A stretch of 64,000 bases of DNA from a virus. A model generated the notes under the pieces. The model did no database searches and was not told the origin of the DNA. It saw nothing but the letters and a program-made list of their open reading frames with translations. Numbering within the stretch: position 1 is the stretch's first letter; every line of letters begins with the position of its first letter. The DNA lies in IMG/VR virus record IMGVR_UViG_3300024308_000016, positions 1 to 64,000 of that record; one strand, given 5' to 3'. Position numbers and translations under genes: made by a program. Positions 1-64,000 of the stretch are shown in pieces.

Positions 1-36
1 TGGTCGGCGGGGGGGGGGGGGGGGGGGGGGGGGGGG
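1..36. other. Poly-G run at contig end, probable artefact
   Basis: After tggtcggc the sequence is almost entirely G up to about base 36, then normal mixed sequence begins. No biological element is suggested. Long terminal G runs are a known artefact of two-colour Illumina chemistry, so these bases should not be taken as genome sequence. Bases 37-226 hold no gene that I can see. Confidence 0.7.
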
Positions 37-226
37 TGTGCTGGCCTATCGAGAAGTTAGGTCGCTGCGCTCCGAGGGATGGAATCCATCTCTACGTTCG
101 GCCATTCCTTCACACTGACACCGCTGTACCGTCCAGCCTCACTACGAGATGGATAGACAACAATTAGATACTCCACTTTATACCCGAGAGCTCTAAAAGT
201 TTCACAGGGGTTTGTAAACAGTTTCA

Positions 227-249
227 ATCACGTATACTTTACTTGAGGA
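227..249 (+). promoter_or_regulatory. Promoter-like element, copy 1
   Basis: The block CACGTATACTTTACTTGAGG matches the nine-copy element of this window (consensus CACWTAYACYYTACTTGAGGA). It lies 45 bases ahead of the first gene and nothing coding precedes it. It does not match sigma70 -35/-10 boxes well, so recognition by a phage polymerase is a possibility (inference). Confidence 0.65.
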
Positions 250-293
250 GCATCCCGCTTTCTCAAAGATTTCCACTCAACTGAAAGACTCTA

Positions 294-710
294 ATGAAGC
301 ATCTCAACGACGCCTCCCAGCATTTCATCAACCATCTGGCTCTGGCCGGCCAAGCTATCCATGGCCTGAGGAAGGCTTACGAGGACTTCATGTACCTGCA
401 GCCCAATGGCTGGGAGTTGGTGAACCAGCGCGCGGTATCGTTTACCATCGAGACCACGTACAAGCCCCTGCAGGTAATGCCGCACTTGCACCATGTGGCT
501 ACAGACAAGGACTTCATCGGCAAAGCCAAGCCGTCCCTGCTGGTCTTTCACAGCGATGGCGTGATGGCGGTGGTCATCGCTGAGCCCAAGCCCCGAGATG
601 TGGTCGAATGCATCAGTGATTGCCCGATGCTCTACACTGTCTACTGCCACGACCGTAAGGACAACTCCAGAGTGTGCAACTTCATCAAGCGCATGGCTGC
701 CAACTCCTGA
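294..710 (+). CDS. Hypothetical protein, 138 aa
   Basis: This is the first gene after promoter copy 1. The protein begins with a helical stretch and ends in a strand-rich, cysteine-containing half; I recognise no domain and no membrane segment. A GAAAG sequence lies just before the ATG, the weak ribosome site typical here. The next gene starts 14 bases after the stop, so they are probably co-transcribed. Confidence 0.7.
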   Translation: MKHLNDASQHFINHLALAGQAIHGLRKAYEDFMYLQPNGWELVNQRAVSFTIETTYKPLQVMPHLHHVATDKDFIGKAKPSLLVFHSDGVMAVVIAEPKPRDVVECISDCPMLYTVYCHDRKDNSRVCNFIKRMAANS

Positions 711-724
711 AAGACTCTACTCCC

Positions 725-1393
725 ATGACCAAGATCGAACACCTGCGCTCCAAGTACAGCCATTTGCTGCACACCCGCGTCAAGCGAGTGCCTGTGAAGC
801 AGTACATCATCGTCGATGAAGCCCGCAAGCTCTACCATGTGGCGTACAGCGGTTTCACAGGCCGCCTGCGCCGCTCCATGGGCACGTCTGCTCTTCCCAT
901 CTCTGTGCGCGAGTACCTCATCAGCATCCACAGCACGCCTGGAGATCGAACCATCGCTGTGCTGCTGGTCGAGCCTATCGATCAAGAGGAGATCCGCCAG
1001 ATCTTCGAGGGCTACCGCACCTTCCGAGAAGCCATCCAGCCCCTGAACACCGGCTTGCGGGAGAGAAAGAGCACCATCTCCAAAGTGTGGCTAGCCACTC
1101 ACAAGCCCACAGGTGTCAAGCTGTATGTCTCAGCTGTGGAGAACTCCCGCAACTGGATGAGTGCTGACCGTATGCTGGACGCAGCCAGGTTCACCTTGCA
1201 GCACAGAGCTGACCGCATGAGCCTGGAAGACTGCAAACGTTTCTACGCGATCTTGAAGCCCTTCAAGCGCGAAGACTGGACCATCGAGACCGATGTGACT
1301 GTTCCCTCGTATGACGCCAAGCGCTATACACAGAACTTGAACATGGACCTGATGCCCCAGAACCTGGAAACCCTCCGTACTCTGTACCCTTAA
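725..1393 (+). CDS. Hypothetical protein, 222 aa, paralogue of next gene
   Basis: The protein begins MTKIEHLRSKY and the next gene begins MTKIEELRAHF. They also share an aromatic-glycine stretch (VAYSGFTGRLRRS here, FYTGKSGFNKQRRS there) and a central segment with a conserved HP or HKPTG element. The two are a diverged tandem duplication. The ATG at 725 is chosen because it lies downstream of the preceding stop and aligns with the start of its paralogue. Function unknown. Confidence 0.75.
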   Translation: MTKIEHLRSKYSHLLHTRVKRVPVKQYIIVDEARKLYHVAYSGFTGRLRRSMGTSALPISVREYLISIHSTPGDRTIAVLLVEPIDQEEIRQIFEGYRTFREAIQPLNTGLRERKSTISKVWLATHKPTGVKLYVSAVENSRNWMSADRMLDAARFTLQHRADRMSLEDCKRFYAILKPFKREDWTIETDVTVPSYDAKRYTQNLNMDLMPQNLETLRTLYP

Positions 1394-1412
1394 ATAGAAA
1401 GCTTTCCCTGAT

Positions 1413-2102
1413 ATGACGAAGATCGAAGAGCTGCGTGCTCACTTTGAAGGTAATGTGATCGAACGCGGCAATAAGCTGGTCGGTAAGTGCTGGATCCTCC
1501 TGGATGAAGAAAACCGCATGTTCTACACCGGCAAGAGCGGCTTCAACAAGCAGCGCCGTTCCCTGTCATGGAACAACCTGCCCTCGGCAGTGACGGGCTA
1601 TCTGAACCGATGCGGCAAGTCCATCGTCGACAAGTCGCACTGCTTAATCTTGTCGGTGGAGGTATCTAGTGATCAGGTCGGTTCATTGCTGCCGGAATTC
1701 CAGCCTTTCAAGGAAGCTCGTCCTGTCAGGCGCGCTGGCTTTCGGGAATCGCAGGAAATGACAAGTTTCGTGTATTCGATCACGCACCCGGAAACAGGTC
1801 TGCAGATGTTCGCGTCTTTACTGACGACTGATCAAACTACCCAGCTCTACGGAGCTTCGCGCTCTACCGTGCTGGCGATGCAAATCTTGAAGAAACGCAT
1901 CAGTCATCTGTCACCAAACGAGCAAGAACTATTCAGGGCCGTCCCACTGTCCGGATCTATCAAGATCTGGGACTCCGAAGTCATCCGAGAAGTGGACGCT
2001 ACCGATAGCCGCGCATTGATCAAGCTTCTCAATGACTCTGCCATGACCAACAACATCCGTATCCTGAGGGAGATGCAAGCTAACCAGTCCACTACCCAGT
2101 AA
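1413..2102 (+). CDS. Hypothetical protein, 229 aa, paralogue of previous gene
   Basis: This is the second copy of the duplicated pair with the gene at 725. It has an AAATAGAAAG ribosome-site motif before its ATG. No signal peptide, membrane segment or known catalytic motif is visible. The C-terminal third is helical and has no counterpart of equal length in the first copy. Function unknown. Confidence 0.75.
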   Translation: MTKIEELRAHFEGNVIERGNKLVGKCWILLDEENRMFYTGKSGFNKQRRSLSWNNLPSAVTGYLNRCGKSIVDKSHCLILSVEVSSDQVGSLLPEFQPFKEARPVRRAGFRESQEMTSFVYSITHPETGLQMFASLLTTDQTTQLYGASRSTVLAMQILKKRISHLSPNEQELFRAVPLSGSIKIWDSEVIREVDATDSRALIKLLNDSAMTNNIRILREMQANQSTTQ

Positions 2103-2256
2103 CCTCACAACCCCCACTCCCATCAACCGCGTAACCTATTGGAGAATTGCGCACCAAAGCCTACACTCGACACCTAGGCCCATCGATCATTTCATGCTTT
2201 CCGTAATTCCGTGCCTAGGGCCAGTCAGTGTCAGGAAACGAAGGATCCCTTCTATC

Positions 2257-2817
2257 ATGACTTCCGCAGACCCTAAAGCTACTGGTATCGCTTACACCAT
2301 CGCTGGCGTGATCTTCGCCATCACGCTATGGATGCTGACGATGCCTGTGGCTCGCGCTCAGAGCTTGCAGGACCACATCGACGCCAACTGCCGCGTCAAC
2401 TGTGTGGCTGCCGACAAACTCGTAGATGTCGCAGCTCGCGCCGCCAAGCGCTTTGGCTTCGACTACAAGGCTCTCCTTGCCATCGTCCACGTAGAGTCCA
2501 AGTACAACACCCGTGCCAAGAACGGCTCCAGTGTTGGCCTGACTCAGGCACTATTGGTCTACCATAGACCGAAGTTCCTGGGCAAAGACTACTTTGCCGT
2601 GGAAGACAACATGTTCGTAGGCGCCGAAGTATTCGGTGCATGCTTTGCAAAACACAAAGGGAATTACCCGACCTCATTTTCCTGCTACAACGGCTATGGC
2701 AAAGGAGATAGCCGTTACCGAGACAAAGTGCTCAAGGCACTACGTGAAATCAGAGGACTGAAGTTGCCCACTCCGTCCCTGGATCCGCTCGGAGACTTCA
2801 TCGCTAGAGTGATCTAG
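2257..2817 (+). CDS. Membrane-anchored lytic transglycosylase (SLT domain)
   Basis: An N-terminal hydrophobic segment (residues about 9-31, ending in ARAQS) looks like a signal peptide or signal anchor. The rest fits a small SLT fold: a catalytic glutamate at residue 80 in HVESKYN, a following SVGLTQ stretch, and a CYNGYG element near residue 147 typical of the family. Such enzymes cleave the MurNAc-GlcNAc bond of peptidoglycan non-hydrolytically. At 186 aa it is one domain long. The ATG at 2257 is preferred to upstream starts because it follows an AAGGA and begins the signal sequence. It could act at entry, in lysis or in wall remodelling; the sequence does not say which. Confidence 0.8.
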   Translation: MTSADPKATGIAYTIAGVIFAITLWMLTMPVARAQSLQDHIDANCRVNCVAADKLVDVAARAAKRFGFDYKALLAIVHVESKYNTRAKNGSSVGLTQALLVYHRPKFLGKDYFAVEDNMFVGAEVFGACFAKHKGNYPTSFSCYNGYGKGDSRYRDKVLKALREIRGLKLPTPSLDPLGDFIARVI

Positions 2818-2837
2818 CCAAAAAGAAAGCGTACCTC

Positions 2838-2869
2838 ACCCCCACTCCAGCCGCGGTGGCCGGAGTGGG
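2838..2869 (+). terminator. Hairpin, terminator or processing site
   Basis: CCCCACTCC pairs with GGAGTGGGG around a GC-rich loop. There is no clear T run after it, so it may be a weak terminator or an RNA-stabilising hairpin between two rightward genes. Confidence 0.45.
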
Positions 2870-2904
2870 GAGATATGACGCATTTAAAGAGAAAGACTTC
2901 AATC

Positions 2905-3306
2905 ATGAAACTGACAAACGAGTTCGTAATAAGCACCCAGTTCTCGATGGGTCGCCGCACGTTCGCCTCCGCTCATCCGGAGCCTACCACGGATGACCGT
3001 GCTCGGCTGCTGGGCTACAAGGACGCGGCTGACCAGGCCAAAAAGATCGAACTCCTGAGGGCGGAGATCCGTCTGGACAACTACCAGGCTATGGTGCAAA
3101 TGGAAAACCATCTGCGCATCATACGTCTGGACCGCTGGAGTGACGAGGCATACGAGCACGTCAAGCAGCTGTACGACCGCGCTACACGGGAGATGAAGGA
3201 AGAACCCCATGTCGCCTTCTGGGGTCACTACCGTACCATCCGTGCCGTCCAAAAGGCCATCAACCGCCACGATCACACCATCGCTGACTTCAACACCCTT
3301 CACTGA
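2905..3306 (+). CDS. Hypothetical protein, 133 aa
   Basis: The protein is mostly helical and charged, without membrane segments or recognised motifs. The start at 2905 is preferred over an upstream ATG because AAAGAGAAAG lies 9-18 bases before it, matching the ribosome-site style of neighbouring genes. The following gene starts 10 bases after the stop. Function unknown. Confidence 0.65.
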   Translation: MKLTNEFVISTQFSMGRRTFASAHPEPTTDDRARLLGYKDAADQAKKIELLRAEIRLDNYQAMVQMENHLRIIRLDRWSDEAYEHVKQLYDRATREMKEEPHVAFWGHYRTIRAVQKAINRHDHTIADFNTLH

Positions 3307-3315
3307 AAGACTGTC

Positions 3316-4161
3316 ATGAACTTCATCTCTCGCTACCTCAGCTCCCTGAACACCCTGCGCAAAGAGCGCAAAGCCGCAGCTTTCAAGGCTGCCTTGGTTG
3401 ATGAGCTCGAACAGACCATCGACTCCATCTCCCCCGCTGCCATGAACATGCTGCAGCGATCGTACTACGTGCAGTGCGTTGAGGTGATCCAGGCGCGTGA
3501 CTTGGTCTCCGAGGTCCGGCGCTTCCTGGAAGACGGCTGGCCCAACATCGACTACACGGTCAGCGAGATCATCAAGCACCGCACTGACCTGACCGATCTG
3601 ATCGAGATGGCCTTTGCCGCCGAGAACTTCGCCCTGGTCAACCATATCCCCACCTTGCGCGCTGATGTGCTGGAGATGCTCAAGTACGCCAAGGAGCACA
3701 ACCTGTTTGCGTTTCAGCATTTCCAGTTGGTGCCCGCAGACTGGACAGGACTGGAGCAAGACTTCCCGGGCTACCGCAGCATCGAAGACATACAGCAGCG
3801 CGGCGGCACAGCCTGTATGGCCGGTCTGCTGAACCTGTGGCCTGCGTTTGACCATCTACCCATGATGCGTCCAGACGTGATGCCTACGCTCATGCACGAC
3901 AGTGTGGTCTTGAACGCCCAGGCATCGGTGGCTGCGATCCTCGGTGTGCCGTACTGGTTCGCCGGCGCTCTGTCCATGAGCTTCCAGGTTCCGGGAGATC
4001 TGGAAGATCGCCACGTCCTGTACAACAAGGCGTTCGAGGACATCACCGTGGACGACGTGATCGCTGTGATCGAAAAGCTCATTGACGGCATGAGCCCCGA
4101 AGACTTGATGGTCGAAGCCATCACCACACGCTCTATGCAAGCCGGTATCCATAGCGGTTGA
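3316..4161 (+). CDS. Hypothetical protein, 281 aa, four-member family
   Basis: This is one of four dispersed paralogues (with 6585, 8306 and 44792). Shared features are a GGTACMAG or related stretch near residue 165 followed by L.LWPAF, then a helix, and a C-terminal ITVDDVIAVIEKLI block near residue 253. The N-terminal 100 residues are helical and not shared. The protein looks soluble. I cannot assign a function. It ends just before a strong terminator. Confidence 0.75.
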   Translation: MNFISRYLSSLNTLRKERKAAAFKAALVDELEQTIDSISPAAMNMLQRSYYVQCVEVIQARDLVSEVRRFLEDGWPNIDYTVSEIIKHRTDLTDLIEMAFAAENFALVNHIPTLRADVLEMLKYAKEHNLFAFQHFQLVPADWTGLEQDFPGYRSIEDIQQRGGTACMAGLLNLWPAFDHLPMMRPDVMPTLMHDSVVLNAQASVAAILGVPYWFAGALSMSFQVPGDLEDRHVLYNKAFEDITVDDVIAVIEKLIDGMSPEDLMVEAITTRSMQAGIHSG

Positions 4162-4176
4162 TCAGACTGCTCCAAG

Positions 4177-4216
4177 CCCTCGGCAGCCTTCGGGCTGTCA
4201 GGGTCTTTATTTTTTG
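4177..4216 (+). terminator. Rho-independent terminator
   Basis: CAGCC-ttcg-GGCTG forms the core of a longer stem with CCCT/AGGG outer pairs, followed by a T-rich run. It ends the unit of the gene at 3316. Confidence 0.8.
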
Positions 4217-4256
4217 CCCCAGTATGGGGATTAACTGGCACTTATAGGAGGAACTC

Positions 4257-4769
4257 ATGGCCACTTTATCCGCTATCATCGCAATGACTCGTGACTGCAT
4301 CATCGGTGTGGAAGGCAAGCTACCCTGGCCGCATCTCAAATGCGACATGGAGCACTTCAAGAAGACCACCATGAACGGTGTGGTGATCATGGGTCGCAAG
4401 ACCTGGGAGTCGCTGCCTGAGACCAGCCGACCGCTGAAGGATCGTGTCAACATCGTCATGTCCACGGATCCGGACTACGAAGCTCCTGGCGCCATCGTGA
4501 TGGCTACTCGCACCCAGGTCATGGACTACGTCAAGCGCTCAGCCCTGAAGTGCTGGGTGATCGGGGGCTACGAGATCTACGAGCTCTTTGCCAAGGAGTA
4601 CCAAGAAGTCCACATCACCCGCGTGGGCATGGTCGCCAAGCGCGGCACCTGCGCACCGCTGGTGCTCAGGGGTGTCAACTGGGTATCCAGCTCTGCGGCC
4701 AACCAGCACTTCTACGAGCAGGGCATGAACATCATGATCCAGCAGTACGTGCGCTCAGGCCAGGAATAA
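4257..4769 (+). CDS. folA: Dihydrofolate reductase
   Basis: The protein reduces dihydrofolate to tetrahydrofolate with NADPH, supporting thymidylate synthesis. It is 170 aa, the normal DHFR length, and shows the family landmarks in order: an N-terminal strand LSAIIAMT, the substrate loop IIGVEGKLPWP, the NADPH-binding VIMGRKTWESLP, VNIVMS, and the GG pair in CWVIGGYEIYE. A true AGGAGG lies before the ATG, a stronger site than most genes here. It sits between a terminator and promoter copy 2, so its own promoter may lie in 4217-4245. Thymidylate synthase is not in the window. Confidence 0.95.
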   Translation: MATLSAIIAMTRDCIIGVEGKLPWPHLKCDMEHFKKTTMNGVVIMGRKTWESLPETSRPLKDRVNIVMSTDPDYEAPGAIVMATRTQVMDYVKRSALKCWVIGGYEIYELFAKEYQEVHITRVGMVAKRGTCAPLVLRGVNWVSSSAANQHFYEQGMNIMIQQYVRSGQE

Positions 4770-4793
4770 CCCGGCCCCTTTGTGGAAAATTTC

Positions 4794-4817
4794 AGTCACA
4801 TATACTCTACCTGAGGA
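4794..4817 (+). promoter_or_regulatory. Promoter-like element, copy 2
   Basis: CACATATACTCTACCTGAGG differs from the consensus by one base in TTACTTGAGG. It lies between the DHFR stop and the metallopeptidase gene, 45 bases ahead of that start. Confidence 0.7.
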
Positions 4818-4861
4818 CAACAATAATGTTTTCCTTAATCTCAAAAAGAAAGGTATTGTGT

Positions 4862-5401
4862 ATGATGAATCTGAACTCCCAAAACTTCAATTACAAAGGC
4901 GTATTGGTGGAAGTGATCCAACCGATAGCCAAGCACACCATCCCCACGGTGTACAACCTTGTTTTGCGAGGCGGCGGCGCCGTCTCTGCTAAGCTGCAGT
5001 CCGAGATCACGGGAGACCGCACTGGACTGAAGTATCTGGACATCCAGATCGCCATCCTCCAAGAGCTCGTCGACACCCTGACCCAAGATGAACTCGTCGC
5101 GATCTTGGAGCACGAGATGGCCCACATCCTCAACGGAGACTTGGACCTGTCAGTCGACCAAGGCAAGAGCAGGATGATCCACCGGCTGGGCTACGAGCTC
5201 GCTGCTGACCAAGGCGCCGTGAAAGCTGTGGGTGCAGCGATCACCCTGGCGGCCCAAAAGAAGGCTGAGCGCTTCACGATGTCCAAGCTCCTGAAGACGA
5301 ACAACGACAAGCTGCTGAACTTCTTCACCTGGGCTTTCCGTACCCGGATTGCCCGCAAGCGTTTCAAAGCACTGGCTGATCAAGCCAAAGCCGCCCAGTA
5401 A
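4862..5401 (+). CDS. M48-like zinc metallopeptidase, short form
   Basis: HEMAH at residues 84-88 matches the HExxH zinc motif, and YELAADQGAVKAVG at about residues 111-124 supplies the downstream glutamate expected of gluzincins of the M48 type. The preceding LTQDELVAILEHEMAHI is the usual helix context. There are no membrane segments, unlike HtpX, and the 179 aa length is close to a minimal catalytic domain. AAAGG lies before the ATG at 4862; a second ATG follows directly. Substrate unknown; cleaving a host protein is one possibility (inference). Confidence 0.7.
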   Translation: MMNLNSQNFNYKGVLVEVIQPIAKHTIPTVYNLVLRGGGAVSAKLQSEITGDRTGLKYLDIQIAILQELVDTLTQDELVAILEHEMAHILNGDLDLSVDQGKSRMIHRLGYELAADQGAVKAVGAAITLAAQKKAERFTMSKLLKTNNDKLLNFFTWAFRTRIARKRFKALADQAKAAQ

Positions 5402-5428
5402 TCCAACCCCTCAAATAGAAAGCTCACA

Positions 5429-5779
5429 ATGAACAAGTCCACCGTCACCCTGGTCTCCGATACCGTCCTGGCTACCAAGGAAGTCTTTGACAAGCTCAAA
5501 GAGATGTTGCCCAAGGACAAGTACCCGATCAACCGCTTGGCTGAAGCCTGCCGCATCATGGAGGACTTCGAGAACAAGCTGACGCCAGAAACCCGTGAAG
5601 GCGGGGTGACGGCCAAATACCGGGTCAGTACGCTGAATCGGGAGTTTGCCCTCCTGGGCAAACTCTTCCACGTCACGTATTCCTCGATCGACGACGGACA
5701 GAAGATCCAGGCCGTCATCACAATCAACCACTCGGCCTGCGAAGAACTGGCAGCGGTCATCAACACGCTGACTTGCTAA
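5429..5779 (+). CDS. Hypothetical protein, 116 aa
   Basis: A small soluble protein with alternating helix and strand character; no domain recognised. AAATAGAAAG precedes the ATG. It sits in a run of genes each 20-30 bases apart, so it is probably part of the unit started by promoter copy 2. Confidence 0.65.
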   Translation: MNKSTVTLVSDTVLATKEVFDKLKEMLPKDKYPINRLAEACRIMEDFENKLTPETREGGVTAKYRVSTLNREFALLGKLFHVTYSSIDDGQKIQAVITINHSACEELAAVINTLTC

Positions 5780-5801
5780 TACCCCAAATAGAAAGCTTAA
5801 T

Positions 5802-5933
5802 ATGAACATCATCGCCCTGCTCGCATCCACTGACGCTTCCCCCATCCAGATCGGTGGCCTGGTCTTCGCCTTCGCCGCTTGCGCAGCTACCAAGCTGTAC
5901 ATCAAGCACCTGAAGAAGAAGCTGGATGCCTGA
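5802..5933 (+). CDS. Small membrane protein, 43 aa
   Basis: MNIIALLASTDASP is followed by a hydrophobic segment (about residues 15-31) and a basic tail KHLKKKLDA. AAATAGAAAG lies at the usual distance before the ATG. One membrane span with a positive C-terminus fits a small inner-membrane protein. Function unknown. Confidence 0.6.
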   Translation: MNIIALLASTDASPIQIGGLVFAFAACAATKLYIKHLKKKLDA

Positions 5934-6012
5934 TCTTCCCAGTTTCCCGGTTATAATCAATCCCGAGCCTGAATGATCGGGCTCATCAACCTCTCAAATA
6001 GAAAGCACTATC

Positions 6013-6504
6013 ATGGAACTCATCATCACTTCCAAGGAATTCACCGCCTCCCTGAACATGATCGCAGCAATCGCTCGCGTCATGCCCGAGGGAGTGGACC
6101 GCCGCACGTTTCTGGACGCACATGCCAACATCGGGCAAGTGCTGCGGGAATTCAACGACATCCCCTACGAAGCGCTGATCGTTAACCAGGATCTGATCAG
6201 CAGCTACGTCAACCGTCTGAATGACTACAGCGGTGAAGGTGGCCCCGTTGTGTCGTTCCAATTCATGCCCTCGGCATGCCGCACCCAGATCGAAGGCTCC
6301 TTTGCCATCGACTCGGACGTCATGGTTGAGGTGACGGAGGCCATCACCGAAGAGATCGATGGCCTGGCGGGAGCCTGCATCGCGCTGTACGGCATGGTGC
6401 GCATGTTCACCTCCAGCTTCAAGCGCCTGGGCAAGAAGGTCGAAGCTATCGTGCAAAACCACGTCCAGCTGTCGCGTGAAAGCGACGATCAGCGTCTGAT
6501 GTAA
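6013..6504 (+). CDS. Hypothetical protein, 163 aa
   Basis: The protein has helical ends and a central strand-rich region; no known motif. AAATAGAAAG precedes the ATG. A small inverted repeat (GAGCC/GGGCTC, about 5973-5992) lies in its leader and might be a processing hairpin. Function unknown. Confidence 0.7.
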   Translation: MELIITSKEFTASLNMIAAIARVMPEGVDRRTFLDAHANIGQVLREFNDIPYEALIVNQDLISSYVNRLNDYSGEGGPVVSFQFMPSACRTQIEGSFAIDSDVMVEVTEAITEEIDGLAGACIALYGMVRMFTSSFKRLGKKVEAIVQNHVQLSRESDDQRLM

Positions 6505-6519
6505 GTCAGCGTCCTACAG

Positions 6520-6565
6520 TGAGCCCGGATCTTCGGATCCTGGGCTCGTCCTTTTCTTTTTTGTC
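6520..6565 (+). terminator. Rho-independent terminator
   Basis: GAGCCCGGATC-ttcg-GATCCTGGGCTC with one bulge, followed by CCTTTTCTTTTTT. The next gene starts only 20 bases later with its AATAGAAAG motif and no promoter element between, so termination here must be partial or the hairpin acts in RNA processing. Confidence 0.8.
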
Positions 6566-6584
6566 CAATAGAAAGTCCCTGATC

Positions 6585-7421
6585 ATGAACATCCTGCAAC
6601 GCTTTCGCGCCAACCTGTACCGCGCAGTGAACTCCCTGCGCACCACCAGCCAAGACAGCGCCAAGATGGCCAAGGACCGGCTGCTGGATGCACGCAACCA
6701 GCCCGCTGCCCCGACGGTGATCTTCGAGGATGTCGATACCCTGACTCCGGAGATGGCGCAAAAGCTGTGTGCTACGTCCGAAGCCATGAAGGACATCCCC
6801 AATGTCGAGGCTGTGTATGCGTCCTCCCCGCCAGCTGTTACAGATGACGTCCCCTCCATTTTGGTGCGACCATCCGAGCGCCTTGATACGCTGGCTTCCT
6901 TCCTGCAAGAAAACAAGGAGGGCATCGAGCAGGTGATCGAGCTGCTGAAGCTCGCTCACGAAAACAACCTGTACCATGCGCGCTGGTATGTTTGTCATGC
7001 CGAGGATGCCAACTGGGATCTGAACATGAATGCCCGCAATCCCGGTCGTATGCCCGACACCATCGAGGAGATGATGGAACGCAAGATGTGTGGGGATCTG
7101 GGCTTTTTGATGAGCGTGTGGCCCTACTTCCGTCAGCGGGGCTTTCAGCACACCATCATCGGCATGGCTGTCTACTACGACAAAGTGGCCGATGCGCTGT
7201 ACAACACGCCAGCTACGGCCATTGCCAAGATCCTGAACCTGGATGTGAAGCTGGTAGAGTTGATCATCAACGGCTCACCAGTGCTGCACAAAACGCCGCA
7301 CCAGCTGTACCTCAAGACCTGGCGCGAGGTCACGGTTCTGGATCTGATCCAGGTCTTTGAAAACATCCTGGAGCAGGGTCAATACTCTGTTCTCATCGGC
7401 GCTCACGTCTCCTTCAAGTAA
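6585..7421 (+). CDS. Hypothetical protein, 278 aa, four-member family
   Basis: This is a second member of the family at 3316, 8306 and 44792. The GTACxAG core is degenerate here (CGDLGFLMSVWPYF), but the following helix with AIAKILNLDVKLVELII and the C-terminal VTVLDLIQVFENIL block align with the others. The N-terminal 110 residues are unique. The ATG at 6585 follows CAATAGAAAG. Function unknown. Confidence 0.75.
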   Translation: MNILQRFRANLYRAVNSLRTTSQDSAKMAKDRLLDARNQPAAPTVIFEDVDTLTPEMAQKLCATSEAMKDIPNVEAVYASSPPAVTDDVPSILVRPSERLDTLASFLQENKEGIEQVIELLKLAHENNLYHARWYVCHAEDANWDLNMNARNPGRMPDTIEEMMERKMCGDLGFLMSVWPYFRQRGFQHTIIGMAVYYDKVADALYNTPATAIAKILNLDVKLVELIINGSPVLHKTPHQLYLKTWREVTVLDLIQVFENILEQGQYSVLIGAHVSFK

Positions 7422-7438
7422 AGAAAGGTATCTCAGTC

Positions 7439-8257
7439 ATGTCTATCCAAATCGCTCCTTCCGAATTCACTCGCGACTACCGCCAGACGCAAGAAGACAT
7501 CAAAGCCAACGGTCTGAAGGTCATGCCGCTGCGCGTGTACCTGGACCGCTACCGCAAACTGCCGGAGATGCGCAGTGACTTTCCGGAGTACTACTTCAAG
7601 TTCTTCGATATGTCGGACTACCTGCGCGAATCCACTGCCAAACACTACGGCCCGCTGCCCAAGCGCAAGATGGAGCGCCACCTGGCCTACATGCCTCAAT
7701 GGGGCAACGAGATGCACCGCATCTTGACCGAAGACATCACCCAGGTCAAGTTGCAGGTGGTGTACACAGGGCCTCTATCGGCTGAGCACCTGAAGGTGAT
7801 GCGCGAAACGTTCTTGAGCTTCATGCTCGGGGACATTGTGCTGAGTGCGGGTGAGGATACCGAGTACACGGCACACGTCACGGATATGGGTAACACGGGC
7901 GCCTTCACGGCGTTCGAGTTGCACTTCCAAACGCCCTGGAGCCAACGCAACTCCAAGCAGCGCGATGAGCTGCTGCGTCTGATCGCGGCCATCACACGTG
8001 GCTGCCGCTCATCTTCGGCTGAGTGGCTTGCCCGTATCGACGACCCGATCAACAACCGGGCGTATCCGCGTCGCCAGTTTGCCAGCTACCTGATCGTGGG
8101 GCGTGACGACTACTACACGGACGAGCCGCGCATCTTGGGCGGCTACGAGAACCTGGATGCCGCCATCGATGCATCCAAGCTGCTGGGAACGAGCCGCCGC
8201 TGGCACTCGCTGTTCCTGATCGAGACCGATCCCACTCTGGCTGTTGAAGCCTACTGA
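7439..8257 (+). CDS. Hypothetical protein, 272 aa
   Basis: The protein starts 17 bases after the previous stop, with AAGAAAGG before its ATG. It is mixed alpha/beta, rich in tyrosine and arginine, with no membrane segment and no motif I recognise. It lies in a run of similar-sized orphan genes (6585-10889). Function unknown. Confidence 0.7.
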   Translation: MSIQIAPSEFTRDYRQTQEDIKANGLKVMPLRVYLDRYRKLPEMRSDFPEYYFKFFDMSDYLRESTAKHYGPLPKRKMERHLAYMPQWGNEMHRILTEDITQVKLQVVYTGPLSAEHLKVMRETFLSFMLGDIVLSAGEDTEYTAHVTDMGNTGAFTAFELHFQTPWSQRNSKQRDELLRLIAAITRGCRSSSAEWLARIDDPINNRAYPRRQFASYLIVGRDDYYTDEPRILGGYENLDAAIDASKLLGTSRRWHSLFLIETDPTLAVEAY

Positions 8258-8305
8258 TCCACTCCAAGGGGCCAAGTGCCCCTGCTGTTAAATAGAAAGA
8301 TCCCA

Positions 8306-8914
8306 ATGAACCTCGAACGCATCGCTATCGTGCGCCAAGCCATGGTTGAAGCTAAGGAACGCCAGACTCTGAGTATGGTGATGTTTCAGACGCATCCGCT
8401 CGACGATGACTCCCGCAGCTATCCCCTGGCGAGCACCATGGAAGACTTTCACGCCTGCGGCAACACCGCATGCTTGGCTGGTCACATTGCGCTGCTGCCG
8501 GAGTTCCTCAATGCCGAGGATCCGGAAGGCTCCTACAGGGTGAGCGCAGCCGGCTCCCCGACGTTCCACTACCACCGCGCGCGGGTCTCGACGAATCCCG
8601 GCACCGCCATCGGTCGCTGGCTCGATGTCCCCGCCCGACTCATCGATCTGCTGATTTACGATTACACGCTCGCGCCTAAGAGCATGGCAGCCAGCGGCAA
8701 GACCGTGCACGGCATCTACGGCAAGCCGTTTAGCACCGTGACGCCGGACGATGTGATCGCGGTCCTGGACGAGCTCGTGCGCACGACTGAGACCCAGTTC
8801 GTGTGCAGGCACATCGACAAGTGGCGCGCATCCGAAGGAGAAGCCTTCAAGCGCTCCATCTTCTACACGGAAGCATCTGACGCACTTGACGATCTCGAAA
8901 ACCTCTACCAGTAA
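8306..8914 (+). CDS. Hypothetical protein, 202 aa, four-member family
   Basis: The clearest member of the four-gene family. ACGNTACLAGHIALLPEF (about residues 50-67) is followed by AIGRWLDVPARLIDLLIY and the C-terminal VTPDDVIAVLDELV. It lacks the long N-terminal extension of the members at 3316 and 6585, so it may represent the minimal domain. Similar TACxAG stretches occur in uncharacterised phage and bacterial proteins, to my knowledge without an assigned activity. AAATAGAAAG precedes the ATG. Confidence 0.75.
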   Translation: MNLERIAIVRQAMVEAKERQTLSMVMFQTHPLDDDSRSYPLASTMEDFHACGNTACLAGHIALLPEFLNAEDPEGSYRVSAAGSPTFHYHRARVSTNPGTAIGRWLDVPARLIDLLIYDYTLAPKSMAASGKTVHGIYGKPFSTVTPDDVIAVLDELVRTTETQFVCRHIDKWRASEGEAFKRSIFYTEASDALDDLENLYQ

Positions 8915-8945
8915 TCCCAACTATTAAATAGAAAGACCAATCATC

Positions 8946-9590
8946 ATGCCTGCAATCCAAGACTTTCAACTGAATGTTACCTGTGACTTCGGTAACAACT
9001 TCCGCCGTGTCAACAACTACCCGGTCTTTCGCCGGGGCACCGAGCTGTCGGCGGTGTGCGCGCAGCTCGCTGAACTCATCAAGGCTTCGGGACTTGGCCC
9101 TCAGGAGTTGACCTCGGTGGATATCGCCCGTACCTGGGACGCCCGGGATCGCTGCTACTCGTTTGGCATAGATATGCGCGACGATACCTCCAAGCTCGAG
9201 GCTATGGTGGCGACCAACAGCCTCTTTACCCGCTCTATGGCGGTGCTGTGCCATGACATCTTCCCCGACATCGTCAAGATCGAGGTCGACCCAGCGCTCA
9301 TAGCGGCATACCTCTCGATGTTCAAGGTGTACAAAGACGAGCAGGGCAATACCTGCGTGGTCAACGGCTTGGCGGATGTCCATCCGCGGTTGGTCAATGA
9401 ACAAGACAGCGTCACGGTCGATTCGATCATCAGCGAGTCGACTGGGCGATTTCGCCGTATGCACTCGTCGCGAGCAGTGCGCCATCTCCTGAGACTGGTG
9501 GCGACCCATCGCACCGCGGGTCTCAAGGAACTCATCGGCAGCGGCTTCACGCATAACCAACTCGTGCGTGTGGAATACATCGGCTCCTAA
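8946..9590 (+). CDS. Hypothetical protein, 214 aa, paralogue of next gene
   Basis: The C-terminal half aligns with that of the next gene: DPALIAAYLSMFKVY here, DPAVIDAYTSGFRIL there, and near the end GLKELIGSGFTHNQ against ALYEFINGATHNS. The pair is a diverged tandem duplication. AAATAGAAAG lies before the start. Function unknown. Confidence 0.7.
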   Translation: MPAIQDFQLNVTCDFGNNFRRVNNYPVFRRGTELSAVCAQLAELIKASGLGPQELTSVDIARTWDARDRCYSFGIDMRDDTSKLEAMVATNSLFTRSMAVLCHDIFPDIVKIEVDPALIAAYLSMFKVYKDEQGNTCVVNGLADVHPRLVNEQDSVTVDSIISESTGRFRRMHSSRAVRHLLRLVATHRTAGLKELIGSGFTHNQLVRVEYIGS

Positions 9591-9609
9591 ATAGAAAGGT
9601 CAACTTCTC

Positions 9610-10242
9610 ATGACAACGCACAAAGACTTTTACGCAGTGGCGATCGCCACTCGCCGCGGCGACACTGAACAACTGCTGGATTTCTCTTTCAAGAAGGGAG
9701 AGAAGTACTCCGATATCAAGGACACCATCCTCAAGCGCATGTTCCGATGGCTCGCAGATCTGGGCCCCAAGAGCAGTGAGACCGTGGGTCTATGCCTGGA
9801 GATAGACTCTGAAGTGGCGATTCAGATCCCATACCAGCGCGCCACGGTGGTCAAACTGTTTGAGGACATGGCCAAGCCTGACTCGCTGTTTGACAACCAG
9901 CTCCGTGTAGTGTTGTCGCCCTGGGTGGACACCGGCGTGGAACTGGTCATGGATCCCGCGGTGATAGACGCGTACACCAGCGGCTTTCGCATATTGTTTC
10001 GCCCAGACGGCACCAGGGGCTACATCCAGCCCCTGCGCCGTACTCTGCCGTCATGGGAGTCTGACTCTTCGGGCCCAGTCGAGCAGATGATCCAGAACAA
10101 CATCGACGAATGGATCCATGGCCATAACTGTGCGGCCATCACGTCGCTGATCACGCTGGTCGACGCCCATCCGGGCAAGGCTCTATATGAATTCATCAAC
10201 GGCGCCACCCACAACAGCATCATCACGGTCCAACTTAAGTAA
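9610..10242 (+). CDS. Hypothetical protein, 210 aa, paralogue of previous gene
   Basis: Second copy of the pair with 8946. The shared blocks lie in residues about 115-210; the N-terminal parts have diverged further. AAATAGAAAGG precedes the ATG. Function unknown. Confidence 0.7.
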   Translation: MTTHKDFYAVAIATRRGDTEQLLDFSFKKGEKYSDIKDTILKRMFRWLADLGPKSSETVGLCLEIDSEVAIQIPYQRATVVKLFEDMAKPDSLFDNQLRVVLSPWVDTGVELVMDPAVIDAYTSGFRILFRPDGTRGYIQPLRRTLPSWESDSSGPVEQMIQNNIDEWIHGHNCAAITSLITLVDAHPGKALYEFINGATHNSIITVQLK

Positions 10243-10253
10243 AGGAAACTTCC

Positions 10254-10889
10254 ATGGCACCCTCGGATACCCAAGTTTACGCTCAGGTCAAGTCCAACTT
10301 CAACGACTCCATGATGCAGTACACCACGGCGGTGGTGCCCACGACGCAGGCCAAACTCGGCGTGTTTCGCGGTGCCATCGCCAAAGAAGTGGTGGCGCTG
10401 CTGGGCAAGCCCAATCGCCGCATCTATGATGCGATCACAATCGACGTGGAGGACAAGTCCACCCATCGGCAAAGCTATCTGCGGCTGAGTTTCAAGGGCG
10501 TGACAGCCGTGCAGGTCAAGGACATGGACAATGCCCGCAGTTGCCTGCAGCTGTGCCTGGCGCTGTACCTGGCCACCGACAAGACTATCAGCATAAAGCC
10601 GGTGGACTATAGCCAGTTCTCCCGTCACCGGGCTTATTCGATCGTGAAGATCACGCCCCGGCTGTTCCAAGCTGTCTCCAAGATAACGGGTCGTGCGCTG
10701 GCCGAGGGCGCACGTAGTGAGGCGGAGCGCGCCATCGCTATTGACCTGGACAACCGCAAGGCTGCCTGGAAGCTGCACACCGCAGCTCGCCTGGCCCACT
10801 TTGCCTGGGTGAACAAAATCAAGACCGTCAAGGCCCTGATCGCGGCGTACACCGCCACCAATGACGACCTGATCCTCGAACGCGTGTAA
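10254..10889 (+). CDS. Hypothetical protein, 211 aa
   Basis: The protein has a length and fold pattern like the two preceding genes (a strand-rich first half, a helical C-terminus with ALIAAYTATND), so it may be a more distant relative, but I cannot align it firmly. AAGGAA lies before the ATG. It is the last gene before a strong terminator. Confidence 0.65.
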   Translation: MAPSDTQVYAQVKSNFNDSMMQYTTAVVPTTQAKLGVFRGAIAKEVVALLGKPNRRIYDAITIDVEDKSTHRQSYLRLSFKGVTAVQVKDMDNARSCLQLCLALYLATDKTISIKPVDYSQFSRHRAYSIVKITPRLFQAVSKITGRALAEGARSEAERAIAIDLDNRKAAWKLHTAARLAHFAWVNKIKTVKALIAAYTATNDDLILERV

Positions 10890-10902
10890 TCACACTTTTC
10901 AT

Positions 10903-10946
10903 CCCAGAGCCTTCGGGCTCTGGGAGTCAGACCCTTTCTTTTTTTG
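10903..10946 (+). terminator. Rho-independent terminator
   Basis: CCCAGAGCC-ttcg-GGCTCTGGG, a perfect 9 bp stem, followed by a T run ending in GTC. It closes the 4794-10889 unit. Confidence 0.9.
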
Positions 10947-11030
10947 TCTCAAAGTAGGAAAGCGACTGCCCCAGTCATCATCTGAGGCATACTCGCCTTT
11001 ACTTCTATTAGAGGACCTTTCGCTTTCCTT

Positions 11031-11513
11031 ATGCTGACAAATATCGACAAGTTGTACTTGAAGACGTACGACGAGCGATACGGGCATCTGCGGGGCCAAG
11101 AGTTGACCGATGCGATCGAAGAAGCCGAGAGGCAGTTCAATCAATCGTTTCCCAACTCCATGGACCAACGCAAAGCCGTATACGCTTTGACGGAGCTGAT
11201 CCAGTACCTGACGCTTCTGCACATTCAGGAGACGGGCAGCCTGAACGATGTGATCGTGATGGTCACAGGCACTATCAGTCCCGACGACGGCCTGCAAGAG
11301 CCCCTGCCTATCCGGGCGCAGGAGTACCTGATGGACGAGCCCACTCCCTACTGGTACATGGACAACAGCCGAGGCGATTGGTACATCGCCTATCTGGACG
11401 TCCCAGTATCCAGCGACCGTGGCGCCCAGCTTCGCACCATGTTCAACACCAGCAACACAGCTCCCCGCAAGGCGCTGCGTCCCTTCATCCTCGAACGCAT
11501 CTCGCAAAACTGA
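11031..11513 (+). CDS. Hypothetical protein upstream of the tubulin, 160 aa
   Basis: The protein is soluble and acidic, with a helical first half and a strand-rich second half; no domain recognised. The stop is 2 bases from the tubulin start, so the two are surely co-transcribed. The leader (10987-11015) contains ACTTCTATTAGAGGA, which could be a diverged copy of the promoter element. A role linked to the spindle is possible from position only. Confidence 0.65.
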   Translation: MLTNIDKLYLKTYDERYGHLRGQELTDAIEEAERQFNQSFPNSMDQRKAVYALTELIQYLTLLHIQETGSLNDVIVMVTGTISPDDGLQEPLPIRAQEYLMDEPTPYWYMDNSRGDWYIAYLDVPVSSDRGAQLRTMFNTSNTAPRKALRPFILERISQN

Positions 11514-11515
11514 TC

Positions 11516-12511
11516 ATGAGCACTACCAAACGCACTCAACCTCAAGTGGCCATCTACGCCTGCGGCGGCACGGGCCTGAACCTGGGCGAGCAGTTCGCCT
11601 CCATCGTCTCGGAAAACCCGATCCTCAAGGACCTGGTGCGCATCTACTACGTGGATACGTCCACTGCCAACCACCGCCCTATCCATACGGCGGAGAACAC
11701 CAAGGTCATCGGCACCAAGGAAGGCTCGGGCAAGCGCCGCGACAAGAACTACGACCAGCTCAAGGAAGCGGTTCCCGACATCCTGCACTCCTTCCAGCCC
11801 GGCCGCTTCAACATCATGCTGTCTGGCCTGTCGGGTGGCTCTGGCTCCGTGATCCAGGGCGTGCTGCTCAGCGAACTGCTGGCCAAGGAAATCCCGGCCA
11901 TGAGTGTGACGGTGGGTTCTCGGGATTCCGAACGCGAAGTGCTGAACCTCAACCAGTCGTTCCTGTCTTTCGCAGCCATCTCCCGCACTCGCAGAAAGCC
12001 CGTCGTGGTCAACTACACGGAAAACGGCGTGGCCGGCACCCGTGGCGAGGTCGACCGCCGCGTGCTGGACAACCTGCGCACCCTGTGCCTGATGTTCTCG
12101 TGCGTGGTCGAGAAGATCGACGCCACCGACCTGATCCACTTCCTGGACTACACCCGCACCACCCAGTACCCCGCTGGCCTCGTGGCGCTGGAAGTGTCCA
12201 AGAAAAACGAGATCAAGCTGCGCGACGGCGAGATGCTGTTCGGCGTGACCACGCTCGCCACCCATGACACCGTCACCACGCTGGAGCCCCGTCCTCCCTA
12301 CCAGTCCACGGGCTTCATCTCCGAAGACCAAGCAGGCGCGTTCGGTGATCTGGACATCCTGCACTTCGCCATCGTCGGCGGCGCCTACGACGCGCTGATC
12401 GACAACAACAAGGCGCAAGTTGCTGAGTTCGAGGAAGCTGCCAAGGCCTATCGCCCCAAGCAGTACCTGGACGAAAGCCTGGCCGTGGAAGACGACGGCA
12501 ACATCGTCTAA
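11516..12511 (+). CDS. phuZ: Phage tubulin (PhuZ-like)
   Basis: The protein is predicted to bind GTP and polymerise into filaments that centre the phage nucleus and carry capsids, as PhuZ does in phiKZ-type phages. The N-terminus has a strand followed by ACGGTGLNLG (residues 15-24), a tubulin loop 1. GLSGGSGS at residues 104-111 is the tubulin/FtsZ signature in the phage form. The C-terminus ends in an acidic tail (DESLAVEDDGNIV), a feature needed for PhuZ assembly. At 331 aa it is close to PhuZ. Codon use is markedly GC-rich and regular, as in the shell gene, which suggests high expression. A bacterial FtsZ is excluded by the signature and length; a TubZ relative is less likely. Confidence 0.85.
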   Translation: MSTTKRTQPQVAIYACGGTGLNLGEQFASIVSENPILKDLVRIYYVDTSTANHRPIHTAENTKVIGTKEGSGKRRDKNYDQLKEAVPDILHSFQPGRFNIMLSGLSGGSGSVIQGVLLSELLAKEIPAMSVTVGSRDSEREVLNLNQSFLSFAAISRTRRKPVVVNYTENGVAGTRGEVDRRVLDNLRTLCLMFSCVVEKIDATDLIHFLDYTRTTQYPAGLVALEVSKKNEIKLRDGEMLFGVTTLATHDTVTTLEPRPPYQSTGFISEDQAGAFGDLDILHFAIVGGAYDALIDNNKAQVAEFEEAAKAYRPKQYLDESLAVEDDGNIV

Positions 12512-12534
12512 GAGCATAACGCTCAAACAGCACT

Positions 12535-12580
12535 CACCAGAGCCCTTAACGGGGCTCTGGTGGGGCTTGTATGCTTTTTT
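12535..12580 (+). terminator. Rho-independent terminator
   Basis: CACCAGAGCCC-ttaac-GGGGCTCTGGTG, followed after a short spacer by TTTTTT. It ends the tubulin unit. Confidence 0.85.
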
Positions 12581-12603
12581 GGACACTTACACCTTACTTG
12601 AGG
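12581..12603 (+). promoter_or_regulatory. Promoter-like element, copy 3
   Basis: CACTTACACCTTACTTGAGG, a perfect match to the consensus, directly after the T run of the tubulin terminator and 64 bases ahead of the next gene. Confidence 0.75.
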
Positions 12604-12666
12604 TAAAAACCGTTTAAAAGTTAGAAAACAGCGGTATTGAATGTGAACACTTAAAGGGGATAGCGC

Positions 12667-13089
12667 ATGAACGATCAACTGCGTCGTCTACTCCAAGACG
12701 ATAGCGATGATGATGATCCCAAGCCCAGAGACCCGTACATGATGCAGATCGTGGATGTCGGATTCATCGAGCGCACACTAAGAGAAAGCTGGCATATCGC
12801 TAAAAGAGAATACAAGCTACAAAACCGCCACTTCTACCCGATCTCTGACTGGTGTGTGGCGGAGGCATTTGTCCATGCGCTGGCACCCCAGGGTATCTGC
12901 GTGACGGGACACTACTGCTACGATGAGGCTAAGACCGTCTACCGGAACTACTTGCCACGCGTGGAGCAGCGCATCATCGACCTCGTATCGCTGTCGGGCC
13001 TGCAAAACTGGCTCAACTGCGACGTCAAGATCATGGTACTGAACCGAGACGCCATCGTCGCACGGACAGTACCGGCCAAGAAGTTTTAA
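12667..13089 (+). CDS. Hypothetical protein, 140 aa
   Basis: An acidic N-terminus rich in aspartate is followed by a mixed alpha/beta domain. AAAGGGG lies before the ATG. It is the first gene of the unit under promoter copy 3, followed 2 bases later by the next gene. No motif recognised. Confidence 0.65.
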   Translation: MNDQLRRLLQDDSDDDDPKPRDPYMMQIVDVGFIERTLRESWHIAKREYKLQNRHFYPISDWCVAEAFVHALAPQGICVTGHYCYDEAKTVYRNYLPRVEQRIIDLVSLSGLQNWLNCDVKIMVLNRDAIVARTVPAKKF

Positions 13090-13091
13090 GA

Positions 13092-13802
13092 ATGAAGAAG
13101 ATGTACAACTCCATACCTGAGCTCTACGAATACGTGCACTCTGTGATCCCGCTGCAGCTGGAGCGCTACAGGCCCCGGCTGCTGGAGCTCGGAGACATCT
13201 ACCGGTGCGACGCGATGGCGCTGTACTGTGGACGTACTGGCAAGATGCTGGGGCGGCTCGATGGCTCCCTGTACTGCGAAGACCGTTTCGGCAACCGCCG
13301 GCGCATCATGAGCGTCCGGGACATCGAGCGAGCGTTTGGTGATATCTACACGCAGTACGGCAAAGTACTGATCCCGTTTCACCGTATCCAGGATTGGTCG
13401 TTCTCCACCACATCGACCCTGAGCCACAAAGCCCAGCAGCTGGTATGGGCATTAGCTCTGGACGGCCTGAAGAACGAGCTGGAGTACTTCACCGTCTCCA
13501 ACTCCATCAAGACCATGCACGATCTGATAGACGCTCAATACATACTGGAGCGCCCGGATATCGAGCGCACCATCCTGAGCGTGCGAAATGCCATCATCGT
13601 GGAAGTCGTCAGAAGTTTGGAGACGATCGAAGACCACGATTGGCGATCGGTCCACATGCAGATGGACCACCGCCTGCATGTTCCGGTGCTGGAAGTCGGT
13701 ATGGACATCCGGATCCGGGAGTACTACGAGCGCCGTATACGGCAAGCCGCTGAGCAAGAGTTGGAAGCTGCTGAGCATGATATCTTCTCCGCACTGCGAT
13801 GA
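13092..13802 (+). CDS. Hypothetical protein, 236 aa, head of the overlapped cluster
   Basis: A soluble, helical protein. A stretch near residue 98 (IPFHRIQDWSF) and the following VWALALDGLKNEL resemble elements that recur across the frame changes of the next genes (FQRWLNHYDAL, FHQWLDEDKG; WGAIVDLSHFL, WGVVVSLKHSL). Here the two elements are in one continuous frame, which suggests that the downstream genes are its relatives. Function unknown. Confidence 0.65.
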   Translation: MKKMYNSIPELYEYVHSVIPLQLERYRPRLLELGDIYRCDAMALYCGRTGKMLGRLDGSLYCEDRFGNRRRIMSVRDIERAFGDIYTQYGKVLIPFHRIQDWSFSTTSTLSHKAQQLVWALALDGLKNELEYFTVSNSIKTMHDLIDAQYILERPDIERTILSVRNAIIVEVVRSLETIEDHDWRSVHMQMDHRLHVPVLEVGMDIRIREYYERRIRQAAEQELEAAEHDIFSALR

Positions 13803-14265
13803 GCGACGATGGATCCCCGAAAGGGGGTTCATCGTCAATCTGCGCCGCACTATACAAAAAGTGGAAGAGCACCCTTACTTTGAGCCGATCGCTGAATGGA
13901 TCGAGCCCAGACAAGTGGTGGTCAATCTGTGCCAGCCTTTTGAAGAGTTCTTCATGGAGGATTTCATACACGATATTGAAGTCGATCTAGGGTTTACCCT
14001 ATTTGGACAAGATAAAGGCAAACTGGAGCGATTCTTGGGAGATATCCGAGATGAGCTCATCGAACAAATAGAAAGTATATATGGTCAATCGGATAATCTC
14101 CCCGTTTTCCAGAGATGGCTCAACCACTATGACGCTCTCTTCGTATCACGACAGGGAGTCGTCAAAACGTTCCCCAAGCCCGACTCGCGCTCCCATACCA
14201 CTGAACTCGCGCTGGGGCGCTATCGTCGACTTATCGCACTTTTTAAAAGGCCAGCGAGACGTTGA
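13777..14265 (+). CDS. Hypothetical protein, 162 aa, overlaps both neighbours
   Basis: The start is uncertain. The ATG at 13777 overlaps the previous gene by 26 bases; no nearer ATG, GTG or TTG exists in this frame. Residues 20-125 look like a true acidic, helical protein (IVNLRRTIQKVEE, then FQRWLNHYDALF). The last 40 codons, which overlap the next gene by 137 bases, are arginine-rich and less convincing. It may end earlier through a frameshift into the next frame. Function unknown. Confidence 0.5.
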   Translation: MISSPHCDERRWIPERGFIVNLRRTIQKVEEHPYFEPIAEWIEPRQVVVNLCQPFEEFFMEDFIHDIEVDLGFTLFGQDKGKLERFLGDIRDELIEQIESIYGQSDNLPVFQRWLNHYDALFVSRQGVVKTFPKPDSRSHTTELALGRYRRLIALFKRPARR

Positions 14266-14671
14266 TTCTCAGTTCTCGGACATTACCCCGAAGTTGTACT
14301 CCACGCATGACCCCAGTTTCTTCCTGAAGGCGGCCACTCATGGAGTGGCACAAACGGATTATGAATTGTTCGACTACCTATACGACGTATTAGGCGGTGA
14401 TTTGACCGAGCAGCAATTGGCTCGTCTCGTGGAGTACCTGGATGAATATAATCGGCAAGTACATGAGTACATTGTCCCGCGTCTCGAACGCAGTAAAAGA
14501 AACGAAGACTACACGTTTCACCAATGGCTCGATGAAGATAAGGGAGTATGCATTATCAAAGCTACCCCGCGGGCACCCACAATACCGCTATTGCCCGCCC
14601 CGACGGTCGCAGGAATCACCCTACACCGAAAACCCAAGATGGCGCCAGGTAAAGTGGGGCGTCGTCGTTAG
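14129..14671 (+). CDS. Hypothetical protein, 180 aa, overlaps both neighbours
   Basis: The first 35 residues are serine- and proline-rich and overlap the previous gene out of frame. From RWGAIVDLSHFLK on it reads as a normal acidic helical protein to FHQWLDEDKG at about residue 140, then a low-complexity basic tail overlaps the next gene by 140 bases. No ribosome site is obvious at 14129. It may be the continuation of the previous gene by frameshift rather than a separate gene. Confidence 0.45.
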   Translation: MTLSSYHDRESSKRSPSPTRAPIPLNSRWGAIVDLSHFLKGQRDVDSQFSDITPKLYSTHDPSFFLKAATHGVAQTDYELFDYLYDVLGGDLTEQQLARLVEYLDEYNRQVHEYIVPRLERSKRNEDYTFHQWLDEDKGVCIIKATPRAPTIPLLPAPTVAGITLHRKPKMAPGKVGRRR

Positions 14672-15011
14672 TCTCAAACACAGCCTTGAGTACATCGATG
14701 AGCTGGATCTGGTCAGCCGACTGCTGCGTATCTCCACCAAGCGGGAGATACTGGAGGTGCTGCTGACCAACATACTGGGGCCTCGGGAAATCAATCCCGT
14801 ACTCACGCATCTGGAAACTGCCATGTACACCAGTGGCTTTATCCCAGATCAGGACATGTTCAATGCCCTGGATTGCCAGCTCGATGTACTGTCTATCGCA
14901 GTGGACGAAGACATCTTGCGCCAAACGGGGATCGATGCGTGCGAGGTCAGGTACGAGCTGCTGTATTGGATCAACGACAGCGACGTAATCATCGGTGAAT
15001 TTGAGATTTAG
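14532..15011 (+). CDS. Hypothetical protein, 159 aa, overlaps previous gene
   Basis: The first 45 residues overlap the previous gene out of frame and are rich in proline, arginine and tyrosine. From WGVVVSLKHSLEYID the protein is acidic and helical, and it ends cleanly before the well-supported start of the next gene. It shares the VxL entry element with its neighbours. Function unknown. Confidence 0.5.
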   Translation: MKIREYALSKLPRGHPQYRYCPPRRSQESPYTENPRWRQVKWGVVVSLKHSLEYIDELDLVSRLLRISTKREILEVLLTNILGPREINPVLTHLETAMYTSGFIPDQDMFNALDCQLDVLSIAVDEDILRQTGIDACEVRYELLYWINDSDVIIGEFEI

Positions 15012-15020
15012 GAGTATAGA

Positions 15021-15572
15021 GTGACAATTGCACACCTCAATCTTCAGGATACCGACCCTATGCAAGACCGACACACCATCTGTCGCCTGCCCCGATCTCT
15101 GGACAAGACCACTCTCAAGGAAACCTATGACATCTTCCTGTCAGATCCCGAGACGACCCTGTACCAGGATCTGGAAGACGCCATCAACTTTAGCACGCTC
15201 GAGGACTTGGACGATCTAGCCACACGGGTACAGCGCTTTCAGGTCATCGACAGCTACAAGGTTGTTGCTCCTAGCGAGTTCCAAAACCCCGTTGACCGCT
15301 TGCTCGCCGCCAGCGCCTTCGGAGACAACGAAGAATCCAGGGCCTGGGTAAGGGACTACTTCTTTCTCATGTTCAGTGAGGCCCTATCTATGGATGGCGA
15401 AGGTATCTTCTACGCCATCTATGTCCCAACTATCGGAGGTATGCTCCTTGTCCGTTCGAATTCCGTGGAGACGGCGAGTCGAGCAAGTCGTGATGGACTT
15501 GCGCGGCTGCGACGCGTCTTTTCAAAAACAATGTTCGGAAATATTCCAAATCAATCCATGGCTCGATGGTGA
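15021..15572 (+). CDS. Hypothetical protein, 183 aa, GTG start
   Basis: The GTG at 15021 is chosen because AGGAG lies 6 bases before it, a better site than most here. The protein is acidic and helical up to about residue 140; its last 45 codons overlap the next gene by 179 bases and are arginine/serine-rich. No domain recognised. Confidence 0.55.
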   Translation: MTIAHLNLQDTDPMQDRHTICRLPRSLDKTTLKETYDIFLSDPETTLYQDLEDAINFSTLEDLDDLATRVQRFQVIDSYKVVAPSEFQNPVDRLLAASAFGDNEESRAWVRDYFFLMFSEALSMDGEGIFYAIYVPTIGGMLLVRSNSVETASRASRDGLARLRRVFSKTMFGNIPNQSMARW

Positions 15573-15945
15573 TTCGGGAAAACTGCTGCGCCAGTGGGTG
15601 GTAACAGCCACTGCGGACATCGTGGGGATGTTCTCGTTTAACCCACAGATGCTGTACGGCTCAATCCAAGAAGGCCCGCACTTGCAGGCATATGAGGGCA
15701 TAGATCAGATGGAGCCCGAGCAGCTCGAACAGTTCTCATGCCTGTACAAGGCGTATGCAGCCCAGGTCTTTACCCTGATGCATGTGGCGCTGGAGGAGCA
15801 CGGAGCTCGGGCACTCGAAGAAGGCTACAGCGATGTAGCCTGCAACATCGAGTCCTATCGACTGGGGATGCTTGTCATCTCCGTCATCGCAGAAAACCCC
15901 GTAGACTCGATCTTCAAGAACATCAAGATCGGCTCTGCCCTCTGA
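15394..15945 (+). CDS. Hypothetical protein, 183 aa, overlaps previous gene by 179 bases
   Basis: As with its neighbours, the first 40 residues overlap the previous gene out of frame, and convincing protein sequence starts at VVMDLRGCDASF. The C-terminal two thirds are acidic and helical. The start could also be a GTG at 15376. No ribosome site is evident for either, so translation may depend on coupling or a frameshift from the previous gene. Confidence 0.5.
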   Translation: MAKVSSTPSMSQLSEVCSLSVRIPWRRRVEQVVMDLRGCDASFQKQCSEIFQINPWLDGDSGKLLRQWVVTATADIVGMFSFNPQMLYGSIQEGPHLQAYEGIDQMEPEQLEQFSCLYKAYAAQVFTLMHVALEEHGARALEEGYSDVACNIESYRLGMLVISVIAENPVDSIFKNIKIGSAL

Positions 15946-15955
15946 GCGCATCATC

Positions 15956-16399
15956 ATGACCAACCAAGCCCCCATCATCTCCCGAGCCGCGAGCTACTAC
16001 GACAAGTGGTTGCCGGGCGAGACGTACTCGTTCAACACCATCGTGCCGGGAATCCTCCCCATCAGCTACAATCGCGTCAAACTCGAAGGCCGCAATCGCT
16101 TCAATGTGGCGCGTCAGCTGAGCGCTCAGGACTTGATGGCGGACTGGCGCCGAATCTATCCGTCGCTGCCCTCGGGCACTCCTGACAATCCCAATGCCGT
16201 CAACTGGCTCACCTTCGTATCCATGGGGGGTGAAACCTTTACGCTGGCGGAAGAATGGCTTGACGGAAGCACCGTCGTGGTCACCAACTTCATCAGCTTC
16301 AACATCGAAGTGACGGAGAGCAGCAGCGAGCAGATGGGGCGTATTCGGGACCTCCTGAATCAAGAAGGGGCCAAATTCGCCATCACGCTCGTCAACTAG
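15956..16399 (+). CDS. Hypothetical protein, 147 aa
   Basis: A small strand-rich protein with a threonine/valine-rich C-terminal half (STVVVTNFISFNIEV). It starts 10 bases after the previous stop. A weak resemblance to the next two genes in the strand-rich C-terminal part suggests related folds. No motif recognised. Confidence 0.65.
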   Translation: MTNQAPIISRAASYYDKWLPGETYSFNTIVPGILPISYNRVKLEGRNRFNVARQLSAQDLMADWRRIYPSLPSGTPDNPNAVNWLTFVSMGGETFTLAEEWLDGSTVVVTNFISFNIEVTESSSEQMGRIRDLLNQEGAKFAITLVN

Positions 16400-16412
16400 C
16401 AATACCCGACCA

Positions 16413-16450
16413 CCAGCCGACCCGCGAGGGCCGGCTGGATGGTACCTTTT
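16413..16450 (+). terminator. Hairpin, weak terminator
   Basis: CCAGCCG pairs with CGGCTGG around a GC-rich loop, followed by GATGGTACCTTTT. The T run is short, so read-through into the next gene is likely. Confidence 0.5.
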
Positions 16451-16474
16451 GTTCGCTCTATAGAAAGACAAAAC

Positions 16475-16933
16475 ATGAGTTTCGATATCAGCAGCTTGTT
16501 CAAAGTCTCCGAGACTGATCAAGCCACCATCGTGATGGACCGCTATGCTGAGCAGTTGCCAGGCGTCATCCACATGGGCCTGCCGTACTACGCGATCGAT
16601 CTGTCCAAGCGTGTGGGCAAATCCTATATCGAGCTAACCGAGGAGATCCGGGAGAACTTCATCATCGAAAAAGAGATGTCGACTCTGGGAGCAGGGGTGA
16701 CAGCTTTGAACCCTTCGGATCCCGGCGCTGTACATACTCACACCATCATGAGTGCCTATATTAAGGGCTTGACGCCTCCTGAAGTGGGTACCTATTGGCT
16801 GGTGGCCGCTATCTTAGGGGATCCGGGATTCGATTACCGCAAAGCCGGCAATATGCGGCCAGAGCACGAGTTCGCGGTCACCGTCGTCCATGTCCATGAA
16901 GACCAGGTGCTGGACTTCTTTGGCGTCAACTGA
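16475..16933 (+). CDS. Hypothetical protein, 152 aa
   Basis: The start at 16475 is chosen because TATAGAAAG lies before it. The protein ends in a strand-rich segment (EFAVTVVHVHEDQVLDFF) like those of its neighbours. No known domain. The next gene starts 12 bases after the stop. Confidence 0.65.
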   Translation: MSFDISSLFKVSETDQATIVMDRYAEQLPGVIHMGLPYYAIDLSKRVGKSYIELTEEIRENFIIEKEMSTLGAGVTALNPSDPGAVHTHTIMSAYIKGLTPPEVGTYWLVAAILGDPGFDYRKAGNMRPEHEFAVTVVHVHEDQVLDFFGVN

Positions 16934-16944
16934 AAGCTTTCTAT

Positions 16945-18090
16945 ATGACTGATGCAACCAAATACGTGCCCGATATCTCCTCCCAGTTCGTGCAGCCTCT
17001 GCAGTGCATGGATCGCAAGGACGTCGCAGCCGCCACCCGTGCCATGGCGTTCAACACCACGGGTGAGGGAGATCCCAAGTACTACTCGGCGATGGTGATC
17101 GTCGACGACAACCTGATTGAACTCAACCAGGTGCTGGAAGACGGTGAGGTGGTCGATGGAGAGGCCCTGGCCATCTCGATCGAAGCCATCATTGCCAAGG
17201 TCCCGGAAGTGGTCCAAGCACTGGGCATCTCAGCGGCAGTGCTGGTCGATGGCGGCCTACCCGATGAGGCTGCGGTGTGGCTGCAGACCACCGCAGTGGA
17301 CTATATCCGCATGGTGCACGAAATGCGCGATGAAGAGTACCAAAACAACCTGAACCTGGGCTACTTCTACACCCGCTACATCGAAGCATCCAAGTCCTGG
17401 ATGGTGGGCGTGCGCTTTTCCACGGGCTCCACAGCTCCACTGGGTGTGCGAAAGATGTTCAAGGTCCGGGAAGTGGCAGCTCCCGCGCCATCGGGCGACA
17501 GCGCTCTGCGGGGCGCTGACTCTATCGGCCAAGTGCTGGGTTCTGTGAGGCTGCTGACTACGATCGGTAACCGCTCAGAATACGACATCGCGCTGGACTT
17601 TTGTGACCAGTGTGAGATCTCCGACAACCAAGTGGTGTGGTCTGGTTCCACAGGCGGGGGCACCCAGTTGCATAAGGACATCGACCCCAGCAACACCGAA
17701 TATCCTGGCATGCTGTGCCTGGAGTCGGAGCTGTCGGTTTTTCTGATGCACTTGGCCAGCGGCATGTCCATGCGGGTGCTGAAAGAGGCCCATGAGAGCG
17801 GGGAGATCACTTCCATTGAGAACCACTTCATCACCATCCGAACCCTGGGCGCCCCTGTGGCCAATCTGCCTGCGTCGTTCCTGCGGTCTATCTGTAAAGA
17901 GCAGGGCGTGGAGATCTCGGAGAAAGATGCCCTCTACCGACCACTGAAGATCGAAGGGATGGCCACACGTCGTGTGCAGTCGTCTCCTCACCTGGTCGAT
18001 GTGACGTTTCGCGTGACTGATCCCACAATCGGTCTGGTCGTCACCTGGAACTACCTCATCCACACCTCTTTGACCAAGGACGAGTCGTGA
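16945..18090 (+). CDS. Hypothetical protein, 381 aa
   Basis: The largest gene of this unit. The layout suggests two similar halves, each a helical part followed by a strand-rich part with an aromatic patch (SWMVGVRFSTG in the first, VDVTFRVTDPTIGLVVTW in the second). No membrane segment or catalytic motif is evident. It overlaps the next gene at its stop (GTGA). Function unknown. Confidence 0.7.
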   Translation: MTDATKYVPDISSQFVQPLQCMDRKDVAAATRAMAFNTTGEGDPKYYSAMVIVDDNLIELNQVLEDGEVVDGEALAISIEAIIAKVPEVVQALGISAAVLVDGGLPDEAAVWLQTTAVDYIRMVHEMRDEEYQNNLNLGYFYTRYIEASKSWMVGVRFSTGSTAPLGVRKMFKVREVAAPAPSGDSALRGADSIGQVLGSVRLLTTIGNRSEYDIALDFCDQCEISDNQVVWSGSTGGGTQLHKDIDPSNTEYPGMLCLESELSVFLMHLASGMSMRVLKEAHESGEITSIENHFITIRTLGAPVANLPASFLRSICKEQGVEISEKDALYRPLKIEGMATRRVQSSPHLVDVTFRVTDPTIGLVVTWNYLIHTSLTKDES

Positions 18091-18596
18091 ATTTCGAACA
18101 ACTGACCTCCATCAACCCCCATCGCACACGCGCAGTTGTCAGTGCTCTGTGTCGTATGACAGAGTACGGCACCCATGAGGGCTTGCCGTACGTGAAGATC
18201 GACATGATCCACCTGCAGCGGGCCTGTTTGCAAGGAACAGGCGGTGAGTGGCTTGCTGAGATATTGTTCGGTATCTTGGTGGCATGCCCCGATAGCTGCC
18301 GGTTTATGGCTACGACCTCTGACCAAGCCCGGGTCTCGGCAGTGCAGTCGCGTAACTACCGCCGTATGCGCATCTCGTGCTTACTGGGCCATGCATTGGC
18401 CTCGACCCTCATGACAGATGAGGCCAAGCACCTGACAGTACGTTTTCAGCTCGCTGAAGATGACAAGGTGCTCAAGATCACGATGGTGGTGTCAGATCGC
18501 CGCAGAAACGATGGCAACCGCCTGCTATTGGGCGGCATCTACGAGGTACCCTCGTTTGACCAAGTCAAGGTGGTTGACGACAAGCCATCTCAATAA
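18087..18596 (+). CDS. Hypothetical protein, 169 aa, GTG start
   Basis: The GTG overlaps the previous stop by four bases, indicating translational coupling. The protein is mixed alpha/beta with a strand-rich C-terminus (TVRFQLAEDDKVLKITMVV) resembling the last part of the preceding protein. Function unknown. It is last before a terminator. Confidence 0.65.
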   Translation: MNFEQLTSINPHRTRAVVSALCRMTEYGTHEGLPYVKIDMIHLQRACLQGTGGEWLAEILFGILVACPDSCRFMATTSDQARVSAVQSRNYRRMRISCLLGHALASTLMTDEAKHLTVRFQLAEDDKVLKITMVVSDRRRNDGNRLLLGGIYEVPSFDQVKVVDDKPSQ

Positions 18597-18602
18597 GTGA
18601 GA

Positions 18603-18645
18603 CCAGGGGCCTTCGGGCCTCTGGACTCCTACCCCTTCTTTTTTG
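18603..18645 (+). terminator. Rho-independent terminator
   Basis: CCAGGGGCC-ttcg-GGCCTCTGG with one mismatch, followed by a T run ending in GTC. It ends the unit that starts at promoter copy 3. Confidence 0.85.
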
Positions 18646-18664
18646 TCACCTTTGTACGGATTTT

Positions 18665-18689
18665 TGACCACTTATACCTTACTTGAGGA
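18665..18689 (+). promoter_or_regulatory. Promoter-like element, copy 4
   Basis: CACTTATACCTTACTTGAGG, a perfect consensus match, 43 bases ahead of the next gene and just after a terminator. Confidence 0.75.
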
Positions 18690-18731
18690 TTAGCGTCCTT
18701 ATCGATCAACAAGAACTGGGAGAGAACGTTT

Positions 18732-19331
18732 ATGAGTGCGAGCAAATTGTCCATGCGGATGCTCAGGAGTGTTTTGAGCAGCTTGCTGGACTTGGTGGAA
18801 ACATCACTGGGCATTCCCAAGCAAGACCGCAAGTCCTCAATGGCTGCAGTGTACAGTATGCCTGGAGGCCGAAAGATCAAGCAGTCAGCCTACGAAGATG
18901 TCTTCCCCAACGCGGTGCCAGCCAATGACTTTTTGTATGACGCCACCAAGAATGACCCTGTGGTCACGATAGAGTTGCCCACCGAGGCCTACAGCTTGGC
19001 TTTCGCTGGTGTGGCCAAGGGCTTCATCTTTCGGGAAAAGTACAACTTGCCTGAGATGTTCAGAAAGCACACCAAGATCGACTTTGTGTTCAAGGACCGA
19101 GAAAACGAGCCTGTGAACATGAGCACGTTGTTCGTGCGGGGAGTGATGGTGGACTACCTGGACAAGTTCTATGATGTCGGTTATGGCGAACAGCCCCGCA
19201 TCACGTTCAACGGCAAGGTGCAGGCGCCCTCCCTGGTAGATCCGGATATGCGCGATATCAAGAACACCGAACACCACCACATCCTCGTCAACCTCAAACG
19301 CCGCAAGATCCGCGGCTTACCTCTGGAGTAA
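18732..19331 (+). CDS. Hypothetical protein, 199 aa
   Basis: The N-terminal 35 residues are helical and amphipathic with several methionines; the rest is mixed alpha/beta. I see no membrane segment or known motif. It is the first gene of the unit and lies 2 bases before the phosphatase-like gene, with which it is surely co-transcribed. Confidence 0.65.
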   Translation: MSASKLSMRMLRSVLSSLLDLVETSLGIPKQDRKSSMAAVYSMPGGRKIKQSAYEDVFPNAVPANDFLYDATKNDPVVTIELPTEAYSLAFAGVAKGFIFREKYNLPEMFRKHTKIDFVFKDRENEPVNMSTLFVRGVMVDYLDKFYDVGYGEQPRITFNGKVQAPSLVDPDMRDIKNTEHHHILVNLKRRKIRGLPLE

Positions 19332-19333
19332 CT

Positions 19334-19822
19334 ATGGCACGCAGCTACTATCGTGAACTGGAACTGGCCTTTCGTAAGGACTTTCGCATCATCTACGGCA
19401 AAGCCGATGAAGTGGCCAAGCTGCCAGCGGCTGAGCTCGAAGACCATGCGTTGGTGATCTTCACGCCCCATATCCCGCAAAAGCTCCAGGACTTGCGCCC
19501 GGTGCACCAGTCGCTGATCAGCACGGATGTGTTGTTCAACCGCAGGCATCCCACGTGCTTCAAGGACCAAGATGCGCTGGCTGACCATATCGTCGCTGTC
19601 CTCAAGAACAGCCAAGACAAGCGAGGCATCATCTTTTGCTGCGCCCAAGGCGAGATCCGTTCAGTGGAGTGCGCCTATACGGCCAAGCAAGGGTGCGAAC
19701 AGCCCTACTTCCAGGCCGTGGGCGGCAAGCTGAAGGCTGGAGGATCGAAAACCAGCGACCTTTTGTTCCGCGTCCACGGACCCCTGTTCGCTACGATGGC
19801 TCACGCCACGTTCGACAAGTAA
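19334..19822 (+). CDS. Protein tyrosine/dual-specificity phosphatase-like protein
   Basis: GIIFCCAQGEIRSVECA contains a CX5R(S) loop, C103 to R109 followed by S110, after a hydrophobic strand and before a helix, as in the PTP superfamily. The preceding HPTCFKDQDALADHIVAVL fits the helix before the active-site strand. The histidine usually found before the cysteine is replaced by cysteine, and a general-acid aspartate cannot be placed with certainty. The protein has 162 aa, the size of a small DSP domain. If active, it would remove phosphate from protein, RNA 5' ends or nucleotides; the substrate cannot be read from the sequence. Similar short phosphatases occur in other large phages. Confidence 0.6.
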   Translation: MARSYYRELELAFRKDFRIIYGKADEVAKLPAAELEDHALVIFTPHIPQKLQDLRPVHQSLISTDVLFNRRHPTCFKDQDALADHIVAVLKNSQDKRGIIFCCAQGEIRSVECAYTAKQGCEQPYFQAVGGKLKAGGSKTSDLLFRVHGPLFATMAHATFDK

Positions 19823-19830
19823 TCGAACTA

Positions 19831-19859
19831 GCCCCAGCTTCCCGCGTCCTGAAGCTGGG
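19831..19859 (+). terminator. Hairpin without T run
   Basis: CCCAGCTT pairs with AAGCTGGG between two rightward genes. There is no T run, so it is more likely an RNA-stability element or a very weak terminator. Confidence 0.4.
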
Positions 19860-19882
19860 CGCTCTAATAGAAAGCATTGAAA

Positions 19883-20728
19883 ATGACAGACTACATAAAA
19901 CTGTACGAGGCTATGCCGTCAGTTCACAGAGGCGTCACTGAAGAAAGCCACGCCAAGCTCACTGAGCTGCTGAAGTACGAGATTTCGGATGACGACCTGA
20001 AAGTCCCGGAGTCTGTAATTGAGGTGCTGGACTACCTGTGTGAGCGCACTCACCCGGAAGTGGTCGACCGTGTCATGCAGGCGTGCAGTCGCTATGACTG
20101 GACTCCCCAGTATGCGCAGGCACAGCGCCGGCTGGGGATCACGTTTGCTCAGACCTACCCGCACTTCAAAGCTCCGGTACTCGGGCAAAAGGTACTGGGC
20201 CTGGATATCGATGGAGTGCTCAACTCCTATCGAAGTGCTGTCATCTCCAGCTGGTCAGGTGGCAAACTCTTTGAAGTTGTCAATGACATCTGGCAAGAGA
20301 GAGCCGAAGTCCAGAAGTTCGACCAAGTAGGGCTGGTGTTCCTGCAAAGGCTGTGCAAGCTCGCTGATGTGGGCGTGCTGCTGGTCACTCAACAACGCGT
20401 CGGTATCGGACCTGTTGGTATGAACATCTTGTCCGAGGAGATGGGGCTACCCATCGTCGGGATGACCCGCAGCTTCGGCGCTCGCAAGGACGAGATTATG
20501 GAGTGGCTCAATCAGCACCCGGGAGTGCAACGCTTTGCCTCAGTGGACGACGAGTACTACTACGTCGACATCCATAAAGCCTCCGCTCGTGAGCCCTCCG
20601 AGCTCACGACTGACTCCATCCATGTGCGCATCGACCAGCACAATGGAATCCTGTACCACGACATGTGCCGTCTGTCCGAGTTCTTCGGTATTGACGTGCA
20701 TGACACCTTCAAGAAAAACCCATCATGA
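19883..20728 (+). CDS. HAD-like hydrolase domain protein
   Basis: VLGLDIDGVLNSYRS places the HAD motif I aspartates at residues 108 and 110. A helix-strand stretch LADVGVLLVTQQRVGI fits motif II with a changed end, and FASVDDEYYYVD near residue 221 fits the motif IV acidic pair. The first 100 residues are a separate helical domain. The DxDGVLN form resembles HAD domains found in RNA-repair and polynucleotide-kinase contexts, so a 5' or 3' phosphatase role is possible (inference). TAATAGAAAG precedes the ATG. Confidence 0.6.
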   Translation: MTDYIKLYEAMPSVHRGVTEESHAKLTELLKYEISDDDLKVPESVIEVLDYLCERTHPEVVDRVMQACSRYDWTPQYAQAQRRLGITFAQTYPHFKAPVLGQKVLGLDIDGVLNSYRSAVISSWSGGKLFEVVNDIWQERAEVQKFDQVGLVFLQRLCKLADVGVLLVTQQRVGIGPVGMNILSEEMGLPIVGMTRSFGARKDEIMEWLNQHPGVQRFASVDDEYYYVDIHKASAREPSELTTDSIHVRIDQHNGILYHDMCRLSEFFGIDVHDTFKKNPS

Positions 20729-21384
20729 TCAATTTCACCTCCGAATCCGGCTACGTCACGTTCTTGTCGTTTTTCGCAATACTGTACATTCTTGTGCGGC
20801 GCTTTTACTACGACCACAAGGCCCGAACCGTGGGCTCTTCGCATCTGCTGCCAATGACGGCACTACTGGGGTTGTATGCAATCGTCTCTATAAATCCTGA
20901 CGGCCATGGCTTTCGGGATCAGGGGATGGCGGCGATGTTCGCCTTGCTGTTTGTCGAGGCAGTGCTGGGTGCCTTCACCATCGTGGAACTAAACCGGCGC
21001 GTGAAGTCTCGCGATCGCACATGCAGCGACATAATTGCTCTGAAGACTGACTTGGAGCAACGACTGGAGCTGGCCGATGACCGTCTCGGAAGGATGCGCA
21101 TTGAGCGAGACAACCTCATGGCCGCTCTCAGGCGCTACCAAGAGCCCGACCTGATACCTGATCCATTCAAGGCGGTCACTGGCATCTGCTATGACGCCAA
21201 AAGTGACGACGAGCTTACCGCTGTCATGGCAGTGGTCGAGCATGGGGATATCGTGCGGATCAACCTGTACGGCACTCCGGGGTATTTCTTTGTCAATAAG
21301 GACAAAGCGATCTCACCTATCATGGACGAGCAGTTCGAGAACCTGAGCGCTGTCGTTCCGATGACGTGGAAGGATCCATCGTGA
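20725..21384 (+). CDS. Membrane protein, 219 aa
   Basis: Hydrophobic segments lie at about residues 9-24, 44-56 and 68-86, followed by a coiled-coil-like helix (LKTDLEQRLELADDRLGRMRI up to about residue 132) and a soluble C-terminal domain. The ATG overlaps the previous stop. It is first in a cluster of four membrane protein genes of the same design. Function unknown; a membrane-bound spanin- or holin-like role is only a guess. Confidence 0.65.
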   Translation: MINFTSESGYVTFLSFFAILYILVRRFYYDHKARTVGSSHLLPMTALLGLYAIVSINPDGHGFRDQGMAAMFALLFVEAVLGAFTIVELNRRVKSRDRTCSDIIALKTDLEQRLELADDRLGRMRIERDNLMAALRRYQEPDLIPDPFKAVTGICYDAKSDDELTAVMAVVEHGDIVRINLYGTPGYFFVNKDKAISPIMDEQFENLSAVVPMTWKDPS

Positions 21385-21515
21385 AGGACATCATCGAGAT
21401 CTTCTCACGTCTGCAGGTCTCGGACCTTTTGATCATCCTGGGATTGTCGGTGCTTTATGCCCTGATCCTGGGCTGGTCCATGTACAAACACAAACGCAAC
21501 AAGGAAAATCAATGA
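21381..21515 (+). CDS. Small membrane protein, 44 aa, GTG start
   Basis: VKDIIEIFSRLQVSD leads into one hydrophobic span (LLIILGLSVLYALILGWSMY) and a basic tail KHKRNKENQ. The GTG overlaps the previous stop and its own stop overlaps the next ATG, so it is coupled on both sides. Too short to classify. Confidence 0.6.
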   Translation: MKDIIEIFSRLQVSDLLIILGLSVLYALILGWSMYKHKRNKENQ

Positions 21516-22048
21516 CTCCAGTGTCCATGGCCACCATCGGCCTTATTGTCCTACTCGCCACCAAGTGGTATAACCGAAAAAGCCCCGTCCTCACTATCTT
21601 CCACTTCCCGTGTGGTCTGATCTCAGCGCTGGTGATGGCTCTGATCATCGTCGTCTTTCGTACGGAAGGCCTCAACCCCGTCATCCCGGCGATCATGGGT
21701 GCTTTGTTTGCAGCCATCGAACTGTTGGACGCGCAGTTGCGTATCTTCAGAGAGCAAGCCGAAACTCAGCGCTGGAAAACGCTCTATGATGAGACCGTGA
21801 CCTCCACCAATCCCATCATGGACGAGCAGCGCAGGCTGTTGACCGAGCAGATGACCCTCATGGAGGAACAATCCACTTTGATCAAAGAAGCCAACACGGC
21901 TACCCGGGAAGCTTTGACCGGCATCCAGGTGCTCAAGGCAGCTTTGAATACCGAGCTGGCGCTTCGCGGCCAGCGCATGGCCACCGTCACTGCACAGGGC
22001 ATCATCACCGAACCCATCGAGGAGGCCAAAGATGGAACTGCTCAATGA
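21512..22048 (+). CDS. Membrane protein with coiled coil, 178 aa
   Basis: Two hydrophobic segments (about residues 5-16 and 32-50), then an extended glutamine/glutamate-rich helix (about residues 75-160) likely to form a coiled coil. The layout matches the 20725 protein. Translation overlaps the genes on both sides. Function unknown. Confidence 0.65.
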   Translation: MTPVSMATIGLIVLLATKWYNRKSPVLTIFHFPCGLISALVMALIIVVFRTEGLNPVIPAIMGALFAAIELLDAQLRIFREQAETQRWKTLYDETVTSTNPIMDEQRRLLTEQMTLMEEQSTLIKEANTATREALTGIQVLKAALNTELALRGQRMATVTAQGIITEPIEEAKDGTAQ

Positions 22049-22538
22049 TCCTTTCTTTCGGGGCACTGTCTCAGGTGCTTTGTTCTGCATAGCGGTCATC
22101 GTTTTTGGGCACACGGTGACTCAGAGCACAAACCGTCAGCTGGTAAACTACTGGCTGGTGGTAACGATCATACTGACAGCAGCCACAAACTGCTGGGGCT
22201 ACGCATTGTCCACGGCCAGTAGCCTGTCGATGATCTATTGGCTCAATGTGCTGGCGATCGTGATGAGTGCGTACTCCATGGGTGCGCATCTGCAGATCTT
22301 GGTGGCCGAGCGCCGAAAAGCGCGTAAGCCGATGCCCCTGGGCGCGTCCTTTGAAGGTTACGGTATCACTGCGCCGAAGGTCTATCGATTCCAAAATCTG
22401 GCGCAAGCGAGCAAAGAGCTTGTGACCAAAGGCGTAGCAGGCGATGTCGTCATCTTGCCCAACTCCGAGATCTACATACTCAAGAAGGGCATGGGGATCT
22501 TCGAGTTCGAGCTCCTGGATCCGGACGGATTCAATTAA
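22032..22538 (+). CDS. Membrane protein, 168 aa
   Basis: Three hydrophobic segments (about residues 12-27, 40-55, 67-88) are followed by a soluble C-terminal domain of about 75 residues with alternating strands and helices. The start lies inside the previous gene, preceded by GAGG. Fourth member of the membrane cluster. Confidence 0.65.
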   Translation: MELLNDPFFRGTVSGALFCIAVIVFGHTVTQSTNRQLVNYWLVVTIILTAATNCWGYALSTASSLSMIYWLNVLAIVMSAYSMGAHLQILVAERRKARKPMPLGASFEGYGITAPKVYRFQNLAQASKELVTKGVAGDVVILPNSEIYILKKGMGIFEFELLDPDGFN

Positions 22539-22559
22539 AGATCAGTTTTCTCCTATCCC

Positions 22560-22682
22560 TTGGAGAAACGATTCGCACTCAGCCTCGCCACCACGATTGT
22601 CGCAACCACTCAAGGCGCATTGGGTTGGATCGTTACCAAGTTCCTCAAGACTTGGTGCTATTTCCGAAAGAGAAAAGGGTAG
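22560..22682 (+). CDS. Possible small cationic membrane peptide, 40 aa
   Basis: A TTG-started frame gives a hydrophobic stretch (FALSLATTIVATTQGALGW) and a basic tail ending RKRKG. It lies 21 bases after the membrane cluster and ends just before a terminator, and its composition resembles the other small membrane proteins here. There is no ribosome site, so this is tentative. Confidence 0.35.
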   Translation: MEKRFALSLATTIVATTQGALGWIVTKFLKTWCYFRKRKG

Positions 22683-22686
22683 AGAA

Positions 22687-22729
22687 CCACCGACGGCCTT
22701 CGGGCCGTCGGTGGGGATCTTTGTTTTTT
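22687..22729 (+). terminator. Rho-independent terminator
   Basis: CCACCGACGGCC-ttcg-GGCCGTCGGTGG, a perfect 12 bp stem, followed by TTTGTTTTTT. It ends the 18732-22682 unit. Confidence 0.9.
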
Positions 22730-22775
22730 GACCCTCTGAGGTCATGAAGTGGTGCAACTTTACTGGTAATCTATC

Positions 22776-23282
22776 ATGACAGAAGAAAGCGAAAACCCCT
22801 GGCTCCAGGCGTCGGAGTTGGACGACGAGATGATGGGCCTGATCGCCGACATCAGTGACCGGCGTATTGCCAAGAACGACCAAACCATGCTGGATCGTCC
22901 GTCCTTCGAGGACTGGATCTGCGACAATCTGTATCCTCGGTTCAGTATCGGCTGGTCAGCGTGGAACTCCATGGGTGCCTACTCATCCAAAGAAGCCCTG
23001 CAATCGGCGAGCCTGCGCACACTGGGCTACACACTGCCGTCTACCGTGCAATGGCGTATGCCCCAAGACCTGTTGTGTTCCCTTCCTTCGGGTCTGGAGG
23101 CTGAGTACGGCACCTTCGATACGCTGTCGATGATGAAGATCGTCGGCAGCTACGGACCCAAGGTCGACTTCACGGACCACCTGAACATGACTCCTACAGA
23201 AGAACTGTTTCGGGAATGGGTCAAGTTCCAGGAAGAAGAGCAAGCTAACCTCATCAGCGCAGACCCCAATTGCGAACTCTAA
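22776..23282 (+). CDS. Hypothetical protein, 168 aa
   Basis: A soluble acidic protein, rich in tryptophan and methionine, with no recognised motif. Its promoter must lie in the 47 bases after the terminator; no copy of the nine-copy element is there. The stop overlaps the start of the next gene. Confidence 0.65.
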   Translation: MTEESENPWLQASELDDEMMGLIADISDRRIAKNDQTMLDRPSFEDWICDNLYPRFSIGWSAWNSMGAYSSKEALQSASLRTLGYTLPSTVQWRMPQDLLCSLPSGLEAEYGTFDTLSMMKIVGSYGPKVDFTDHLNMTPTEELFREWVKFQEEEQANLISADPNCEL

Positions 23283-23578
23283 AGCCTGGAGATGCGTGGT
23301 ACGAGGATCTGCTTGCCATCGCACTTCGAGCCGAAGACAAGTTAGGCCACATCTACGTCAAGCTGTCCTCAGGTTCTGAGGTGCGGCTTGTACGGGACAT
23401 CCAGTACTTCCAACGAAGTAGAGAGATCGTCCACATCAAGGTCGCTCCCAAAGAGCTCCAGACCTTGTTCGGAGCTGAATGCGTAGGCATCAGCTACTCC
23501 GTCGTGAACTGCGCCACCTCCCACGAAAAGCGCGTGTACACTCAACACAAACCCTGGTATAGAAAGACATCAAAATGA
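23270..23578 (+). CDS. Hypothetical protein, 102 aa, TTG start
   Basis: The frame opens with TTG at 23270, overlapping the previous gene by 13 bases. The protein is strand-rich (HIYVKLSSGSEVRLV) and basic at the C-terminus. No domain recognised. The ATG of the Nudix gene overlaps its stop. Confidence 0.55.
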   Translation: MRTLKPGDAWYEDLLAIALRAEDKLGHIYVKLSSGSEVRLVRDIQYFQRSREIVHIKVAPKELQTLFGAECVGISYSVVNCATSHEKRVYTQHKPWYRKTSK

Positions 23579-24687
23579 GCATCACCGAAACCATCAAAGA
23601 AATAGACCACGTCCGAGAAGGCCGCAACGAGATCATCGCGGAGATCGTGCAGACTGCGGCCCTCACGACGTTCCTGGGTTACCGGGCCAACCTCGTGTAC
23701 GCGCCTGCCGCTCAAGGCGAGGTGCTCGCTCGCCTGCTGGCAACCGCCACATGCCCCACTGTCGGGCTGGTGGTCAGTCCACTGGACCTCCAGCGCTTTC
23801 GCGTGCATGCCAAGGTGGCCGAAGGCCACCCTCTGAACCTGTTCGCCGCCGTCAGGGAGTACTTCCGCGGCGCCAGCTGTGACGACCACGACACGTTCAT
23901 TGTGCGCCAAGAGCGTTTTCTGGACTTCATCAATGGCAAGATGAAGTTTGCGGCATGTGTGCAAGCCCGGCAGCTGGACTTCGGCCTGAAGGAAGGCCAC
24001 CCTGACTGGTTCCCGCGTGGATCCGGCAGGGGCCTTGCCCAGATCGACGAGCTGCTGAGCGATTCGTCCACCATCGTCTCGATGGAAGACCGCTTTTACT
24101 GCGAGGACAACCCCAACCTGCGCCAGCTGTTGCCCTACATCTCGGTCTTCGACTACGAGGGCAACATGCTGGCCTATCAGCGGCCGTACTCGGGCGACGA
24201 GGCCAAGCTGCACGCCAAGTGGTCGATCGGCTTCGGCGGTCATGTCGACACTCTGCGCAAGGCGCGTCAGTCGTGGGTGGACTACATCGTGGACAACGCG
24301 GTGCGTGAGCTCATCGAGGAGCTGCCCCTGGACAAGGCCGCCATCGCAAGGACCCTGCGCTGCTCCCAGCACGACGTGCACAAGTGTTTCGGCGAGTTCG
24401 TCGCGGCCCAGATGCGCGAGAACATCCTCATCAAGAACCGGATGACGGTGATCGCAGGCAACGAAGGCGTTGACCGGATGCATCTGGGTCTGGGCTTGGA
24501 TGTGACCATCCCTCACGAGTGGCTGGTGATTGCTGAAAACGACGAAGTCACCCAGCTCACGTGGATGCCAGCGACTGAAGCGGTCGCAGGTGCCAAACTG
24601 GCTAACCATTCCTACTCTCGCAACTGGGAGAGCTGGTCGGCCAAGCTGCTGCGCTCGGATCTGGGCGCTGACCTGATCGTCGGCTGA
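23575..24687 (+). CDS. Nudix-domain protein, 370 aa
   Basis: The C-terminal half holds a Nudix fold: LLPYISVFDYEGNMLAYQR, then WSIGFGGHVD (G221-D225) and, after an unusually long spacer, AVRELIEELPL, where R244-E245-L and E248-E249 match the REUxEE core of the Nudix box. Such enzymes hydrolyse nucleoside diphosphates linked to other groups (NTPs, NADH, ADP-ribose, capped RNA). The first 190 residues are a separate domain I cannot identify. TATAGAAAG precedes the ATG. The insertion in the box and the two-domain layout recall phage Nudix proteins with the same WSIGxGGH element. Confidence 0.75.
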   Translation: MSITETIKEIDHVREGRNEIIAEIVQTAALTTFLGYRANLVYAPAAQGEVLARLLATATCPTVGLVVSPLDLQRFRVHAKVAEGHPLNLFAAVREYFRGASCDDHDTFIVRQERFLDFINGKMKFAACVQARQLDFGLKEGHPDWFPRGSGRGLAQIDELLSDSSTIVSMEDRFYCEDNPNLRQLLPYISVFDYEGNMLAYQRPYSGDEAKLHAKWSIGFGGHVDTLRKARQSWVDYIVDNAVRELIEELPLDKAAIARTLRCSQHDVHKCFGEFVAAQMRENILIKNRMTVIAGNEGVDRMHLGLGLDVTIPHEWLVIAENDEVTQLTWMPATEAVAGAKLANHSYSRNWESWSAKLLRSDLGADLIVG

Positions 24688-24715
24688 TAAGCCTGACGGG
24701 CTTTGTAGATTATTT

Positions 24716-24740
24716 CGATCACATATACTCTACTTGAGGA
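24716..24740 (+). promoter_or_regulatory. Promoter-like element, copy 5
   Basis: CACATATACTCTACTTGAGG lies 29 bases after the Nudix stop and 61 bases before the small membrane protein gene. Confidence 0.75.
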
Positions 24741-24800
24741 TTGGATCTATTCTTAGTCCCAAAGCTCGTCTTCTTATCTAACTCCGCTAAAGGAATTGCC

Positions 24801-24959
24801 ATGAACGCTTTCGCATTTGCCCTGGTTTTGTTTGTTGCTGCTGTCGCCATCTTGGCTTTGGCCAACCTGCCCTGGCTCGGCTGGGGCATCATGGCACTGG
24901 CTTTGATCCCGCTGGGCATGAGCCTGGCAGATCACTGCGATCCCTTGCAAGGTCTGTAA
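24801..24959 (+). CDS. Small membrane protein, 52 aa
   Basis: Almost the whole protein is hydrophobic, with two spans at about residues 5-22 and 26-42 joined by a short WLGWG turn, and an acidic C-terminus. AAAGGAA lies before the ATG. It is first under promoter copy 5 and directly before a hairpin. Function unknown. Confidence 0.65.
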   Translation: MNAFAFALVLFVAAVAILALANLPWLGWGIMALALIPLGMSLADHCDPLQGL

Positions 24960-24974
24960 GAACTACTCCTCAGT

Positions 24975-25018
24975 CCGACTCTTCTCCGGAAGGGTCGGGC
25001 GTTGCGTCTCTCTTTTTT
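24975..25018 (+). terminator. Imperfect terminator
   Basis: CCGAC pairs with GTCGG around an inner CCGG-containing stem, followed by CTCTCTTTTTT. Weaker than most, so read-through into the next gene is plausible. Confidence 0.6.
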
Positions 25019-25031
25019 CGCGTACCCTAAA

Positions 25032-25808
25032 ATGAAAGCCTTCAAAGACCTGTCGTCCGCACCTGCGGATACCATCGATCAACTTATCGCATCCCGTGAG
25101 CTCGACCGGCACCCGGAGATGTTCAGAAAGATCATTGAAGAGCTCAAGCTCATCAAGATGCTGCGCAACGTACGCAATAGCGAACACCTGACAATGATCG
25201 ACACACTGGCTATCAACCGGGTGCTGAACTTCTTCGAAGCATCGTGCCTTGGCGGCTTCACCGTCAGTGAGCGGCGCATAGGGGTAGCTGCGGCTATCTT
25301 GACTAGCTGCGTACATGTAGGCGAAATCAAGCGCTCAGCGATCCATGCTCCCCAAAACACGGACACTCTGGTACCTGTGTATTTGAAACGCCTGCAGGAC
25401 TATTCCCAGCTGATCGACTACGGCGTGCCGGAAGCAGAAGTTCCGCAGATCGACAGGGTCACCCGTCTTTTGATGGCGAGAAACCCCAGCCGCTCGTCCA
25501 TGGGCTCCAATCGCATCGCGGTGTTCTTGGTGGACGCGTCGATGGCGTGGATCACCTCGGGCAACCAAGAGCTGATCGACTTCATGATCGGTGACAACTT
25601 CATCCGCTTCAAAGCGGCGGGCTCCCCGTCGTGCTCGACATCGGTGATCATGGCTTTGAAGGACGTGACACTGCCCGATAAGATCAACCGGGCACTGAAT
25701 ACACCCCATGCTACTGCAAGCCTGACCCAATGGGGTACGGCTCGTAGTTTCTCCCGCAATACCGCCCAAGCGGTCAAGTCGATCCGAGCAAAGATCGCAT
25801 ATCTCTAA
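25032..25808 (+). CDS. Hypothetical protein, 258 aa
   Basis: A mainly helical soluble protein with no recognised motif; serine-rich around residues 155-165 and 195-205. The start at 25032 lies just after the terminator-like hairpin. TAATAGAAAG at its end serves the next gene. Function unknown. Confidence 0.65.
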   Translation: MKAFKDLSSAPADTIDQLIASRELDRHPEMFRKIIEELKLIKMLRNVRNSEHLTMIDTLAINRVLNFFEASCLGGFTVSERRIGVAAAILTSCVHVGEIKRSAIHAPQNTDTLVPVYLKRLQDYSQLIDYGVPEAEVPQIDRVTRLLMARNPSRSSMGSNRIAVFLVDASMAWITSGNQELIDFMIGDNFIRFKAAGSPSCSTSVIMALKDVTLPDKINRALNTPHATASLTQWGTARSFSRNTAQAVKSIRAKIAYL

Positions 25809-25826
25809 TAGAAAGCACCTACCTGA

Positions 25827-26495
25827 ATGTCTGATACCCCTATCGTGTTTCCATTTGGCCTCACGCTGGCCCGCGCGCACCGGACTCCCGCAGAGTTTAC
25901 CACCGCTTTGGTGGAGAACCTGGAGAAGCTGATCATGAACCCAGATCCAGAAGCCGAGCCCTTCTCGATCAAGATCCGCGCGTATATGCATAAGAACGAA
26001 GCAGGCGACCAGATCGCCCGTGCAGTGATCCAACACATCGCTGACGAAAACGATCGCCAGGAGATTGATCCGACTAGCCAGCTGTCGATCGCCGAACTGG
26101 AGGCGTCGGTCCTGTACGATTTGCACGACCACGTCACCGACATGTACGTGGGAATGGGTATTGAATTCCTGGAATCCCGGGATGTGATCGCTGCCTTGAT
26201 GGACTATGTTGATCAAGATGGCTTCAACCTGGATGAAGTCAATCAGCGCATGGCTCTGGCTCCGGGACCTACCAAGGTCTCTATGGAGCGGCTGCTGGAG
26301 ATCAACTACTTTTTCGAGCCCGGCAAGCTGACGGTCGGTATGTCCATGGGCTTCGAATACGAGATCAACGACGCCCAAAGCCGTCGTGAAGAAGCTGCGG
26401 CCCTCGGCCTGAAGGTGGAGCTCCCCGACGCTCCCCGACGCCAAGCCTTCTTCTACGACGAGCGCACGTTCGAAACCCTCCCTATCTTCAATTGA
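25827..26495 (+). CDS. Hypothetical protein, 222 aa
   Basis: An acidic soluble protein with a helical first two thirds and a strand-helix end. TAATAGAAAG precedes the ATG. No domain recognised. It is followed by the next gene after 8 bases. Confidence 0.65.
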   Translation: MSDTPIVFPFGLTLARAHRTPAEFTTALVENLEKLIMNPDPEAEPFSIKIRAYMHKNEAGDQIARAVIQHIADENDRQEIDPTSQLSIAELEASVLYDLHDHVTDMYVGMGIEFLESRDVIAALMDYVDQDGFNLDEVNQRMALAPGPTKVSMERLLEINYFFEPGKLTVGMSMGFEYEINDAQSRREEAAALGLKVELPDAPRRQAFFYDERTFETLPIFN

Positions 26496-26503
26496 AAGTT
26501 GCT

Positions 26504-27187
26504 ATGTCCACACCTATCTACTACACCCAGCTGTTTGCCCACAACACCACCCTGCGCGAGAAGGTCCTGCGCGCAGTACTGGAGGACCAATGGGAAAACG
26601 GCAATCCCCTGGTCACGTTCCCCACAGACAAAGTCATCATCACCAAGGGCGTACGGCCGGCGGCTTACCTGAAGGGCCCGATCATCTCCATCGGCCTGAG
26701 CATGCAAGAATGCCCGACTGCGGTCTTCACGCAGGACGCCGATGGCTTCGAGTGCCTGACGTTCTCGGTGCGCTTTTCCGGTCAGATCGTGGTTTCGGAG
26801 ATCCGGCTCCTCGACATCACCGAGATCCGGGACCGCACCGCCACCGATGGCACCAACGCCACAGTGTTCTACTCGATGGAGCATCGGGGTATGATCCAGG
26901 CGCTCACTCATGAGCCCCTGGCATTCGTGGAGCACGATGGCGAGGCGCTGCAGGTAAACCTCAACACCAGTGAGCGCGTTCCGATGGCCCCTGCTGGCCT
27001 CAAGGTCGTCAAAAAGACTGAACCCGCCAATCCCGACTGTCCCGTGGTGATGATCGAGGAAGTTGATAACATCACTGTCACCGCCGGAGATCCCAAGCGG
27101 GTCATCGACTATGACGCGCTCCAAGCGGGCTTGGCCTCTGGCAAGGTGGTGGACCTGAACGCCTACAAAGCCGCACGCCGCGGCTGA
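26504..27187 (+). CDS. Hypothetical protein, 227 aa
   Basis: A mixed alpha/beta protein. The ATG at 26504 is chosen over a TTG four codons upstream, with TGAAAG before it. No catalytic motif is apparent. It is the last gene before a terminator. Confidence 0.65.
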   Translation: MSTPIYYTQLFAHNTTLREKVLRAVLEDQWENGNPLVTFPTDKVIITKGVRPAAYLKGPIISIGLSMQECPTAVFTQDADGFECLTFSVRFSGQIVVSEIRLLDITEIRDRTATDGTNATVFYSMEHRGMIQALTHEPLAFVEHDGEALQVNLNTSERVPMAPAGLKVVKKTEPANPDCPVVMIEEVDNITVTAGDPKRVIDYDALQAGLASGKVVDLNAYKAARRG

Positions 27188-27189
27188 TC

Positions 27190-27223
27190 GAAGGAGGCCC
27201 CCATCGCGGGGCCTTCTTTTTTT
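27190..27223 (+). terminator. Rho-independent terminator
   Basis: GGCCCC-catcg-CGGGGCC, extended by GAAG/CTTC pairs, runs straight into TTTTTTT. The next gene starts 25 bases later without a promoter element between. Confidence 0.85.
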
Positions 27224-27247
27224 GTCTCTCTATTAGAAAGGTATCGC

Positions 27248-27838
27248 ATGTTTGACATCATGGATCTGGAAGGCTACCAGATCGGCAGGGTCGAAGACAG
27301 TGAGTACGACTTTTACCGTGACTTGCTCAGCGACCTCAAGAACGTGGAGCTGCGCCTGATCTGCAACATCTCGCGCATCAAGCGCCTGCCCAGCAACGCC
27401 GACGATATCCGCGACCAGTTCGAGGAGATCGCGGAGAAGTTCAAGACGCTGCCGCCTGCGCAGGTCAACACGGTGTTGATGTTCAAGATCGACGGCATGA
27501 TCGTGCATACTGGCAACTGGGTCTTCAACCAGGGTTTGAGCGATCGACTGCAAAAACTGGTCTTCTCCATGACCAAGGCCGCTGGCAAGATCGACTACAT
27601 CGGAATTGACCCGGTGGAGATCCAAAAAGTGCAGGTGCGCTCTATCTGCATCAATCCGTTCCCGGATCTGCGGGGCAACTCCCCCACTTACGGCACCATC
27701 ATCAAAACACGTCCCCAAAAGGGGGCCAGTGTGGTACTGGGAGGCCGGGCCTGGGAAGATCGCCCTAACCTGGCGCAGTTCATCAGCGCCTATGTGGCCG
27801 ATGCCAGCAAATACGTAAAGGAAGACCCCGATGAGTAA
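27248..27838 (+). CDS. Hypothetical protein, 196 aa
   Basis: An alpha/beta protein with a helical N-terminal half. ATTAGAAAGG precedes the ATG. Its stop overlaps the next gene by 8 bases. It forms a tight three-gene run with the two that follow. Function unknown. Confidence 0.65.
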   Translation: MFDIMDLEGYQIGRVEDSEYDFYRDLLSDLKNVELRLICNISRIKRLPSNADDIRDQFEEIAEKFKTLPPAQVNTVLMFKIDGMIVHTGNWVFNQGLSDRLQKLVFSMTKAAGKIDYIGIDPVEIQKVQVRSICINPFPDLRGNSPTYGTIIKTRPQKGASVVLGGRAWEDRPNLAQFISAYVADASKYVKEDPDE

Positions 27839-28214
27839 GATCGACATCTCTCCGTTCATCGACTTGGATCTAACAGAAGACATGGTCAAGATCCTGCGCG
27901 CCACCGGTGATGTGACCCTGAACAACAACGGTCACAACCAGACGGTTTCCTGGATCAGCCTGCAGGGGCTGCGGTCCCTGTGCCTGGGCGTCAAGCCCAT
28001 TGGGGGTAAGGGGTTCGACCCCTACAACTTCAATGTGCGTATCTACCGGCCCGCGGACAACGGCGGCTACGCATGTCGGCTGATGTGCTACAACGCCCGC
28101 ACTCCCGTGGATCTGATACGCGGCGAACATTTCTTCAACCACGACATCGTGCTGAGGGTGGGCTGCTGCAACGTTGCAGGCCTGACGGCCTACACTTTCC
28201 CGATCAAGGAGTAA
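27831..28214 (+). CDS. Hypothetical protein, 127 aa
   Basis: A small strand-rich protein with an asparagine-rich centre and several cysteines. It overlaps the previous gene, so translation is probably coupled. The next gene starts 5 bases after the stop. A similar size and a strand-rich core suggest relation to the following protein, not proven. Confidence 0.6.
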   Translation: MSKIDISPFIDLDLTEDMVKILRATGDVTLNNNGHNQTVSWISLQGLRSLCLGVKPIGGKGFDPYNFNVRIYRPADNGGYACRLMCYNARTPVDLIRGEHFFNHDIVLRVGCCNVAGLTAYTFPIKE

Positions 28215-28219
28215 GCCGG

Positions 28220-28621
28220 ATGCTCAAGTTAATTCAAGAGCGGATCAACCACAAGGCGTTCATGCAGTCCAAGCTCACCAAGCGCATGTTCCGAAAACTG
28301 CAGAACATGGGTAAGGTGGGCGTTAACGAGATGCGCGCTGTCGATATGGACAAGTATCGCTACTCCACCGTCTGGTTTTGCACTCAGGGATTGGCGTCGT
28401 TCCAAGTCTCCATCGCCGACACTATGGAGACCCAAAAGACGGTGATCTCCACCACCATCACCGTCTACTGCAAGGACCGCATCGCCCGGATGATCCACAT
28501 GGGCCGCACCTACAACGGTGACGTGATCCGGGACTTCGGCTTCATCAACGTCGTCGCAGTCCGTGTGGCAACCGTCGGTGATGTGGGCATCGCCACCAGC
28601 GCCAAGCCTGCCGCTGTATAG
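28220..28621 (+). CDS. Hypothetical protein, 133 aa
   Basis: A basic helical N-terminus (KLTKRMFRKLQNMGK) is followed by a strand-rich part (TVISTTITVYCKDRI). The start at 28220 sits 5 bases after the previous stop, preceded by AAGGAG. No motif recognised. It is last before a terminator. Confidence 0.6.
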   Translation: MLKLIQERINHKAFMQSKLTKRMFRKLQNMGKVGVNEMRAVDMDKYRYSTVWFCTQGLASFQVSIADTMETQKTVISTTITVYCKDRIARMIHMGRTYNGDVIRDFGFINVVAVRVATVGDVGIATSAKPAAV

Positions 28622-28626
28622 CATAC

Positions 28627-28680
28627 CTCCCCTCCCAGGCGCCTTGCGGCGTCTGGGGGAGGACGGTGACTTTGTTTTTT
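28627..28680 (+). terminator. Rho-independent terminator
   Basis: CTCCCAGGCGCC-ttgc-GGCGTCTGGGGGAG with one mismatch and a T run interrupted by a G. It ends the unit before the DNA polymerase gene. Confidence 0.85.
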
Positions 28681-28726
28681 GGTCTAAGTTGTCTATCCAG
28701 TAGTTAGGAACGAAAGGATAGACTCC

Positions 28727-30856
28727 ATGAGCAGTGAGTTTCTCTGGGAGCCGGAAGAATACCAACAGCGTATCGATCCGGTCAACCAGTACATCGAGCA
28801 AACGAGCAAATTCTTGAGTGTCATGCGCGGAGGCTCACAAGAAGAGCATGTGGCCTACATCAAACAAAAGCTCCGCACTCGCCAAGCGCACTTCGTCGAT
28901 CCCGAGATGACGTACTATGAGCGCAACGATGACTTCGTCAGAGAGCTCAAGAAAGGCACACTGGGCGGATACTTGGCATCGGCCATCGCCAACAAAGAGG
29001 TGATCGTACCCACACTCACCACGTATATCTCTCCGTATATCCAGCAGTCGCTGGTCAGCGAGTTCATGCGTGAGAACGCGGCAGCTCGGGGGATATTGAA
29101 GAAAGCAGCGCAGTCGGCACAGGCGCAAGGCAAGAAGGACTTGGCATACAACCTGAACATGGACCAGGATAACGCCAAGCGTAACAACAACTCCATGAGC
29201 GGCTCCATGGCAGCCGCTGGCTCGGTGTTCGAGAACCCAACAGGGCACAACACTCTCACATCGATGACTCGATCCATGAGCTCGATCTCCAATGCTCTCA
29301 ATGAGCGCATGATCGGGGGCAACCGCCACTACCTGGACGCCGACACCGCCATCAACAACCTGACAGCGATCATCACTACGATGGATCTGGGTGCTGTTAA
29401 GAGCGCCATACATAAGTATGGCCTAGTGATCCCCACACCTGAGCAAGTGGTCGAGTGCGTCAAACGCTCCACTGACCAATACTGGCGTGACCAGCGCAAG
29501 CTCGAAGACATCCGTCAGTTTGCGGAGTTGATGAGTCCCTGGGAACGGGCGGCCGTCGTCTATACGCAAGACTTGTACCATGTACGGGAGCTCAATCCCG
29601 AGTTCATGCGCCAGTTCATCGACGACTTCTCCATCTCGGATCTGTCCAGACCTATCGACGATCCGCTGGCATATGTGCTCAACACCTCCAAGGTCGAGCC
29701 ACTGGTGTACAACTATGCCCCACAAGTCCATGCTTTGAAACTCAAAGGCTCCGATAAAGACCCCACCAAGTGGAGCCCGGAGAACATCAGCCATGTAGCG
29801 TACTCATGCAGGGCTGTGATCGAAGCTGTGCAAAAGTACAAAGAGTTCATCCGCGCATTCCTGGTGGTGCATACGCTGCCTCCGTCGACTGCGTATATCG
29901 ACTCCATGGCCCGCAAGTCTGTGGTGCTGTCAGATACTGACTCTACCATGTTCTCGGTCGACGAGTGGGTGATTTGGTACTTTGGCAAGCTCACATTCGA
30001 AGAACGCGCTTTCGGGGTCGCAGGCGCTGTGATGTTCGTGGCTACACAGCTCATCGCTCACGCCATGGCTATCCTGTCAGCCAACATGAACGTGCACCGC
30101 GACAAGCTGTTTGTGCTGTCGATGAAGCCGGAGTTCATGTTCCCAGTATTTGCCCAGACCCCGGTGGCTAAGCACTATTTCTGTTCGGTCTTCATCAAGG
30201 AAGGTCACGTCTACGGGGAAAACGAGTATGAAATCAAGGGCGTCCACTTGAAGAGTTCCGCATCTCCGGCCTCTATCGTGCTACCTGCGCAAGACAACAT
30301 GATCCGTATCTTAGATACCATTCAAGAGGGCAAGCTGATCAGTCTGTATGACCAGGTCTCGGAAGTGGCCAACTTGGAACGCAAGATTCAGCACTCGCTG
30401 ATTTCCGGAGAGCCGGAGTACTACAAGTCGTTGTTCATCAAAGCCGCCTCTTCCTATACTCAAGACGCCACCAAGAGCAATTATCGGTTCTATGACCTGT
30501 GGATGGAAGTGTTTGCACCCAGCTACCACAAAGTGGAGCCTCCTCCGTATACCGTGATCAAGATCCCTCTGACCACTCGCACCCGGGCAAAGACTGCCGC
30601 ATGGATCGCAGGTATGGAGAACCGCCAACTCGCTGACCGCCTGACTCGGTGGCTCGCGGCAGGCGGACGCGACAAGCTGCCCACGATGTACATCTCCAGT
30701 AGCTACGTGGAGAGCTACGGGATGCCCAAGGAGATCGAGCAGGTGATCGACACCCGCAAGATCATCTTGGACTTGACCGTGATCAACCGGATGACCCTGG
30801 AAACTCTGGGATATCGTCCAAAGTTGACCACTCTTATTTCTGAAATGGACTATTGA
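28727..30856 (+). CDS. DNA polymerase family B-like, C-terminal (palm/thumb) part
   Basis: The protein is assigned from two elements. VVLSDTDSTMFS at residues 399-410 matches palm motif C (DTDS, here D403 and D405). LSMKPEFMFPVFAQTPVAKHYF, then a GENEYEIKGVHLKSS stretch with EIKG at about residue 502, matches the KKRYAG...EIKG region after motif C in family B polymerases. I see no exonuclease motifs and no clear motif A (DxxSLYPS) or motif B in the 709 residues. In phiKZ-type phages the replicative polymerase is very diverged and can be split into separate polypeptides, so the missing parts may lie outside this window. The gene stands alone between a terminator and a structured non-coding stretch; no promoter element precedes it. 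Alternatively it is an accessory protein with a degenerate palm. Confidence 0.6.
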   Translation: MSSEFLWEPEEYQQRIDPVNQYIEQTSKFLSVMRGGSQEEHVAYIKQKLRTRQAHFVDPEMTYYERNDDFVRELKKGTLGGYLASAIANKEVIVPTLTTYISPYIQQSLVSEFMRENAAARGILKKAAQSAQAQGKKDLAYNLNMDQDNAKRNNNSMSGSMAAAGSVFENPTGHNTLTSMTRSMSSISNALNERMIGGNRHYLDADTAINNLTAIITTMDLGAVKSAIHKYGLVIPTPEQVVECVKRSTDQYWRDQRKLEDIRQFAELMSPWERAAVVYTQDLYHVRELNPEFMRQFIDDFSISDLSRPIDDPLAYVLNTSKVEPLVYNYAPQVHALKLKGSDKDPTKWSPENISHVAYSCRAVIEAVQKYKEFIRAFLVVHTLPPSTAYIDSMARKSVVLSDTDSTMFSVDEWVIWYFGKLTFEERAFGVAGAVMFVATQLIAHAMAILSANMNVHRDKLFVLSMKPEFMFPVFAQTPVAKHYFCSVFIKEGHVYGENEYEIKGVHLKSSASPASIVLPAQDNMIRILDTIQEGKLISLYDQVSEVANLERKIQHSLISGEPEYYKSLFIKAASSYTQDATKSNYRFYDLWMEVFAPSYHKVEPPPYTVIKIPLTTRTRAKTAAWIAGMENRQLADRLTRWLAAGGRDKLPTMYISSSYVESYGMPKEIEQVIDTRKIILDLTVINRMTLETLGYRPKLTTLISEMDY

Positions 30857-30868
30857 AGGAGACTTCTC

Positions 30869-30952
30869 ATGAAAGATGTGCGCCCCATGGCCACGGACCT
30901 GAACCCCATCCGCCTGATCGGCGGCGGCTCCAGTGACATGGTGATGATGTAA
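30869..30952 (+). CDS. Micro-protein, 27 aa
   Basis: GAAGGAG precedes an ATG that opens a 27-codon frame with a glycine/serine stretch (LIGGGSSDMVMM) at its end. The ribosome site is strong by the standards of this window, so translation is likely. It lies 12 bases after the polymerase gene. The product may be a leader peptide or a small functional protein. Confidence 0.45.
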   Translation: MKDVRPMATDLNPIRLIGGGSSDMVMM

Positions 30953-31300
30953 CTGGAGCCCTCCTGGTAGAGAAACGACAAGTTATCTCTATCAAATGCC
31001 TGGTAGCCACCAGGGAGCCGCCTCGCCTCGCCTCATACGTCCGCACGCGGGCCATGAGAGCAGCGGGCCGGTTGACGGTATGGCGGCGGCGGGTGTATCA
31101 CATCGCGCCGCCGCCAGCTGTCTTACACCCTAGACCATTCTTCGATCAACAACCTATGGAGATTCCATCATGTACGCGGGCGCCTAAGGTCTGAAGACCT
31201 AATCATAAATCTGACTGCATCCCGTTTTGACGGGACTAAACTGTTCACTGCGAACATACACCCCTCCCCGGCTTAGCGCCTGGGGAGGGGTATCTATGGT
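30953..31300 (+). ncRNA. Structured non-coding stretch, candidate RNA
   Basis: No gene-sized frame fits here. Several strong inverted repeats follow each other: CCTGGT-agcc-ACCAGG (30999-31014), an 11 bp stem TGGCGGCGGCG with CGCCGCCGCCA (31081-31115), AGGTCT/AGACCT (31188-31201), CCCGT/ACGGG (31222-31235), and a final CCCCTCCCC-type stem. A five-codon frame with a GGAG (31170-31187, MYAGA) sits in the middle. The density of hairpins suggests a transcribed, folded RNA or a regulatory leader. It does not match a tRNA. Confidence 0.4.
31261..31291. terminator. Bidirectional terminator
   Basis: ACCCCTCCCC pairs with GGGGAGGGGT around GGCTTAGCGCCT. It separates the rightward polymerase unit from the end of the leftward gene at 31316, so it probably serves both directions. 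Confidence 0.65.
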
Positions 31301-31315
31301 GTGGTAAGTCTGACT

Positions 31316-32131
31316 TTACAGCCCGATAGGGACCTGCATCTTCAGGAAGCGGTAATATCTACTGCGTTGGTTCATAAATGCGACCTTCGCCCATGTCTCC
31401 CGCAGGAAGGTGCGATAGTTCGTCTCCGAGTCCGCATAGCCGTCTACGATCTCCTTGAAGATGCCCAGAGCCGAGCCACCCTCGATCTCAGCGCGCCCCA
31501 TGTTGATCACCAGACGGTTGTAGATGTAGCTCTTGATGGCGTGCTCGCACAAAGTGCTGAAGTACTCGTAGCTGCGAGGATCGATGGCGTTCATGAAGTT
31601 CTCATCGGTCACGTAGCAGCTGAGCCAGTACGAGGTGTTGAACCGCTGCGCATCCTCGATCATGACTATGTTCGTGCCGATCAGTTCGACCTTCGCAGTC
31701 GCGACGTTGGGGACAGCGGAGGACGCTTCCACAGCTTGCTGAGCTGCAGTCATCGTGTCTTGGGAGAACAAAGGCCCCACACCACCGTAGGCATAGCCAA
31801 ACGAACCAATGCCGCCAGCGTAGGGAGTGTACGACACACCCAGCACTGTCAGTATGGTTTTGTTTTGCAGCAGACTCGACGGGATCTCGTAGACGCAGCG
31901 ATAGTCCTCTACGTAGATCGGAGTCAGGGTGTTCAAGCGCACTTGCATGTGTTCGCCCATGGCGATCTGAGCGTCGATCACCACGCGCTTTTTGATCACC
32001 TTCGTCAGGATCTGGTTCTCCAAGCTGTCGGCTCGTACCCGATAGCCGTTGTCCAGCATGAACGCCTTTTGCAAGACGTCGCGCGGGATAACGAACATGG
32101 CGTCCTGGATCGCCTTAACAAGAATGTTCAT
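31316..32131 (-). CDS. Hypothetical protein, 271 aa, possibly structural
   Basis: One of only four genes on this strand with a complete frame. AAGGAG precedes the ATG. The protein starts MNILVKAIQDAMFVIP, has a central glycine/tyrosine-rich loop (YTPYAGGIGSFGYAYGG) and a helical C-terminus. The glycine-rich loop and orientation opposite to the surrounding early-type genes suggest a late, virion-related gene; that is inference. No domain recognised. Confidence 0.65.
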   Translation of the reverse strand: MNILVKAIQDAMFVIPRDVLQKAFMLDNGYRVRADSLENQILTKVIKKRVVIDAQIAMGEHMQVRLNTLTPIYVEDYRCVYEIPSSLLQNKTILTVLGVSYTPYAGGIGSFGYAYGGVGPLFSQDTMTAAQQAVEASSAVPNVATAKVELIGTNIVMIEDAQRFNTSYWLSCYVTDENFMNAIDPRSYEYFSTLCEHAIKSYIYNRLVINMGRAEIEGGSALGIFKEIVDGYADSETNYRTFLRETWAKVAFMNQRSRYYRFLKMQVPIGL

Positions 32132-32154
32132 AATCTTTCACTCCTTATACTAAC

Positions 32155-32709
32155 ATGAATCTCGAAAACCTCAAGAAAGCTATCCAAGCAGAATATGGTC
32201 ACCACAATTTGGTGTACAGCAAACAAGGTGTGCTCGATGTGCTTGCCAAAAAGCGGGTACTCGATGAAAAGCTCGAAGGCGGCTTTTCCAACGATTTCAT
32301 AGGATCACAGCTGGGCCGGATGATGGACATCGACGCGATGTGGAGGAAGGCCACGAGCTCTCCTATGGCGATCTCAGGCTCGTTCAGTCAGCCCAGCTCC
32401 TCCAAGCCCGTCGTCAAGTGGGGCTCGGTCACTGAAGGTCTGGGCCAAAGCCCGGCGTTGCAGTTCATCATGAGGAACGCCGCTCGACCCAAACTGCAGA
32501 TGTCGGTGCCTGTGAAGATGATGATGGCCTACTACTGCAAAGAGCTGCAGGGCTTGAACTATGGTTGCTTCACTGTGTCGGACAACCTGCACACTGCGCT
32601 TCGGGATATGAGCGAGTCGGGCCAGGAGTTCAACGATGTCCATGGCGTCAGTCCTATCACTATCTATGTTTGCGCTTGGACTGACCTGGTCCCGTCTATA
32701 GCACACTGA
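32155..32709 (+). CDS. Hypothetical protein, 184 aa
   Basis: The start lies only 23 bases from that of the leftward gene at 32131, and the gene converges on the leftward gene ending at 32746. The protein is soluble, with serine-rich and methionine-rich patches. No ribosome site is clear. Function unknown. Confidence 0.6.
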   Translation: MNLENLKKAIQAEYGHHNLVYSKQGVLDVLAKKRVLDEKLEGGFSNDFIGSQLGRMMDIDAMWRKATSSPMAISGSFSQPSSSKPVVKWGSVTEGLGQSPALQFIMRNAARPKLQMSVPVKMMMAYYCKELQGLNYGCFTVSDNLHTALRDMSESGQEFNDVHGVSPITIYVCAWTDLVPSIAH

Positions 32710-32710
32710 T

Positions 32711-32745
32711 CCACCTAGGCGGCCCTTGCGGGCTGCCTAGGCGGG
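32711..32745. terminator. Bidirectional terminator between convergent genes
   Basis: CCACCTAGGC pairs with GCCTAGGCGG, with an inner GCCC-ttgc-GGGC stem. The hairpin fills the whole 36-base gap between two convergent stops. There is no T run on either strand. Confidence 0.65.
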
Positions 32746-33828
32746 TCACAGTCGCTGTATGCGATCGATGGAGTTTTGGACGTAGGAGGCGATGTCCTCG
32801 CCCATCACGTCGTAGGGGATGCGGGAGATAGTCAGCTCCCGTGTCCGCTTCTTGATCTCGTTGATATAGCCGCGGTTGGTGTTGATCCCATTCTTGCCCC
32901 CGATGTCGATGAGGAACATGATGGTCTTCAACCTGGCTACCAACACCGCCCACTGCACCTGGGTCGTGGGGACCATGTCGGGCATCACGAGAGCGGACAA
33001 GCCACTGGCTGCAAAAAACGAGGGCAAGTGTTGCAGCATATGCGCATATTGCATCTTGGCGCCATCGATACGCTCCAGGGCGTACTTGGCCACCTTCTCG
33101 AACTCCAGCGCATAGCTGGACAGGTAGATAGACGTGGCTACCCTCTTTTTTTGTTCGAAATCACCATAGTACAGCGCCTGAGTGGCCGAGACTGCAGTGA
33201 TGTCGGCTTGGCTCTTGAGCATCGAGGGCAGCGCATACATCCCGATAAAGTTCTCCTCCCCGATCACCATGGCGTTGATGTTCTCCGCCATGACCTTTTT
33301 GCGATGCTCCAGAAATCCACGGTACATCAGCACGAGTCTGGGGATGTCAACTACCACAGATGCGAAGTCTGTGAAGTCCCCATCTTGGGAAGGCACACTC
33401 ATATCCATGTATGGCCGGTCAATCCACAAGGCCCGTACAGGTTCGAGCTGCCTCCAGTGCTCCAGTCCCCAGTACACGGAGACATACTCGGGCACTGTGA
33501 GGATCATGGACGACTGACTGTTGTAGATGCGGTGCTTTTTGAAGGTGCCTCGATTGACTTCGGAGGTAAAGCCCAGGTTACGGGAAACATAAGGAGCCCT
33601 TACCCAGGAGTTATCGTAGACATCGAAATCATCGATGCGAGCGTTGGCCCCGATGAGTTTGAGCAGCTGAGCCAGCGGATGATCGGCAAACACGGCTCGA
33701 GCAGCCGATGCATAGTACTCTTGCTGGCGGGCGATGTTCTCCTGCACTCGGGTGCGCAGCCACGGCAGCTGGGGATGTTGTGAAATTTGACCGCGGCTTT
33801 GGTATGTGTTGGAGAATAGTGCAAGCAT
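32746..33828 (-). CDS. Hypothetical protein, 360 aa, possibly structural
   Basis: A mixed protein with many aromatic residues, helical towards the C-terminus, without membrane spans. No ribosome site is clear at the ATG. Like the other leftward gene at 31316, its strand sets it apart from neighbouring early-type genes, which suggests a late virion or assembly role (inference). No domain recognised. A 286-base gene-free stretch (33829-34114) follows on the right and holds a GCAGCC-ttcg-GGCTGC hairpin and promoter copy 6. Confidence 0.65.
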   Translation of the reverse strand: MLALFSNTYQSRGQISQHPQLPWLRTRVQENIARQQEYYASAARAVFADHPLAQLLKLIGANARIDDFDVYDNSWVRAPYVSRNLGFTSEVNRGTFKKHRIYNSQSSMILTVPEYVSVYWGLEHWRQLEPVRALWIDRPYMDMSVPSQDGDFTDFASVVVDIPRLVLMYRGFLEHRKKVMAENINAMVIGEENFIGMYALPSMLKSQADITAVSATQALYYGDFEQKKRVATSIYLSSYALEFEKVAKYALERIDGAKMQYAHMLQHLPSFFAASGLSALVMPDMVPTTQVQWAVLVARLKTIMFLIDIGGKNGINTNRGYINEIKKRTRELTISRIPYDVMGEDIASYVQNSIDRIQRL

Positions 33829-34003
33829 GTCGGTTTAAGGGGGAGATTGAGGGAAAGCCATACTATCGAAGGATGAGCCTTTCCCTCGTACAAAAGCAGT
33901 GCAGATGTTTTTGTATATAAGGTGGTGAAACACCAACGCAGCCTTCGGGCTGCATAGGGACCATGTTTCGCTAGTGCGAGAAAGCCCCCTTTGTAAACTA
34001 ATG

Positions 34004-34028
34004 TGGCCACTTAAACTCTACTTGAGGA
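34004..34028 (+). promoter_or_regulatory. Promoter-like element, copy 6 (shell gene)
   Basis: CACTTAAACTCTACTTGAGG lies 87 bases ahead of the nuclear shell gene, the longest leader of the set. The leader is A-rich and could carry further translation signals. Confidence 0.75.
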
Positions 34029-34114
34029 TAGAGTCACATCTTTTCTCGCTCACAACAATAGCTTAGTATTCTAGGCACAGTCAGAAACCCTCTTCTCGTA
34101 AAACGGAAACACCT

Positions 34115-36073
34115 ATGTCTGAAAAGTTCAACTTCAACGCCCGCGCTGGCCAAGCTCAAGCCGAGGAAGTGGAAGACGTGCAACCGCGTCAACCCTCCGC
34201 AGCTTCGGGTGGCCGTGCCGAAGAAGTGCGTCGCGTCTCCAGCCCCTTCAAGACCCTGGCTCAAGGCTCTCGCCTGGTGGGTCAGCGCATCGCCGAAAAC
34301 GCCGGCTCCGACAAGTTCAATGCCCTGCTCAAGAACGTGCAGGAAGTGTTCAAGGAAGCCGATGCGGCCAAGGACGAATTCGTGATCCTGCCCATGCCCA
34401 AGGAAGTGACCCGCATGCACTTCTCGGCCATCGTGCTGGCGCGTCGTCCCGAAGTGCCCGTGGTCGAAGGCTGGTCGGTCAACCACCTGGTCGTGGCCCA
34501 GGTCCTGATGGTGGAAGCCACCGGCGACAACCCGCGCCCCTACAACGACGACTCGGTGCGCAACCGCAACTTCCAGATCACGCCCACGTCCGAAGACGTG
34601 TACAACGAGATCTTCCAGAACGCCGCTCGCAAGGTTGTCACCGATGCCCTGCGCACCCAAGTGGCCGTCAACCTGATGGACTGCGTGATCGTGCGCCGCG
34701 ACTTCGATGTCACCAACATCAACGACGTGCGCCGCCTGATCTCGGCCGCCACCACCGGCATCACCACCCGCGCCATGCAGCGTCACCCGGACTTCACCGA
34801 CTGGAACCTGTCGGGCTGGACCGACGGCATCCGCGACATCCAGCTGCCCGTGAGCATCGAGTCGACCACGACCGAAGTGCAAACGACTGCCAACGGCGAT
34901 GTCGTGCATGCGGACATGGTCATCACCGTGGGCGTGGAAAGCCGTCAGCGTGATCGCACTCCGCGTTTCAACGACGACATCAGCTCCGAGCCCGTGTGCG
35001 AAACCTCGGTGAACATCGAGCTGGTTCCCGTGAACCCGGACTTCCTGGACGATGCCGACATCAACCGCGGCCGTCGCCGTCGCCGTGACCAGGACTTCGT
35101 TCCCCAAGCGGCCTGGATGCCTCGCGCCAACATCGTGAATATCGAACAAATGCAGGCCCGCACCCTGGCCGGCATCCTGTTCTCCATCGCTTCGGTGTCC
35201 GAGCTCAACCGTGACCGCCAGTGGGCGTCGCTGTTCCGTCCCCGTCGTGGTGCCGGCCGCAAGGACGTGAACTTCTACGACATCGGCGCGCTGAACATCC
35301 ACGCAAACGTGGCCGACGAAAAGGGCGACTTCGGTCAGCCCATCGACACCACGATCCCCGAGTTCGGGGACGAAGAGTTCAGCATCTTCCTGGACCGCAC
35401 GCTGACGCAGCAGATGGCCATCGGCATCGACTGCCCGGACACCGGCCTGCAGGCGTTCTACACGGCATCGTTCGCGGCCATCGCCACCGGCGACAACAAG
35501 GTGCGCCAGCGCGCGACCATGGACGTGTTCGACGCAGCCATGGATCTGACCAACGGCGCCGTCGAGATGTTCTTCGATCCCACCAAGGATCAGATCATCG
35601 AAGGCCCCGGCGAGCGCTTCCACATGGGCTACTGGACCGACGCCAACGGCCAACGCCGTGACATCCGTCAGCTGGCATCGTTCCTGCCCGTGGCCAACAT
35701 GGTCGCATCCAACGGCTCCAACATGCGTCTGCTCGACGACTGGCTGGACACCTGGTTCGGCAGCCAGGACGAGAACTACCGCCTGGCCGAGCGCCTGAAG
35801 CTGCTCAACGCCATCTGCGACGATTCGCTCGTTGTCACTGGCATGGGCATCCGTCCTACCGTGACCGGCCACTTCGCCGACGCACTGGCCAAGGGCATCC
35901 GCGAAACCAACGTGCCTCTGGTGCCTCGTAACGGCGACCACAACACGGTGCTCCAACAGCGCCGCGTGGTGGCCGGCTACGGCACAGGCGCGCTGCTGCG
36001 CACCACCGGCGTGAGCCGCTCGCTGGAGCGCCGCGGTGGTGACGGCCGTCGCTACCGCCGCAGCTACAACTGA
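34115..36073 (+). CDS. chmA: Chimallin-like phage nuclear shell protein
   Basis: The protein is predicted to form the square-lattice protein shell that encloses the replicating phage genome and excludes host nucleases. It is 652 aa, about the length of known chimallins, without membrane spans. Both ends look disordered: an N-terminal 40 residues rich in Ala, Gln and Glu, and a C-terminal arginine/glycine-rich tail (SLERRGGDGRRYRRSYN), in line with the flexible segments that link subunits in the family. The middle is a large alpha/beta region with motifs such as FVILPMPKEVTRMHF and MGIRPTVTGHFADAL. The gene has the most GC-rich, regular codon use in the window, fitting very high expression. 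It stands alone between promoter copy 6 and a hairpin, next to a phage RNA polymerase gene, an arrangement seen in phiKZ-type phages. Assignment rests on these features and overall likeness, not on an alignment. Confidence 0.8.
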   Translation: MSEKFNFNARAGQAQAEEVEDVQPRQPSAASGGRAEEVRRVSSPFKTLAQGSRLVGQRIAENAGSDKFNALLKNVQEVFKEADAAKDEFVILPMPKEVTRMHFSAIVLARRPEVPVVEGWSVNHLVVAQVLMVEATGDNPRPYNDDSVRNRNFQITPTSEDVYNEIFQNAARKVVTDALRTQVAVNLMDCVIVRRDFDVTNINDVRRLISAATTGITTRAMQRHPDFTDWNLSGWTDGIRDIQLPVSIESTTTEVQTTANGDVVHADMVITVGVESRQRDRTPRFNDDISSEPVCETSVNIELVPVNPDFLDDADINRGRRRRRDQDFVPQAAWMPRANIVNIEQMQARTLAGILFSIASVSELNRDRQWASLFRPRRGAGRKDVNFYDIGALNIHANVADEKGDFGQPIDTTIPEFGDEEFSIFLDRTLTQQMAIGIDCPDTGLQAFYTASFAAIATGDNKVRQRATMDVFDAAMDLTNGAVEMFFDPTKDQIIEGPGERFHMGYWTDANGQRRDIRQLASFLPVANMVASNGSNMRLLDDWLDTWFGSQDENYRLAERLKLLNAICDDSLVVTGMGIRPTVTGHFADALAKGIRETNVPLVPRNGDHNTVLQQRRVVAGYGTGALLRTTGVSRSLERRGGDGRRYRRSYN

Positions 36074-36112
36074 TCGACTAGATCGGAAGTAGTTCCATCG
36101 ACATGAACTTAT

Positions 36113-36154
36113 CTACCTCCTCCCGGGAAACCGGGAGGAGGTAGGTAGGTTTTA
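36113..36154 (+). terminator. Strong hairpin, terminator of the shell gene
   Basis: CTACCTCCTCCCGG-gaaa-CCGGGAGGAGGTAG, a perfect 14 bp stem with a GNRA loop, followed after a short gap by a weak TTTTA run. It may also protect the 3' end of the shell mRNA. Confidence 0.75.
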
Positions 36155-36203
36155 TGTTCGACCCCTAAAAAGTAAGATTGCCTGCATCCCTAGAGTTTCT
36201 CAT

Positions 36204-36398
36204 ATGACTATCGCACAGACTGAGTACAAAGCTGTTGTCCAATCTCCCCGAGGAGTCTTCATCTATGACTCCGAAGGCAAACCCTTCAGACAGTTCCTTG
36301 AGTTCATCAAGCAGCTGCACTTCTTCGATGTCCGCCCGATCATTCGTATCCACGGCGTGCATGCCCAAACAGCTCTGGCTGTGCCTATAGTTCTGTGA
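36204..36398 (+). CDS. Hypothetical protein, 64 aa
   Basis: A small alpha/beta protein (VFIYDSEGKPF, then FLEFIKQLHFF) between two hairpins. No clear ribosome site or promoter element precedes it, so it may be expressed by read-through from the shell gene. No domain recognised. Confidence 0.5.
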   Translation: MTIAQTEYKAVVQSPRGVFIYDSEGKPFRQFLEFIKQLHFFDVRPIIRIHGVHAQTALAVPIVL

Positions 36399-36412
36399 CG
36401 CGGAACTTTCGG

Positions 36413-36471
36413 GAGTCTAGGAAAGACGCAGAGGAGCCGCTGGGCTCCTTTTCCTAGACTCTCTTTTTTTG
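36413..36471 (+). terminator. Rho-independent terminator
   Basis: GAGTCTAGGAAA pairs with TTTCCTAGACTC around an inner AGGAGCC-gctg-GGCTCCT stem, followed by CTTTTTTTGTC. One of the strongest in the window. Confidence 0.9.
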
Positions 36472-36545
36472 TCTGCAATAAGATATGCAAACAAAACACA
36501 CCAGCTCTATAAACTGATCCCGCGATACCGTTTGTAGGTGGCATC

Positions 36546-36564
36546 GATCACTTACACCTTACTT
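36546..36564 (+). promoter_or_regulatory. Promoter-like element, copy 7 (RNA polymerase gene)
   Basis: CACTTACACCTTACTTG matches the consensus, then GACATGAGGAG replaces the usual AGGA. It lies just ahead of the RNA polymerase gene. Confidence 0.65.
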
Positions 36565-36616
36565 GGACATGAGGAGAGATCCTCAAATATGTCCGCCATT
36601 ATTGAAAGGAGCCAAC

Positions 36617-37744
36617 TTGCCAATTGTTCTGGAAGTAGAAGACCACGATCGGATGTTTGCGCAAACTATCGAGCGCGTGGAGCCTATCTTTCTCAACGAC
36701 CTTGCCAACAGCACGGAAGAAGACAAAGAACGCATCCGCGCGCTGACGATGAACCAGCTCAATTCCGACACCATCTCGATCATTCCCAGATGCGGCTGCG
36801 GCCACACCAAAGGACGATTCGCCCTGGGCAAGCAATGCCCCGTGTGCCAAGATGTGGTCAAGAGCAACATCGACGAGTCAGTCACCAGCTTGCTGTGGTT
36901 CCGTAAACCGGAATTCGTGCACAAGCTCGTGAACCCGGCTGTGTGGTCGATGCTCAGCTCCTACTTCTCCAAAAGCAATTTCAACGCGATACAATACCTC
37001 ACCGACAACTTGTATACGGCGGGCACTCGTACACCTCCGGAGATCGAAAAGCTCTCCGAGTACGGCTTCGAGCGTGACTTGAACTTCTTCACCCGCAACT
37101 TCGACGACGTCTTAGGCGGGCTGATGAGCGCGTTCAAGCAAAAGGCCAACAAGCCTTATCGAGAGCTCATCGATTTCCTGGACGACAACAGGAGCCGTAT
37201 CTTCAGTGACCAACAACCCGTGCTCAACCGCGCGATGTTCGTTGCTGACAAGACCAACTTGGGCATCTACATGGAGAACTCCGTCAAAGATGCCCTTGAC
37301 GCGTACTACCACGTCGTCTCCATCGACAAAGACTTCCATGACAGAAGCGAGAAGGTGATCGTCAATCGCACTGCACGCATGCAGGCGCGTATGGCGGCGT
37401 TCTTCGACAGCTACACTGGCACCAACATGCAGCCCAAACCCGGGCATGCACGGCGCCACGTCTATGGATCTCGTGTCATCTTCTCTGCGCGAGGCGTGAT
37501 CAGCTCCACCACTGACCACCATCGCCATGATGAGATCGGAGTACCCTGGTGTATTGCGGTGCCGATGTTCCAGCACCACCTCGTCGGCATGCTCATGCGT
37601 CACGGCTTCACCTACAACGGTGCGCTGGGCTATGTGTATAGGCATGTGCACATCTACGATGAGCTGCTGCATCGCTTCTTGGACCAAATCTTCAGGGAGT
37701 ACCCGGGTGGCCGAGGACCATCGATGCTCCTCCATCGAAACGAT
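36617..37744 (+). CDS. Phage RNA polymerase beta-prime N-terminal part, exon 1
   Basis: Exon 1 codes for about 375 residues of a multisubunit-type RNA polymerase subunit. CGCGHTKGRFALGKQCPVC (residues 59-77) is the zinc ribbon of bacterial beta-prime. RRHVYGSRVIFSARGVISS (279-297) matches the region read as KRVDYSGRSVI in E. coli. GPSMLLHRN at the end matches LLNRAPTL, cut before the PTL. Reading then hits a stop within an intron. The TTG at 36617 is preferred as start because AAAGGAG lies 5 bases before it; an ATG at 36569 is the alternative. The last codon GAT (37742-37744) pairs with a candidate internal guide and would add an Asp between HRN and PTL. Phage nuclei use such polymerases for transcription independent of the host enzyme. 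Confidence 0.8.
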
Positions 37745-39135
37745 TAGTAAACTATGAAATAGCATTCCTAATTAAGTGGACCAACTTAGTGAGGAAGCTA
37801 TGCCAATTCCAGCATTTACAAAAGAGTACAAACATCTCGGGAAGATTTACCGAGCTGTTCCCGGTTATCGACGACTGATAGTCTCTGAAGACGGAGAGTT
37901 TTATCGTCTTGGTGAAGACGGGAATCCTGCAAAGAGATGCCCGCAGTTCAAGATGCACAACACCCGCACTGAGCGAAGATCAGACACTACGTACTATTGG
38001 ACAGTACGAGAGATCGCGGATAATGGTGGCGTCAAAACCACCGGTGCTCACATCTTGGTGTGCAGAGCGTGGAATGGAATGCCCCCGGATGACGGGATCA
38101 AGTACGACGTTAACCACAAAAATAGCATCAAGACGGATAACAGGGCTGAAAACCTTGAATGGTCGACACGCTCGCAGAACATTGCTCACTGTTTCGATAG
38201 TGGGGAGAACTGCGCTGCCGTCCGGATCATCCAGCGAAACATAGAGACGGGGGAAGAGAAAATCTTCCGAAGTATCAAGAACTTCGCTGAGACCATGGGA
38301 CTATTTCGCGTGAATGTTCGCAGTTTCATCGCTGCGCATTCTAAGGAGCCTCATAACGGCTTCATCTACTCCATTGAGGAGCCGCGAAACTTCCGCATAA
38401 AGCCTGTACGTTATCAGACGAAAGAAGTGGCCTACTTCGATTATACGTCGCGAAAGCTCACAATCTGCTCCAGTATAGAGCATGCTAGTCTAGAGACAGG
38501 CATAAAGAGTGCGACCATCAAGCACGCGTGTAACCGCTTTGCTAACGATGGTGTCGCTGAGCCGACGCGTCAGTTCTTCTTCCAGTTTTTCAAACCTGGG
38601 ATGGAGTGGCCAGAATTCACTGCTGAGGAATTGGAGAAGTTCGAAAAGCGGTTCTTGAATTTTTCAAGAGCTGCAAGCGGACCTCGAAAACATAGTTCAG
38701 AATCATTTCCCTCTACAGAAATGTAGTTGTATCCCGGAACACCGGGAGTAAGTTCTTGAATTGCGGGAACATCTCGTAAGGTCCCCACTACCAAGCCAGT
38801 GTAGTAATGCGCTGGTGGCCTGGGTAACTACCAGGGTACGGTAACAAGGTGGGGAATAGAGACAATCCGCAGCGAAGCATCCGGAAACGGATGAACGTTC
38901 GACGGTCATCGAAAGGGGAAGGAAGTCGGGTAAGACTCCTGAGACCGAGTAGAGTAGGGCCCAAGTGGGTGCAGTAGCAAACTGCCGTAAGCCGAAGCGG
39001 GAACAGTCTGACCACTGAAAGGTGAAGACTAAGATATGACCTGTGCCACGCAGCTGAGTGATCGGCTGGTTTCCGAGAGGCGTGGAGGGTGTCGATGCAC
39101 ACCTGGACTTGCTAACGACAAGTTTGGACAAACAG
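37745..39135 (+). ncRNA. Group I intron 1, carries HNH endonuclease gene
   Basis: The catalytic core lies after the endonuclease gene: a Q-like AATCCGCAGCGAAGC (38864-38878), R with GTTCGACGGTCAT (38897-38909) and S with AAGATATGACCT (39031-39042). GGTCAT in R pairs with ATGACC in S to form P7. A candidate guide GTTGT near 38704-38712 pairs with the end of exon 1 (ACGAT). The 3' end is set at the G before CCCACTTTA, where the protein reading resumes as PTLMQG. Boundaries are uncertain by a few bases. Confidence 0.8.
37800..38726 (+). CDS. NUMOD4-HNH homing endonuclease in intron 1
   Basis: The N-terminus (YRAVPGYRRLIVSEDGEFY) fits the NUMOD4 motif. HILVCRAWNGMPP, then VNHKNSIKTDNRAENLEWST (residues 104-123) is a classic HNH_3 domain with H106 and the N and H of the core. 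The second half contains NUMOD1-like helix-turn-helix repeats (residues about 150-180 and 220-250), which bind DNA. The enzyme would cut intronless alleles of the polymerase gene near the insertion site so that the intron is copied in. Codon use is more AT-rich than in neighbouring phage genes, in line with separate origin. The ATG at 37800 with GAGGA before it is chosen; a GTG at 37776 is possible. Confidence 0.85.
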   Translation: MPIPAFTKEYKHLGKIYRAVPGYRRLIVSEDGEFYRLGEDGNPAKRCPQFKMHNTRTERRSDTTYYWTVREIADNGGVKTTGAHILVCRAWNGMPPDDGIKYDVNHKNSIKTDNRAENLEWSTRSQNIAHCFDSGENCAAVRIIQRNIETGEEKIFRSIKNFAETMGLFRVNVRSFIAAHSKEPHNGFIYSIEEPRNFRIKPVRYQTKEVAYFDYTSRKLTICSSIEHASLETGIKSATIKHACNRFANDGVAEPTRQFFFQFFKPGMEWPEFTAEELEKFEKRFLNFSRAASGPRKHSSESFPSTEM

Positions 39136-39243
39136 CCCACTTTAATGCAGGGGTCGATGCAGCGAGTCTTCGGGAAACTGAAGACGGACCCTAGAGATAA
39201 GACTATCTCCATGTCGATCTTGATCGTCGTAGCTCCCAACGCT
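39136..39243 (+). CDS. RNA polymerase beta-prime, exon 2
   Basis: Thirty-six codons read PTLMQGSMQRVFGKL at the start and ISMSILIVVAPNA at the end. They join the LLHRN end of exon 1 and lead into the metal-binding loop, matching the order of E. coli beta-prime (APTLHRLG ... YNADFDGD). The 3' end after AACGCT pairs with the guide GGCGT at 39267-39271 (P1), including the usual U-G pair at the splice site. Confidence 0.75.
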
Positions 39244-39567
39244 AAATTGGCCTATACGTCAGAAATGGCGTAGTGAATCTTACTGAATTGCTGGAACCCC
39301 CTAAGAGCCCCACTACCACTGCGAGCGGTAACGCAAAGCGACGGTTTGACAAGTGTGAGGATTGGACAACCAGCAGCGAAGCCTCCTTACGGGTGGAGGA
39401 ACGTTCAACGACTATGGCTGAGATGCCAGTACACTCAAGTGAGTGGAAGTAGTAAGCACCTTACCGGATAGAGCCGAAGGTGAAGATATAGTCTGACCTT
39501 TAGGGAAAGCCTAAAGACGCGCGTAATGGCGCTAGATAGTACTAACGACACTATCTGAACGCCCGTC
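39244..39567 (+). ncRNA. Group I intron 2
   Basis: Core elements are a Q-like ACCAGCAGCGAAGC (39369-39382), R with GTTCAACGACTAT (39403-39415) and S with AAGATATAGTCT (39483-39494); GACTAT and ATAGTC form P7. P1 forms with exon 2 as described. A P10 pairing of GAAAT (39262-39266) with ATTTC (39569-39573) would put the 3' splice one base later than the protein reading needs (see finding). There is no gene inside. Confidence 0.8.
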
Positions 39568-39579
39568 GATTTCGATGGT
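39568..39579 (+). CDS. RNA polymerase beta-prime, micro-exon 3 (DFDG)
   Basis: Twelve bases, GATTTCGATGGT, encode Asp-Phe-Asp-Gly, the middle of the universal NADFDGD loop that binds the catalytic magnesium. NA comes from exon 2 and the last D from exon 4. The 3' end GATGGT pairs with GCCATC (39584-39589) of intron 3. The micro-exon is flanked by two group I introns. Confidence 0.7.
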
Positions 39580-39899
39580 CGATGGCCATCATTAAACTCT
39601 TTTAATTGTCAGGGAAACCCTTAGAGCCTCCGATTGGAAGATTGGGCAATCTGCAGCGAAGCCTCCCAATAGGGAGGAACGTTCAACGATCATCGAAAGG
39701 GTAGGGCGTACAGCCTGAGTAACCGAGTAGAGTAGAACCCGCTAGCCATTAAGGCGGGAAGAAACGGAGAGCTCCCAGAAATGGGAGAAGAAATGATCTC
39801 AGCCGGTGTGAAAGCATCGGACGCTCTGTACGGTGTACAGGGTCCCCTGGGTGGTGCCAGGGTAAAGACGCCCGAGTGCGGCGTGTACAATGCAAACTG
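39580..39899 (+). ncRNA. Group I intron 3
   Basis: P1 is formed by exon GATGGT with guide GCCATC right after the splice site. Q-like CTGCAGCGAAGC (39651-39662), R with GTTCAACGATCAT (39681-39693), S with AAGAAATGATCT (39788-39799); GATCAT and ATGATC form P7. It ends in G at 39899, as expected. It resembles intron 2 in the AATTG, CCTTAGAGCC and GAGGAACGTTCAACGA stretches, so they are probably related copies. Confidence 0.8.
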
Positions 39900-40076
39900 G
39901 ACGCACTCAACTTGATGTTGGCGCCTGATGCCAAGATGGCCCGGTTCTGGGAAGTCTTTGCACCGGACTACAACATCTTCTTGATGGAAAACCCGATGGA
40001 GGCATCGGGCAACCTTGCGCTGACCAAACCCGTGGTGATGAGCGGGGGTGAATGGTTGGCTGACGAGGACGACTGA
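39900..40076 (+). CDS. RNA polymerase beta-prime, exon 4 and C-terminus
   Basis: The reading DALNLMLAPDAKMARFWEVF follows DFDG to complete NADFDGDALNL, the catalytic loop and following helix, and ends with an acidic tail EWLADEDD and a stop. The spliced protein would be about 473 residues, ending soon after the catalytic loop as expected for a split beta-prime whose remainder is a separate gene elsewhere. Confidence 0.75.
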   Translation, partial: DALNLMLAPDAKMARFWEVFAPDYNIFLMENPMEASGNLALTKPVVMSGGEWLADEDD

Positions 40077-40085
40077 CAGTGATCT

Positions 40086-40123
40086 CTATCTCCCGGCTCC
40101 CATCTAGGGAGGCCGGGAGATAG
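40086..40123 (+). terminator. Hairpin terminator after RNA polymerase gene
   Basis: CTATCTCCCGGC pairs perfectly with GCCGGGAGATAG, followed by GGTCTGTTTC. The T run is weak. Confidence 0.65.
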
Positions 40124-40155
40124 GGTCTGTTTCTATATGAAAGGAACTAGGAGTT

Positions 40156-40353
40156 ATGGAGATACTGCAAACTGAAGCCACTGTACACATTACGGAGCCG
40201 GCTGTGATGATGACGTCTATAGCGATCACAGATCCGCAGCTGCTCAAGGTGGTAGGCGGTCCTTATGCGAGTCCTATGGGGTTTGAGCGCTTTGAAGCTT
40301 ACCAAGAGCACATGAAGCAGCCCGCTCGCTGGTACGACCGCCACCGCCGCTAG
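40156..40353 (+). CDS. Hypothetical protein, 65 aa
   Basis: A small protein with methionine-rich centre and basic end (RWYDRHRR). TAGGAG precedes the ATG. It is first in a long run of closely spaced small genes (40156-44651). No domain recognised. Confidence 0.6.
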   Translation: MEILQTEATVHITEPAVMMTSIAITDPQLLKVVGGPYASPMGFERFEAYQEHMKQPARWYDRHRR

Positions 40354-40363
40354 GAGCTCGCAG

Positions 40364-40702
40364 ATGAAACTATCGGAGCGCTTAGAGGTGCTTGATATAA
40401 ACACCAAGCTCAACCAACTGAGGATGAGTATCGCGCTGTGCTACAACCACATGTCCCGGGAACTGGGGATACTGCTGGGCGACATACCTGAGGATATCCG
40501 GAAGGTACAAAAGCAAGCGGCAGCGATGGTCGATCAGATCTTTACCTCCGAAGCACTCACCCACAACAAGGTGGTCTATCCGGATGTCGAGATCGAGGAC
40601 ATGCGGGCTACGCTGGTAGTAGCCAGGCATGCGCACGATTATGGCCAGCAGTTGTGCAAGAAGGCGGAAGCTATGGCCCGTGCACTGAGGAATGGGTCAT
40701 GA
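40364..40702 (+). CDS. Small helical protein, 112 aa, MKL family
   Basis: Nearly all helical, beginning MKLSERLEV; the next gene begins MKLSERGQV. The two share length and a pattern of four or so helices and are probably paralogues, as are the array proteins at 45470-48567. AGGAG lies before the ATG, and the stop overlaps the next start. Function unknown. Confidence 0.65.
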   Translation: MKLSERLEVLDINTKLNQLRMSIALCYNHMSRELGILLGDIPEDIRKVQKQAAAMVDQIFTSEALTHNKVVYPDVEIEDMRATLVVARHAHDYGQQLCKKAEAMARALRNGS

Positions 40703-41043
40703 AACTATCTGAGCGGGGCCAGGTGATCGAGCTCTATCGCGAGGTGACTGACATGCAGCGCGAGCTGACGAAGGTCACGCAGCAGGTCAACATCCTGTAT
40801 GCTCGGACGGACATGGTGTATCGCACCACGGAGATGACTCAACTGTTCTCCATCGTGGACCGCGCGCTCGATACGCTGTGGACGTTTGCTGATGGCCTGT
40901 ACGTCTTTACTGTGGCGGATGTGGAGTTCTCGATGCCCGTGGTCTTTCATAGAGAGGCCCAGTCTGAGGCCATCCAGGGAACCAACGCAGCCAACACGCT
41001 GATCAACCTGCTGCGAAACTGTTTACAAAAGAGGAGCAAATGA
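40699..41043 (+). CDS. Small helical protein, 114 aa, MKL family
   Basis: Paralogue of the previous gene by its MKLSER start and all-helical layout. It overlaps the genes on both sides by four bases (ATGA), indicating coupled translation. Function unknown. Confidence 0.65.
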   Translation: MKLSERGQVIELYREVTDMQRELTKVTQQVNILYARTDMVYRTTEMTQLFSIVDRALDTLWTFADGLYVFTVADVEFSMPVVFHREAQSEAIQGTNAANTLINLLRNCLQKRSK

Positions 41044-41324
41044 GAAGACACGACTACAAGGCGGCGCTCTATCGCCCCACCAAGATGCCCAGGGGCTGCA
41101 AGCTCGCGTTTGTGGGCTACGAGGAGGAGGGTAAGTGGAAGGCTTTGACGCTGGCCAGCGCTTTGATGAGCCAGGCTGTCGAAGAAGACGAGGCCCAGGA
41201 CTGGGAACTGCGTTTCATGAACGAAGACGACCGTGCGTTCGAGGAAGTGGTGGGCGCTGGCCTGCTGGACTGCTGGGTGATCGTGCGTACTGAACCCGAC
41301 TTGGCGCAGCTCGATTGTGGCTAG
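41040..41324 (+). CDS. Hypothetical protein, 94 aa
   Basis: A basic N-terminus (RRHDYKAALYRPTK) and an acidic second half with alternating helix and strand. It is coupled to the previous gene by overlap and overlaps the next by 8 bases. No motif recognised. Confidence 0.6.
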   Translation: MRRHDYKAALYRPTKMPRGCKLAFVGYEEEGKWKALTLASALMSQAVEEDEAQDWELRFMNEDDRAFEEVVGAGLLDCWVIVRTEPDLAQLDCG

Positions 41325-41706
41325 CGCATCCGACTACCCGCCATGCAGGCCAGGGCTTAAACGCTACCGCATCCGCTTTTACAGCGGCAACTACGAGGAC
41401 GAGGGTTGCTCTCGTCCCAGCTTCCCGGTATGGATCAGCTCTCAGCGAGATCGCCGTGATCCGGACCTGGAGTATGGCGTTGAGGGCTGGGATGCCGTCA
41501 GGTCCCTGCAAACCACTGACGATGAAGATCTGTGGGACTGGGTCCAAGAAGCGTATGCCCGTGACGACTGCTGCTTTGTGGGCTTCATCGACGCACACAG
41601 CTATCAGTCAGCCTTGGTTCGGATAGGCACGCACTTTCCGGACTACTACGACTTGGAGATCGAACAAGTGGCCTACGACTGGCTGCCTGGATCTCGTTTC
41701 CCTTAA
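41317..41706 (+). CDS. Hypothetical protein, 129 aa, GTG start
   Basis: An aromatic- and acid-rich protein with two pairs of cysteines (GCSRPS, DDCCFVGF). The GTG at 41317 overlaps the previous gene. No domain recognised. It has several tryptophans, which suggests a compact folded domain. Confidence 0.55.
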   Translation: MASASDYPPCRPGLKRYRIRFYSGNYEDEGCSRPSFPVWISSQRDRRDPDLEYGVEGWDAVRSLQTTDDEDLWDWVQEAYARDDCCFVGFIDAHSYQSALVRIGTHFPDYYDLEIEQVAYDWLPGSRFP

Positions 41707-41723
41707 ATCTGAAAGCAATTATC

Positions 41724-42161
41724 ATGTCTCTGTATATCCGTGGTGTTTTGGTCGATCAACACAATGGCTTCGACGAGGTCAAACATGTGGCGGAGTTCCA
41801 CGATGGCGCGCCTGACAGCGTAGGCTTCATGTCGGTGTTGTTCGGTGCCAAAAAGCGTACAGCTCCCCCGTACCTGGCTCAGACCCCGCATACGCTGCCG
41901 ATGTCAGCCATTACTCGTTTCTATGACGGGGAGTGGAACTTCGGCTTTTGCCGCTACTCCATCACCCGCGAAGAGCTCAAGAAGCTCACGCCTGAGCTGG
42001 TGATCGAAGACCGCAGGCCACATGGCCACGGCAGCCCGCTGCCTGAGGGTGAGCCCGGTGTGATGACCACCGCTGGCGAGTACCTTCATGAGGACTCATT
42101 TGCGTTCGTCAAGCGCCTGCTCAATGAAGACGGCAATATCTTCCACTTTTTCATTGGGTAA
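41724..42161 (+). CDS. Hypothetical protein, 145 aa
   Basis: A mixed alpha/beta protein with a proline-rich centre. CTGAAAGC lies before the ATG. It is followed by the next gene after 3 bases. No motif recognised. Confidence 0.65.
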   Translation: MSLYIRGVLVDQHNGFDEVKHVAEFHDGAPDSVGFMSVLFGAKKRTAPPYLAQTPHTLPMSAITRFYDGEWNFGFCRYSITREELKKLTPELVIEDRRPHGHGSPLPEGEPGVMTTAGEYLHEDSFAFVKRLLNEDGNIFHFFIG

Positions 42162-42164
42162 CCC

Positions 42165-42476
42165 ATGACTGACACTGAATTCACTACCATCACCGGTCTG
42201 CGCCAGACCATCGTGCGCTTGAGCCGAGAGATCGACCAGGCACTGCAGGCAGCTCCCACCACGACGGATCCAACCGTACGCCTGAACATAACCGTGATCG
42301 ACGCCATGAGAAGGTGCGGAATCGGTCTGGCTAACCTCACTGGAAAGCTCCTGAGCGACCGACTGGCGTCTCCTGATGGCAGCTACTCCTGCACCATCGA
42401 CAAACTCAAGAAAGCCATCGAAGAGATGGAATACACCAAACAAAAAGCGCTTGACCTGAAGGAATCCCCACCATGA
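42165..42476 (+). CDS. Small helical protein, 103 aa
   Basis: All-helical and similar in length and helix pattern to the MKL-type proteins, though it begins MTDTEF. It overlaps the start of the nucleotidyltransferase-like gene by four bases. This pairing with a nucleotidyltransferase recalls two-gene antitoxin/toxin or helical-partner layouts such as MNT-HEPN, but the helical protein has no visible HEPN active site. Confidence 0.6.
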   Translation: MTDTEFTTITGLRQTIVRLSREIDQALQAAPTTTDPTVRLNITVIDAMRRCGIGLANLTGKLLSDRLASPDGSYSCTIDKLKKAIEEMEYTKQKALDLKESPP

Positions 42477-42937
42477 ACTACTGCTCTGTCGTACAAGACA
42501 TCTTCTTTCCCGCCTACCTGGCTGTGGAAAAGCTCATCGACCACCGCCCCACTGTGACGATGGGCGCAGCGGTCTTGCTGCTGGCCAACCAGCGCTTTAC
42601 CGCTGATCACGATCTGGACTTGATCGTGCCAGCGAACTGTGGGCTGTTTGACGGCATCGAGCCGACAACATCGCCATGCGGCACCTACTACGGCTACAAG
42701 CGCATCATGGACATCCATGGTGTGAAGGTCGAGGTACTGGCGGACTTCTGGGTCACCACTCCCGGAAACCCACGTATCCAGCTGGTGGAAAAGCAAGCCA
42801 GCTTGCTGGTACGTGATGTGCGTGGCACCAAGTACGTGCCCATCACTTCCAGCTCCACACTGCGCGGCTTTTACCGTGCGATGAACCGGCCCAAGGACCA
42901 ACCGAAGATCCAACTCCTGGAGGAAGCTCTGTCATGA
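42473..42937 (+). CDS. Nucleotidyltransferase-like protein, 154 aa
   Basis: TMGAAVLLLANQRFTADHDLDLIVP (about residues 30-54) resembles the start of the nucleotidyltransferase fold of the AbiEii/MNT type, where a G-S or G-A strand turn is followed by DxD (here D45-H46-D47, D49). HGVKVEVLADFW near residue 83 provides the third acidic strand. It would transfer a nucleotide to protein, RNA or a small molecule. The glycine-serine pair of the classical motif is changed to GAAVL, so activity is not certain. It is coupled to the genes on both sides. Confidence 0.5.
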   Translation: MNYCSVVQDIFFPAYLAVEKLIDHRPTVTMGAAVLLLANQRFTADHDLDLIVPANCGLFDGIEPTTSPCGTYYGYKRIMDIHGVKVEVLADFWVTTPGNPRIQLVEKQASLLVRDVRGTKYVPITSSSTLRGFYRAMNRPKDQPKIQLLEEALS

Positions 42938-43527
42938 AGCCCACCAATCCCAAGATCGCCCAATACCTGGACCCGAAGAACACCGCCAAGATCACCGAAG
43001 ACCTTCGGGTCACTCTTGTCGACTCGGCTGTTCGGGAGGGTAAGCTGCTCGGTATCCCTGAAAAGGTGGTCACCGACCTGACTGAAGAACTAGCCATCGG
43101 AGCTATCGGCACTGCGGTGCCTGGGACCGAGAAGAAGCGTGATGTCATCATCCAGCAGATGCCGGACGGGCGTGTACGTGTGGCCGGGATGGCGGAGGAC
43201 ACCCACTCCACGCACACCAAGACCTCGTACGTGGTGCGCAAGTACTCTGCGGGTTACGCCGACAAGTCCATCACGTATGGCGACCACCGCTCCTTCGAAG
43301 AAGCATCAGCGATCGCGGCGTGCCTGTCACTGGGCCTGTACGACGATGACACTCGTCCCGAGTTCCTGGTACCTTCCCAGGTGCTCAAGGACAAGGGTGT
43401 GCGCCTGGGTCTCAAGGACGGCGACTACGTCGTCCAGGAGATCGTCTCCATCGTGCGTATCCCGCGGGTGCTCACCAACGATGTCCCAGTCCCCGGCAAT
43501 CCCAACGCCTTCATCCGCCCCTGCTAA
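42934..43527 (+). CDS. Hypothetical protein, 197 aa
   Basis: A helical N-terminal third and a strand-rich remainder with a charged central region. Its ATG overlaps the previous stop. No domain recognised. It is followed by the proteasome-like gene after an AAATAGAAAG. Confidence 0.65.
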   Translation: MKPTNPKIAQYLDPKNTAKITEDLRVTLVDSAVREGKLLGIPEKVVTDLTEELAIGAIGTAVPGTEKKRDVIIQQMPDGRVRVAGMAEDTHSTHTKTSYVVRKYSAGYADKSITYGDHRSFEEASAIAACLSLGLYDDDTRPEFLVPSQVLKDKGVRLGLKDGDYVVQEIVSIVRIPRVLTNDVPVPGNPNAFIRPC

Positions 43528-43556
43528 AGGCACCTCTCTCTAAATAGAAAGCATCC

Positions 43557-44258
43557 ATGACGACTATTATCGTAAACGAGAACTTCCTGATCGCTGATCA
43601 CCGGGCCACCACTTTGGTCAACCGTTCAGGCGACCACCTGACACTGGACGTGTCCACAGGTGAAAAGCCCACGGAAGTCATCTCGGACACTCGGTTGAAG
43701 ATCGAGATCCCGCCAGTGGGGCGACTGCTGGGCAAGAACGGTGGCTATGTGGAGGCATACGCCTTTACAGGCTCCGCCACTGTGTCCGATACCTTCAAGT
43801 CCATCTACGAGAAAACGATGCCCGAGCCCAGGCTGCTGTATGACGTGATGATGATCTTGTCGCTGGCACAAAACTCCCGCAACTGCTGCATCGTCGCGAT
43901 GATGAGTGATGGCTCCCGGGAACGGATTGAGATCACCGCCACCAAGTACGTCAACCGCTACATCCATGAAGGACCTGGCTGGACAGCCATCGGCTCAGGC
44001 CACTTCGCTGTGGACACCGTGACCAAGAACACGGGTCAGGACTCTGGTCTGACGGGCGGTGACTTGATAGCATTCGCCGCTGCTTGCGACACCTCCACCA
44101 GCCCCTCGTACTCAGTCTACTCCCGGGAGCACAAGGTGCTGTACGCCTGTGTCAACCCCAGCTACGCTGAGCACAAGGAGTCGTATCGCCGCTGCATCCG
44201 GGCAATGTACGAGTTCGACCAGCCGCACTACATCCCGATCCGCAACTGCCTCGCTTAA
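43557..44258 (+). CDS. Proteasome/HslV-like Ntn hydrolase
   Basis: After removal of the first methionine the protein starts with threonine: TTIIVNENFLIADHRATT, the pattern of proteasome beta subunits (TTTVGI....ILAADRRAT), with Thr as nucleophile and the acid at D14. DTRLKI fits the segment with the catalytic lysine, AYAFTGSA the AG-containing turn, and GWTAIGSGHFAVDTV (about residues 140-155) the conserved GSG helix start. At 233 aa it is the size of one beta subunit. It could form a ring protease, or be a single Ntn amidohydrolase. No unfoldase partner is in the window, so it might use a host ATPase. AAATAGAAAG precedes the ATG. Confidence 0.6.
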   Translation: MTTIIVNENFLIADHRATTLVNRSGDHLTLDVSTGEKPTEVISDTRLKIEIPPVGRLLGKNGGYVEAYAFTGSATVSDTFKSIYEKTMPEPRLLYDVMMILSLAQNSRNCCIVAMMSDGSRERIEITATKYVNRYIHEGPGWTAIGSGHFAVDTVTKNTGQDSGLTGGDLIAFAAACDTSTSPSYSVYSREHKVLYACVNPSYAEHKESYRRCIRAMYEFDQPHYIPIRNCLA

Positions 44259-44270
44259 AGGACCACACAC

Positions 44271-44651
44271 ATGACTACACATACTGACAGCCTGCACGAT
44301 AGCCAAGAACACCAGATCATCGTGGCGCTGCACGGCAAGCTGCGCGACTGCCGCAAGACGCTGGAGCACATCAGCGACAACATCCATGGCGTCATCGTGA
44401 TGAAACCTGGTGATAGCTCCCTGTTACTGAGCAGCTTCATCTCGCTTCGCCAGCACTGGGTAGAGATCGACGACTCGCTGCGCAGTCTGGCATTCATGCT
44501 GGGCGCACAAGCCGGTATCGCTATCGCTTCCCGGGCTTCGGGCTTCAATCCCACTACTGACGTTGGCAAGGACATGGTCAAAAGCCTGGACGCAGCGCTG
44601 GACGCCATGAGCGAAGCGCTCAAGACGCTCATCGCTAAGATCAATAGCTGA
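44271..44651 (+). CDS. Small helical protein, 126 aa
   Basis: All-helical, beginning with a histidine-rich leader, then a pattern like the MKL-type proteins (a long first helix, a second around SFISLRQHWVEIDDSLR, a last helix ALDAMSEALKTLI). AAAGGA lies before the ATG. It is the last gene before a strong terminator. Confidence 0.6.
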   Translation: MTTHTDSLHDSQEHQIIVALHGKLRDCRKTLEHISDNIHGVIVMKPGDSSLLLSSFISLRQHWVEIDDSLRSLAFMLGAQAGIAIASRASGFNPTTDVGKDMVKSLDAALDAMSEALKTLIAKINS

Positions 44652-44659
44652 TCGAGCTG

Positions 44660-44709
44660 AAGACCTCGTCCGCCGCGTCATGCGGCGGATGGGGAAGTCT
44701 TCTTTTTTT
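44660..44709 (+). terminator. Rho-independent terminator
   Basis: TCCGCCGC pairs with GCGGCGGA, extended by AGAC/GTCT outer pairs, followed by TTCTTTTTTTGTC. It ends the 40156-44651 unit. Confidence 0.9.
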
Positions 44710-44760
44710 GTCCCGATATCCGGAAGATCATCTGGCACAACCGTCTTTGTAGAATGATGC

Positions 44761-44784
44761 GGTCACTTACACCTTACATGAGGA
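44761..44784 (+). promoter_or_regulatory. Promoter-like element, copy 8
   Basis: CACTTACACCTTACATGAGG has one change from the consensus (CATGAGG for CTTGAGG). It lies 8 bases before the next start, the shortest distance of the set. Confidence 0.7.
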
Positions 44785-44791
44785 CAAACAG

Positions 44792-45400
44792 ATGAATCTT
44801 CAAAACTTAAACACCCTGATCACGATCATGGAGCGCGCTCGTGGCAAAAACAGCGTCTACATGCCGCTGCACCAAGCCACCAACCACTATCGCCTGATCG
44901 TGCGAGAGGAGATCCCCAAGTCGGAGGCAGAGTTCTATGCCCGCAAGTTCAAGGCTGACTTGCTGGGACATGTGGCCTTGTCTCCAGAATGGGCAGCCGC
45001 TGGCGGTGGTATGGATCTCATGGGCATGCCCGAGATGCCTGGCACTGAAGAGGGTCGGCAAGTCGTCTACCCAGCCGTGCAGGCGATGGAGAACTGGCTC
45101 AAGCTCACCAATCCAACAGTGGCGGCTATCTTCTATGGCTTTGAGATCGACTTTGGCGACGAATGCAAGTGGATCGACAAAAAGACCTACACCTACTCCC
45201 AAAAGGAGTGGAACAAGATCACCGCTGAAGATATCCTGCGGGTCTTGTATGAGTTGAGAGACAACGGAGAGATCGCGTTCTTGGAACGTATCGCTCGGGA
45301 GCTTCCTAACTACCCGACACAACAAAAGACGCTACTCGATGTATGTGTGCGTCGGTTTGTGGCTATGGTGCATGCGCTCAAGCGAATGCCCAACGTCTAA
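44792..45400 (+). CDS. Hypothetical protein, 202 aa, four-member family
   Basis: The fourth member of the family with 3316, 6585 and 8306, although 36 kb away. LLGHVALSPEW replaces LAGHIALLPEF; AMENWLKLTNPTVAAIFYGFEI and the C-terminal ITAEDILRVLYELRDN align with the others. It stands first after a promoter, ahead of the helical array. Function unknown. Confidence 0.7.
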   Translation: MNLQNLNTLITIMERARGKNSVYMPLHQATNHYRLIVREEIPKSEAEFYARKFKADLLGHVALSPEWAAAGGGMDLMGMPEMPGTEEGRQVVYPAVQAMENWLKLTNPTVAAIFYGFEIDFGDECKWIDKKTYTYSQKEWNKITAEDILRVLYELRDNGEIAFLERIARELPNYPTQQKTLLDVCVRRFVAMVHALKRMPNV

Positions 45401-45410
45401 TACCTCCCAC

Positions 45411-45439
45411 TCTCCCGGCCCCAGTAGGGGTCGGGAGAT
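45411..45439 (+). terminator. Hairpin, weak terminator
   Basis: CTCCCGGCCCC-agta-GGGGTCGGGAG with one mismatch. There is no T run, so it probably allows read-through to the array genes. Confidence 0.55.
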
Positions 45440-45469
45440 ATGGCACTATGTTCACCTAAGGAGAAAGCA

Positions 45470-45796
45470 ATGAAACTAGCACAAATGAGTCTCGCCATGC
45501 AAATGCTATCGTCGGAGCACATAGGCTATGACACACTGCGCAACGGTGTGTTGACCCAGCAGCAAAGACAGCCGGATACCCCGGAGGGTCGCCACATACG
45601 CGCCAAAATCCAGGTAATCCTTCCGTTATTCGGGAGTTTGCAGCATGCGATCTGGGAGCTGGAGCAGATGGTCTTTACCCATAGCACTCCCTTCGAAGAG
45701 ATCGAGCGGCATTACAGAGTGATCCGGGAAATCGGCTGTTCCCTGTGGGATCAATTCAAGGCCGCCACGCGCATCGAGCCTAGAAAGCAAAAATGA
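45470..45796 (+). CDS. Small helical protein, array member 1, 108 aa
   Basis: First of nine consecutive genes (45470-48567) for all-helical proteins of 107-130 residues. It begins MKLAQMSLAMQM. AAGGAGAAAG gives it the best ribosome site of the array. The stop overlaps the next start by four bases. Function unknown. Confidence 0.65.
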   Translation: MKLAQMSLAMQMLSSEHIGYDTLRNGVLTQQQRQPDTPEGRHIRAKIQVILPLFGSLQHAIWELEQMVFTHSTPFEEIERHYRVIREIGCSLWDQFKAATRIEPRKQK

Positions 45797-46116
45797 AACT
45801 CAGTAACCGGATATACCTAACCACTCAAGCCGCCAGGATGGAGACAGCTCTAGAGACTCTGGCAGCTTACCGGATGCATCTATTTGCCGAGATGACCTCA
45901 AAAGGCTCAGATCCCCGAGTTGTCTCGATACTTAGCACCATCCGAAACGTCCGTAACTTCCTGACTGAGACTTGTGCATTAGCGCATATCTCCAGTGTCT
46001 CAGACCTGTACTTCTCATTTGTCTTCGAATGGATCGATGACTTTGATACAGAGCTACTGAGATTTAGGGAGTTAGAGCGTCAGTTTTGGGCCCTTATGAG
46101 AGAGCTAGACAAATGA
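45793..46116 (+). CDS. Small helical protein, array member 2, 107 aa
   Basis: All-helical, beginning MKLSNRIYL. Its first helix has the pattern seen in member 1. Translation is coupled on both sides by ATGA overlaps. Function unknown. Confidence 0.65.
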   Translation: MKLSNRIYLTTQAARMETALETLAAYRMHLFAEMTSKGSDPRVVSILSTIRNVRNFLTETCALAHISSVSDLYFSFVFEWIDDFDTELLRFRELERQFWALMRELDK

Positions 46117-46469
46117 ACCTCAAAAGACACGTCGAGATCAATGGGGCCGTGGCGGCCGGCTACCAGCACGCGGCAAAGATGCACAGGGAGCTGCTGCAAT
46201 ACCGTGACAGCATCGACCTGCACTGGCCAGTGCTCAGGACAGAGCCTGAGCAAGTGCTCAAGCTCTTTCGCCGTGCCTCCGACGATGTCGCGGGAGTGGC
46301 TATAGCTGTCGACTATCTGGACACGGCTAGGATGGAACCAGGTGCGCAGCATGGCAAGATGCAGGATCTGTGGACCGGCATCACGTGCGCCGTCATGGGA
46401 GCCGCGGTCGCGTTGAACACCCTGAAGCGGGAGATTATGCGTACGGGAGGCAACCGTGAAGCTCGCTGA
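46113..46469 (+). CDS. Small helical protein, array member 3, 118 aa
   Basis: All-helical, beginning MNLKRHVEIN, with an alanine-rich central helix (ITCAVMGAAVAL). It overlaps member 2 by four bases and member 4 by 14. Function unknown. Confidence 0.65.
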   Translation: MNLKRHVEINGAVAAGYQHAAKMHRELLQYRDSIDLHWPVLRTEPEQVLKLFRRASDDVAGVAIAVDYLDTARMEPGAQHGKMQDLWTGITCAVMGAAVALNTLKREIMRTGGNREAR

Positions 46470-46803
46470 TCTGTCGTTTGCCGTAGAGCAGTACCAGCTC
46501 CTGACGGACTCGTACTACCGGATCACCGCGATGATGAATACCCCGACAACCCAGGTGGCTTTTGTACTGACCTCCCGTGAAATAGACCAGGTCTCGGAGC
46601 TATACCACGATATCCATGGCAGAAAAGAAAAGATGTACCGGCACTTGGGGTTCTTGGAGACATCGATCTTGAGGTCCAATCAAGAGCTGGTCACTTCTAA
46701 CACTTCGGTGATCGTCGCCCTGAATGCCGTGCTATTGGCTTCGATCGATCGGCTCACAGCCAAGATCGCGCAGCTACTCCTTAATAGAAAGTCTTCCCAA
46801 TGA
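46456..46803 (+). CDS. Small helical protein, array member 4, 115 aa, GTG start
   Basis: It begins with GTG (MKLADLSFAVEQ), with GGGAGG 5 bases before, and overlaps member 3. The last helix (LLASIDRLTAKIAQLLL) is strongly amphipathic. It overlaps member 5 by four bases. Function unknown. Confidence 0.65.
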   Translation: MKLADLSFAVEQYQLLTDSYYRITAMMNTPTTQVAFVLTSREIDQVSELYHDIHGRKEKMYRHLGFLETSILRSNQELVTSNTSVIVALNAVLLASIDRLTAKIAQLLLNRKSSQ

Positions 46804-47153
46804 AATACCAACCACTGGTCCAGACCGCCGTCCCGGCCTGCGAGTACATAAAGCAAGTCGAAGTGCTGGCCCACTTCCTCGATGATGTCGGACGTCAGAT
46901 AGAAAACCAACCACTTGTCGAGGGCGCCACTATGCAGATGCACAACTCAGCAGTCGCGCATATCAATAAAGTCATGAAAGATGCCAGCGGCTTCACCCTG
47001 GGGTTGGTGATCGACATCTTCATAGGAAGCACTGGTGAAGAAGATGCCGTGCAGCATTGCAAGACAGCTCCTCTTCTTATTACAGCCTTGGAAGATGCCC
47101 TCAGAAGCTGGTTGCAACTGTACGGTGTCTCCGTTTCCTTCCACTACAAATGA
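46800..47153 (+). CDS. Small helical protein, array member 5, 117 aa
   Basis: Begins MKYQPLVQTAV. AATAGAAAG lies before the start inside member 4. Helical, with a somewhat hydrophobic middle (FTLGLVIDIFIG). It overlaps member 6. Function unknown. Confidence 0.65.
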   Translation: MKYQPLVQTAVPACEYIKQVEVLAHFLDDVGRQIENQPLVEGATMQMHNSAVAHINKVMKDASGFTLGLVIDIFIGSTGEEDAVQHCKTAPLLITALEDALRSWLQLYGVSVSFHYK

Positions 47154-47497
47154 AGAAGGACACACTTCTGCAGCTGATCGAAGGCATGTACCAGATTCGT
47201 CTGGAGTACGACCGCCTGATCGATCACTGGGCAGACTATCGACAGCGCCTACTCACCAAGTTCAATAACTCAGGCGGGCAGCCCGCGTCCCAAGAGCTCA
47301 GGGACATGACCGAGCGACTGTACTATGCTGATGACGATTACTGCGAAGAGGAGGAGGCTCTTCTGCTGTATATCTGGGGCTCCAAAGACGACATAGATGC
47401 ATTAGAATCAATTAAGTCTGGATTATCTGCAGCTCTTTCTAATATAGCGGATGCACTATCTGCTATTCGCGCTTATTTGAAAAGATATAATCTATGA
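47150..47497 (+). CDS. Small helical protein, array member 6, 115 aa
   Basis: Begins MKKDTLLQLIEGMYQ. It has a run of acidic residues in the middle (YYADDDYCEEEEALLLY). The last 35 codons switch to AT-rich usage, which continues into member 7, suggesting recombination or a recent join. Function unknown. Confidence 0.65.
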   Translation: MKKDTLLQLIEGMYQIRLEYDRLIDHWADYRQRLLTKFNNSGGQPASQELRDMTERLYYADDDYCEEEEALLLYIWGSKDDIDALESIKSGLSAALSNIADALSAIRAYLKRYNL

Positions 47498-47862
47498 AAC
47501 TCAACCTGATAATAAGGGCAGCTAATTGGCTGCATATAAAGAGTTACAGAGTTGAATATCTGCACTCTATTTATGTCGATATAAACGAGCGGATCAATGC
47601 GATATTCGAGGCTGCTGATTTCAATGACTTTGTCATGGATCCGATCACAATCGAGCAGCTCAAACAGCTGCATCAATCTGTGCACATGACCGCCCGCATC
47701 CAGCATGGTGTGACGGCGCATCTGATGGCGTCGGATCTGACACCGGACGCTTTCAAGCGATACAATCTGGATTTCTGGCAAGCCGACGCTGCCGCCCTCT
47801 GTGCCTTCCAGGCGTTGGAGCTACGAATCAAACAAGGAACTGTCATGAAAGGAAGAACATGA
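47494..47862 (+). CDS. Small helical protein, array member 7, 122 aa
   Basis: Begins MKLNLIIRAANW. The first 30 codons are AT-rich, unlike the rest of the gene. Helical throughout. It overlaps both neighbours by four bases. Function unknown. Confidence 0.65.
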   Translation: MKLNLIIRAANWLHIKSYRVEYLHSIYVDINERINAIFEAADFNDFVMDPITIEQLKQLHQSVHMTARIQHGVTAHLMASDLTPDAFKRYNLDFWQADAAALCAFQALELRIKQGTVMKGRT

Positions 47863-48251
47863 TCAAGACCACCCTACCAGTTCGCATGGAGGGTTATCAC
47901 CACTACGACACGTCCATCCGGCTGTCGGCAGTCATTGACTCATTCATCGAGTCGGTGGAGTCCTTCATCAACGGCCTGCGCACACTGATGGCCGACAGCA
48001 CTGATGAAGAGCTCATCAAACACCACAACCGCCTGCAGGAGCTGCGCCTGGACGCATGTGTGGACTCCGCCGATGCGGAAGAAGGCATGAACGAAGGCGC
48101 CACCTACATGCTGGCTCTGGGACCTCACCAGCGCTACTTCGAAATATCCAAAGGAATCATCGACAAGCTGCTGACCAAGTATGGTCAGCTGACCGAGGAA
48201 GTGTACGCGATTTCCATCTTCATCAACGGGAGGTTCGATGCGCTTGACTGA
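47859..48251 (+). CDS. Small helical protein, array member 8, 130 aa
   Basis: Begins MIKTTLPVRMEGYHH, the longest of the array, helical after a short extended start. It overlaps member 9 by 14 bases. Function unknown. Confidence 0.65.
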   Translation: MIKTTLPVRMEGYHHYDTSIRLSAVIDSFIESVESFINGLRTLMADSTDEELIKHHNRLQELRLDACVDSADAEEGMNEGATYMLALGPHQRYFEISKGIIDKLLTKYGQLTEEVYAISIFINGRFDALD

Positions 48252-48567
48252 ATGGAAGCAAGCGGCCAGCGACTTGTCGCTGCTGGAGTCGATCGATGGC
48301 CAGATCCGCGAGTGCATGGGTAGGAACTCCGTCAAGAGTTTCTCCACCAAGATCGCTCCCGAGAAAGCCATGCAGGACATGCAGTTGTGCCTGGAGCTCT
48401 CGGATACGTACTTCAAGTGGCTGGCGGCTTACCAGGAACACTATGTCAACGCATTCTCCAACAGCATCAAGTTCGATGCATTGGTGGCGTTGTTCTTCGA
48501 GGCATTTAGGCTCAGTCAGACGTTCTTCAAGCTCAGCAACGCTCGTGTGGCGCTGAGGCTGGGATAA
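48238..48567 (+). CDS. Small helical protein, array member 9, 109 aa
   Basis: Begins MRLTEWKQAASDL. All-helical; the last helix (FFEAFRLSQTFFKL) is rich in phenylalanine. It is the last gene of the array, directly before a terminator. Function unknown. Confidence 0.65.
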   Translation: MRLTEWKQAASDLSLLESIDGQIRECMGRNSVKSFSTKIAPEKAMQDMQLCLELSDTYFKWLAAYQEHYVNAFSNSIKFDALVALFFEAFRLSQTFFKLSNARVALRLG

Positions 48568-48577
48568 AGCGTCCTCT

Positions 48578-48626
48578 ATCCACCAGCCCCCGATGGGCTG
48601 GTGGATGAGTGCTCTTTTCTTTTTTG
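48578..48626 (+). terminator. Rho-independent terminator
   Basis: ATCCACCAGCCC-ccgat-GGGCTGGTGGAT, a perfect 12 bp stem, then TTTTCTTTTTTGTC. It ends the array. Confidence 0.9.
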
Positions 48627-48669
48627 TCTGCGATGTTCGGATCATCATCTGGTAAAACACGGAGGATCT

Positions 48670-49017
48670 ATGGACATCAACATCGTAAGTGGTCTGCTGG
48701 TGAGCCACTTCAAAGCTCTGTACGAGCAGTACCCTGGAGAGCAATTCAACTGCATCGTCACCGCCAAGCAGTCGTGCAGGAAACGCAACTACCCGTACCT
48801 TGTCACGGGCTATGCGGTATCGTCGAATGTGGCCAAGCGTATCTTGTACCTGACCAGCGAGATCAGTAAGGTGGCGCCCGGTCCTGTGGAAGCAGACACT
48901 CGCATCTACGTGAGGACATCCAAGAACGTACCGATCTCCTACTTCTGGGTGAGAGACAACAACACGCTGGAGCCTATCGAGCTGCCCCTGACTCCTGAAG
49001 ACCCAAGACCTACGTAG
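48670..49017 (+). CDS. Hypothetical protein, 115 aa
   Basis: The ATG at 48670 has GGAGG 5 bases before it. A small alpha/beta protein with alternating basic and hydrophobic residues. It lies in a short unit between two terminators; the upstream stretch GATCATCATCTGGTAAAACA resembles one at 44727 and might hold a promoter of another type. Confidence 0.65.
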   Translation: MDINIVSGLLVSHFKALYEQYPGEQFNCIVTAKQSCRKRNYPYLVTGYAVSSNVAKRILYLTSEISKVAPGPVEADTRIYVRTSKNVPISYFWVRDNNTLEPIELPLTPEDPRPT

Positions 49018-49077
49018 AAAATAGCTGGCCTCTGTATACAGTGATCCGACTTGGATTGCTTATGGAGGTTTCGGGAA

Positions 49078-49350
49078 ATGGGAGATAACATCGGTAACTT
49101 GGTGCTGGGCTGGTACGGCATCGTCATGTGCGTCGTGTTGATCATGGCGTGCATCGGCTTCATCGCCTCGTTCAGCGACAACCTGGCGCTGTGGACCAGC
49201 ATCCCGCTGGGCGCGGCAGCTGGCGTGTTCGTGACATGGGCGGCGCACTGGTTCATGATGGTGGTGGTGGGATTCGTCGCCGCCATGGGGCCCAAGTTGT
49301 TCGACTTCATTCAGCGGGACTTCCAAAAGACGATCGGCTGGTTCAGCTGA
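49078..49350 (+). CDS. Membrane protein, 90 aa
   Basis: Hydrophobic segments at about residues 6-28 and 34-68 (probably three spans), followed by a short amphipathic tail FIQRDFQKTIGWFS. GGAGG and GGGAAATG context supports the ATG at 49078. A holin-like size and layout, but no lysis gene is adjacent, so that remains a guess. Confidence 0.65.
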   Translation: MGDNIGNLVLGWYGIVMCVVLIMACIGFIASFSDNLALWTSIPLGAAAGVFVTWAAHWFMMVVVGFVAAMGPKLFDFIQRDFQKTIGWFS

Positions 49351-49358
49351 CGCATTCA

Positions 49359-49390
49359 CACCTTCGCTTTCCTTCGGGAAAGCGAAGGTG
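49359..49390 (+). terminator. Hairpin terminator
   Basis: CACCTTCGCTTTCC-ttcg-GGAAAGCGAAGGTG, a perfect 14 bp stem, without a T run. Confidence 0.65.
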
Positions 49391-49415
49391 GATATATGCC
49401 GTGTGTAGAAAATCT

Positions 49416-49439
49416 GAATCACTTATACTCTACTTGAGG
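49416..49439 (+). promoter_or_regulatory. Promoter-like element, copy 9
   Basis: CACTTATACTCTACTTGAGG, a perfect consensus match, 42 bases ahead of the next gene. Confidence 0.75.
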
Positions 49440-49481
49440 CAATGGCTTCAATTCTTTTATTTTAAATAGGAAAGCAGTCTA

Positions 49482-50087
49482 ATGTATCATAATCACACTC
49501 GGGTATATCGCGGACATAATCCGTTTATTCGATTAGCTCCGATTGCCAAACTCCATTTCCCTGTCGCGGTATTAAACGCGATGGATAAAGTCGTCGCCAA
49601 GAACCTTAAATACCTGGGCACACATCTGTATGCGGCAACGTTTGAGGCGCACAGCGTCAATGGCCGTGACTATGGCCATGGCATCGCCCTGTACCAAGAA
49701 GAGGGCGGCTACCTAGAGACTCGCGAAACTGGCGGTGCTCTTCGGATCTACGCATTGAACCGGACTCTGGAAGGTGTGCATCCGATCGATCGAAAGCCTG
49801 CAGATTTCCCCGAGCTGTGGGGTGATCTGAATTGCCCCAACGATCGCGACTACTTGCTGGGCTCACAGATGGTGGTCGACATCGTCGGCAGTCTCGTTCC
49901 CCATCAGCACCCGGTCTACTCGATCTCGTGCGGCGGCATCGACAGACAGCAGCCATTGGCGTTTCTGGATGTGGAGATGCGTGATGCACGCATAGGCCCC
50001 TACGCGATAGAGTGGGAGTTTGTCCGAGCAGACAAAGCCATCAACAACTCCATGAGCTGGATCCGCGGTGTTCGAGACCCCCGATAA
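49482..50087 (+). CDS. Hypothetical protein, 201 aa
   Basis: The first 40 codons are AT-rich, the rest typical. A mixed alpha/beta protein with a histidine-rich start (MYHNHTRVYRGHN). AATAGGAAAG precedes the ATG. It is first under promoter copy 9. No domain recognised. Confidence 0.65.
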   Translation: MYHNHTRVYRGHNPFIRLAPIAKLHFPVAVLNAMDKVVAKNLKYLGTHLYAATFEAHSVNGRDYGHGIALYQEEGGYLETRETGGALRIYALNRTLEGVHPIDRKPADFPELWGDLNCPNDRDYLLGSQMVVDIVGSLVPHQHPVYSISCGGIDRQQPLAFLDVEMRDARIGPYAIEWEFVRADKAINNSMSWIRGVRDPR

Positions 50088-50102
50088 GAAAGGACAAGAG
50101 TT

Positions 50103-50204
50103 ATGGAAAAGATGATCGAGAAAGCCGAAGCGTGGTGTGATCGCTACGGCAAGGGTGCCGCTGTTGCAGGCGCAGTGTTGTTCTTTGTGGTGGCACACTT
50201 CTGA
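50103..50204 (+). CDS. Small membrane protein, 33 aa
   Basis: MEKMIEKAEAWCDRYGK leads into a single hydrophobic span (GAAVAGAVLFFVVAHF). AAGAAAGGA lies before the ATG, and its stop overlaps the next start (TGATG). Too short to classify. Confidence 0.6.
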   Translation: MEKMIEKAEAWCDRYGKGAAVAGAVLFFVVAHF

Positions 50205-50755
50205 TGGCATTTGAACTTGAGAAGTCCTACACAGGCACGATCACTGACCCTCAGCGAGTGTTCACTCAAGCGCTGGGTACCCATCCTGTCCCCTATGAGA
50301 CGGACGTGCTGCGTCTGCTCGATCAGTGGGGCGGCCGATACGCCGACGATCTGAAGATCATCGGAGCATTTCGCTACAACAATTTCGTCTCCTCGATGAC
50401 GTTCCTTCGCTCGTCTGAGCCGGTCAGCATGATGATCGCTCGGCGAGACTTGCATGTGACCGATCAAGGCAGACCAGTATCCACTGCTCCGGCAACTGGT
50501 CAGCATATGGCACTGAAACCAGTTGACGGCATCAGCGAGATCATGACAGGTGCTCAGCGAAAGCGCTTGGAAGTGATGTGCCGCGACCTGTTCAAGATTC
50601 TAGCCTCCAAAGGCTACAACTTGGTAGCCAGGAGTGTGGCGTATTCCCGACTGGGCGGAACTTGGGCAGAAGGTGGCTTCGACATCACCTTCCATCGCTC
50701 AGATGCCCAGTATGTCTACTGCATGAACGTGCTTCGCCAAGCGGTGAAGAAGTAA
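50204..50755 (+). CDS. Hypothetical protein, 183 aa
   Basis: An alpha/beta protein of the type common in 50204-57366: a helix with LLDQWGGRY, a strand pair, a second helix (CRDLFKILASKG), and further strands. It is coupled to the small membrane protein. The layout suggests distant relation to 52081, 52653, 53177, 53825 and 54517, not proven. Function unknown. Confidence 0.6.
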   Translation: MAFELEKSYTGTITDPQRVFTQALGTHPVPYETDVLRLLDQWGGRYADDLKIIGAFRYNNFVSSMTFLRSSEPVSMMIARRDLHVTDQGRPVSTAPATGQHMALKPVDGISEIMTGAQRKRLEVMCRDLFKILASKGYNLVARSVAYSRLGGTWAEGGFDITFHRSDAQYVYCMNVLRQAVKK

Positions 50756-50782
50756 TCCCCTCTCTTTTCTGAAAGTCTCATC

Positions 50783-51118
50783 ATGAAAAAGATCCTTCTG
50801 TCCCTGGCCCTGTCCACCGTCTGCCTGGCTGCATCCGCGCAAGCGGAATACTACTATCGTCCCACCACCAAACCTATCCAGGTGGCCAAAGACTTCGAGG
50901 AGTATCAGCATGCGTGCTTTAACTTCTCCAAGAACATGGGCATCTACATCGACCGCATCGATGGCATCGCGCTGGAAGGCCGGGAAGTGACGATGAAGTT
51001 CGACAATGACCAAGCAGCCAATCTGATCCTGCAGACCGAGCATATCGCTCGTCTGAAGTTCCAGGAGCTGAGCGCGCAGATGAAACTGTGCGCTTTGATG
51101 ACTCCGCCCAAGCGCTGA
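50783..51118 (+). CDS. Secreted protein, 111 aa
   Basis: A clear signal peptide: MKKILLSLALSTVCLAASAQA with an AQA-E cleavage site, so the mature part of about 90 residues is periplasmic. The mature protein has two cysteines (HACFNF, MKLCAL) that could form a disulfide bond. CTGAAAG lies before the ATG. It pairs with the similar secreted gene that follows. Confidence 0.7.
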   Translation: MKKILLSLALSTVCLAASAQAEYYYRPTTKPIQVAKDFEEYQHACFNFSKNMGIYIDRIDGIALEGREVTMKFDNDQAANLILQTEHIARLKFQELSAQMKLCALMTPPKR

Positions 51119-51154
51119 CCTTCCCAATTCTCAACCCTCAATAGAAAGCTACCT

Positions 51155-51487
51155 ATGAAGAAAGTCATTGTATCCTTGGCCCTGATGGCCGCATCCTCCG
51201 TCGGTCTGGCCAAAGGCGCCATCTATACCGACTACACGGGCTATCCGCCGCCATCTGTGAAGTCGGTCGACAGCTGCGTGCTGACCACCAGCCAGATCCT
51301 GCGTAAGTTGGGGCCTGATGAGAAGTACGATCTCACTACAGCGTCCGGCTACTTGGTCGAAAAAGACGACACCATCTTGCGTGTCACGATCAAGTTCCTC
51401 AAGGGCAAGCCGGCAGTGGTGCGTGTTCGCCTCGATGAGACCCCTGCACTCCAAGACGCTGTGCTGCGCTGCATGCTTGGCCGCTGA
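51155..51487 (+). CDS. Secreted protein, 110 aa
   Basis: A signal peptide MKKVIVSLALMAASSVGLAKG, then a mature domain with two cysteines (VDSCVLTT, LRCMLGR). Length, leader and cysteine placement match the previous gene, so they are probably related. AATAGAAAG precedes the ATG. Roles in the periplasm such as superinfection exclusion are possible but unproven. Confidence 0.7.
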   Translation: MKKVIVSLALMAASSVGLAKGAIYTDYTGYPPPSVKSVDSCVLTTSQILRKLGPDEKYDLTTASGYLVEKDDTILRVTIKFLKGKPAVVRVRLDETPALQDAVLRCMLGR

Positions 51488-51504
51488 TCCACAGCACCCC
51501 ACCT

Positions 51505-51540
51505 CAGAGACCGCTTATGCGGTCTCTGGGTACTTTTTTT
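51505..51540 (+). terminator. Rho-independent terminator
   Basis: CAGAGACCGC-ttat-GCGGTCTCTG, a perfect 10 bp stem, then GGTACTTTTTTT. The next gene begins 24 bases later. Confidence 0.9.
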
Positions 51541-51563
51541 GATCGTCAATAAGAAAGTCTGTT

Positions 51564-52079
51564 ATGCATTACACACCGGAACGCTTTTACCAGCAGATCC
51601 ATTCGCGTCTGAAGGCACTGGACAAAAAGCGTGAGCAGCGCCGCTACTGTGACCCACGTATCCAGCCTCTGGTGGATGCACTGAACGCCTGTCACTCCGT
51701 CACCACCGTGTGGAGCTGCTCGGGCCATACACCAGCTGAACGGCTGGCTGCTGATAAAGAGACCGCCAAGCGCTCTCGGGGCTACCTGATCTTCTGCGTG
51801 CGAGACTCTGCGGGCGACTACGTGCTGCGCACTATCAGCCGCTGGATCTCGGACCTGTCGTTTGAGACCTACAAGTCTCATCGGTTCAACCTGAACATGA
51901 CCAAGCTGCACTTCGGGGGCTTTACTGCCCGTTGTACGGAGGGCACGCCTACTGAGGACTATCCGTGCTGGTGCCTGGAGGCGTTCACCGAGTGCTCGGA
52001 AGAAGCCGTCACCCGTCTGGGTGAGATGTTCAACAGCCTGGCCCAAGCGTTGGTCCTGGCTACTAGCCGGGAGGCCTAA
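51564..52079 (+). CDS. Hypothetical protein with SCSGH motif, TYW3-like
   Basis: IQPLVDALNACHSVTTVWSCSGHTP (about residues 32-56) resembles the start of TYW3-like proteins, where a short helix is followed by TTxSCSGR; TYW3 acts in tRNA wybutosine synthesis in archaea and eukaryotes. Other phages carry short proteins with the same CSGH element. A cysteine-rich end (TARCTEG, YPCWCLEAF, TECSEE) follows. Whether it modifies tRNA is unknown. AATAAGAAAG precedes the ATG. Confidence 0.55.
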   Translation: MHYTPERFYQQIHSRLKALDKKREQRRYCDPRIQPLVDALNACHSVTTVWSCSGHTPAERLAADKETAKRSRGYLIFCVRDSAGDYVLRTISRWISDLSFETYKSHRFNLNMTKLHFGGFTARCTEGTPTEDYPCWCLEAFTECSEEAVTRLGEMFNSLAQALVLATSREA

Positions 52080-52080
52080 G

Positions 52081-52620
52081 ATGGCGTCACCGGTTCCTGA
52101 GATCTACCCGGTTATAGATCGCCGAAGAGCGGTGAGCAATGCTCTTTGTAAGATGAGTCCCAGATTCCCAGAACGGCTGGTCAAGCTGCTGGATATCTGG
52201 GTCCACGATCACTGGGACCGCCACCAGCTGGAGTATACGACCCGAATTGCTTCCGGCAGCATACACGTGGCTGGACTCATCGGCCCTGGGGATATCCGTA
52301 TGTCGGTCCGCAGGCTTAACAAAGGTCGACCTTCGCCGAATGTTGACAAGCCGCGGCGCTATATCAGTGCAGATGCGTTTTTAGGAACGAGTACGACGGC
52401 TGATCAGTTCCGGGATCTGACCCAGTATGCATGTGCTTTGCATGACTTCTTAGCGGAACGAGGCTTGATGGTCCATACGTTCGATTCTCGTTCGTATAAC
52501 CCTAACGTCGGGCAAGCCAGGGTCAACATCATGCTCAGCATCAAGGGCCTTGCCACCGAAGGCACCGTACAAGTCGTCTTGCGCCGGCGTAACACCAAAG
52601 TCCAAACCTCCTACAAGTAA
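52081..52620 (+). CDS. Hypothetical protein, 179 aa
   Basis: It begins one base after the previous stop. The layout of a helical first part (FPERLVKLLDIWVHDH), strands, a helix (CALHDFLAERG) and strands (VNIMLSIKGL) recurs in neighbouring proteins. Basic at both ends. Function unknown. Confidence 0.6.
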   Translation: MASPVPEIYPVIDRRRAVSNALCKMSPRFPERLVKLLDIWVHDHWDRHQLEYTTRIASGSIHVAGLIGPGDIRMSVRRLNKGRPSPNVDKPRRYISADAFLGTSTTADQFRDLTQYACALHDFLAERGLMVHTFDSRSYNPNVGQARVNIMLSIKGLATEGTVQVVLRRRNTKVQTSYK

Positions 52621-52652
52621 CTTTTCCCCTTCAATAGAAAGCATTATTTATC

Positions 52653-53180
52653 ATGTCCGCATTCCAGTTTCCCATTGTTCCCAAGGCCGTCTTCGAGCAG
52701 ATCGTCGCTGGCCACCAGCAGTTCTTCGGTCCGGATCAACGTGTCAACACCATCAGTAGCAAGATGCTGTTGTGCGAGACGCACTATGACTACGACGGCT
52801 CGCAGATGGCGCTGAGCCTGCGCAATAAGAAAGAATACGAGGCACGTGCATTGAGTGGAGTAGTTACTCCTATCCAGTCCCTCACGGGGCTGGATGTCCC
52901 CATCACGGACAAGCAGCACAAAACAGTACTCAAAGCGATCGAGAAAGCCACCACCGCACACCCCAATTGTGCTACTAATATCTACGCAATAGCGTCTGAT
53001 CAAGCTAAGACCATCATCAGTGCTATGGCGGCCACTGAAGTGCACATGCTGTACTGCAAGCCCTTTCACTGCACCATCATAGAGTTCGTCAACCGCCATA
53101 GCTACGACGATCTGCTGGTGTGGAGCTTTCGCACTCAGAACAACTCCTTTAACAAGATCAAGAAGGAAGACAAGAAATGA
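52653..53180 (+). CDS. Hypothetical protein, 175 aa
   Basis: AATAGAAAG precedes the ATG. An alpha/beta protein with the same helix-strand order as its neighbours, ending in a lysine-rich tail (NKIKKEDKK). It overlaps the next gene by four bases. Function unknown. Confidence 0.6.
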   Translation: MSAFQFPIVPKAVFEQIVAGHQQFFGPDQRVNTISSKMLLCETHYDYDGSQMALSLRNKKEYEARALSGVVTPIQSLTGLDVPITDKQHKTVLKAIEKATTAHPNCATNIYAIASDQAKTIISAMAATEVHMLYCKPFHCTIIEFVNRHSYDDLLVWSFRTQNNSFNKIKKEDKK

Positions 53181-53809
53181 TCTTTCACAAGGACACTACG
53201 GGAAACACATCGATGTATCCTGAAAAGGTACTCACTCGTACGGCAACATCGGACATCTTGAGCGGTAACTTGCTCATACCCAACTGCGCAAACTTGCCGG
53301 AGATGCAGGCTGTGCAAGAGTGGTTCAGGTTCGTGAACACGCGCTTTAACCAATACACCCAGCGTGTGATGCGGGTCAAGCCTGATCCAACGTACATGTC
53401 AAGCGTGGACGGTGCGTCTGTGACTGTGGCGTGTAACCGCACGTCTGATCGGCTGAGCTTTGGCATGAGCTGTGCCAAGTTCTTGGACAATGTCCATGAC
53501 AAGTACCATACGGTCGACTATGACCACGACCAGATGCTCGATGACATCGTCCATGACAAAGCACCGAGCTTGCTGGAGTCGTACAAGTGTATGAAGTCGT
53601 TTGCCCGCTTCATGCATGCTCGCACAGACGTATTCGAGTCCAGGATCGAGGTCAGTCAGCGTCACTCCTTTTCCTCAGATCACTCTGTGATGGAGCTGGA
53701 GCTACATATGTCAATCCGTACGGGCACCGGGCGCTTTATGCTCGCCGGGATCAATACGCAGTCCGACAATGCAGTCTACCCGGTCACGTACAGCAAGCGT
53801 ATATTTTAA
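53177..53809 (+). CDS. Hypothetical protein, 210 aa
   Basis: The start overlaps the previous stop. It shares the pattern LPEMQAVQEWFRFVN, strands, a helix and late strands (VMELELHMSIRTGT) with 53825, which reads FREVQLFDDWFAQSA and LELELSFTLNE at the same places, so these two are paralogues. Function unknown. Confidence 0.65.
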   Translation: MIFHKDTTGNTSMYPEKVLTRTATSDILSGNLLIPNCANLPEMQAVQEWFRFVNTRFNQYTQRVMRVKPDPTYMSSVDGASVTVACNRTSDRLSFGMSCAKFLDNVHDKYHTVDYDHDQMLDDIVHDKAPSLLESYKCMKSFARFMHARTDVFESRIEVSQRHSFSSDHSVMELELHMSIRTGTGRFMLAGINTQSDNAVYPVTYSKRIF

Positions 53810-53824
53810 TAAGAAAGGATCCCT

Positions 53825-54550
53825 ATGTATCGACGCGAAGAACGCGCGTTGTCGAGGTGGTGTGATACACCGAGACGCAAGCAGGAGATAGGGCGGTTTA
53901 TCCAAGACTGTCCCCATTTCCCACCTATCGTCAAGTCGTTTCGGGAAGTGCAGCTGTTCGATGACTGGTTTGCCCAGTCAGCGAGCTTCTTCGAGTGCTT
54001 TCACCGCTCTTTCTCATCCCCCGGGAATTCTTTTGGAAACGCCAATAGGGTAAGTTCCCATCTGACGCTCTGGTGTCAGGTGCTGAGTGTGGACTTTCGT
54101 TCTAAGCTGGAGTTGACACTCTACCACACGCCACCTTCTCAGAATCTGGCGGCAATGACTGGACCTATGGCTGATCGGGCTAACCACGCCAAGGCCCGCA
54201 TGTTGAAAGACGTGATGGAGTCTCAGGTGGGGATAGACCGGCTGAACCCGCGCTGGAAGAAGTTTCACAGTGAGTTTGCCGATATCCGGGGACGTCTGCT
54301 CAAGCAAAGCCATTGTTTTCGTCACCGGGAGTCGGTATCTACTGGCTTTCCGGAGCCTGGCGATGATGCCCATGCCTGGGACTCTTCTGAGACATCCAGA
54401 CTTGAGCTGGAGTTATCGTTCACCTTGAATGAGCGGTACTATATGAACTTCAGAATGGAAAGGTATCCGTACCCCATGAGAGACAACGTCGATCACCAAC
54501 ACAGGTGCTTTGTTCAATGCACTCCGAGGCATCCATGGTCCGAACCGTAG
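53825..54550 (+). CDS. Hypothetical protein, 241 aa
   Basis: Paralogue of the previous gene, as described there, with an inserted basic helix (about residues 115-150). AATAAGAAAGG precedes the ATG. It overlaps the next gene by about 34 bases. Function unknown. Confidence 0.65.
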   Translation: MYRREERALSRWCDTPRRKQEIGRFIQDCPHFPPIVKSFREVQLFDDWFAQSASFFECFHRSFSSPGNSFGNANRVSSHLTLWCQVLSVDFRSKLELTLYHTPPSQNLAAMTGPMADRANHAKARMLKDVMESQVGIDRLNPRWKKFHSEFADIRGRLLKQSHCFRHRESVSTGFPEPGDDAHAWDSSETSRLELELSFTLNERYYMNFRMERYPYPMRDNVDHQHRCFVQCTPRHPWSEP

Positions 54551-55116
54551 AGCTTGTAAGCGTCGGCGACAAAGGCCGGCATGGCGAGCTGGTCTTTCGG
54601 AAGATGCCTTTGCAGGTCCAGGCACGTTTCAAGAGCCCTCGGCTACTGCAGGCGATCCAGTTGTGGGTGGACATGAACCCACGCCTGTATCGTACTTGGG
54701 AGATGGTCGCTGCTTGGAGCGCCACTGGAGCGATCAATGACTCCTTTGGTGAGTTGATCAACATCTCATTGTACGCCGCAGACAAGCGTACAGTCATCAC
54801 TATCACGTGCCGTAAGTTCAACAAACCGGACTATCGTCCCCGTATAGTGATCGAAACACCGGGCTATGAACCACATGACCTGAACTCTGCATATGGTCCT
54901 CAGGCTTTGAAGATCTTCGACCGGTTTAAAGACTGGTTTTTGAAGAACTGCACGGCGTTTCGTTGCACGGCATTTGCAGAAGTGGATGACGACTCCGATG
55001 ACGACGACCTCACCTACGAAACGCTATGCCTTTGCGGCACCGCTCGCCTCGACGAAGGCTTGACCGCAGGTATAGATCTCAACATCTGGTTGAAAGCAGG
55101 GGAAACTCCCCATTAA
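54517..55116 (+). CDS. Hypothetical protein, 199 aa
   Basis: The start may be the ATG at 54517 or 54535, both inside the previous gene. The order of elements (LLQAIQLWVDMN, strands, IFDRFKDWFLK, strands LDLNIWLK) again follows its neighbours. An acidic run (DDDSDDDD) lies near residue 165. Function unknown. Confidence 0.6.
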   Translation: MHSEASMVRTVELVSVGDKGRHGELVFRKMPLQVQARFKSPRLLQAIQLWVDMNPRLYRTWEMVAAWSATGAINDSFGELINISLYAADKRTVITITCRKFNKPDYRPRIVIETPGYEPHDLNSAYGPQALKIFDRFKDWFLKNCTAFRCTAFAEVDDDSDDDDLTYETLCLCGTARLDEGLTAGIDLNIWLKAGETPH

Positions 55117-55135
55117 TCGAAAGGAAGAAAGCGTT

Positions 55136-55567
55136 ATGAACCAAAAGCAATTGTACGAACAAGCGCATCCGATGCCTTTTGACCGTATCGTCGATGAGCT
55201 GTCGGCTGCGGCCATCGAGGCACGCGCCTACTCGGGCGAGCTCTTGCCTCCGGGCCAGTGGCTGGATAAGTACAGAGCCGGTGTGCCGCAAAGCAGCTTG
55301 CGCGACCACCTGACCATGTTCTACCAGCGTATCGATGACGATACGTACGAGCTCATGGGTACGCTGCACACCGAACATCTGAAATTGTGCATGATGTTCG
55401 AGAAGGTCGTGGCCAAGCCCGGAGAAGCGGATTCCAGCCTGCAGCTGAACATGACCGGCGACTGGGTGATGGTCACGTATCACCGCCGGGGAGCTAGTCC
55501 CGTGCAATGGGCGCGCCTGCGCCGCCCTGAAGACTACGATGAGTATACCATCGAGTCGTTCCGTTAA
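55136..55567 (+). CDS. Hypothetical protein, 143 aa
   Basis: A soluble alpha/beta protein. AAGGAAGAAAGC lies before the ATG. It has a paired-strand end (LQLNMTGDWVMVTYH). No domain recognised. Confidence 0.6.
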   Translation: MNQKQLYEQAHPMPFDRIVDELSAAAIEARAYSGELLPPGQWLDKYRAGVPQSSLRDHLTMFYQRIDDDTYELMGTLHTEHLKLCMMFEKVVAKPGEADSSLQLNMTGDWVMVTYHRRGASPVQWARLRRPEDYDEYTIESFR

Positions 55568-55592
55568 TCCATCTCTCCAAGGAGAATAAGAA

Positions 55593-55835
55593 ATGTCTGA
55601 AGTGGAGGAGCTCAAGCTCATCTTAAAGCTGATCATCGGGTCAGTAGCAATCGTCATGGCGCTGCTGGTGAGTGTGGGCCTCTCCATTTCAGCAGGCTAT
55701 GACTACAGGCGCCGGACCAAGGACTGGAATGCAGACTCGGTGAAGTTTGTGGTGGATCATCACCTGAAGTTCTACCTGAAGGTCATCTTCTTTGCGATGG
55801 TGCCGTGTCTTATATTGATAGGAGTTGTTCTGTGA
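55593..55835 (+). CDS. Membrane protein, 80 aa
   Basis: Two spans, at about residues 10-31 and 59-80, around a basic loop (YDYRRRTKDWN). AAGGAG lies before the ATG. Its stop overlaps the next GTG start. Function unknown. Confidence 0.65.
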   Translation: MSEVEELKLILKLIIGSVAIVMALLVSVGLSISAGYDYRRRTKDWNADSVKFVVDHHLKFYLKVIFFAMVPCLILIGVVL

Positions 55836-56413
55836 GAGACTTCAACACTCACCACGTCAGGTATTGGCACGGATTGCACAGAGCGCGGGCTGCTGCTTGT
55901 CTGGATGTCAAGGACAAGGACCTGATCAAGGACTTTGTCACCCAGAACGGCTACTTACCGGATATGGAGCAGGTGGAAGCTGTGCGCCAAGCATTGGTGG
56001 GGATCATCAAAGACCCGGATACCGAGACCAACATCACGGTGGTCAAAGACGGCCTCCAAACTGGGCTGCCATTTTCCGAGATCTTGTTCAGTAACGACTA
56101 CCTGGATATCTCGATCGTGGAGATGAGCCGATACCGGGTCGCATACTGTCACCAGTTGCCGTATCTGACGAAAGTACCGTCCAAGGACTTCTTCAGAAAC
56201 GGACTGAGGACTCAGACCGCGACACCAACAGCAATGGAGTCGATTACCAGCGCCTGTATCACGATCATGAGCCATCTCAACAGCAAGTGGCTGTTCACCA
56301 CACCGGAGTTTCCCGTTGAGTACCATGGTACCCAGCGAGCAGTCATCAAAGGCGTCAACCGAGGCAACCACCGAAAGGATCTGTGCATCTTGGTGACTTG
56401 TCTTAATCTATAA
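55832..56413 (+). CDS. Hypothetical protein, 193 aa, GTG start
   Basis: The GTG at 55832 has GGAG 8 bases before it and overlaps the previous stop. A soluble alpha/beta protein, with two helix-strand halves like others in this region. Function unknown. Confidence 0.6.
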   Translation: MRDFNTHHVRYWHGLHRARAAACLDVKDKDLIKDFVTQNGYLPDMEQVEAVRQALVGIIKDPDTETNITVVKDGLQTGLPFSEILFSNDYLDISIVEMSRYRVAYCHQLPYLTKVPSKDFFRNGLRTQTATPTAMESITSACITIMSHLNSKWLFTTPEFPVEYHGTQRAVIKGVNRGNHRKDLCILVTCLNL

Positions 56414-56428
56414 GAAAGGTATCCAAAT

Positions 56429-56773
56429 ATGAAAGTTCTCGAAGAGCTGGCCATGCTCTACATCGTGATCGGCCATGGACTGCTGGGGTATGAGAGTCTG
56501 TCGGAGTACCGACTCTTCATCTCTATCGGGATCCCGGTATCGGCTGCGTGCTTCGGTCTGGTGGCCTTTTACTTCATGCCCGGCAAGTACGAAGCCGTCA
56601 GCATGAGCGTGAGGCTCAAGAAGATCGCCCTGAGCCTGGCGGTGGTGCTGGTGTCAGCCGTCTCAGCCCCGGTGCTGGGCGCTCTGCTGACTGCGCTGGT
56701 GTTCAAGGTCTGTGCGCTGATGTCGAGCTCTCTGGTCTTCATCTACGGCGGTATCACCCGGCTGCTGTCATGA
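56429..56773 (+). CDS. Membrane protein, 114 aa
   Basis: Spans at about residues 5-15 (weak), 27-48 and 64-92, with a basic loop (MSVRLKKIAL). It resembles the membrane protein at 58188 in the loop and last two spans (LAVVLVSAVSAPVLGALLTAL here, VAFTVVSPCLGVLLTAI there), so the two are paralogues. Its stop overlaps the next start. Function unknown. Confidence 0.65.
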   Translation: MKVLEELAMLYIVIGHGLLGYESLSEYRLFISIGIPVSAACFGLVAFYFMPGKYEAVSMSVRLKKIALSLAVVLVSAVSAPVLGALLTALVFKVCALMSSSLVFIYGGITRLLS

Positions 56774-57366
56774 CTGAATACCCGCCAGACTGCACGCTCA
56801 GGGTAAAGCCCCATGACTCATTTGAGTCGGTCCTGAAGTACCGGGACGGCTACCGGGTGCTACTGCCTGTCTCGTTGATCTCCCAGTTCTGGGGGATCTT
56901 GAAGAACAGGTACGGCTTCAACCACGAGAGTGCCACCATCAACTATTCATGCACGTCTAGCAACCATCCCGCTCGCCAACGGTGCTTTGAACACATCTTG
57001 TTTACAAGCCCCCACTTCTCGGCGTCGATCACTGGCAACAGCCAGATCGATCGCACAGAAATGTTCAAGGAGATGCGTTCGTACGAGCAAGCCACAGGCG
57101 TCAATTGGCAAAACCGGATAAGGGAGATGGCAGCCAGGCGACTGGAGGAACACGGCTATACCGACAGGGCTATCGGTGTACTGGAGACCATCCTCGCTCA
57201 GATGCGTATGGTCGACGCCATCGTCGCTATAGGCGCAGACGCCAACGGCTTTGGCAGATCGTACCGAAATTCCTTTGCTGTGAGGCTGATGCTCAACGAC
57301 GGCCGAAATATCGGCATAGGCGTAAACTTTTGCAGCTTCCACGGCGATTATCAAAGAAAGCACTAA
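56770..57366 (+). CDS. Hypothetical protein, 198 aa
   Basis: A soluble protein with a helical middle (IREMAARRLEEHG) and strands at both ends. It overlaps the membrane protein by four bases and lies 2 bases before queC. Function unknown. Confidence 0.6.
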   Translation: MTEYPPDCTLRVKPHDSFESVLKYRDGYRVLLPVSLISQFWGILKNRYGFNHESATINYSCTSSNHPARQRCFEHILFTSPHFSASITGNSQIDRTEMFKEMRSYEQATGVNWQNRIREMAARRLEEHGYTDRAIGVLETILAQMRMVDAIVAIGADANGFGRSYRNSFAVRLMLNDGRNIGIGVNFCSFHGDYQRKH

Positions 57367-57368
57367 CT

Positions 57369-58166
57369 ATGAAAAAGCGTCCACTGATCTTGTTCTCTGG
57401 AGGATTGGACTCCTCGCACTTGCTGTGGAACAATCCAACAGCCGACACCTTGTCAATCGAGCTGGTCAGCAGCTACGATAAGGTCAAGTGGGAGAAAGCC
57501 GCTAGAGAGCGGGTGATCGGATACATCAAGCATGTCAACAAGGAGCGAGACCCTGACTTTTGGCCAGGCAGGAACTTCACCACTGAGTACTCTATCACAG
57601 CCAACACAAACCCCAACCATCTCAACCAGATGGCGGTGTGGTTTAACAAGATGTTCGAGTATGCGGATCCCTCCATGCATTCCAGCGTGATGATCGGCTA
57701 CACGGGCGGCGACTGCGCTATCCCCGATATGGCGTATCTGACCACTGCCTGGGACAGTCTGTGGAAGGCGTCCCGTATCCGAACTTACAAGGACATGCCG
57801 CCCTTGGAGTTTCCGCTTGCTCAGTGGAGCAAGGCTGAGCAAGTCAGGCACCTGCCCGATGAGCTCATCTCCAGAACCTGGAGCTGCGAGGCGCCGTTTA
57901 ACCAAAACGGCATCGAGTGCGGTGTGTGCTTGCCTTGCAGAACCAAGTTCGCTGCACTGCTGCTGGGCAACAAGACACATGTGGCATCGTGGCCTTTGAC
58001 GTATGCGTTCACCCGGGAGCACATCTCGCGTGATCTGCTGCGCGACATGCTCTATGCTCGCCGCACCATCGACGGCCGAGACACCATCTATGAGCACGAG
58101 ATCCCGGAGTCGGAACCCAATCCCGGAGATATTCAAGAATCCGACGGTCAACTGGAACTGTTTTAA
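57369..58166 (+). CDS. queC: QueC-like 7-cyano-7-deazaguanine synthase
   Basis: QueC converts carboxy-deazaguanine to preQ0 with ATP and ammonia. SGGLDS at residues 10-15 is the PP-loop that binds ATP. TWSCE (C173) with CGVCLPC (C184, C187, C190) gives the four zinc cysteines of QueC; the TWSC context is typical. At 265 aa it is a little longer than bacterial QueC (about 230). The other preQ0 genes (folE, queD, queE) and a transglycosylase are not in the window. In phages such genes serve to put deazaguanines into DNA against restriction, or to affect host tRNA. The middle is diverged, so another PP-loop amidotransferase is possible. Confidence 0.75.
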   Translation: MKKRPLILFSGGLDSSHLLWNNPTADTLSIELVSSYDKVKWEKAARERVIGYIKHVNKERDPDFWPGRNFTTEYSITANTNPNHLNQMAVWFNKMFEYADPSMHSSVMIGYTGGDCAIPDMAYLTTAWDSLWKASRIRTYKDMPPLEFPLAQWSKAEQVRHLPDELISRTWSCEAPFNQNGIECGVCLPCRTKFAALLLGNKTHVASWPLTYAFTREHISRDLLRDMLYARRTIDGRDTIYEHEIPESEPNPGDIQESDGQLELF

Positions 58167-58187
58167 CTCAAATAGAAAGCGCTCATC

Positions 58188-58508
58188 ATGGAAGAACTCT
58201 CCCTGTCTATTGTCATGAAGATCGCCGACATCTACGGCATCTACTTGTCCAGTCTCGCTATCAAGGCTTGGATGCCTGTGCCTATCGCCGCCAGCTTTGC
58301 TCTGTCGGCCGCGTTCTTCATAAACTCCTGGTTTATCCTGGACTACAAGACTGTCAAGGGCTTTGCCATCGGCGTCTCGTCTTCGGTGGCGTTCACTGTA
58401 GTGTCCCCGTGCCTGGGAGTGCTGCTCACGGCGATCGCTATGCCGATCATCATGCTGTTTCCGGACTTGCTGACTTGGATGTTACGGGTGATTGACGGAG
58501 TGCTGTAG
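58188..58508 (+). CDS. Membrane protein, 106 aa
   Basis: Three or four spans fill most of the protein. It is a paralogue of the gene at 56429, with queC and one soluble gene between them. AAATAGAAAG precedes the ATG. Function unknown. Confidence 0.65.
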   Translation: MEELSLSIVMKIADIYGIYLSSLAIKAWMPVPIAASFALSAAFFINSWFILDYKTVKGFAIGVSSSVAFTVVSPCLGVLLTAIAMPIIMLFPDLLTWMLRVIDGVL

Positions 58509-58626
58509 TTAAAAGCCCCGTATCCCCATATCCCGTGAGCAACCCACAACTGGAGTGACATGAAAGCTTTCTACATGAGCTGGTTCACCTGTTCCTATTT
58601 GCATAGATCAATGCAAAGGAGCAATT

Positions 58627-58977
58627 GTGAGCCGTACCGTCAAAAACAAGAACCTGCGTAGCTTTCGCAACATCTCTGAGGCCGATATCCGCTTCGATTC
58701 CTGGGACTACCAGTGGGTCGACGGCGGAGACGGCTTCCTATACCTTTGCAAGGTCCCTAAATACTCACCGGCAGAACTGTACAAAGTCCGCCGGCAATAC
58801 CAGGGGCTGCGCACATGGCACTACATCCTGAATACCGTGCCCAAGAAAGGCCGGAACATCCAGGAGCGCGAGTACAGAGCCGCTATGAAGCGAGAGATTG
58901 TAAGGTTCAAACAAGGCAAGGTAGAGGATGTGATCCCGCCTTTCCACCACAAGAACCCGCACTACTGCTGGACCTGA
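58627..58977 (+). CDS. Hypothetical protein, 116 aa, GTG start
   Basis: AAAGGAG lies 5 bases before the GTG. A basic protein, rich in tyrosine and arginine, ending in a histidine-rich stretch (PPFHHKNPHYCW). It could bind nucleic acid by composition; no motif is clear. Confidence 0.65.
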   Translation: MSRTVKNKNLRSFRNISEADIRFDSWDYQWVDGGDGFLYLCKVPKYSPAELYKVRRQYQGLRTWHYILNTVPKKGRNIQEREYRAAMKREIVRFKQGKVEDVIPPFHHKNPHYCWT

Positions 58978-58989
58978 AAGGAGAGCATC

Positions 58990-59133
58990 ATGCTCAAACC
59001 CAACTACGCGCTGTGGAAGCACATCCGACAGATGAGGGCCACCGGTCCGCCTGTCGGAGTGGAGAAACAGCATGGAACAGTTCAATCGGGGCGCCCGTCT
59101 TCAGCGGGTCAAGGAACTCAAGAAAAACCGTAA
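58990..59133 (+). CDS. Possible small protein, 47 aa
   Basis: AAAGGAG precedes an ATG opening MLKPNYALWKHIRQMR. The second half overlaps the next gene out of frame by 62 bases and is of low complexity. The ribosome site argues for translation, the overlap against. Confidence 0.4.
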   Translation: MLKPNYALWKHIRQMRATGPPVGVEKQHGTVQSGRPSSAGQGTQEKP

Positions 59134-59308
59134 GCATTACTGGGGCGGCTGGGCGGCAGATCCTAAACAACAGGGTCGTGTCTCTCAGTATCCCGCTATT
59201 TGCTCGTGTGCCAAGTGCTGCAATAGCGGCTCTAGGCTTAACGGTAATTCCAAGTTTGCCCATAAACCTCAGGACCGTGCGTTCTGGGAATTGAATCCCA
59301 TCGAGTGA
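59072..59308 (+). CDS. Small cysteine-containing protein, 78 aa
   Basis: A basic start, then YWGGWAADPKQ, ICSCAKCCNSGSR and a helical end with DRAFWELNP. The CxCxxCC stretch followed by Arg and a polar tail recalls a widespread small protein in bacteria and phages with a CSCxxCxNxR motif, of unknown function. GGAG lies before the ATG. Confidence 0.6.
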   Translation: MEQFNRGARLQRVKELKKNRKHYWGGWAADPKQQGRVSQYPAICSCAKCCNSGSRLNGNSKFAHKPQDRAFWELNPIE

Positions 59309-59312
59309 CATA

Positions 59313-59362
59313 CTCCCTCCACTCCCGGTCGCCCGGGAGTGGAGGGTAGTGTGCTTTATTTT
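59313..59362. terminator. Bidirectional terminator
   Basis: CCCTCCACTCCCGG-tcgc-CCGGGAGTGGAGGG, a perfect 14 bp stem, followed on the plus strand by TTTATTTTTT. It separates convergent genes. Confidence 0.85.
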
Positions 59363-59371
59363 TTACCCTAT

Positions 59372-60019
59372 TTAGACAGTGATGTCCAGGCTGAGCAAAT
59401 AGCCCTTCAGAGCGTACTCGAATGCAGTGTTCGTCGAGGCGCCAATACACAGCGTCGAGTCGTTTGACGAAAAACCGGGCCCCTGATATGACGAAAAGGT
59501 CACACCGTTGGCCGTCAAGTAGTATGTATCGTTCTTCTTCTCCAGTACGATTTCAATCACTGAGTTCAGTGGAGTGGTCCCGGAGCCGGAGTCCAGATTC
59601 ATTTGTCGCCCAGCACTACCAGCGGTCACCCATGCCCACTTTGGTGAAGACGTCCAGGTATATAGCTGAATGCCATATTTACCTGCAAGTTCACGACCGG
59701 TATAAAACGGAACAGATGCAGCGGTCTCTGTCACGAACCTTATCGTCAGCTTGAAGCCTGGACGAGGCAACAGATTCAGAAACCCACTAGCGTTTGTTTC
59801 CTGAAAGATGACATTACCGGTAAAACGATAGCATTTGCCGTAAGTAGGATGGTTGACAACGCCGTCAGTGTTGTCAGAGTTTCGAGTAATCCGCTGCAGC
59901 CGAGTCGGGATCTGGGACAGCAGCGGAAGCTCTTGTGAGCCAACGATAGAATCCTGGAAGTTTATGCTAAAGAACGGAGCTGGTTCTTGAGATTTCGCAG
60001 ATAGAAATAGTTCGAGCAT
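59372..60019 (-). CDS. Lectin-like (concanavalin-fold) protein, 215 aa
   Basis: Almost all strand. The pattern FTGNVIFQETNASGFLNL, FKLTIRFVTE, then VIEIVLEKKNDTYYLTANG and LLSLDITV at the end fits a LamG/concanavalin A-like jelly roll, common in phage fibre tips that bind sugars. Its start overlaps the stop of the adhesin upstream on this strand, so they are one transcript. Probable virion adhesin or fibre tip protein (inference). Confidence 0.55.
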   Translation of the reverse strand: MLELFLSAKSQEPAPFFSINFQDSIVGSQELPLLSQIPTRLQRITRNSDNTDGVVNHPTYGKCYRFTGNVIFQETNASGFLNLLPRPGFKLTIRFVTETAASVPFYTGRELAGKYGIQLYTWTSSPKWAWVTAGSAGRQMNLDSGSGTTPLNSVIEIVLEKKNDTYYLTANGVTFSSYQGPGFSSNDSTLCIGASTNTAFEYALKGYLLSLDITV

Positions 60020-61470
60020 TATTTTCTCAGTGCAGTTGTCGTATGGTTGGCTCCAAATCGCATACTTGTCAGAGGAGCAGAATAGTTAGCAGCTGCTTGC
60101 GCGGACACGCACTGGCTTCCGGCCCGAATAACGGTATCATAAGCGCCCCCGAAGCGATATGCGCGAATGTTTCCACTAAAGTCACCCCGAAGGCCTTCGA
60201 CCCAGATCTGCGGATCAGCTGCAACATCAACGATCGGCTCACCGCCCCAGATCCAATAAGCGCCAGTCATCTGGACTCCGCCCCAGCGACTCGTGAACTT
60301 CGGTATAAAACCAGTATTGGCCCCGGCGGCGGCAGCACTTCCGCTGGCGATGTTCTCGGTAACACCAAACGCGGCTATGCAGAACTCTCGGTAAGAGAGC
60401 ATGCGCTTGCCGGCAGCTGCGCCGATTTCATTGGCCGCAAACCAGCTCAGTTCTTGGTATTGTGGGAATCCGTTGCTGAACATGGGGGACGCCGTGGGGA
60501 TGTTATCCTCGGTAGTGATTGGATCGCCAAAGCTGCTGGTGCCATTGAACTCCGGGGTCAGGTTGGTCAGGTAGAGGTCGAACCAAAACAAGCCGTCACC
60601 ATCCATGTTCTTGACGCAAGTCATGCCACGAGGAGAGCAAGTAGGCCGGTAGTTCAGGTCCCAGATACTGAATTCGTTGATGCCGATGATGCGATCCAGG
60701 TCTTCGGGTGTCCAGACCATGCCGCCATCGGATTTGGCGATGGTATTGAATTCGCCACCGGGCACATCCGTGTCGTAAGGAATGCAGCTGTAGTGGAAAC
60801 CACCGATCATGACGCGACCTTCATCGGCACCGGTGCCCTCGGCGGGCAGGCGGCCAGCCACGGCAGAGTATGCATTCATGGAAGCATCGATAAAGACCTC
60901 ATAGTCGCGGCCTTCTTCATATGCGTCCGTTTGGGTGATCTCTAGATCAGCGGCAACGGTGAACAGACCCTTGGACGTACGGATAGCAGTACCCGCCTTG
61001 ACATAAGCCACCGAAGCAAGAGTCTTCTTGATGCAGGGTCCCGACATAGTAGGCGGCTTGTACAGCTCGGTGAAGCCGGCGCCGGATTTGATGGTCGTGA
61101 CCTGGTTTTGCAGCTTCTCAATACTCAGCGCAATCGAGTCGCCGCTTTGGCAGGGTGTGCCGTTGGTCTTGTCCAGATAAGGCACCGGCACAGCCAGTAC
61201 TTCTGCATTGGTCAGCTTGGAGGCCGCGATTTGGTCACGTAACTTGAAGACCGCCATTTGCAGCAGATCGGTGGGTTCGATCGGGGTGCTTGGGATGATT
61301 TCAGGCTCAGGTCCCACATACTGAGAGATGTTCATCCGGCGAGGGGTGGCGGGGTCAGTACCCATGATCACCAGCTCGTACTCTTCCTCGCCGACACTGA
61401 TGATGTATGCCATGTTGGGAGCCAGCACAGCGGGAATTGCGGAGAGTCGAGAAAAAGACACGTTAGACAT
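60019..61470 (-). CDS. Fibre/adhesin with C-type-lectin-like end, 483 aa
   Basis: The N-terminus (LSAIPAVLAPNMAYIISVG) matches that of the oppositely oriented gene at 61598 and probably anchors the protein to the tail. The end looks like the C-type lectin / formylglycine-generating-enzyme fold used by phage receptor-binding proteins: GKRMLSYREFCIAAFGV, MTGAYWIWGGE, GDFSGNIRAYRFGGAYD, AGSQCVSAQAAANYSA, MRFGANHTT. The W-GG...G...RFGG...AGS.C...R-G order is the one seen in targets of diversity-generating retroelements. No reverse transcriptase is in the window. AAGGAG precedes the ATG. Confidence 0.7.
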   Translation of the reverse strand: MSNVSFSRLSAIPAVLAPNMAYIISVGEEEYELVIMGTDPATPRRMNISQYVGPEPEIIPSTPIEPTDLLQMAVFKLRDQIAASKLTNAEVLAVPVPYLDKTNGTPCQSGDSIALSIEKLQNQVTTIKSGAGFTELYKPPTMSGPCIKKTLASVAYVKAGTAIRTSKGLFTVAADLEITQTDAYEEGRDYEVFIDASMNAYSAVAGRLPAEGTGADEGRVMIGGFHYSCIPYDTDVPGGEFNTIAKSDGGMVWTPEDLDRIIGINEFSIWDLNYRPTCSPRGMTCVKNMDGDGLFWFDLYLTNLTPEFNGTSSFGDPITTEDNIPTASPMFSNGFPQYQELSWFAANEIGAAAGKRMLSYREFCIAAFGVTENIASGSAAAAGANTGFIPKFTSRWGGVQMTGAYWIWGGEPIVDVAADPQIWVEGLRGDFSGNIRAYRFGGAYDTVIRAGSQCVSAQAAANYSAPLTSMRFGANHTTTALRK

Positions 61471-61597
61471 TTCTACTCCTTATCGAATAAGACTTTAGTA
61501 GCCTCAAACGATGTTCGTCAATACCATCTGCATTTTCCCCCGGTAGCGGGCACCTTTCGAAGATCCTTTGGTGCGACGAATTTAACTTGGAGGTGTT

Positions 61598-62125
61598 ATG
61601 ACAAGTTTGAAAGTGGCTAAGGTTTCGGCTCTCCCAGCGACACTCGAGCCAAATATGATGTATTTACGTCAGTCCCTTACGGATCAGGAGGATCTGACGA
61701 TCTACTGCACGGATCAGACCGGTACAATCCTGACCGGAATTGTTAACAAGGAAAAGATCACCGAGATGCTCAGTGTGGCGGTCATGAAGGCGGATCTGCC
61801 CGAAAAGACAGCTGCAATGGATCTCCGTGTAGGCATTGACCAAAGTGGTCGCCTGTGGGCCGAAAGTCCGCCAGTCACTAGCTGGGTCCAGACTGACTAC
61901 CTCCCGAATGTCGGAGATGTGGCCACAGTTCGGCTAGGTGAGCAGATCGTCTTGATGCTCAGAAAGACAAGCAGCTCAGGAAACGAGACCTATCGTTCCG
62001 AGATTACGGCGTTCAGTCAGGACCGGTTGATTTCATACCGTCGAGACTCTGTTTACGATAATTCCTCGACCGAAGGATCGAATGCAAACGAATTCCTTCT
62101 TCAACACGGAGTCATCACTACGTAG
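61598..62125 (+). CDS. Fibre-like protein, frameshifted, first part
   Basis: The N-terminus (VSALPATLEPNMMYLRQSLTD) matches the adhesin at 61470, followed by a helix (EMLSVAVMKADLP) also shared. The frame stops at 62125 in HGVITT, but protein-like sequence goes on in another frame to 62307. GGAGG lies before the ATG. It is a tail fibre or adhesin gene, either broken by a single-base deletion or needing a -1 frameshift. Confidence 0.65.
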   Translation: MTSLKVAKVSALPATLEPNMMYLRQSLTDQEDLTIYCTDQTGTILTGIVNKEKITEMLSVAVMKADLPEKTAAMDLRVGIDQSGRLWAESPPVTSWVQTDYLPNVGDVATVRLGEQIVLMLRKTSSSGNETYRSEITAFSQDRLISYRRDSVYDNSSTEGSNANEFLLQHGVITT

Positions 62126-62307
62126 ATGGCACCGTCTACGGAAGCATGCGGGATTTTGCTCGTGTGGTTTTCGTTGATCTGGTCACGATGGAATCCTGGA
62201 TCGTTCAAAAGTTTCACTTCGGAAAAGGGTACTTTCGTGCTGTGGTCGAACACCATCGAGATCCAAATGTTCCCAGAGATACAGTTCCAATGCCTGTTCT
62301 TGTCTGA
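62126..62307 (+). pseudogene. Continuation of fibre-like gene in another frame
   Basis: From about 62115, reading one base back gives HYVDGTVYGSMRDFARVVFV, MESWIVQKFHFGKGYF and VVEHHRDPNVPRDTVPMPV up to a stop at 62305-62307. Composition and strand pattern are those of a real protein; no start codon fits, so it is the 3' part of the preceding gene. Confidence 0.6.
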
Positions 62308-62314
62308 TAAATAA

Positions 62315-62362
62315 AGACCTAGTCTACTGACCTTGTGGTCAGTAGACTATACCCCTTTTTTG
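62315..62362 (+). terminator. Rho-independent terminator
   Basis: TAGTCTACTGACC-ttgt-GGTCAGTAGACTA, a perfect 13 bp stem, then CCCCTTTTTTGTC. It ends the fibre-like gene. Confidence 0.9.
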
Positions 62363-62377
62363 TCTAAGGAGAACACC

Positions 62378-62899
62378 ATGAACATGGACGCTATCAAGCA
62401 ACGCATCAACGACAAGATCCTCGCCCTGATGGCGGATGTGATCACCGAAGAAGAACTCAACGCGATGGTCATCGCTGCCGTCGACAAGTTCTTCGGCCGC
62501 ACCAGTAATGGCGATGAATTTGATGTGAATATACGCGAAGACCGCATGGTACGTGGCGCCAAGGTGGCCTTCAAGGTGTCACCATTCGAGCTGATGGTCT
62601 GGGAACTTGTCCACCCCATCGCTTATGCGGCCATCAAGCAAGTCTTCGAGAACGGCAAGAACGCTCTCCAGACCCATGCCCAAGAAATCATCGACGCCAA
62701 GATCGACTCCGAGCGCCCCAAGATCCTGGCTCTGGCGACCGATCTGCAGCAGCTCCAGTGCCTGGGCGCCATCGGCAACGCTATGCAGCTCATCTCTATG
62801 CACTCGATGACTGCGGTCAATGCCATGGCCCGCGGCGACACCAGCGCGGCCATCCACAGCATGGCATCGATCTCCGCTCCCCCGAACCGTCAGTACTAA
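62378..62899 (+). CDS. Hypothetical protein, 173 aa
   Basis: AAGGAG lies 10 bases before the ATG at 62378. A helical, methionine- and alanine-rich protein with a central strand pair (VRGAKVAFKVSPFEL). No domain recognised. It directly follows a terminator without a promoter element. Confidence 0.65.
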   Translation: MNMDAIKQRINDKILALMADVITEEELNAMVIAAVDKFFGRTSNGDEFDVNIREDRMVRGAKVAFKVSPFELMVWELVHPIAYAAIKQVFENGKNALQTHAQEIIDAKIDSERPKILALATDLQQLQCLGAIGNAMQLISMHSMTAVNAMARGDTSAAIHSMASISAPPNRQY

Positions 62900-62960
62900 C
62901 TCCTCCTATAGAGTGGGTATCAGGTCTAGCGTGATCTGATCCATTCTTAGGAGGATAGTG

Positions 62961-63719
62961 ATGTCTTTTGATAAATACTTCAATGAAGCTGCCGTGCCGC
63001 AGGAGCTTCGAGAGCAGGCTACTGCGTCCCTGAACAAGGGCAAGGTGCAAGCTCGCAAAGCCACGCCCTATAAGGCTACGGCTTGGTTGGTGATGTTCAT
63101 CGCCCTGTTCATGTGCTGGTGGCCTCGCAAGGTCAACGGTAAGTGGCGACTGGTGCCCCTGGTTAAGTGGGAGGATGACAAACTCCCCGACTGGCTATGG
63201 AAGTGGGATAACAACATTTCCATGAACGGAGATGCGTATGGGATGATTCTAGCTGATGGAACCCACACGTACAAGTACGTCCGAGATCAGGTCGACGAGT
63301 TTGGCGGAACGCTGAAGGCAATTTCGTACACAGACCCTGCTTACAAAGGTACTGCGTACTATGCCAAGAAGTTCCATCCTCGTAGTCGGATTGCTCGGTA
63401 TGTCTGGCTGGGTTGGAGGAACAAGGCTTCTGCGTATTCAATGTACTTGGGTGAGCATATCAACCTGCACGAAGAGGTTGAAAAGTTTGGAATAACTCCG
63501 ACCAAGGGCTTTCGAACTACTCAATTCCTAAAGTCGGGAAATGTTTGGCAGATGCGCACTCAAAAACCTGTCTTTAAAGGCAAGTTTGACTTCGGCCGCA
63601 ACATCGGCTTCAAGATCAACAACGTGAGCGCCACACACCCCAAGGCGTCAGCCACCTCCGGCTATACCCTGCGCCGGATAAAAGCTGATGAAAAGGGTAA
63701 GACGGACTACGATCAATAG
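62961..63719 (+). CDS. Membrane protein with tryptophan-rich domain, 252 aa
   Basis: One hydrophobic span at about residues 41-55 (ATAWLVMFIALFMCWW), then a soluble part with LPDWLWKWDNN, and near residue 150 ARYVWLGWRNKASAYSMYLG. This WLxWRNKAxAY pattern occurs in a family of uncharacterised phage membrane proteins where RNPAY is common. AGGAGG precedes the ATG. Role unknown. Confidence 0.65.
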   Translation: MSFDKYFNEAAVPQELREQATASLNKGKVQARKATPYKATAWLVMFIALFMCWWPRKVNGKWRLVPLVKWEDDKLPDWLWKWDNNISMNGDAYGMILADGTHTYKYVRDQVDEFGGTLKAISYTDPAYKGTAYYAKKFHPRSRIARYVWLGWRNKASAYSMYLGEHINLHEEVEKFGITPTKGFRTTQFLKSGNVWQMRTQKPVFKGKFDFGRNIGFKINNVSATHPKASATSGYTLRRIKADEKGKTDYDQ

Positions 63720-63730
63720 TAATCATAGAA

Positions 63731-63766
63731 CCACTATCTTCGCCGCGTATGCGGCGGAGATAGTGG
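63731..63766. terminator. Bidirectional terminator
   Basis: CCACTATCTTCGCCGC-gtat-GCGGCGGAGATAGTGG with one mismatch. It lies between two convergent genes and has no T run. Confidence 0.65.
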
Positions 63767-63777
63767 ACTATGTTGCG

Positions 63778-63999
63778 TTACGCTGGACCGACGTATTCAT
63801 AGTAGAGGAACATCAGATTGACGCCTCCTGAGTTTACTTGATTGGACATCGTCGACACCGCCGGAGTGATGTAGTTAACTGTCCACATACAGTTCGTATC
63901 GCCCTGTACGGTCGAACCAACCAGATATCGGCCGGCGAAGTTTGGGAATCCAAAGTTTGCCTGAACCGCTTTTGTCGAAGGGACACTATTGGCGATAGA
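63778..63999 (-). CDS. Fibre-like protein, C-terminal fragment cut by window edge
   Basis: On the minus strand an open frame enters from beyond 64000 and ends in TAA at 63778. It reads FGFPNFAGRYLVGSTV, MWTVNYITPAVS and VNLMFLYYEYVGPA, strand-rich with a terminal aromatic stretch like phage fibre ends. It belongs with the neighbouring fibre genes. The start lies outside the window. Confidence 0.55.
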   Translation of the reverse strand, partial: SIANSVPSTKAVQANFGFPNFAGRYLVGSTVQGDTNCMWTVNYITPAVSTMSNQVNSGGVNLMFLYYEYVGPA

Positions 64000-64000
64000 A

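Follow-up and report, generated by a model that had tools for sequence, protein, structure and literature searches.

The interrupted beta' gene and its neighbourhood

The window analysed here (64 kb) is the first part of a 272,393-bp virus record (IMGVR_UViG_3300024308_000016), and the gene at 36617-40076 on its plus strand encodes the N-terminal part of the beta' subunit of a non-virion RNA polymerase (nvRNAP), i.e. a member of the phiKZ gp55 family (phrog_2987). Its upstream neighbour (34115-36073, plus strand) encodes chimallin, the protein of the phage nucleus shell (PF25677, 66.6 bits; phrog_4795), and the genome is that of a 272-kb nucleus-forming phage; chimallin followed by beta' is the same synteny as gp54-gp55 in phiKZ. 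A full-length profile match, the DFDGD motif and the adjoining chimallin gene together place the product as the N-terminal part of a chimallivirus nvRNAP beta'. The sequence-only reading had assigned the gene to a beta-prime subunit, and the assignment stands with the refinement that this is the N-terminal half and not the whole of beta'. Homologues of gp73 and gp74, also nvRNAP subunits, lie near 126 kb of the record and have no internal stops. That reading had named an intact copy elsewhere as evidence against itself; a search of the genome with its own gene found no second or intact copy across the 272,393-bp record.

The frame runs into a stop at 37747 and is taken up again at 39136 (PTLMQG), 39568 (DFDG) and 39900 (DALNLM), exactly as first reported from the letters. 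The gene falls into four exons, all on the plus strand. Exon 1 (36617-37741; 1125 nt) ends in ...CATCGAAAC (HRN); compared by tblastn with 278 phage records and by profile with phrog_2987 (RNA polymerase), it gives on its own 337.8 bits (E = 1.9e-100) against the latter, and its junction was placed by alignment with intact homologues and with introns at the same site. Exon 2 (39136-39240; 105 nt; PTLMQG...VVAPN) and exon 4 (39900-40076; 177 nt including the stop; DALNLM...DEDD) are supported by alignment to L012, the locus of the closest relative (58%). Between them lies exon 3, a 15-nt microexon (39565-39579; GTCGATTTCGATGGT, VDFDG) that carries two catalytic aspartates and was placed by the collinearity of the joined protein with relatives and with phiKZ gp55 (PDB 7ogp).

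Joining the four exons yields a protein of 473 aa that is collinear with its relatives and in which the DFDGD motif is restored across exons 3 and 4; the alanine of NADFDGD is replaced by valine. The score against phrog_2987 rises on joining from that of exon 1 to 436.9 bits, with coverage of positions 1-477 of 478, and the score against PDB 7ogp chain A (PHIKZ055 + PHIKZ056.1) from 172.4 to 258.7 bits. The alignment with phiKZ-type beta' proteins that had been proposed as a check thus matches phiKZ gp55 through DFDGD. Compared with L012, exon 2 has 27 of 35 residues identical and 22 of 37 nucleotide differences at third codon positions; for exon 4 the figures are 47 of 58 residues and 28 of 44 differences (10, 6 and 28 at the three codon positions). 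This third-position excess in exons 2-4 implies that the downstream exons are selected as one protein, and the pattern of substitution shows the exons to be under purifying selection.

Three group I introns with conserved cores

The three intervening segments, all on the plus strand, have the catalytic cores of group I introns. Intron 1 (37742-39135; 1394 nt; core 38745-39043) lies at the site RN-P, where the hyphen marks the insertion point, and its last base is G (39135). Intron 2 (39241-39564; 324 nt; core 39272-39495) lies at APN-A and intron 3 (39580-39899; 320 nt; core 39590-39800) at DFDG-D; neither contains an ORF. Rfam model RF00028 matches introns 2 and 3 at 39211-39516 (65.8 bits) and 39547-39820 (52.3 bits), both above the curated cut-off of 50 bits, and matches intron 1 weakly and below that cut-off (38651-39053; 18.7 bits, E = 0.095). 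A covariance model, R1, built from 13 related introns with intron 1 left out, scores intron 1 at 94.3 bits (E = 3.9e-20); introns 2 and 3, at 193.5 and 123.6 bits, belong to the training set of the model. Over the whole record R1 finds exactly five introns.

The cores were aligned for 24 introns, i.e. the three of the window, two more from the same genome, that of phiKZ gp55 and those of relatives. P3 has six of six pairs in every core, and P7 and P8 are paired almost throughout, with compensatory changes; in the three window introns the counts are 6/6 for P3, 6/6 for P7 and 4/4 for P8. Over the P3-P4-P6-P7-P8 core, 94.1% of cells are paired and there are 138 double changes, a result that none of 500 shuffles reaches, and sliding the alignment by one base cuts pairing to 41-44%. 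The P7 pairings put forward in the sequence-only reading (GGTCAT/ATGACC, GACTAT/ATAGTC and GATCAT/ATGATC) are all three correct, and its identification of the three gaps as group I introns is borne out by RF00028, by R1 and by the covariation over 24 introns; the search with group I covariance models that it had suggested recovered introns 2 and 3 above the Rfam cut-off and intron 1 through R1.

Only intron 1 has an intron-encoded homing-endonuclease ORF. This HNH frame (37776-38726, plus strand; alternative ATG at 37800) matches PF13392 (HNH_3) with 40.8 bits against a cut-off of 24.8, as well as a phrog HNH endonuclease family, and is related to the HNH proteins of L012, of a further locus (L013) and of phiKZ (gp56). 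It probably sits in the P1 loop of the intron.

Predicted splice junctions and guide sequences

The junctions of intron 3 are clear: P1 is GAUGGU/GCCAUC (GATGGT/GCCATC in the DNA) with a U.G pair, the last base is G (39899), and in L012, L015 and L016 the introns at this site show exon and guide changing together. In introns 1 and 2 position -1 of the 5' splice site is C instead of U, and their best-placed internal guides, AUUUC at 38705 and AUUGG at 39246, each give C.A. In intron 2 a hairpin CCAAC-GCUAA-AUUGG would set C opposite A. In intron 1 the AUUUC at 38705 directly precedes P2, the place at which the same-site intron of L014 has GUUUC facing GAAAU. On these sequences the 5' splice sites of introns 1 and 2 have possibly changed from U.G to C.A. 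A C.A pair is isosteric with U.G. Such a substitute was reportedly tolerated in vitro in the work of Doudna, Cormack and Szostak in 1989.

Intron 1 has a second candidate guide, a longer match with a C-G pair, GUUUCGAU, at 38191 (GTTTCGAT, 38191-38198, inside the HNH frame); it is an 8-base complement of the exon 1 end ATCGAAAC, and may be a chance match or an alternative guide. Intron 2 has an uncertainty of 1 nt at its ends. The junction AAC-GTC needs C (39564) as the last base of the intron; AACG-TC, in which the 5' site moves one base downstream, leaves the mRNA unchanged and puts G (39565) last. Exon 2 would then end at 39241, and exon 3 would be 14 nt with 39565 as omega G. A G lost in assembly would also explain this end; another contig of this phage was sought as a check on the base, and none was found.

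Several other junctions were rejected. For intron 1, HRND-PTL after GAU adds a D that is absent from relatives. For intron 2, GCT-CCCGTC and AACG-AT each lose one residue, and AACGCT-GAT combines a last base C with a weak P1.

Further introns in the genome and in its relatives

The two further introns of the genome (record positions 238479-238704 and 242243-242462), found with R1, are ORF-less group I introns of virion RNA polymerase genes. RNA polymerase genes thus hold each of the five introns detected in the record. One interrupts a phrog_2986 gene at its YDGD loop; the second exon resumes at YDGD, and the joined product scores 583 bits instead of the 546.7 obtained before joining. The other lies in a phrog_3148 gene (gp178 type) at NDD-PKRVAF, where PhiPA3 gp210 also has its intron. 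These two introns, the HNH frame of intron 1 and the phiKZ gp55 intron at the homologous site had gone unmentioned in the sequence-only reading.

A scan of viral contigs with a single protein query found no relative; with a profile the scan gave 61 loci. R1 was run on 39 loci and found introns in 13 (12 from IMG/VR, and phiKZ), all within the gp55-type gene. Among cultured isolates, the same gene contains introns in Serratia phage 2050HW, Erwinia phage pEa_SNUABM_54, Pseudomonas phage phiLBG22 and E. coli phage Goslar. The insertion sites, read by joining exons and, outside the window, assigned by hand, are before RNP, RN-P, PTL-Q, LIA-TAMNA, G-FN, APN-A, NA-D, AD-F, within F, DFD-G, DFDG-D, FDGD-Q and FDGDA-M, i.e. 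about a dozen sites in the roughly 45 codons that surround NADFDGD.

Tandem insertion recurs in several of these relatives, with two to four introns per gene and microexons of 6-20 nt. L012 has two introns, and L016 has two with a 20-nt exon between them. In L065 (IMG/VR 3300037502_002993, 6249-7658) three consecutive group I introns lie inside APN-AD-FDGD-AL and leave microexons of 6 nt (GCGGAT, encoding AD) and 12 nt (TTTGATGGTGAT, encoding FDGD). L014 (IMG/VR 3300021440_000013) has four intervening segments and exons of 15 and 12 nt; its fourth segment (7473-7740; 268 nt, after DYDG) matches neither Rfam nor R1, though the exons join in register. This segment has a group-I-like P1 (GACGGU/GCCGUU). 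The joined proteins of L012, L014, L016 and L065 are exactly collinear with intact relatives. In Goslar (MK327938, about 167.6-170.1 kb, minus strand) two group I introns flank a predicted 13-nt exon, CGACGGTGACGCT, whose junction was read by eye.

The deposited annotations of the isolates are incomplete. The depositors of Goslar annotated one of its two introns and labelled the last exon a hypothetical protein; Serratia 2050HW and Erwinia pEa_SNUABM_54 have unannotated group I introns at DFDG-D, and their gene is annotated as two pieces or cut short.

The nvRNAP beta' gene is an intron hotspot across this phage family, which is new here.

Comparison with known intron-bearing phage genes

The nearest known counterpart is phiKZ gp55/gp56/gp56.1, in which the same gene is interrupted at the same APN-ADFDGD site as in intron 2, by an intron with a homologous core. 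The phiKZ HNH gene gp56 lies between the 5' site and the guide, as in intron 1, and gp55 and gp56.1 form one chain in PDB 7ogp. In contrast to the window gene, with its three introns and 15-nt exon, gp55 has one intron; the other two phiKZ introns are in gp71-73 and beside gp180. Goslar resembles the window gene in that two group I introns enclose a 13-nt exon inside DFDGDA, but at other insertion sites. PhiPA3 has a group I intron in its vRNAP beta gene, gp210 (Birkholz 2024, PMC11620839), which likewise interrupts a catalytic motif of a chimallivirus RNA polymerase, and the gp178 homologue of the window phage is interrupted at the same NDD- site; unlike that of PhiPA3, the intron there has no endonuclease ORF, the endonuclease being in the non-virion beta' gene. 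Introns in polymerase genes of the phiKZ family were already known, one of them acting as a weapon between phages (PMC11620839, PMC12908238), as was the natural splitting of jumbo phage beta and beta' over several genes (PMC7598289).

Three introns in one phage gene, which the sequence-only reading had called unusual, are unusual but not unique. Twort orf142 has three group I introns and a short internal exon of 23 nt (Landthaler and Shub 1999, as cited in PMC10136302 and PMC11878797); orf142 encodes a tail tube protein and skips its exon, whereas the window gene has a 15-nt exon in a polymerase active site. Polymerase and terminase genes of Bastillevirinae also have three introns in one gene, and a small exon is known from phiNIT1 (PMC11878797). 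Precedents exist for a single intron in this gene, for three introns within one phage gene and for an exon as short as 23 nt. Searches in open-access literature, from which absence is not provable, yielded no report of phage exons this short between group I introns or of intron stacking on the DFDGD loop of an RNA polymerase. The introns are ordinary group I elements; what is unusual is their spacing, i.e. a 15-nt microexon within the catalytic DFDGD loop, and the new part is this density, the microexons of the loop and the same crowding across the family.

Discussion

The locus very probably encodes one N-terminal nvRNAP beta' part that requires the self-excision of three group I introns before it can be produced, the introns being mobile elements or their remnants at an active-site hotspot. 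Each intron would excise by two guanosine-initiated transesterifications, and the four exons would give the 473-aa subunit with its double-psi barrel and metal-binding DFDGD loop. The microexon would serve as 3' exon for one ribozyme and as 5' exon for the next. Homing, like splicing and its order, is our inference: the introns would have inserted into the part of the gene that is most conserved; intron 1 would have kept its HNH endonuclease, and introns 2 and 3 would have lost an ORF or never had one. With active-site DNA as the hotspot, relatives would have gathered their two to four introns at differing neighbouring sites.

Normal splicing might be accompanied by exon skipping, with exon 2 joined in frame to exon 4 to give a catalytically dead competitor subunit. 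We regard this as quite unlikely: the frame is kept here (15 nt), in L014 (15 and 12 nt) and in L065 (6 and 12 nt), and skipping has precedents in the SIOphi terminase (PMC11878797) and Twort orf142 (23-nt exon, PMC10136302), but the intron 3 guide GCCAUC does not pair with the exon 2 end CCCAAC, and skipping the short exons of L016 (20 nt) and Goslar (13 nt) would put the frame out of register.

Very unlikely, in our judgement, is that at least one of these group I introns no longer splices efficiently, the gene being on its way to loss or a damaged allele. The C found at -1 of the first two introns would fit such decay, as would the 1-nt ambiguity in where intron 2 begins and ends. Against it, all exons are conserved with a third-position excess, including the 177-nt last one; the subunit bears the catalytic aspartates and has no other gene copy; and the guide at 38705 is placed as is the U.G-type guide in the same-site intron of L014. 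That each fragment is translated on its own and the products come together as a split subunit, with the intervening segments as spacers, has the natural splitting of jumbo phage beta and beta' as a parallel (PMC7598289) but is hardly credible, given that exon 2 (35 codons) and exon 3 (five codons) have no start sites, that the intervals hold conserved ribozyme cores and that phiKZ gp55 is a single chain in the solved structure.

On the preferred reading, i.e. a single subunit made by removal of three introns, a single essential motif of the active site can accommodate several self-splicing introns together, separated by coding exons of 6-20 nt. Such genes test the minimum exon size of group I introns, each microexon having to provide both the 3' exon of the preceding intron and part of P1 of the following one; Goslar is cultured in E. 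coli, so the arrangement is directly testable on its predicted 13-nt exon. Standard annotation misses such microexons, as the Goslar record illustrates.

The phage nucleus separates transcription from translation. An unlikely but consequential extension is that the metal-binding loop is a standing intron array with a fixed splicing order and skipped, dead subunits in frame; if skipping is real, splicing would control the level of active late polymerase, perhaps inside the phage nucleus. The setting is that of nucleus-forming phages, in which the endonuclease of a polymerase-gene intron is known as a weapon in co-infection (PMC11620839), and protection against the endonucleases of rivals could be a further effect of having two or more introns in the motif that these target.
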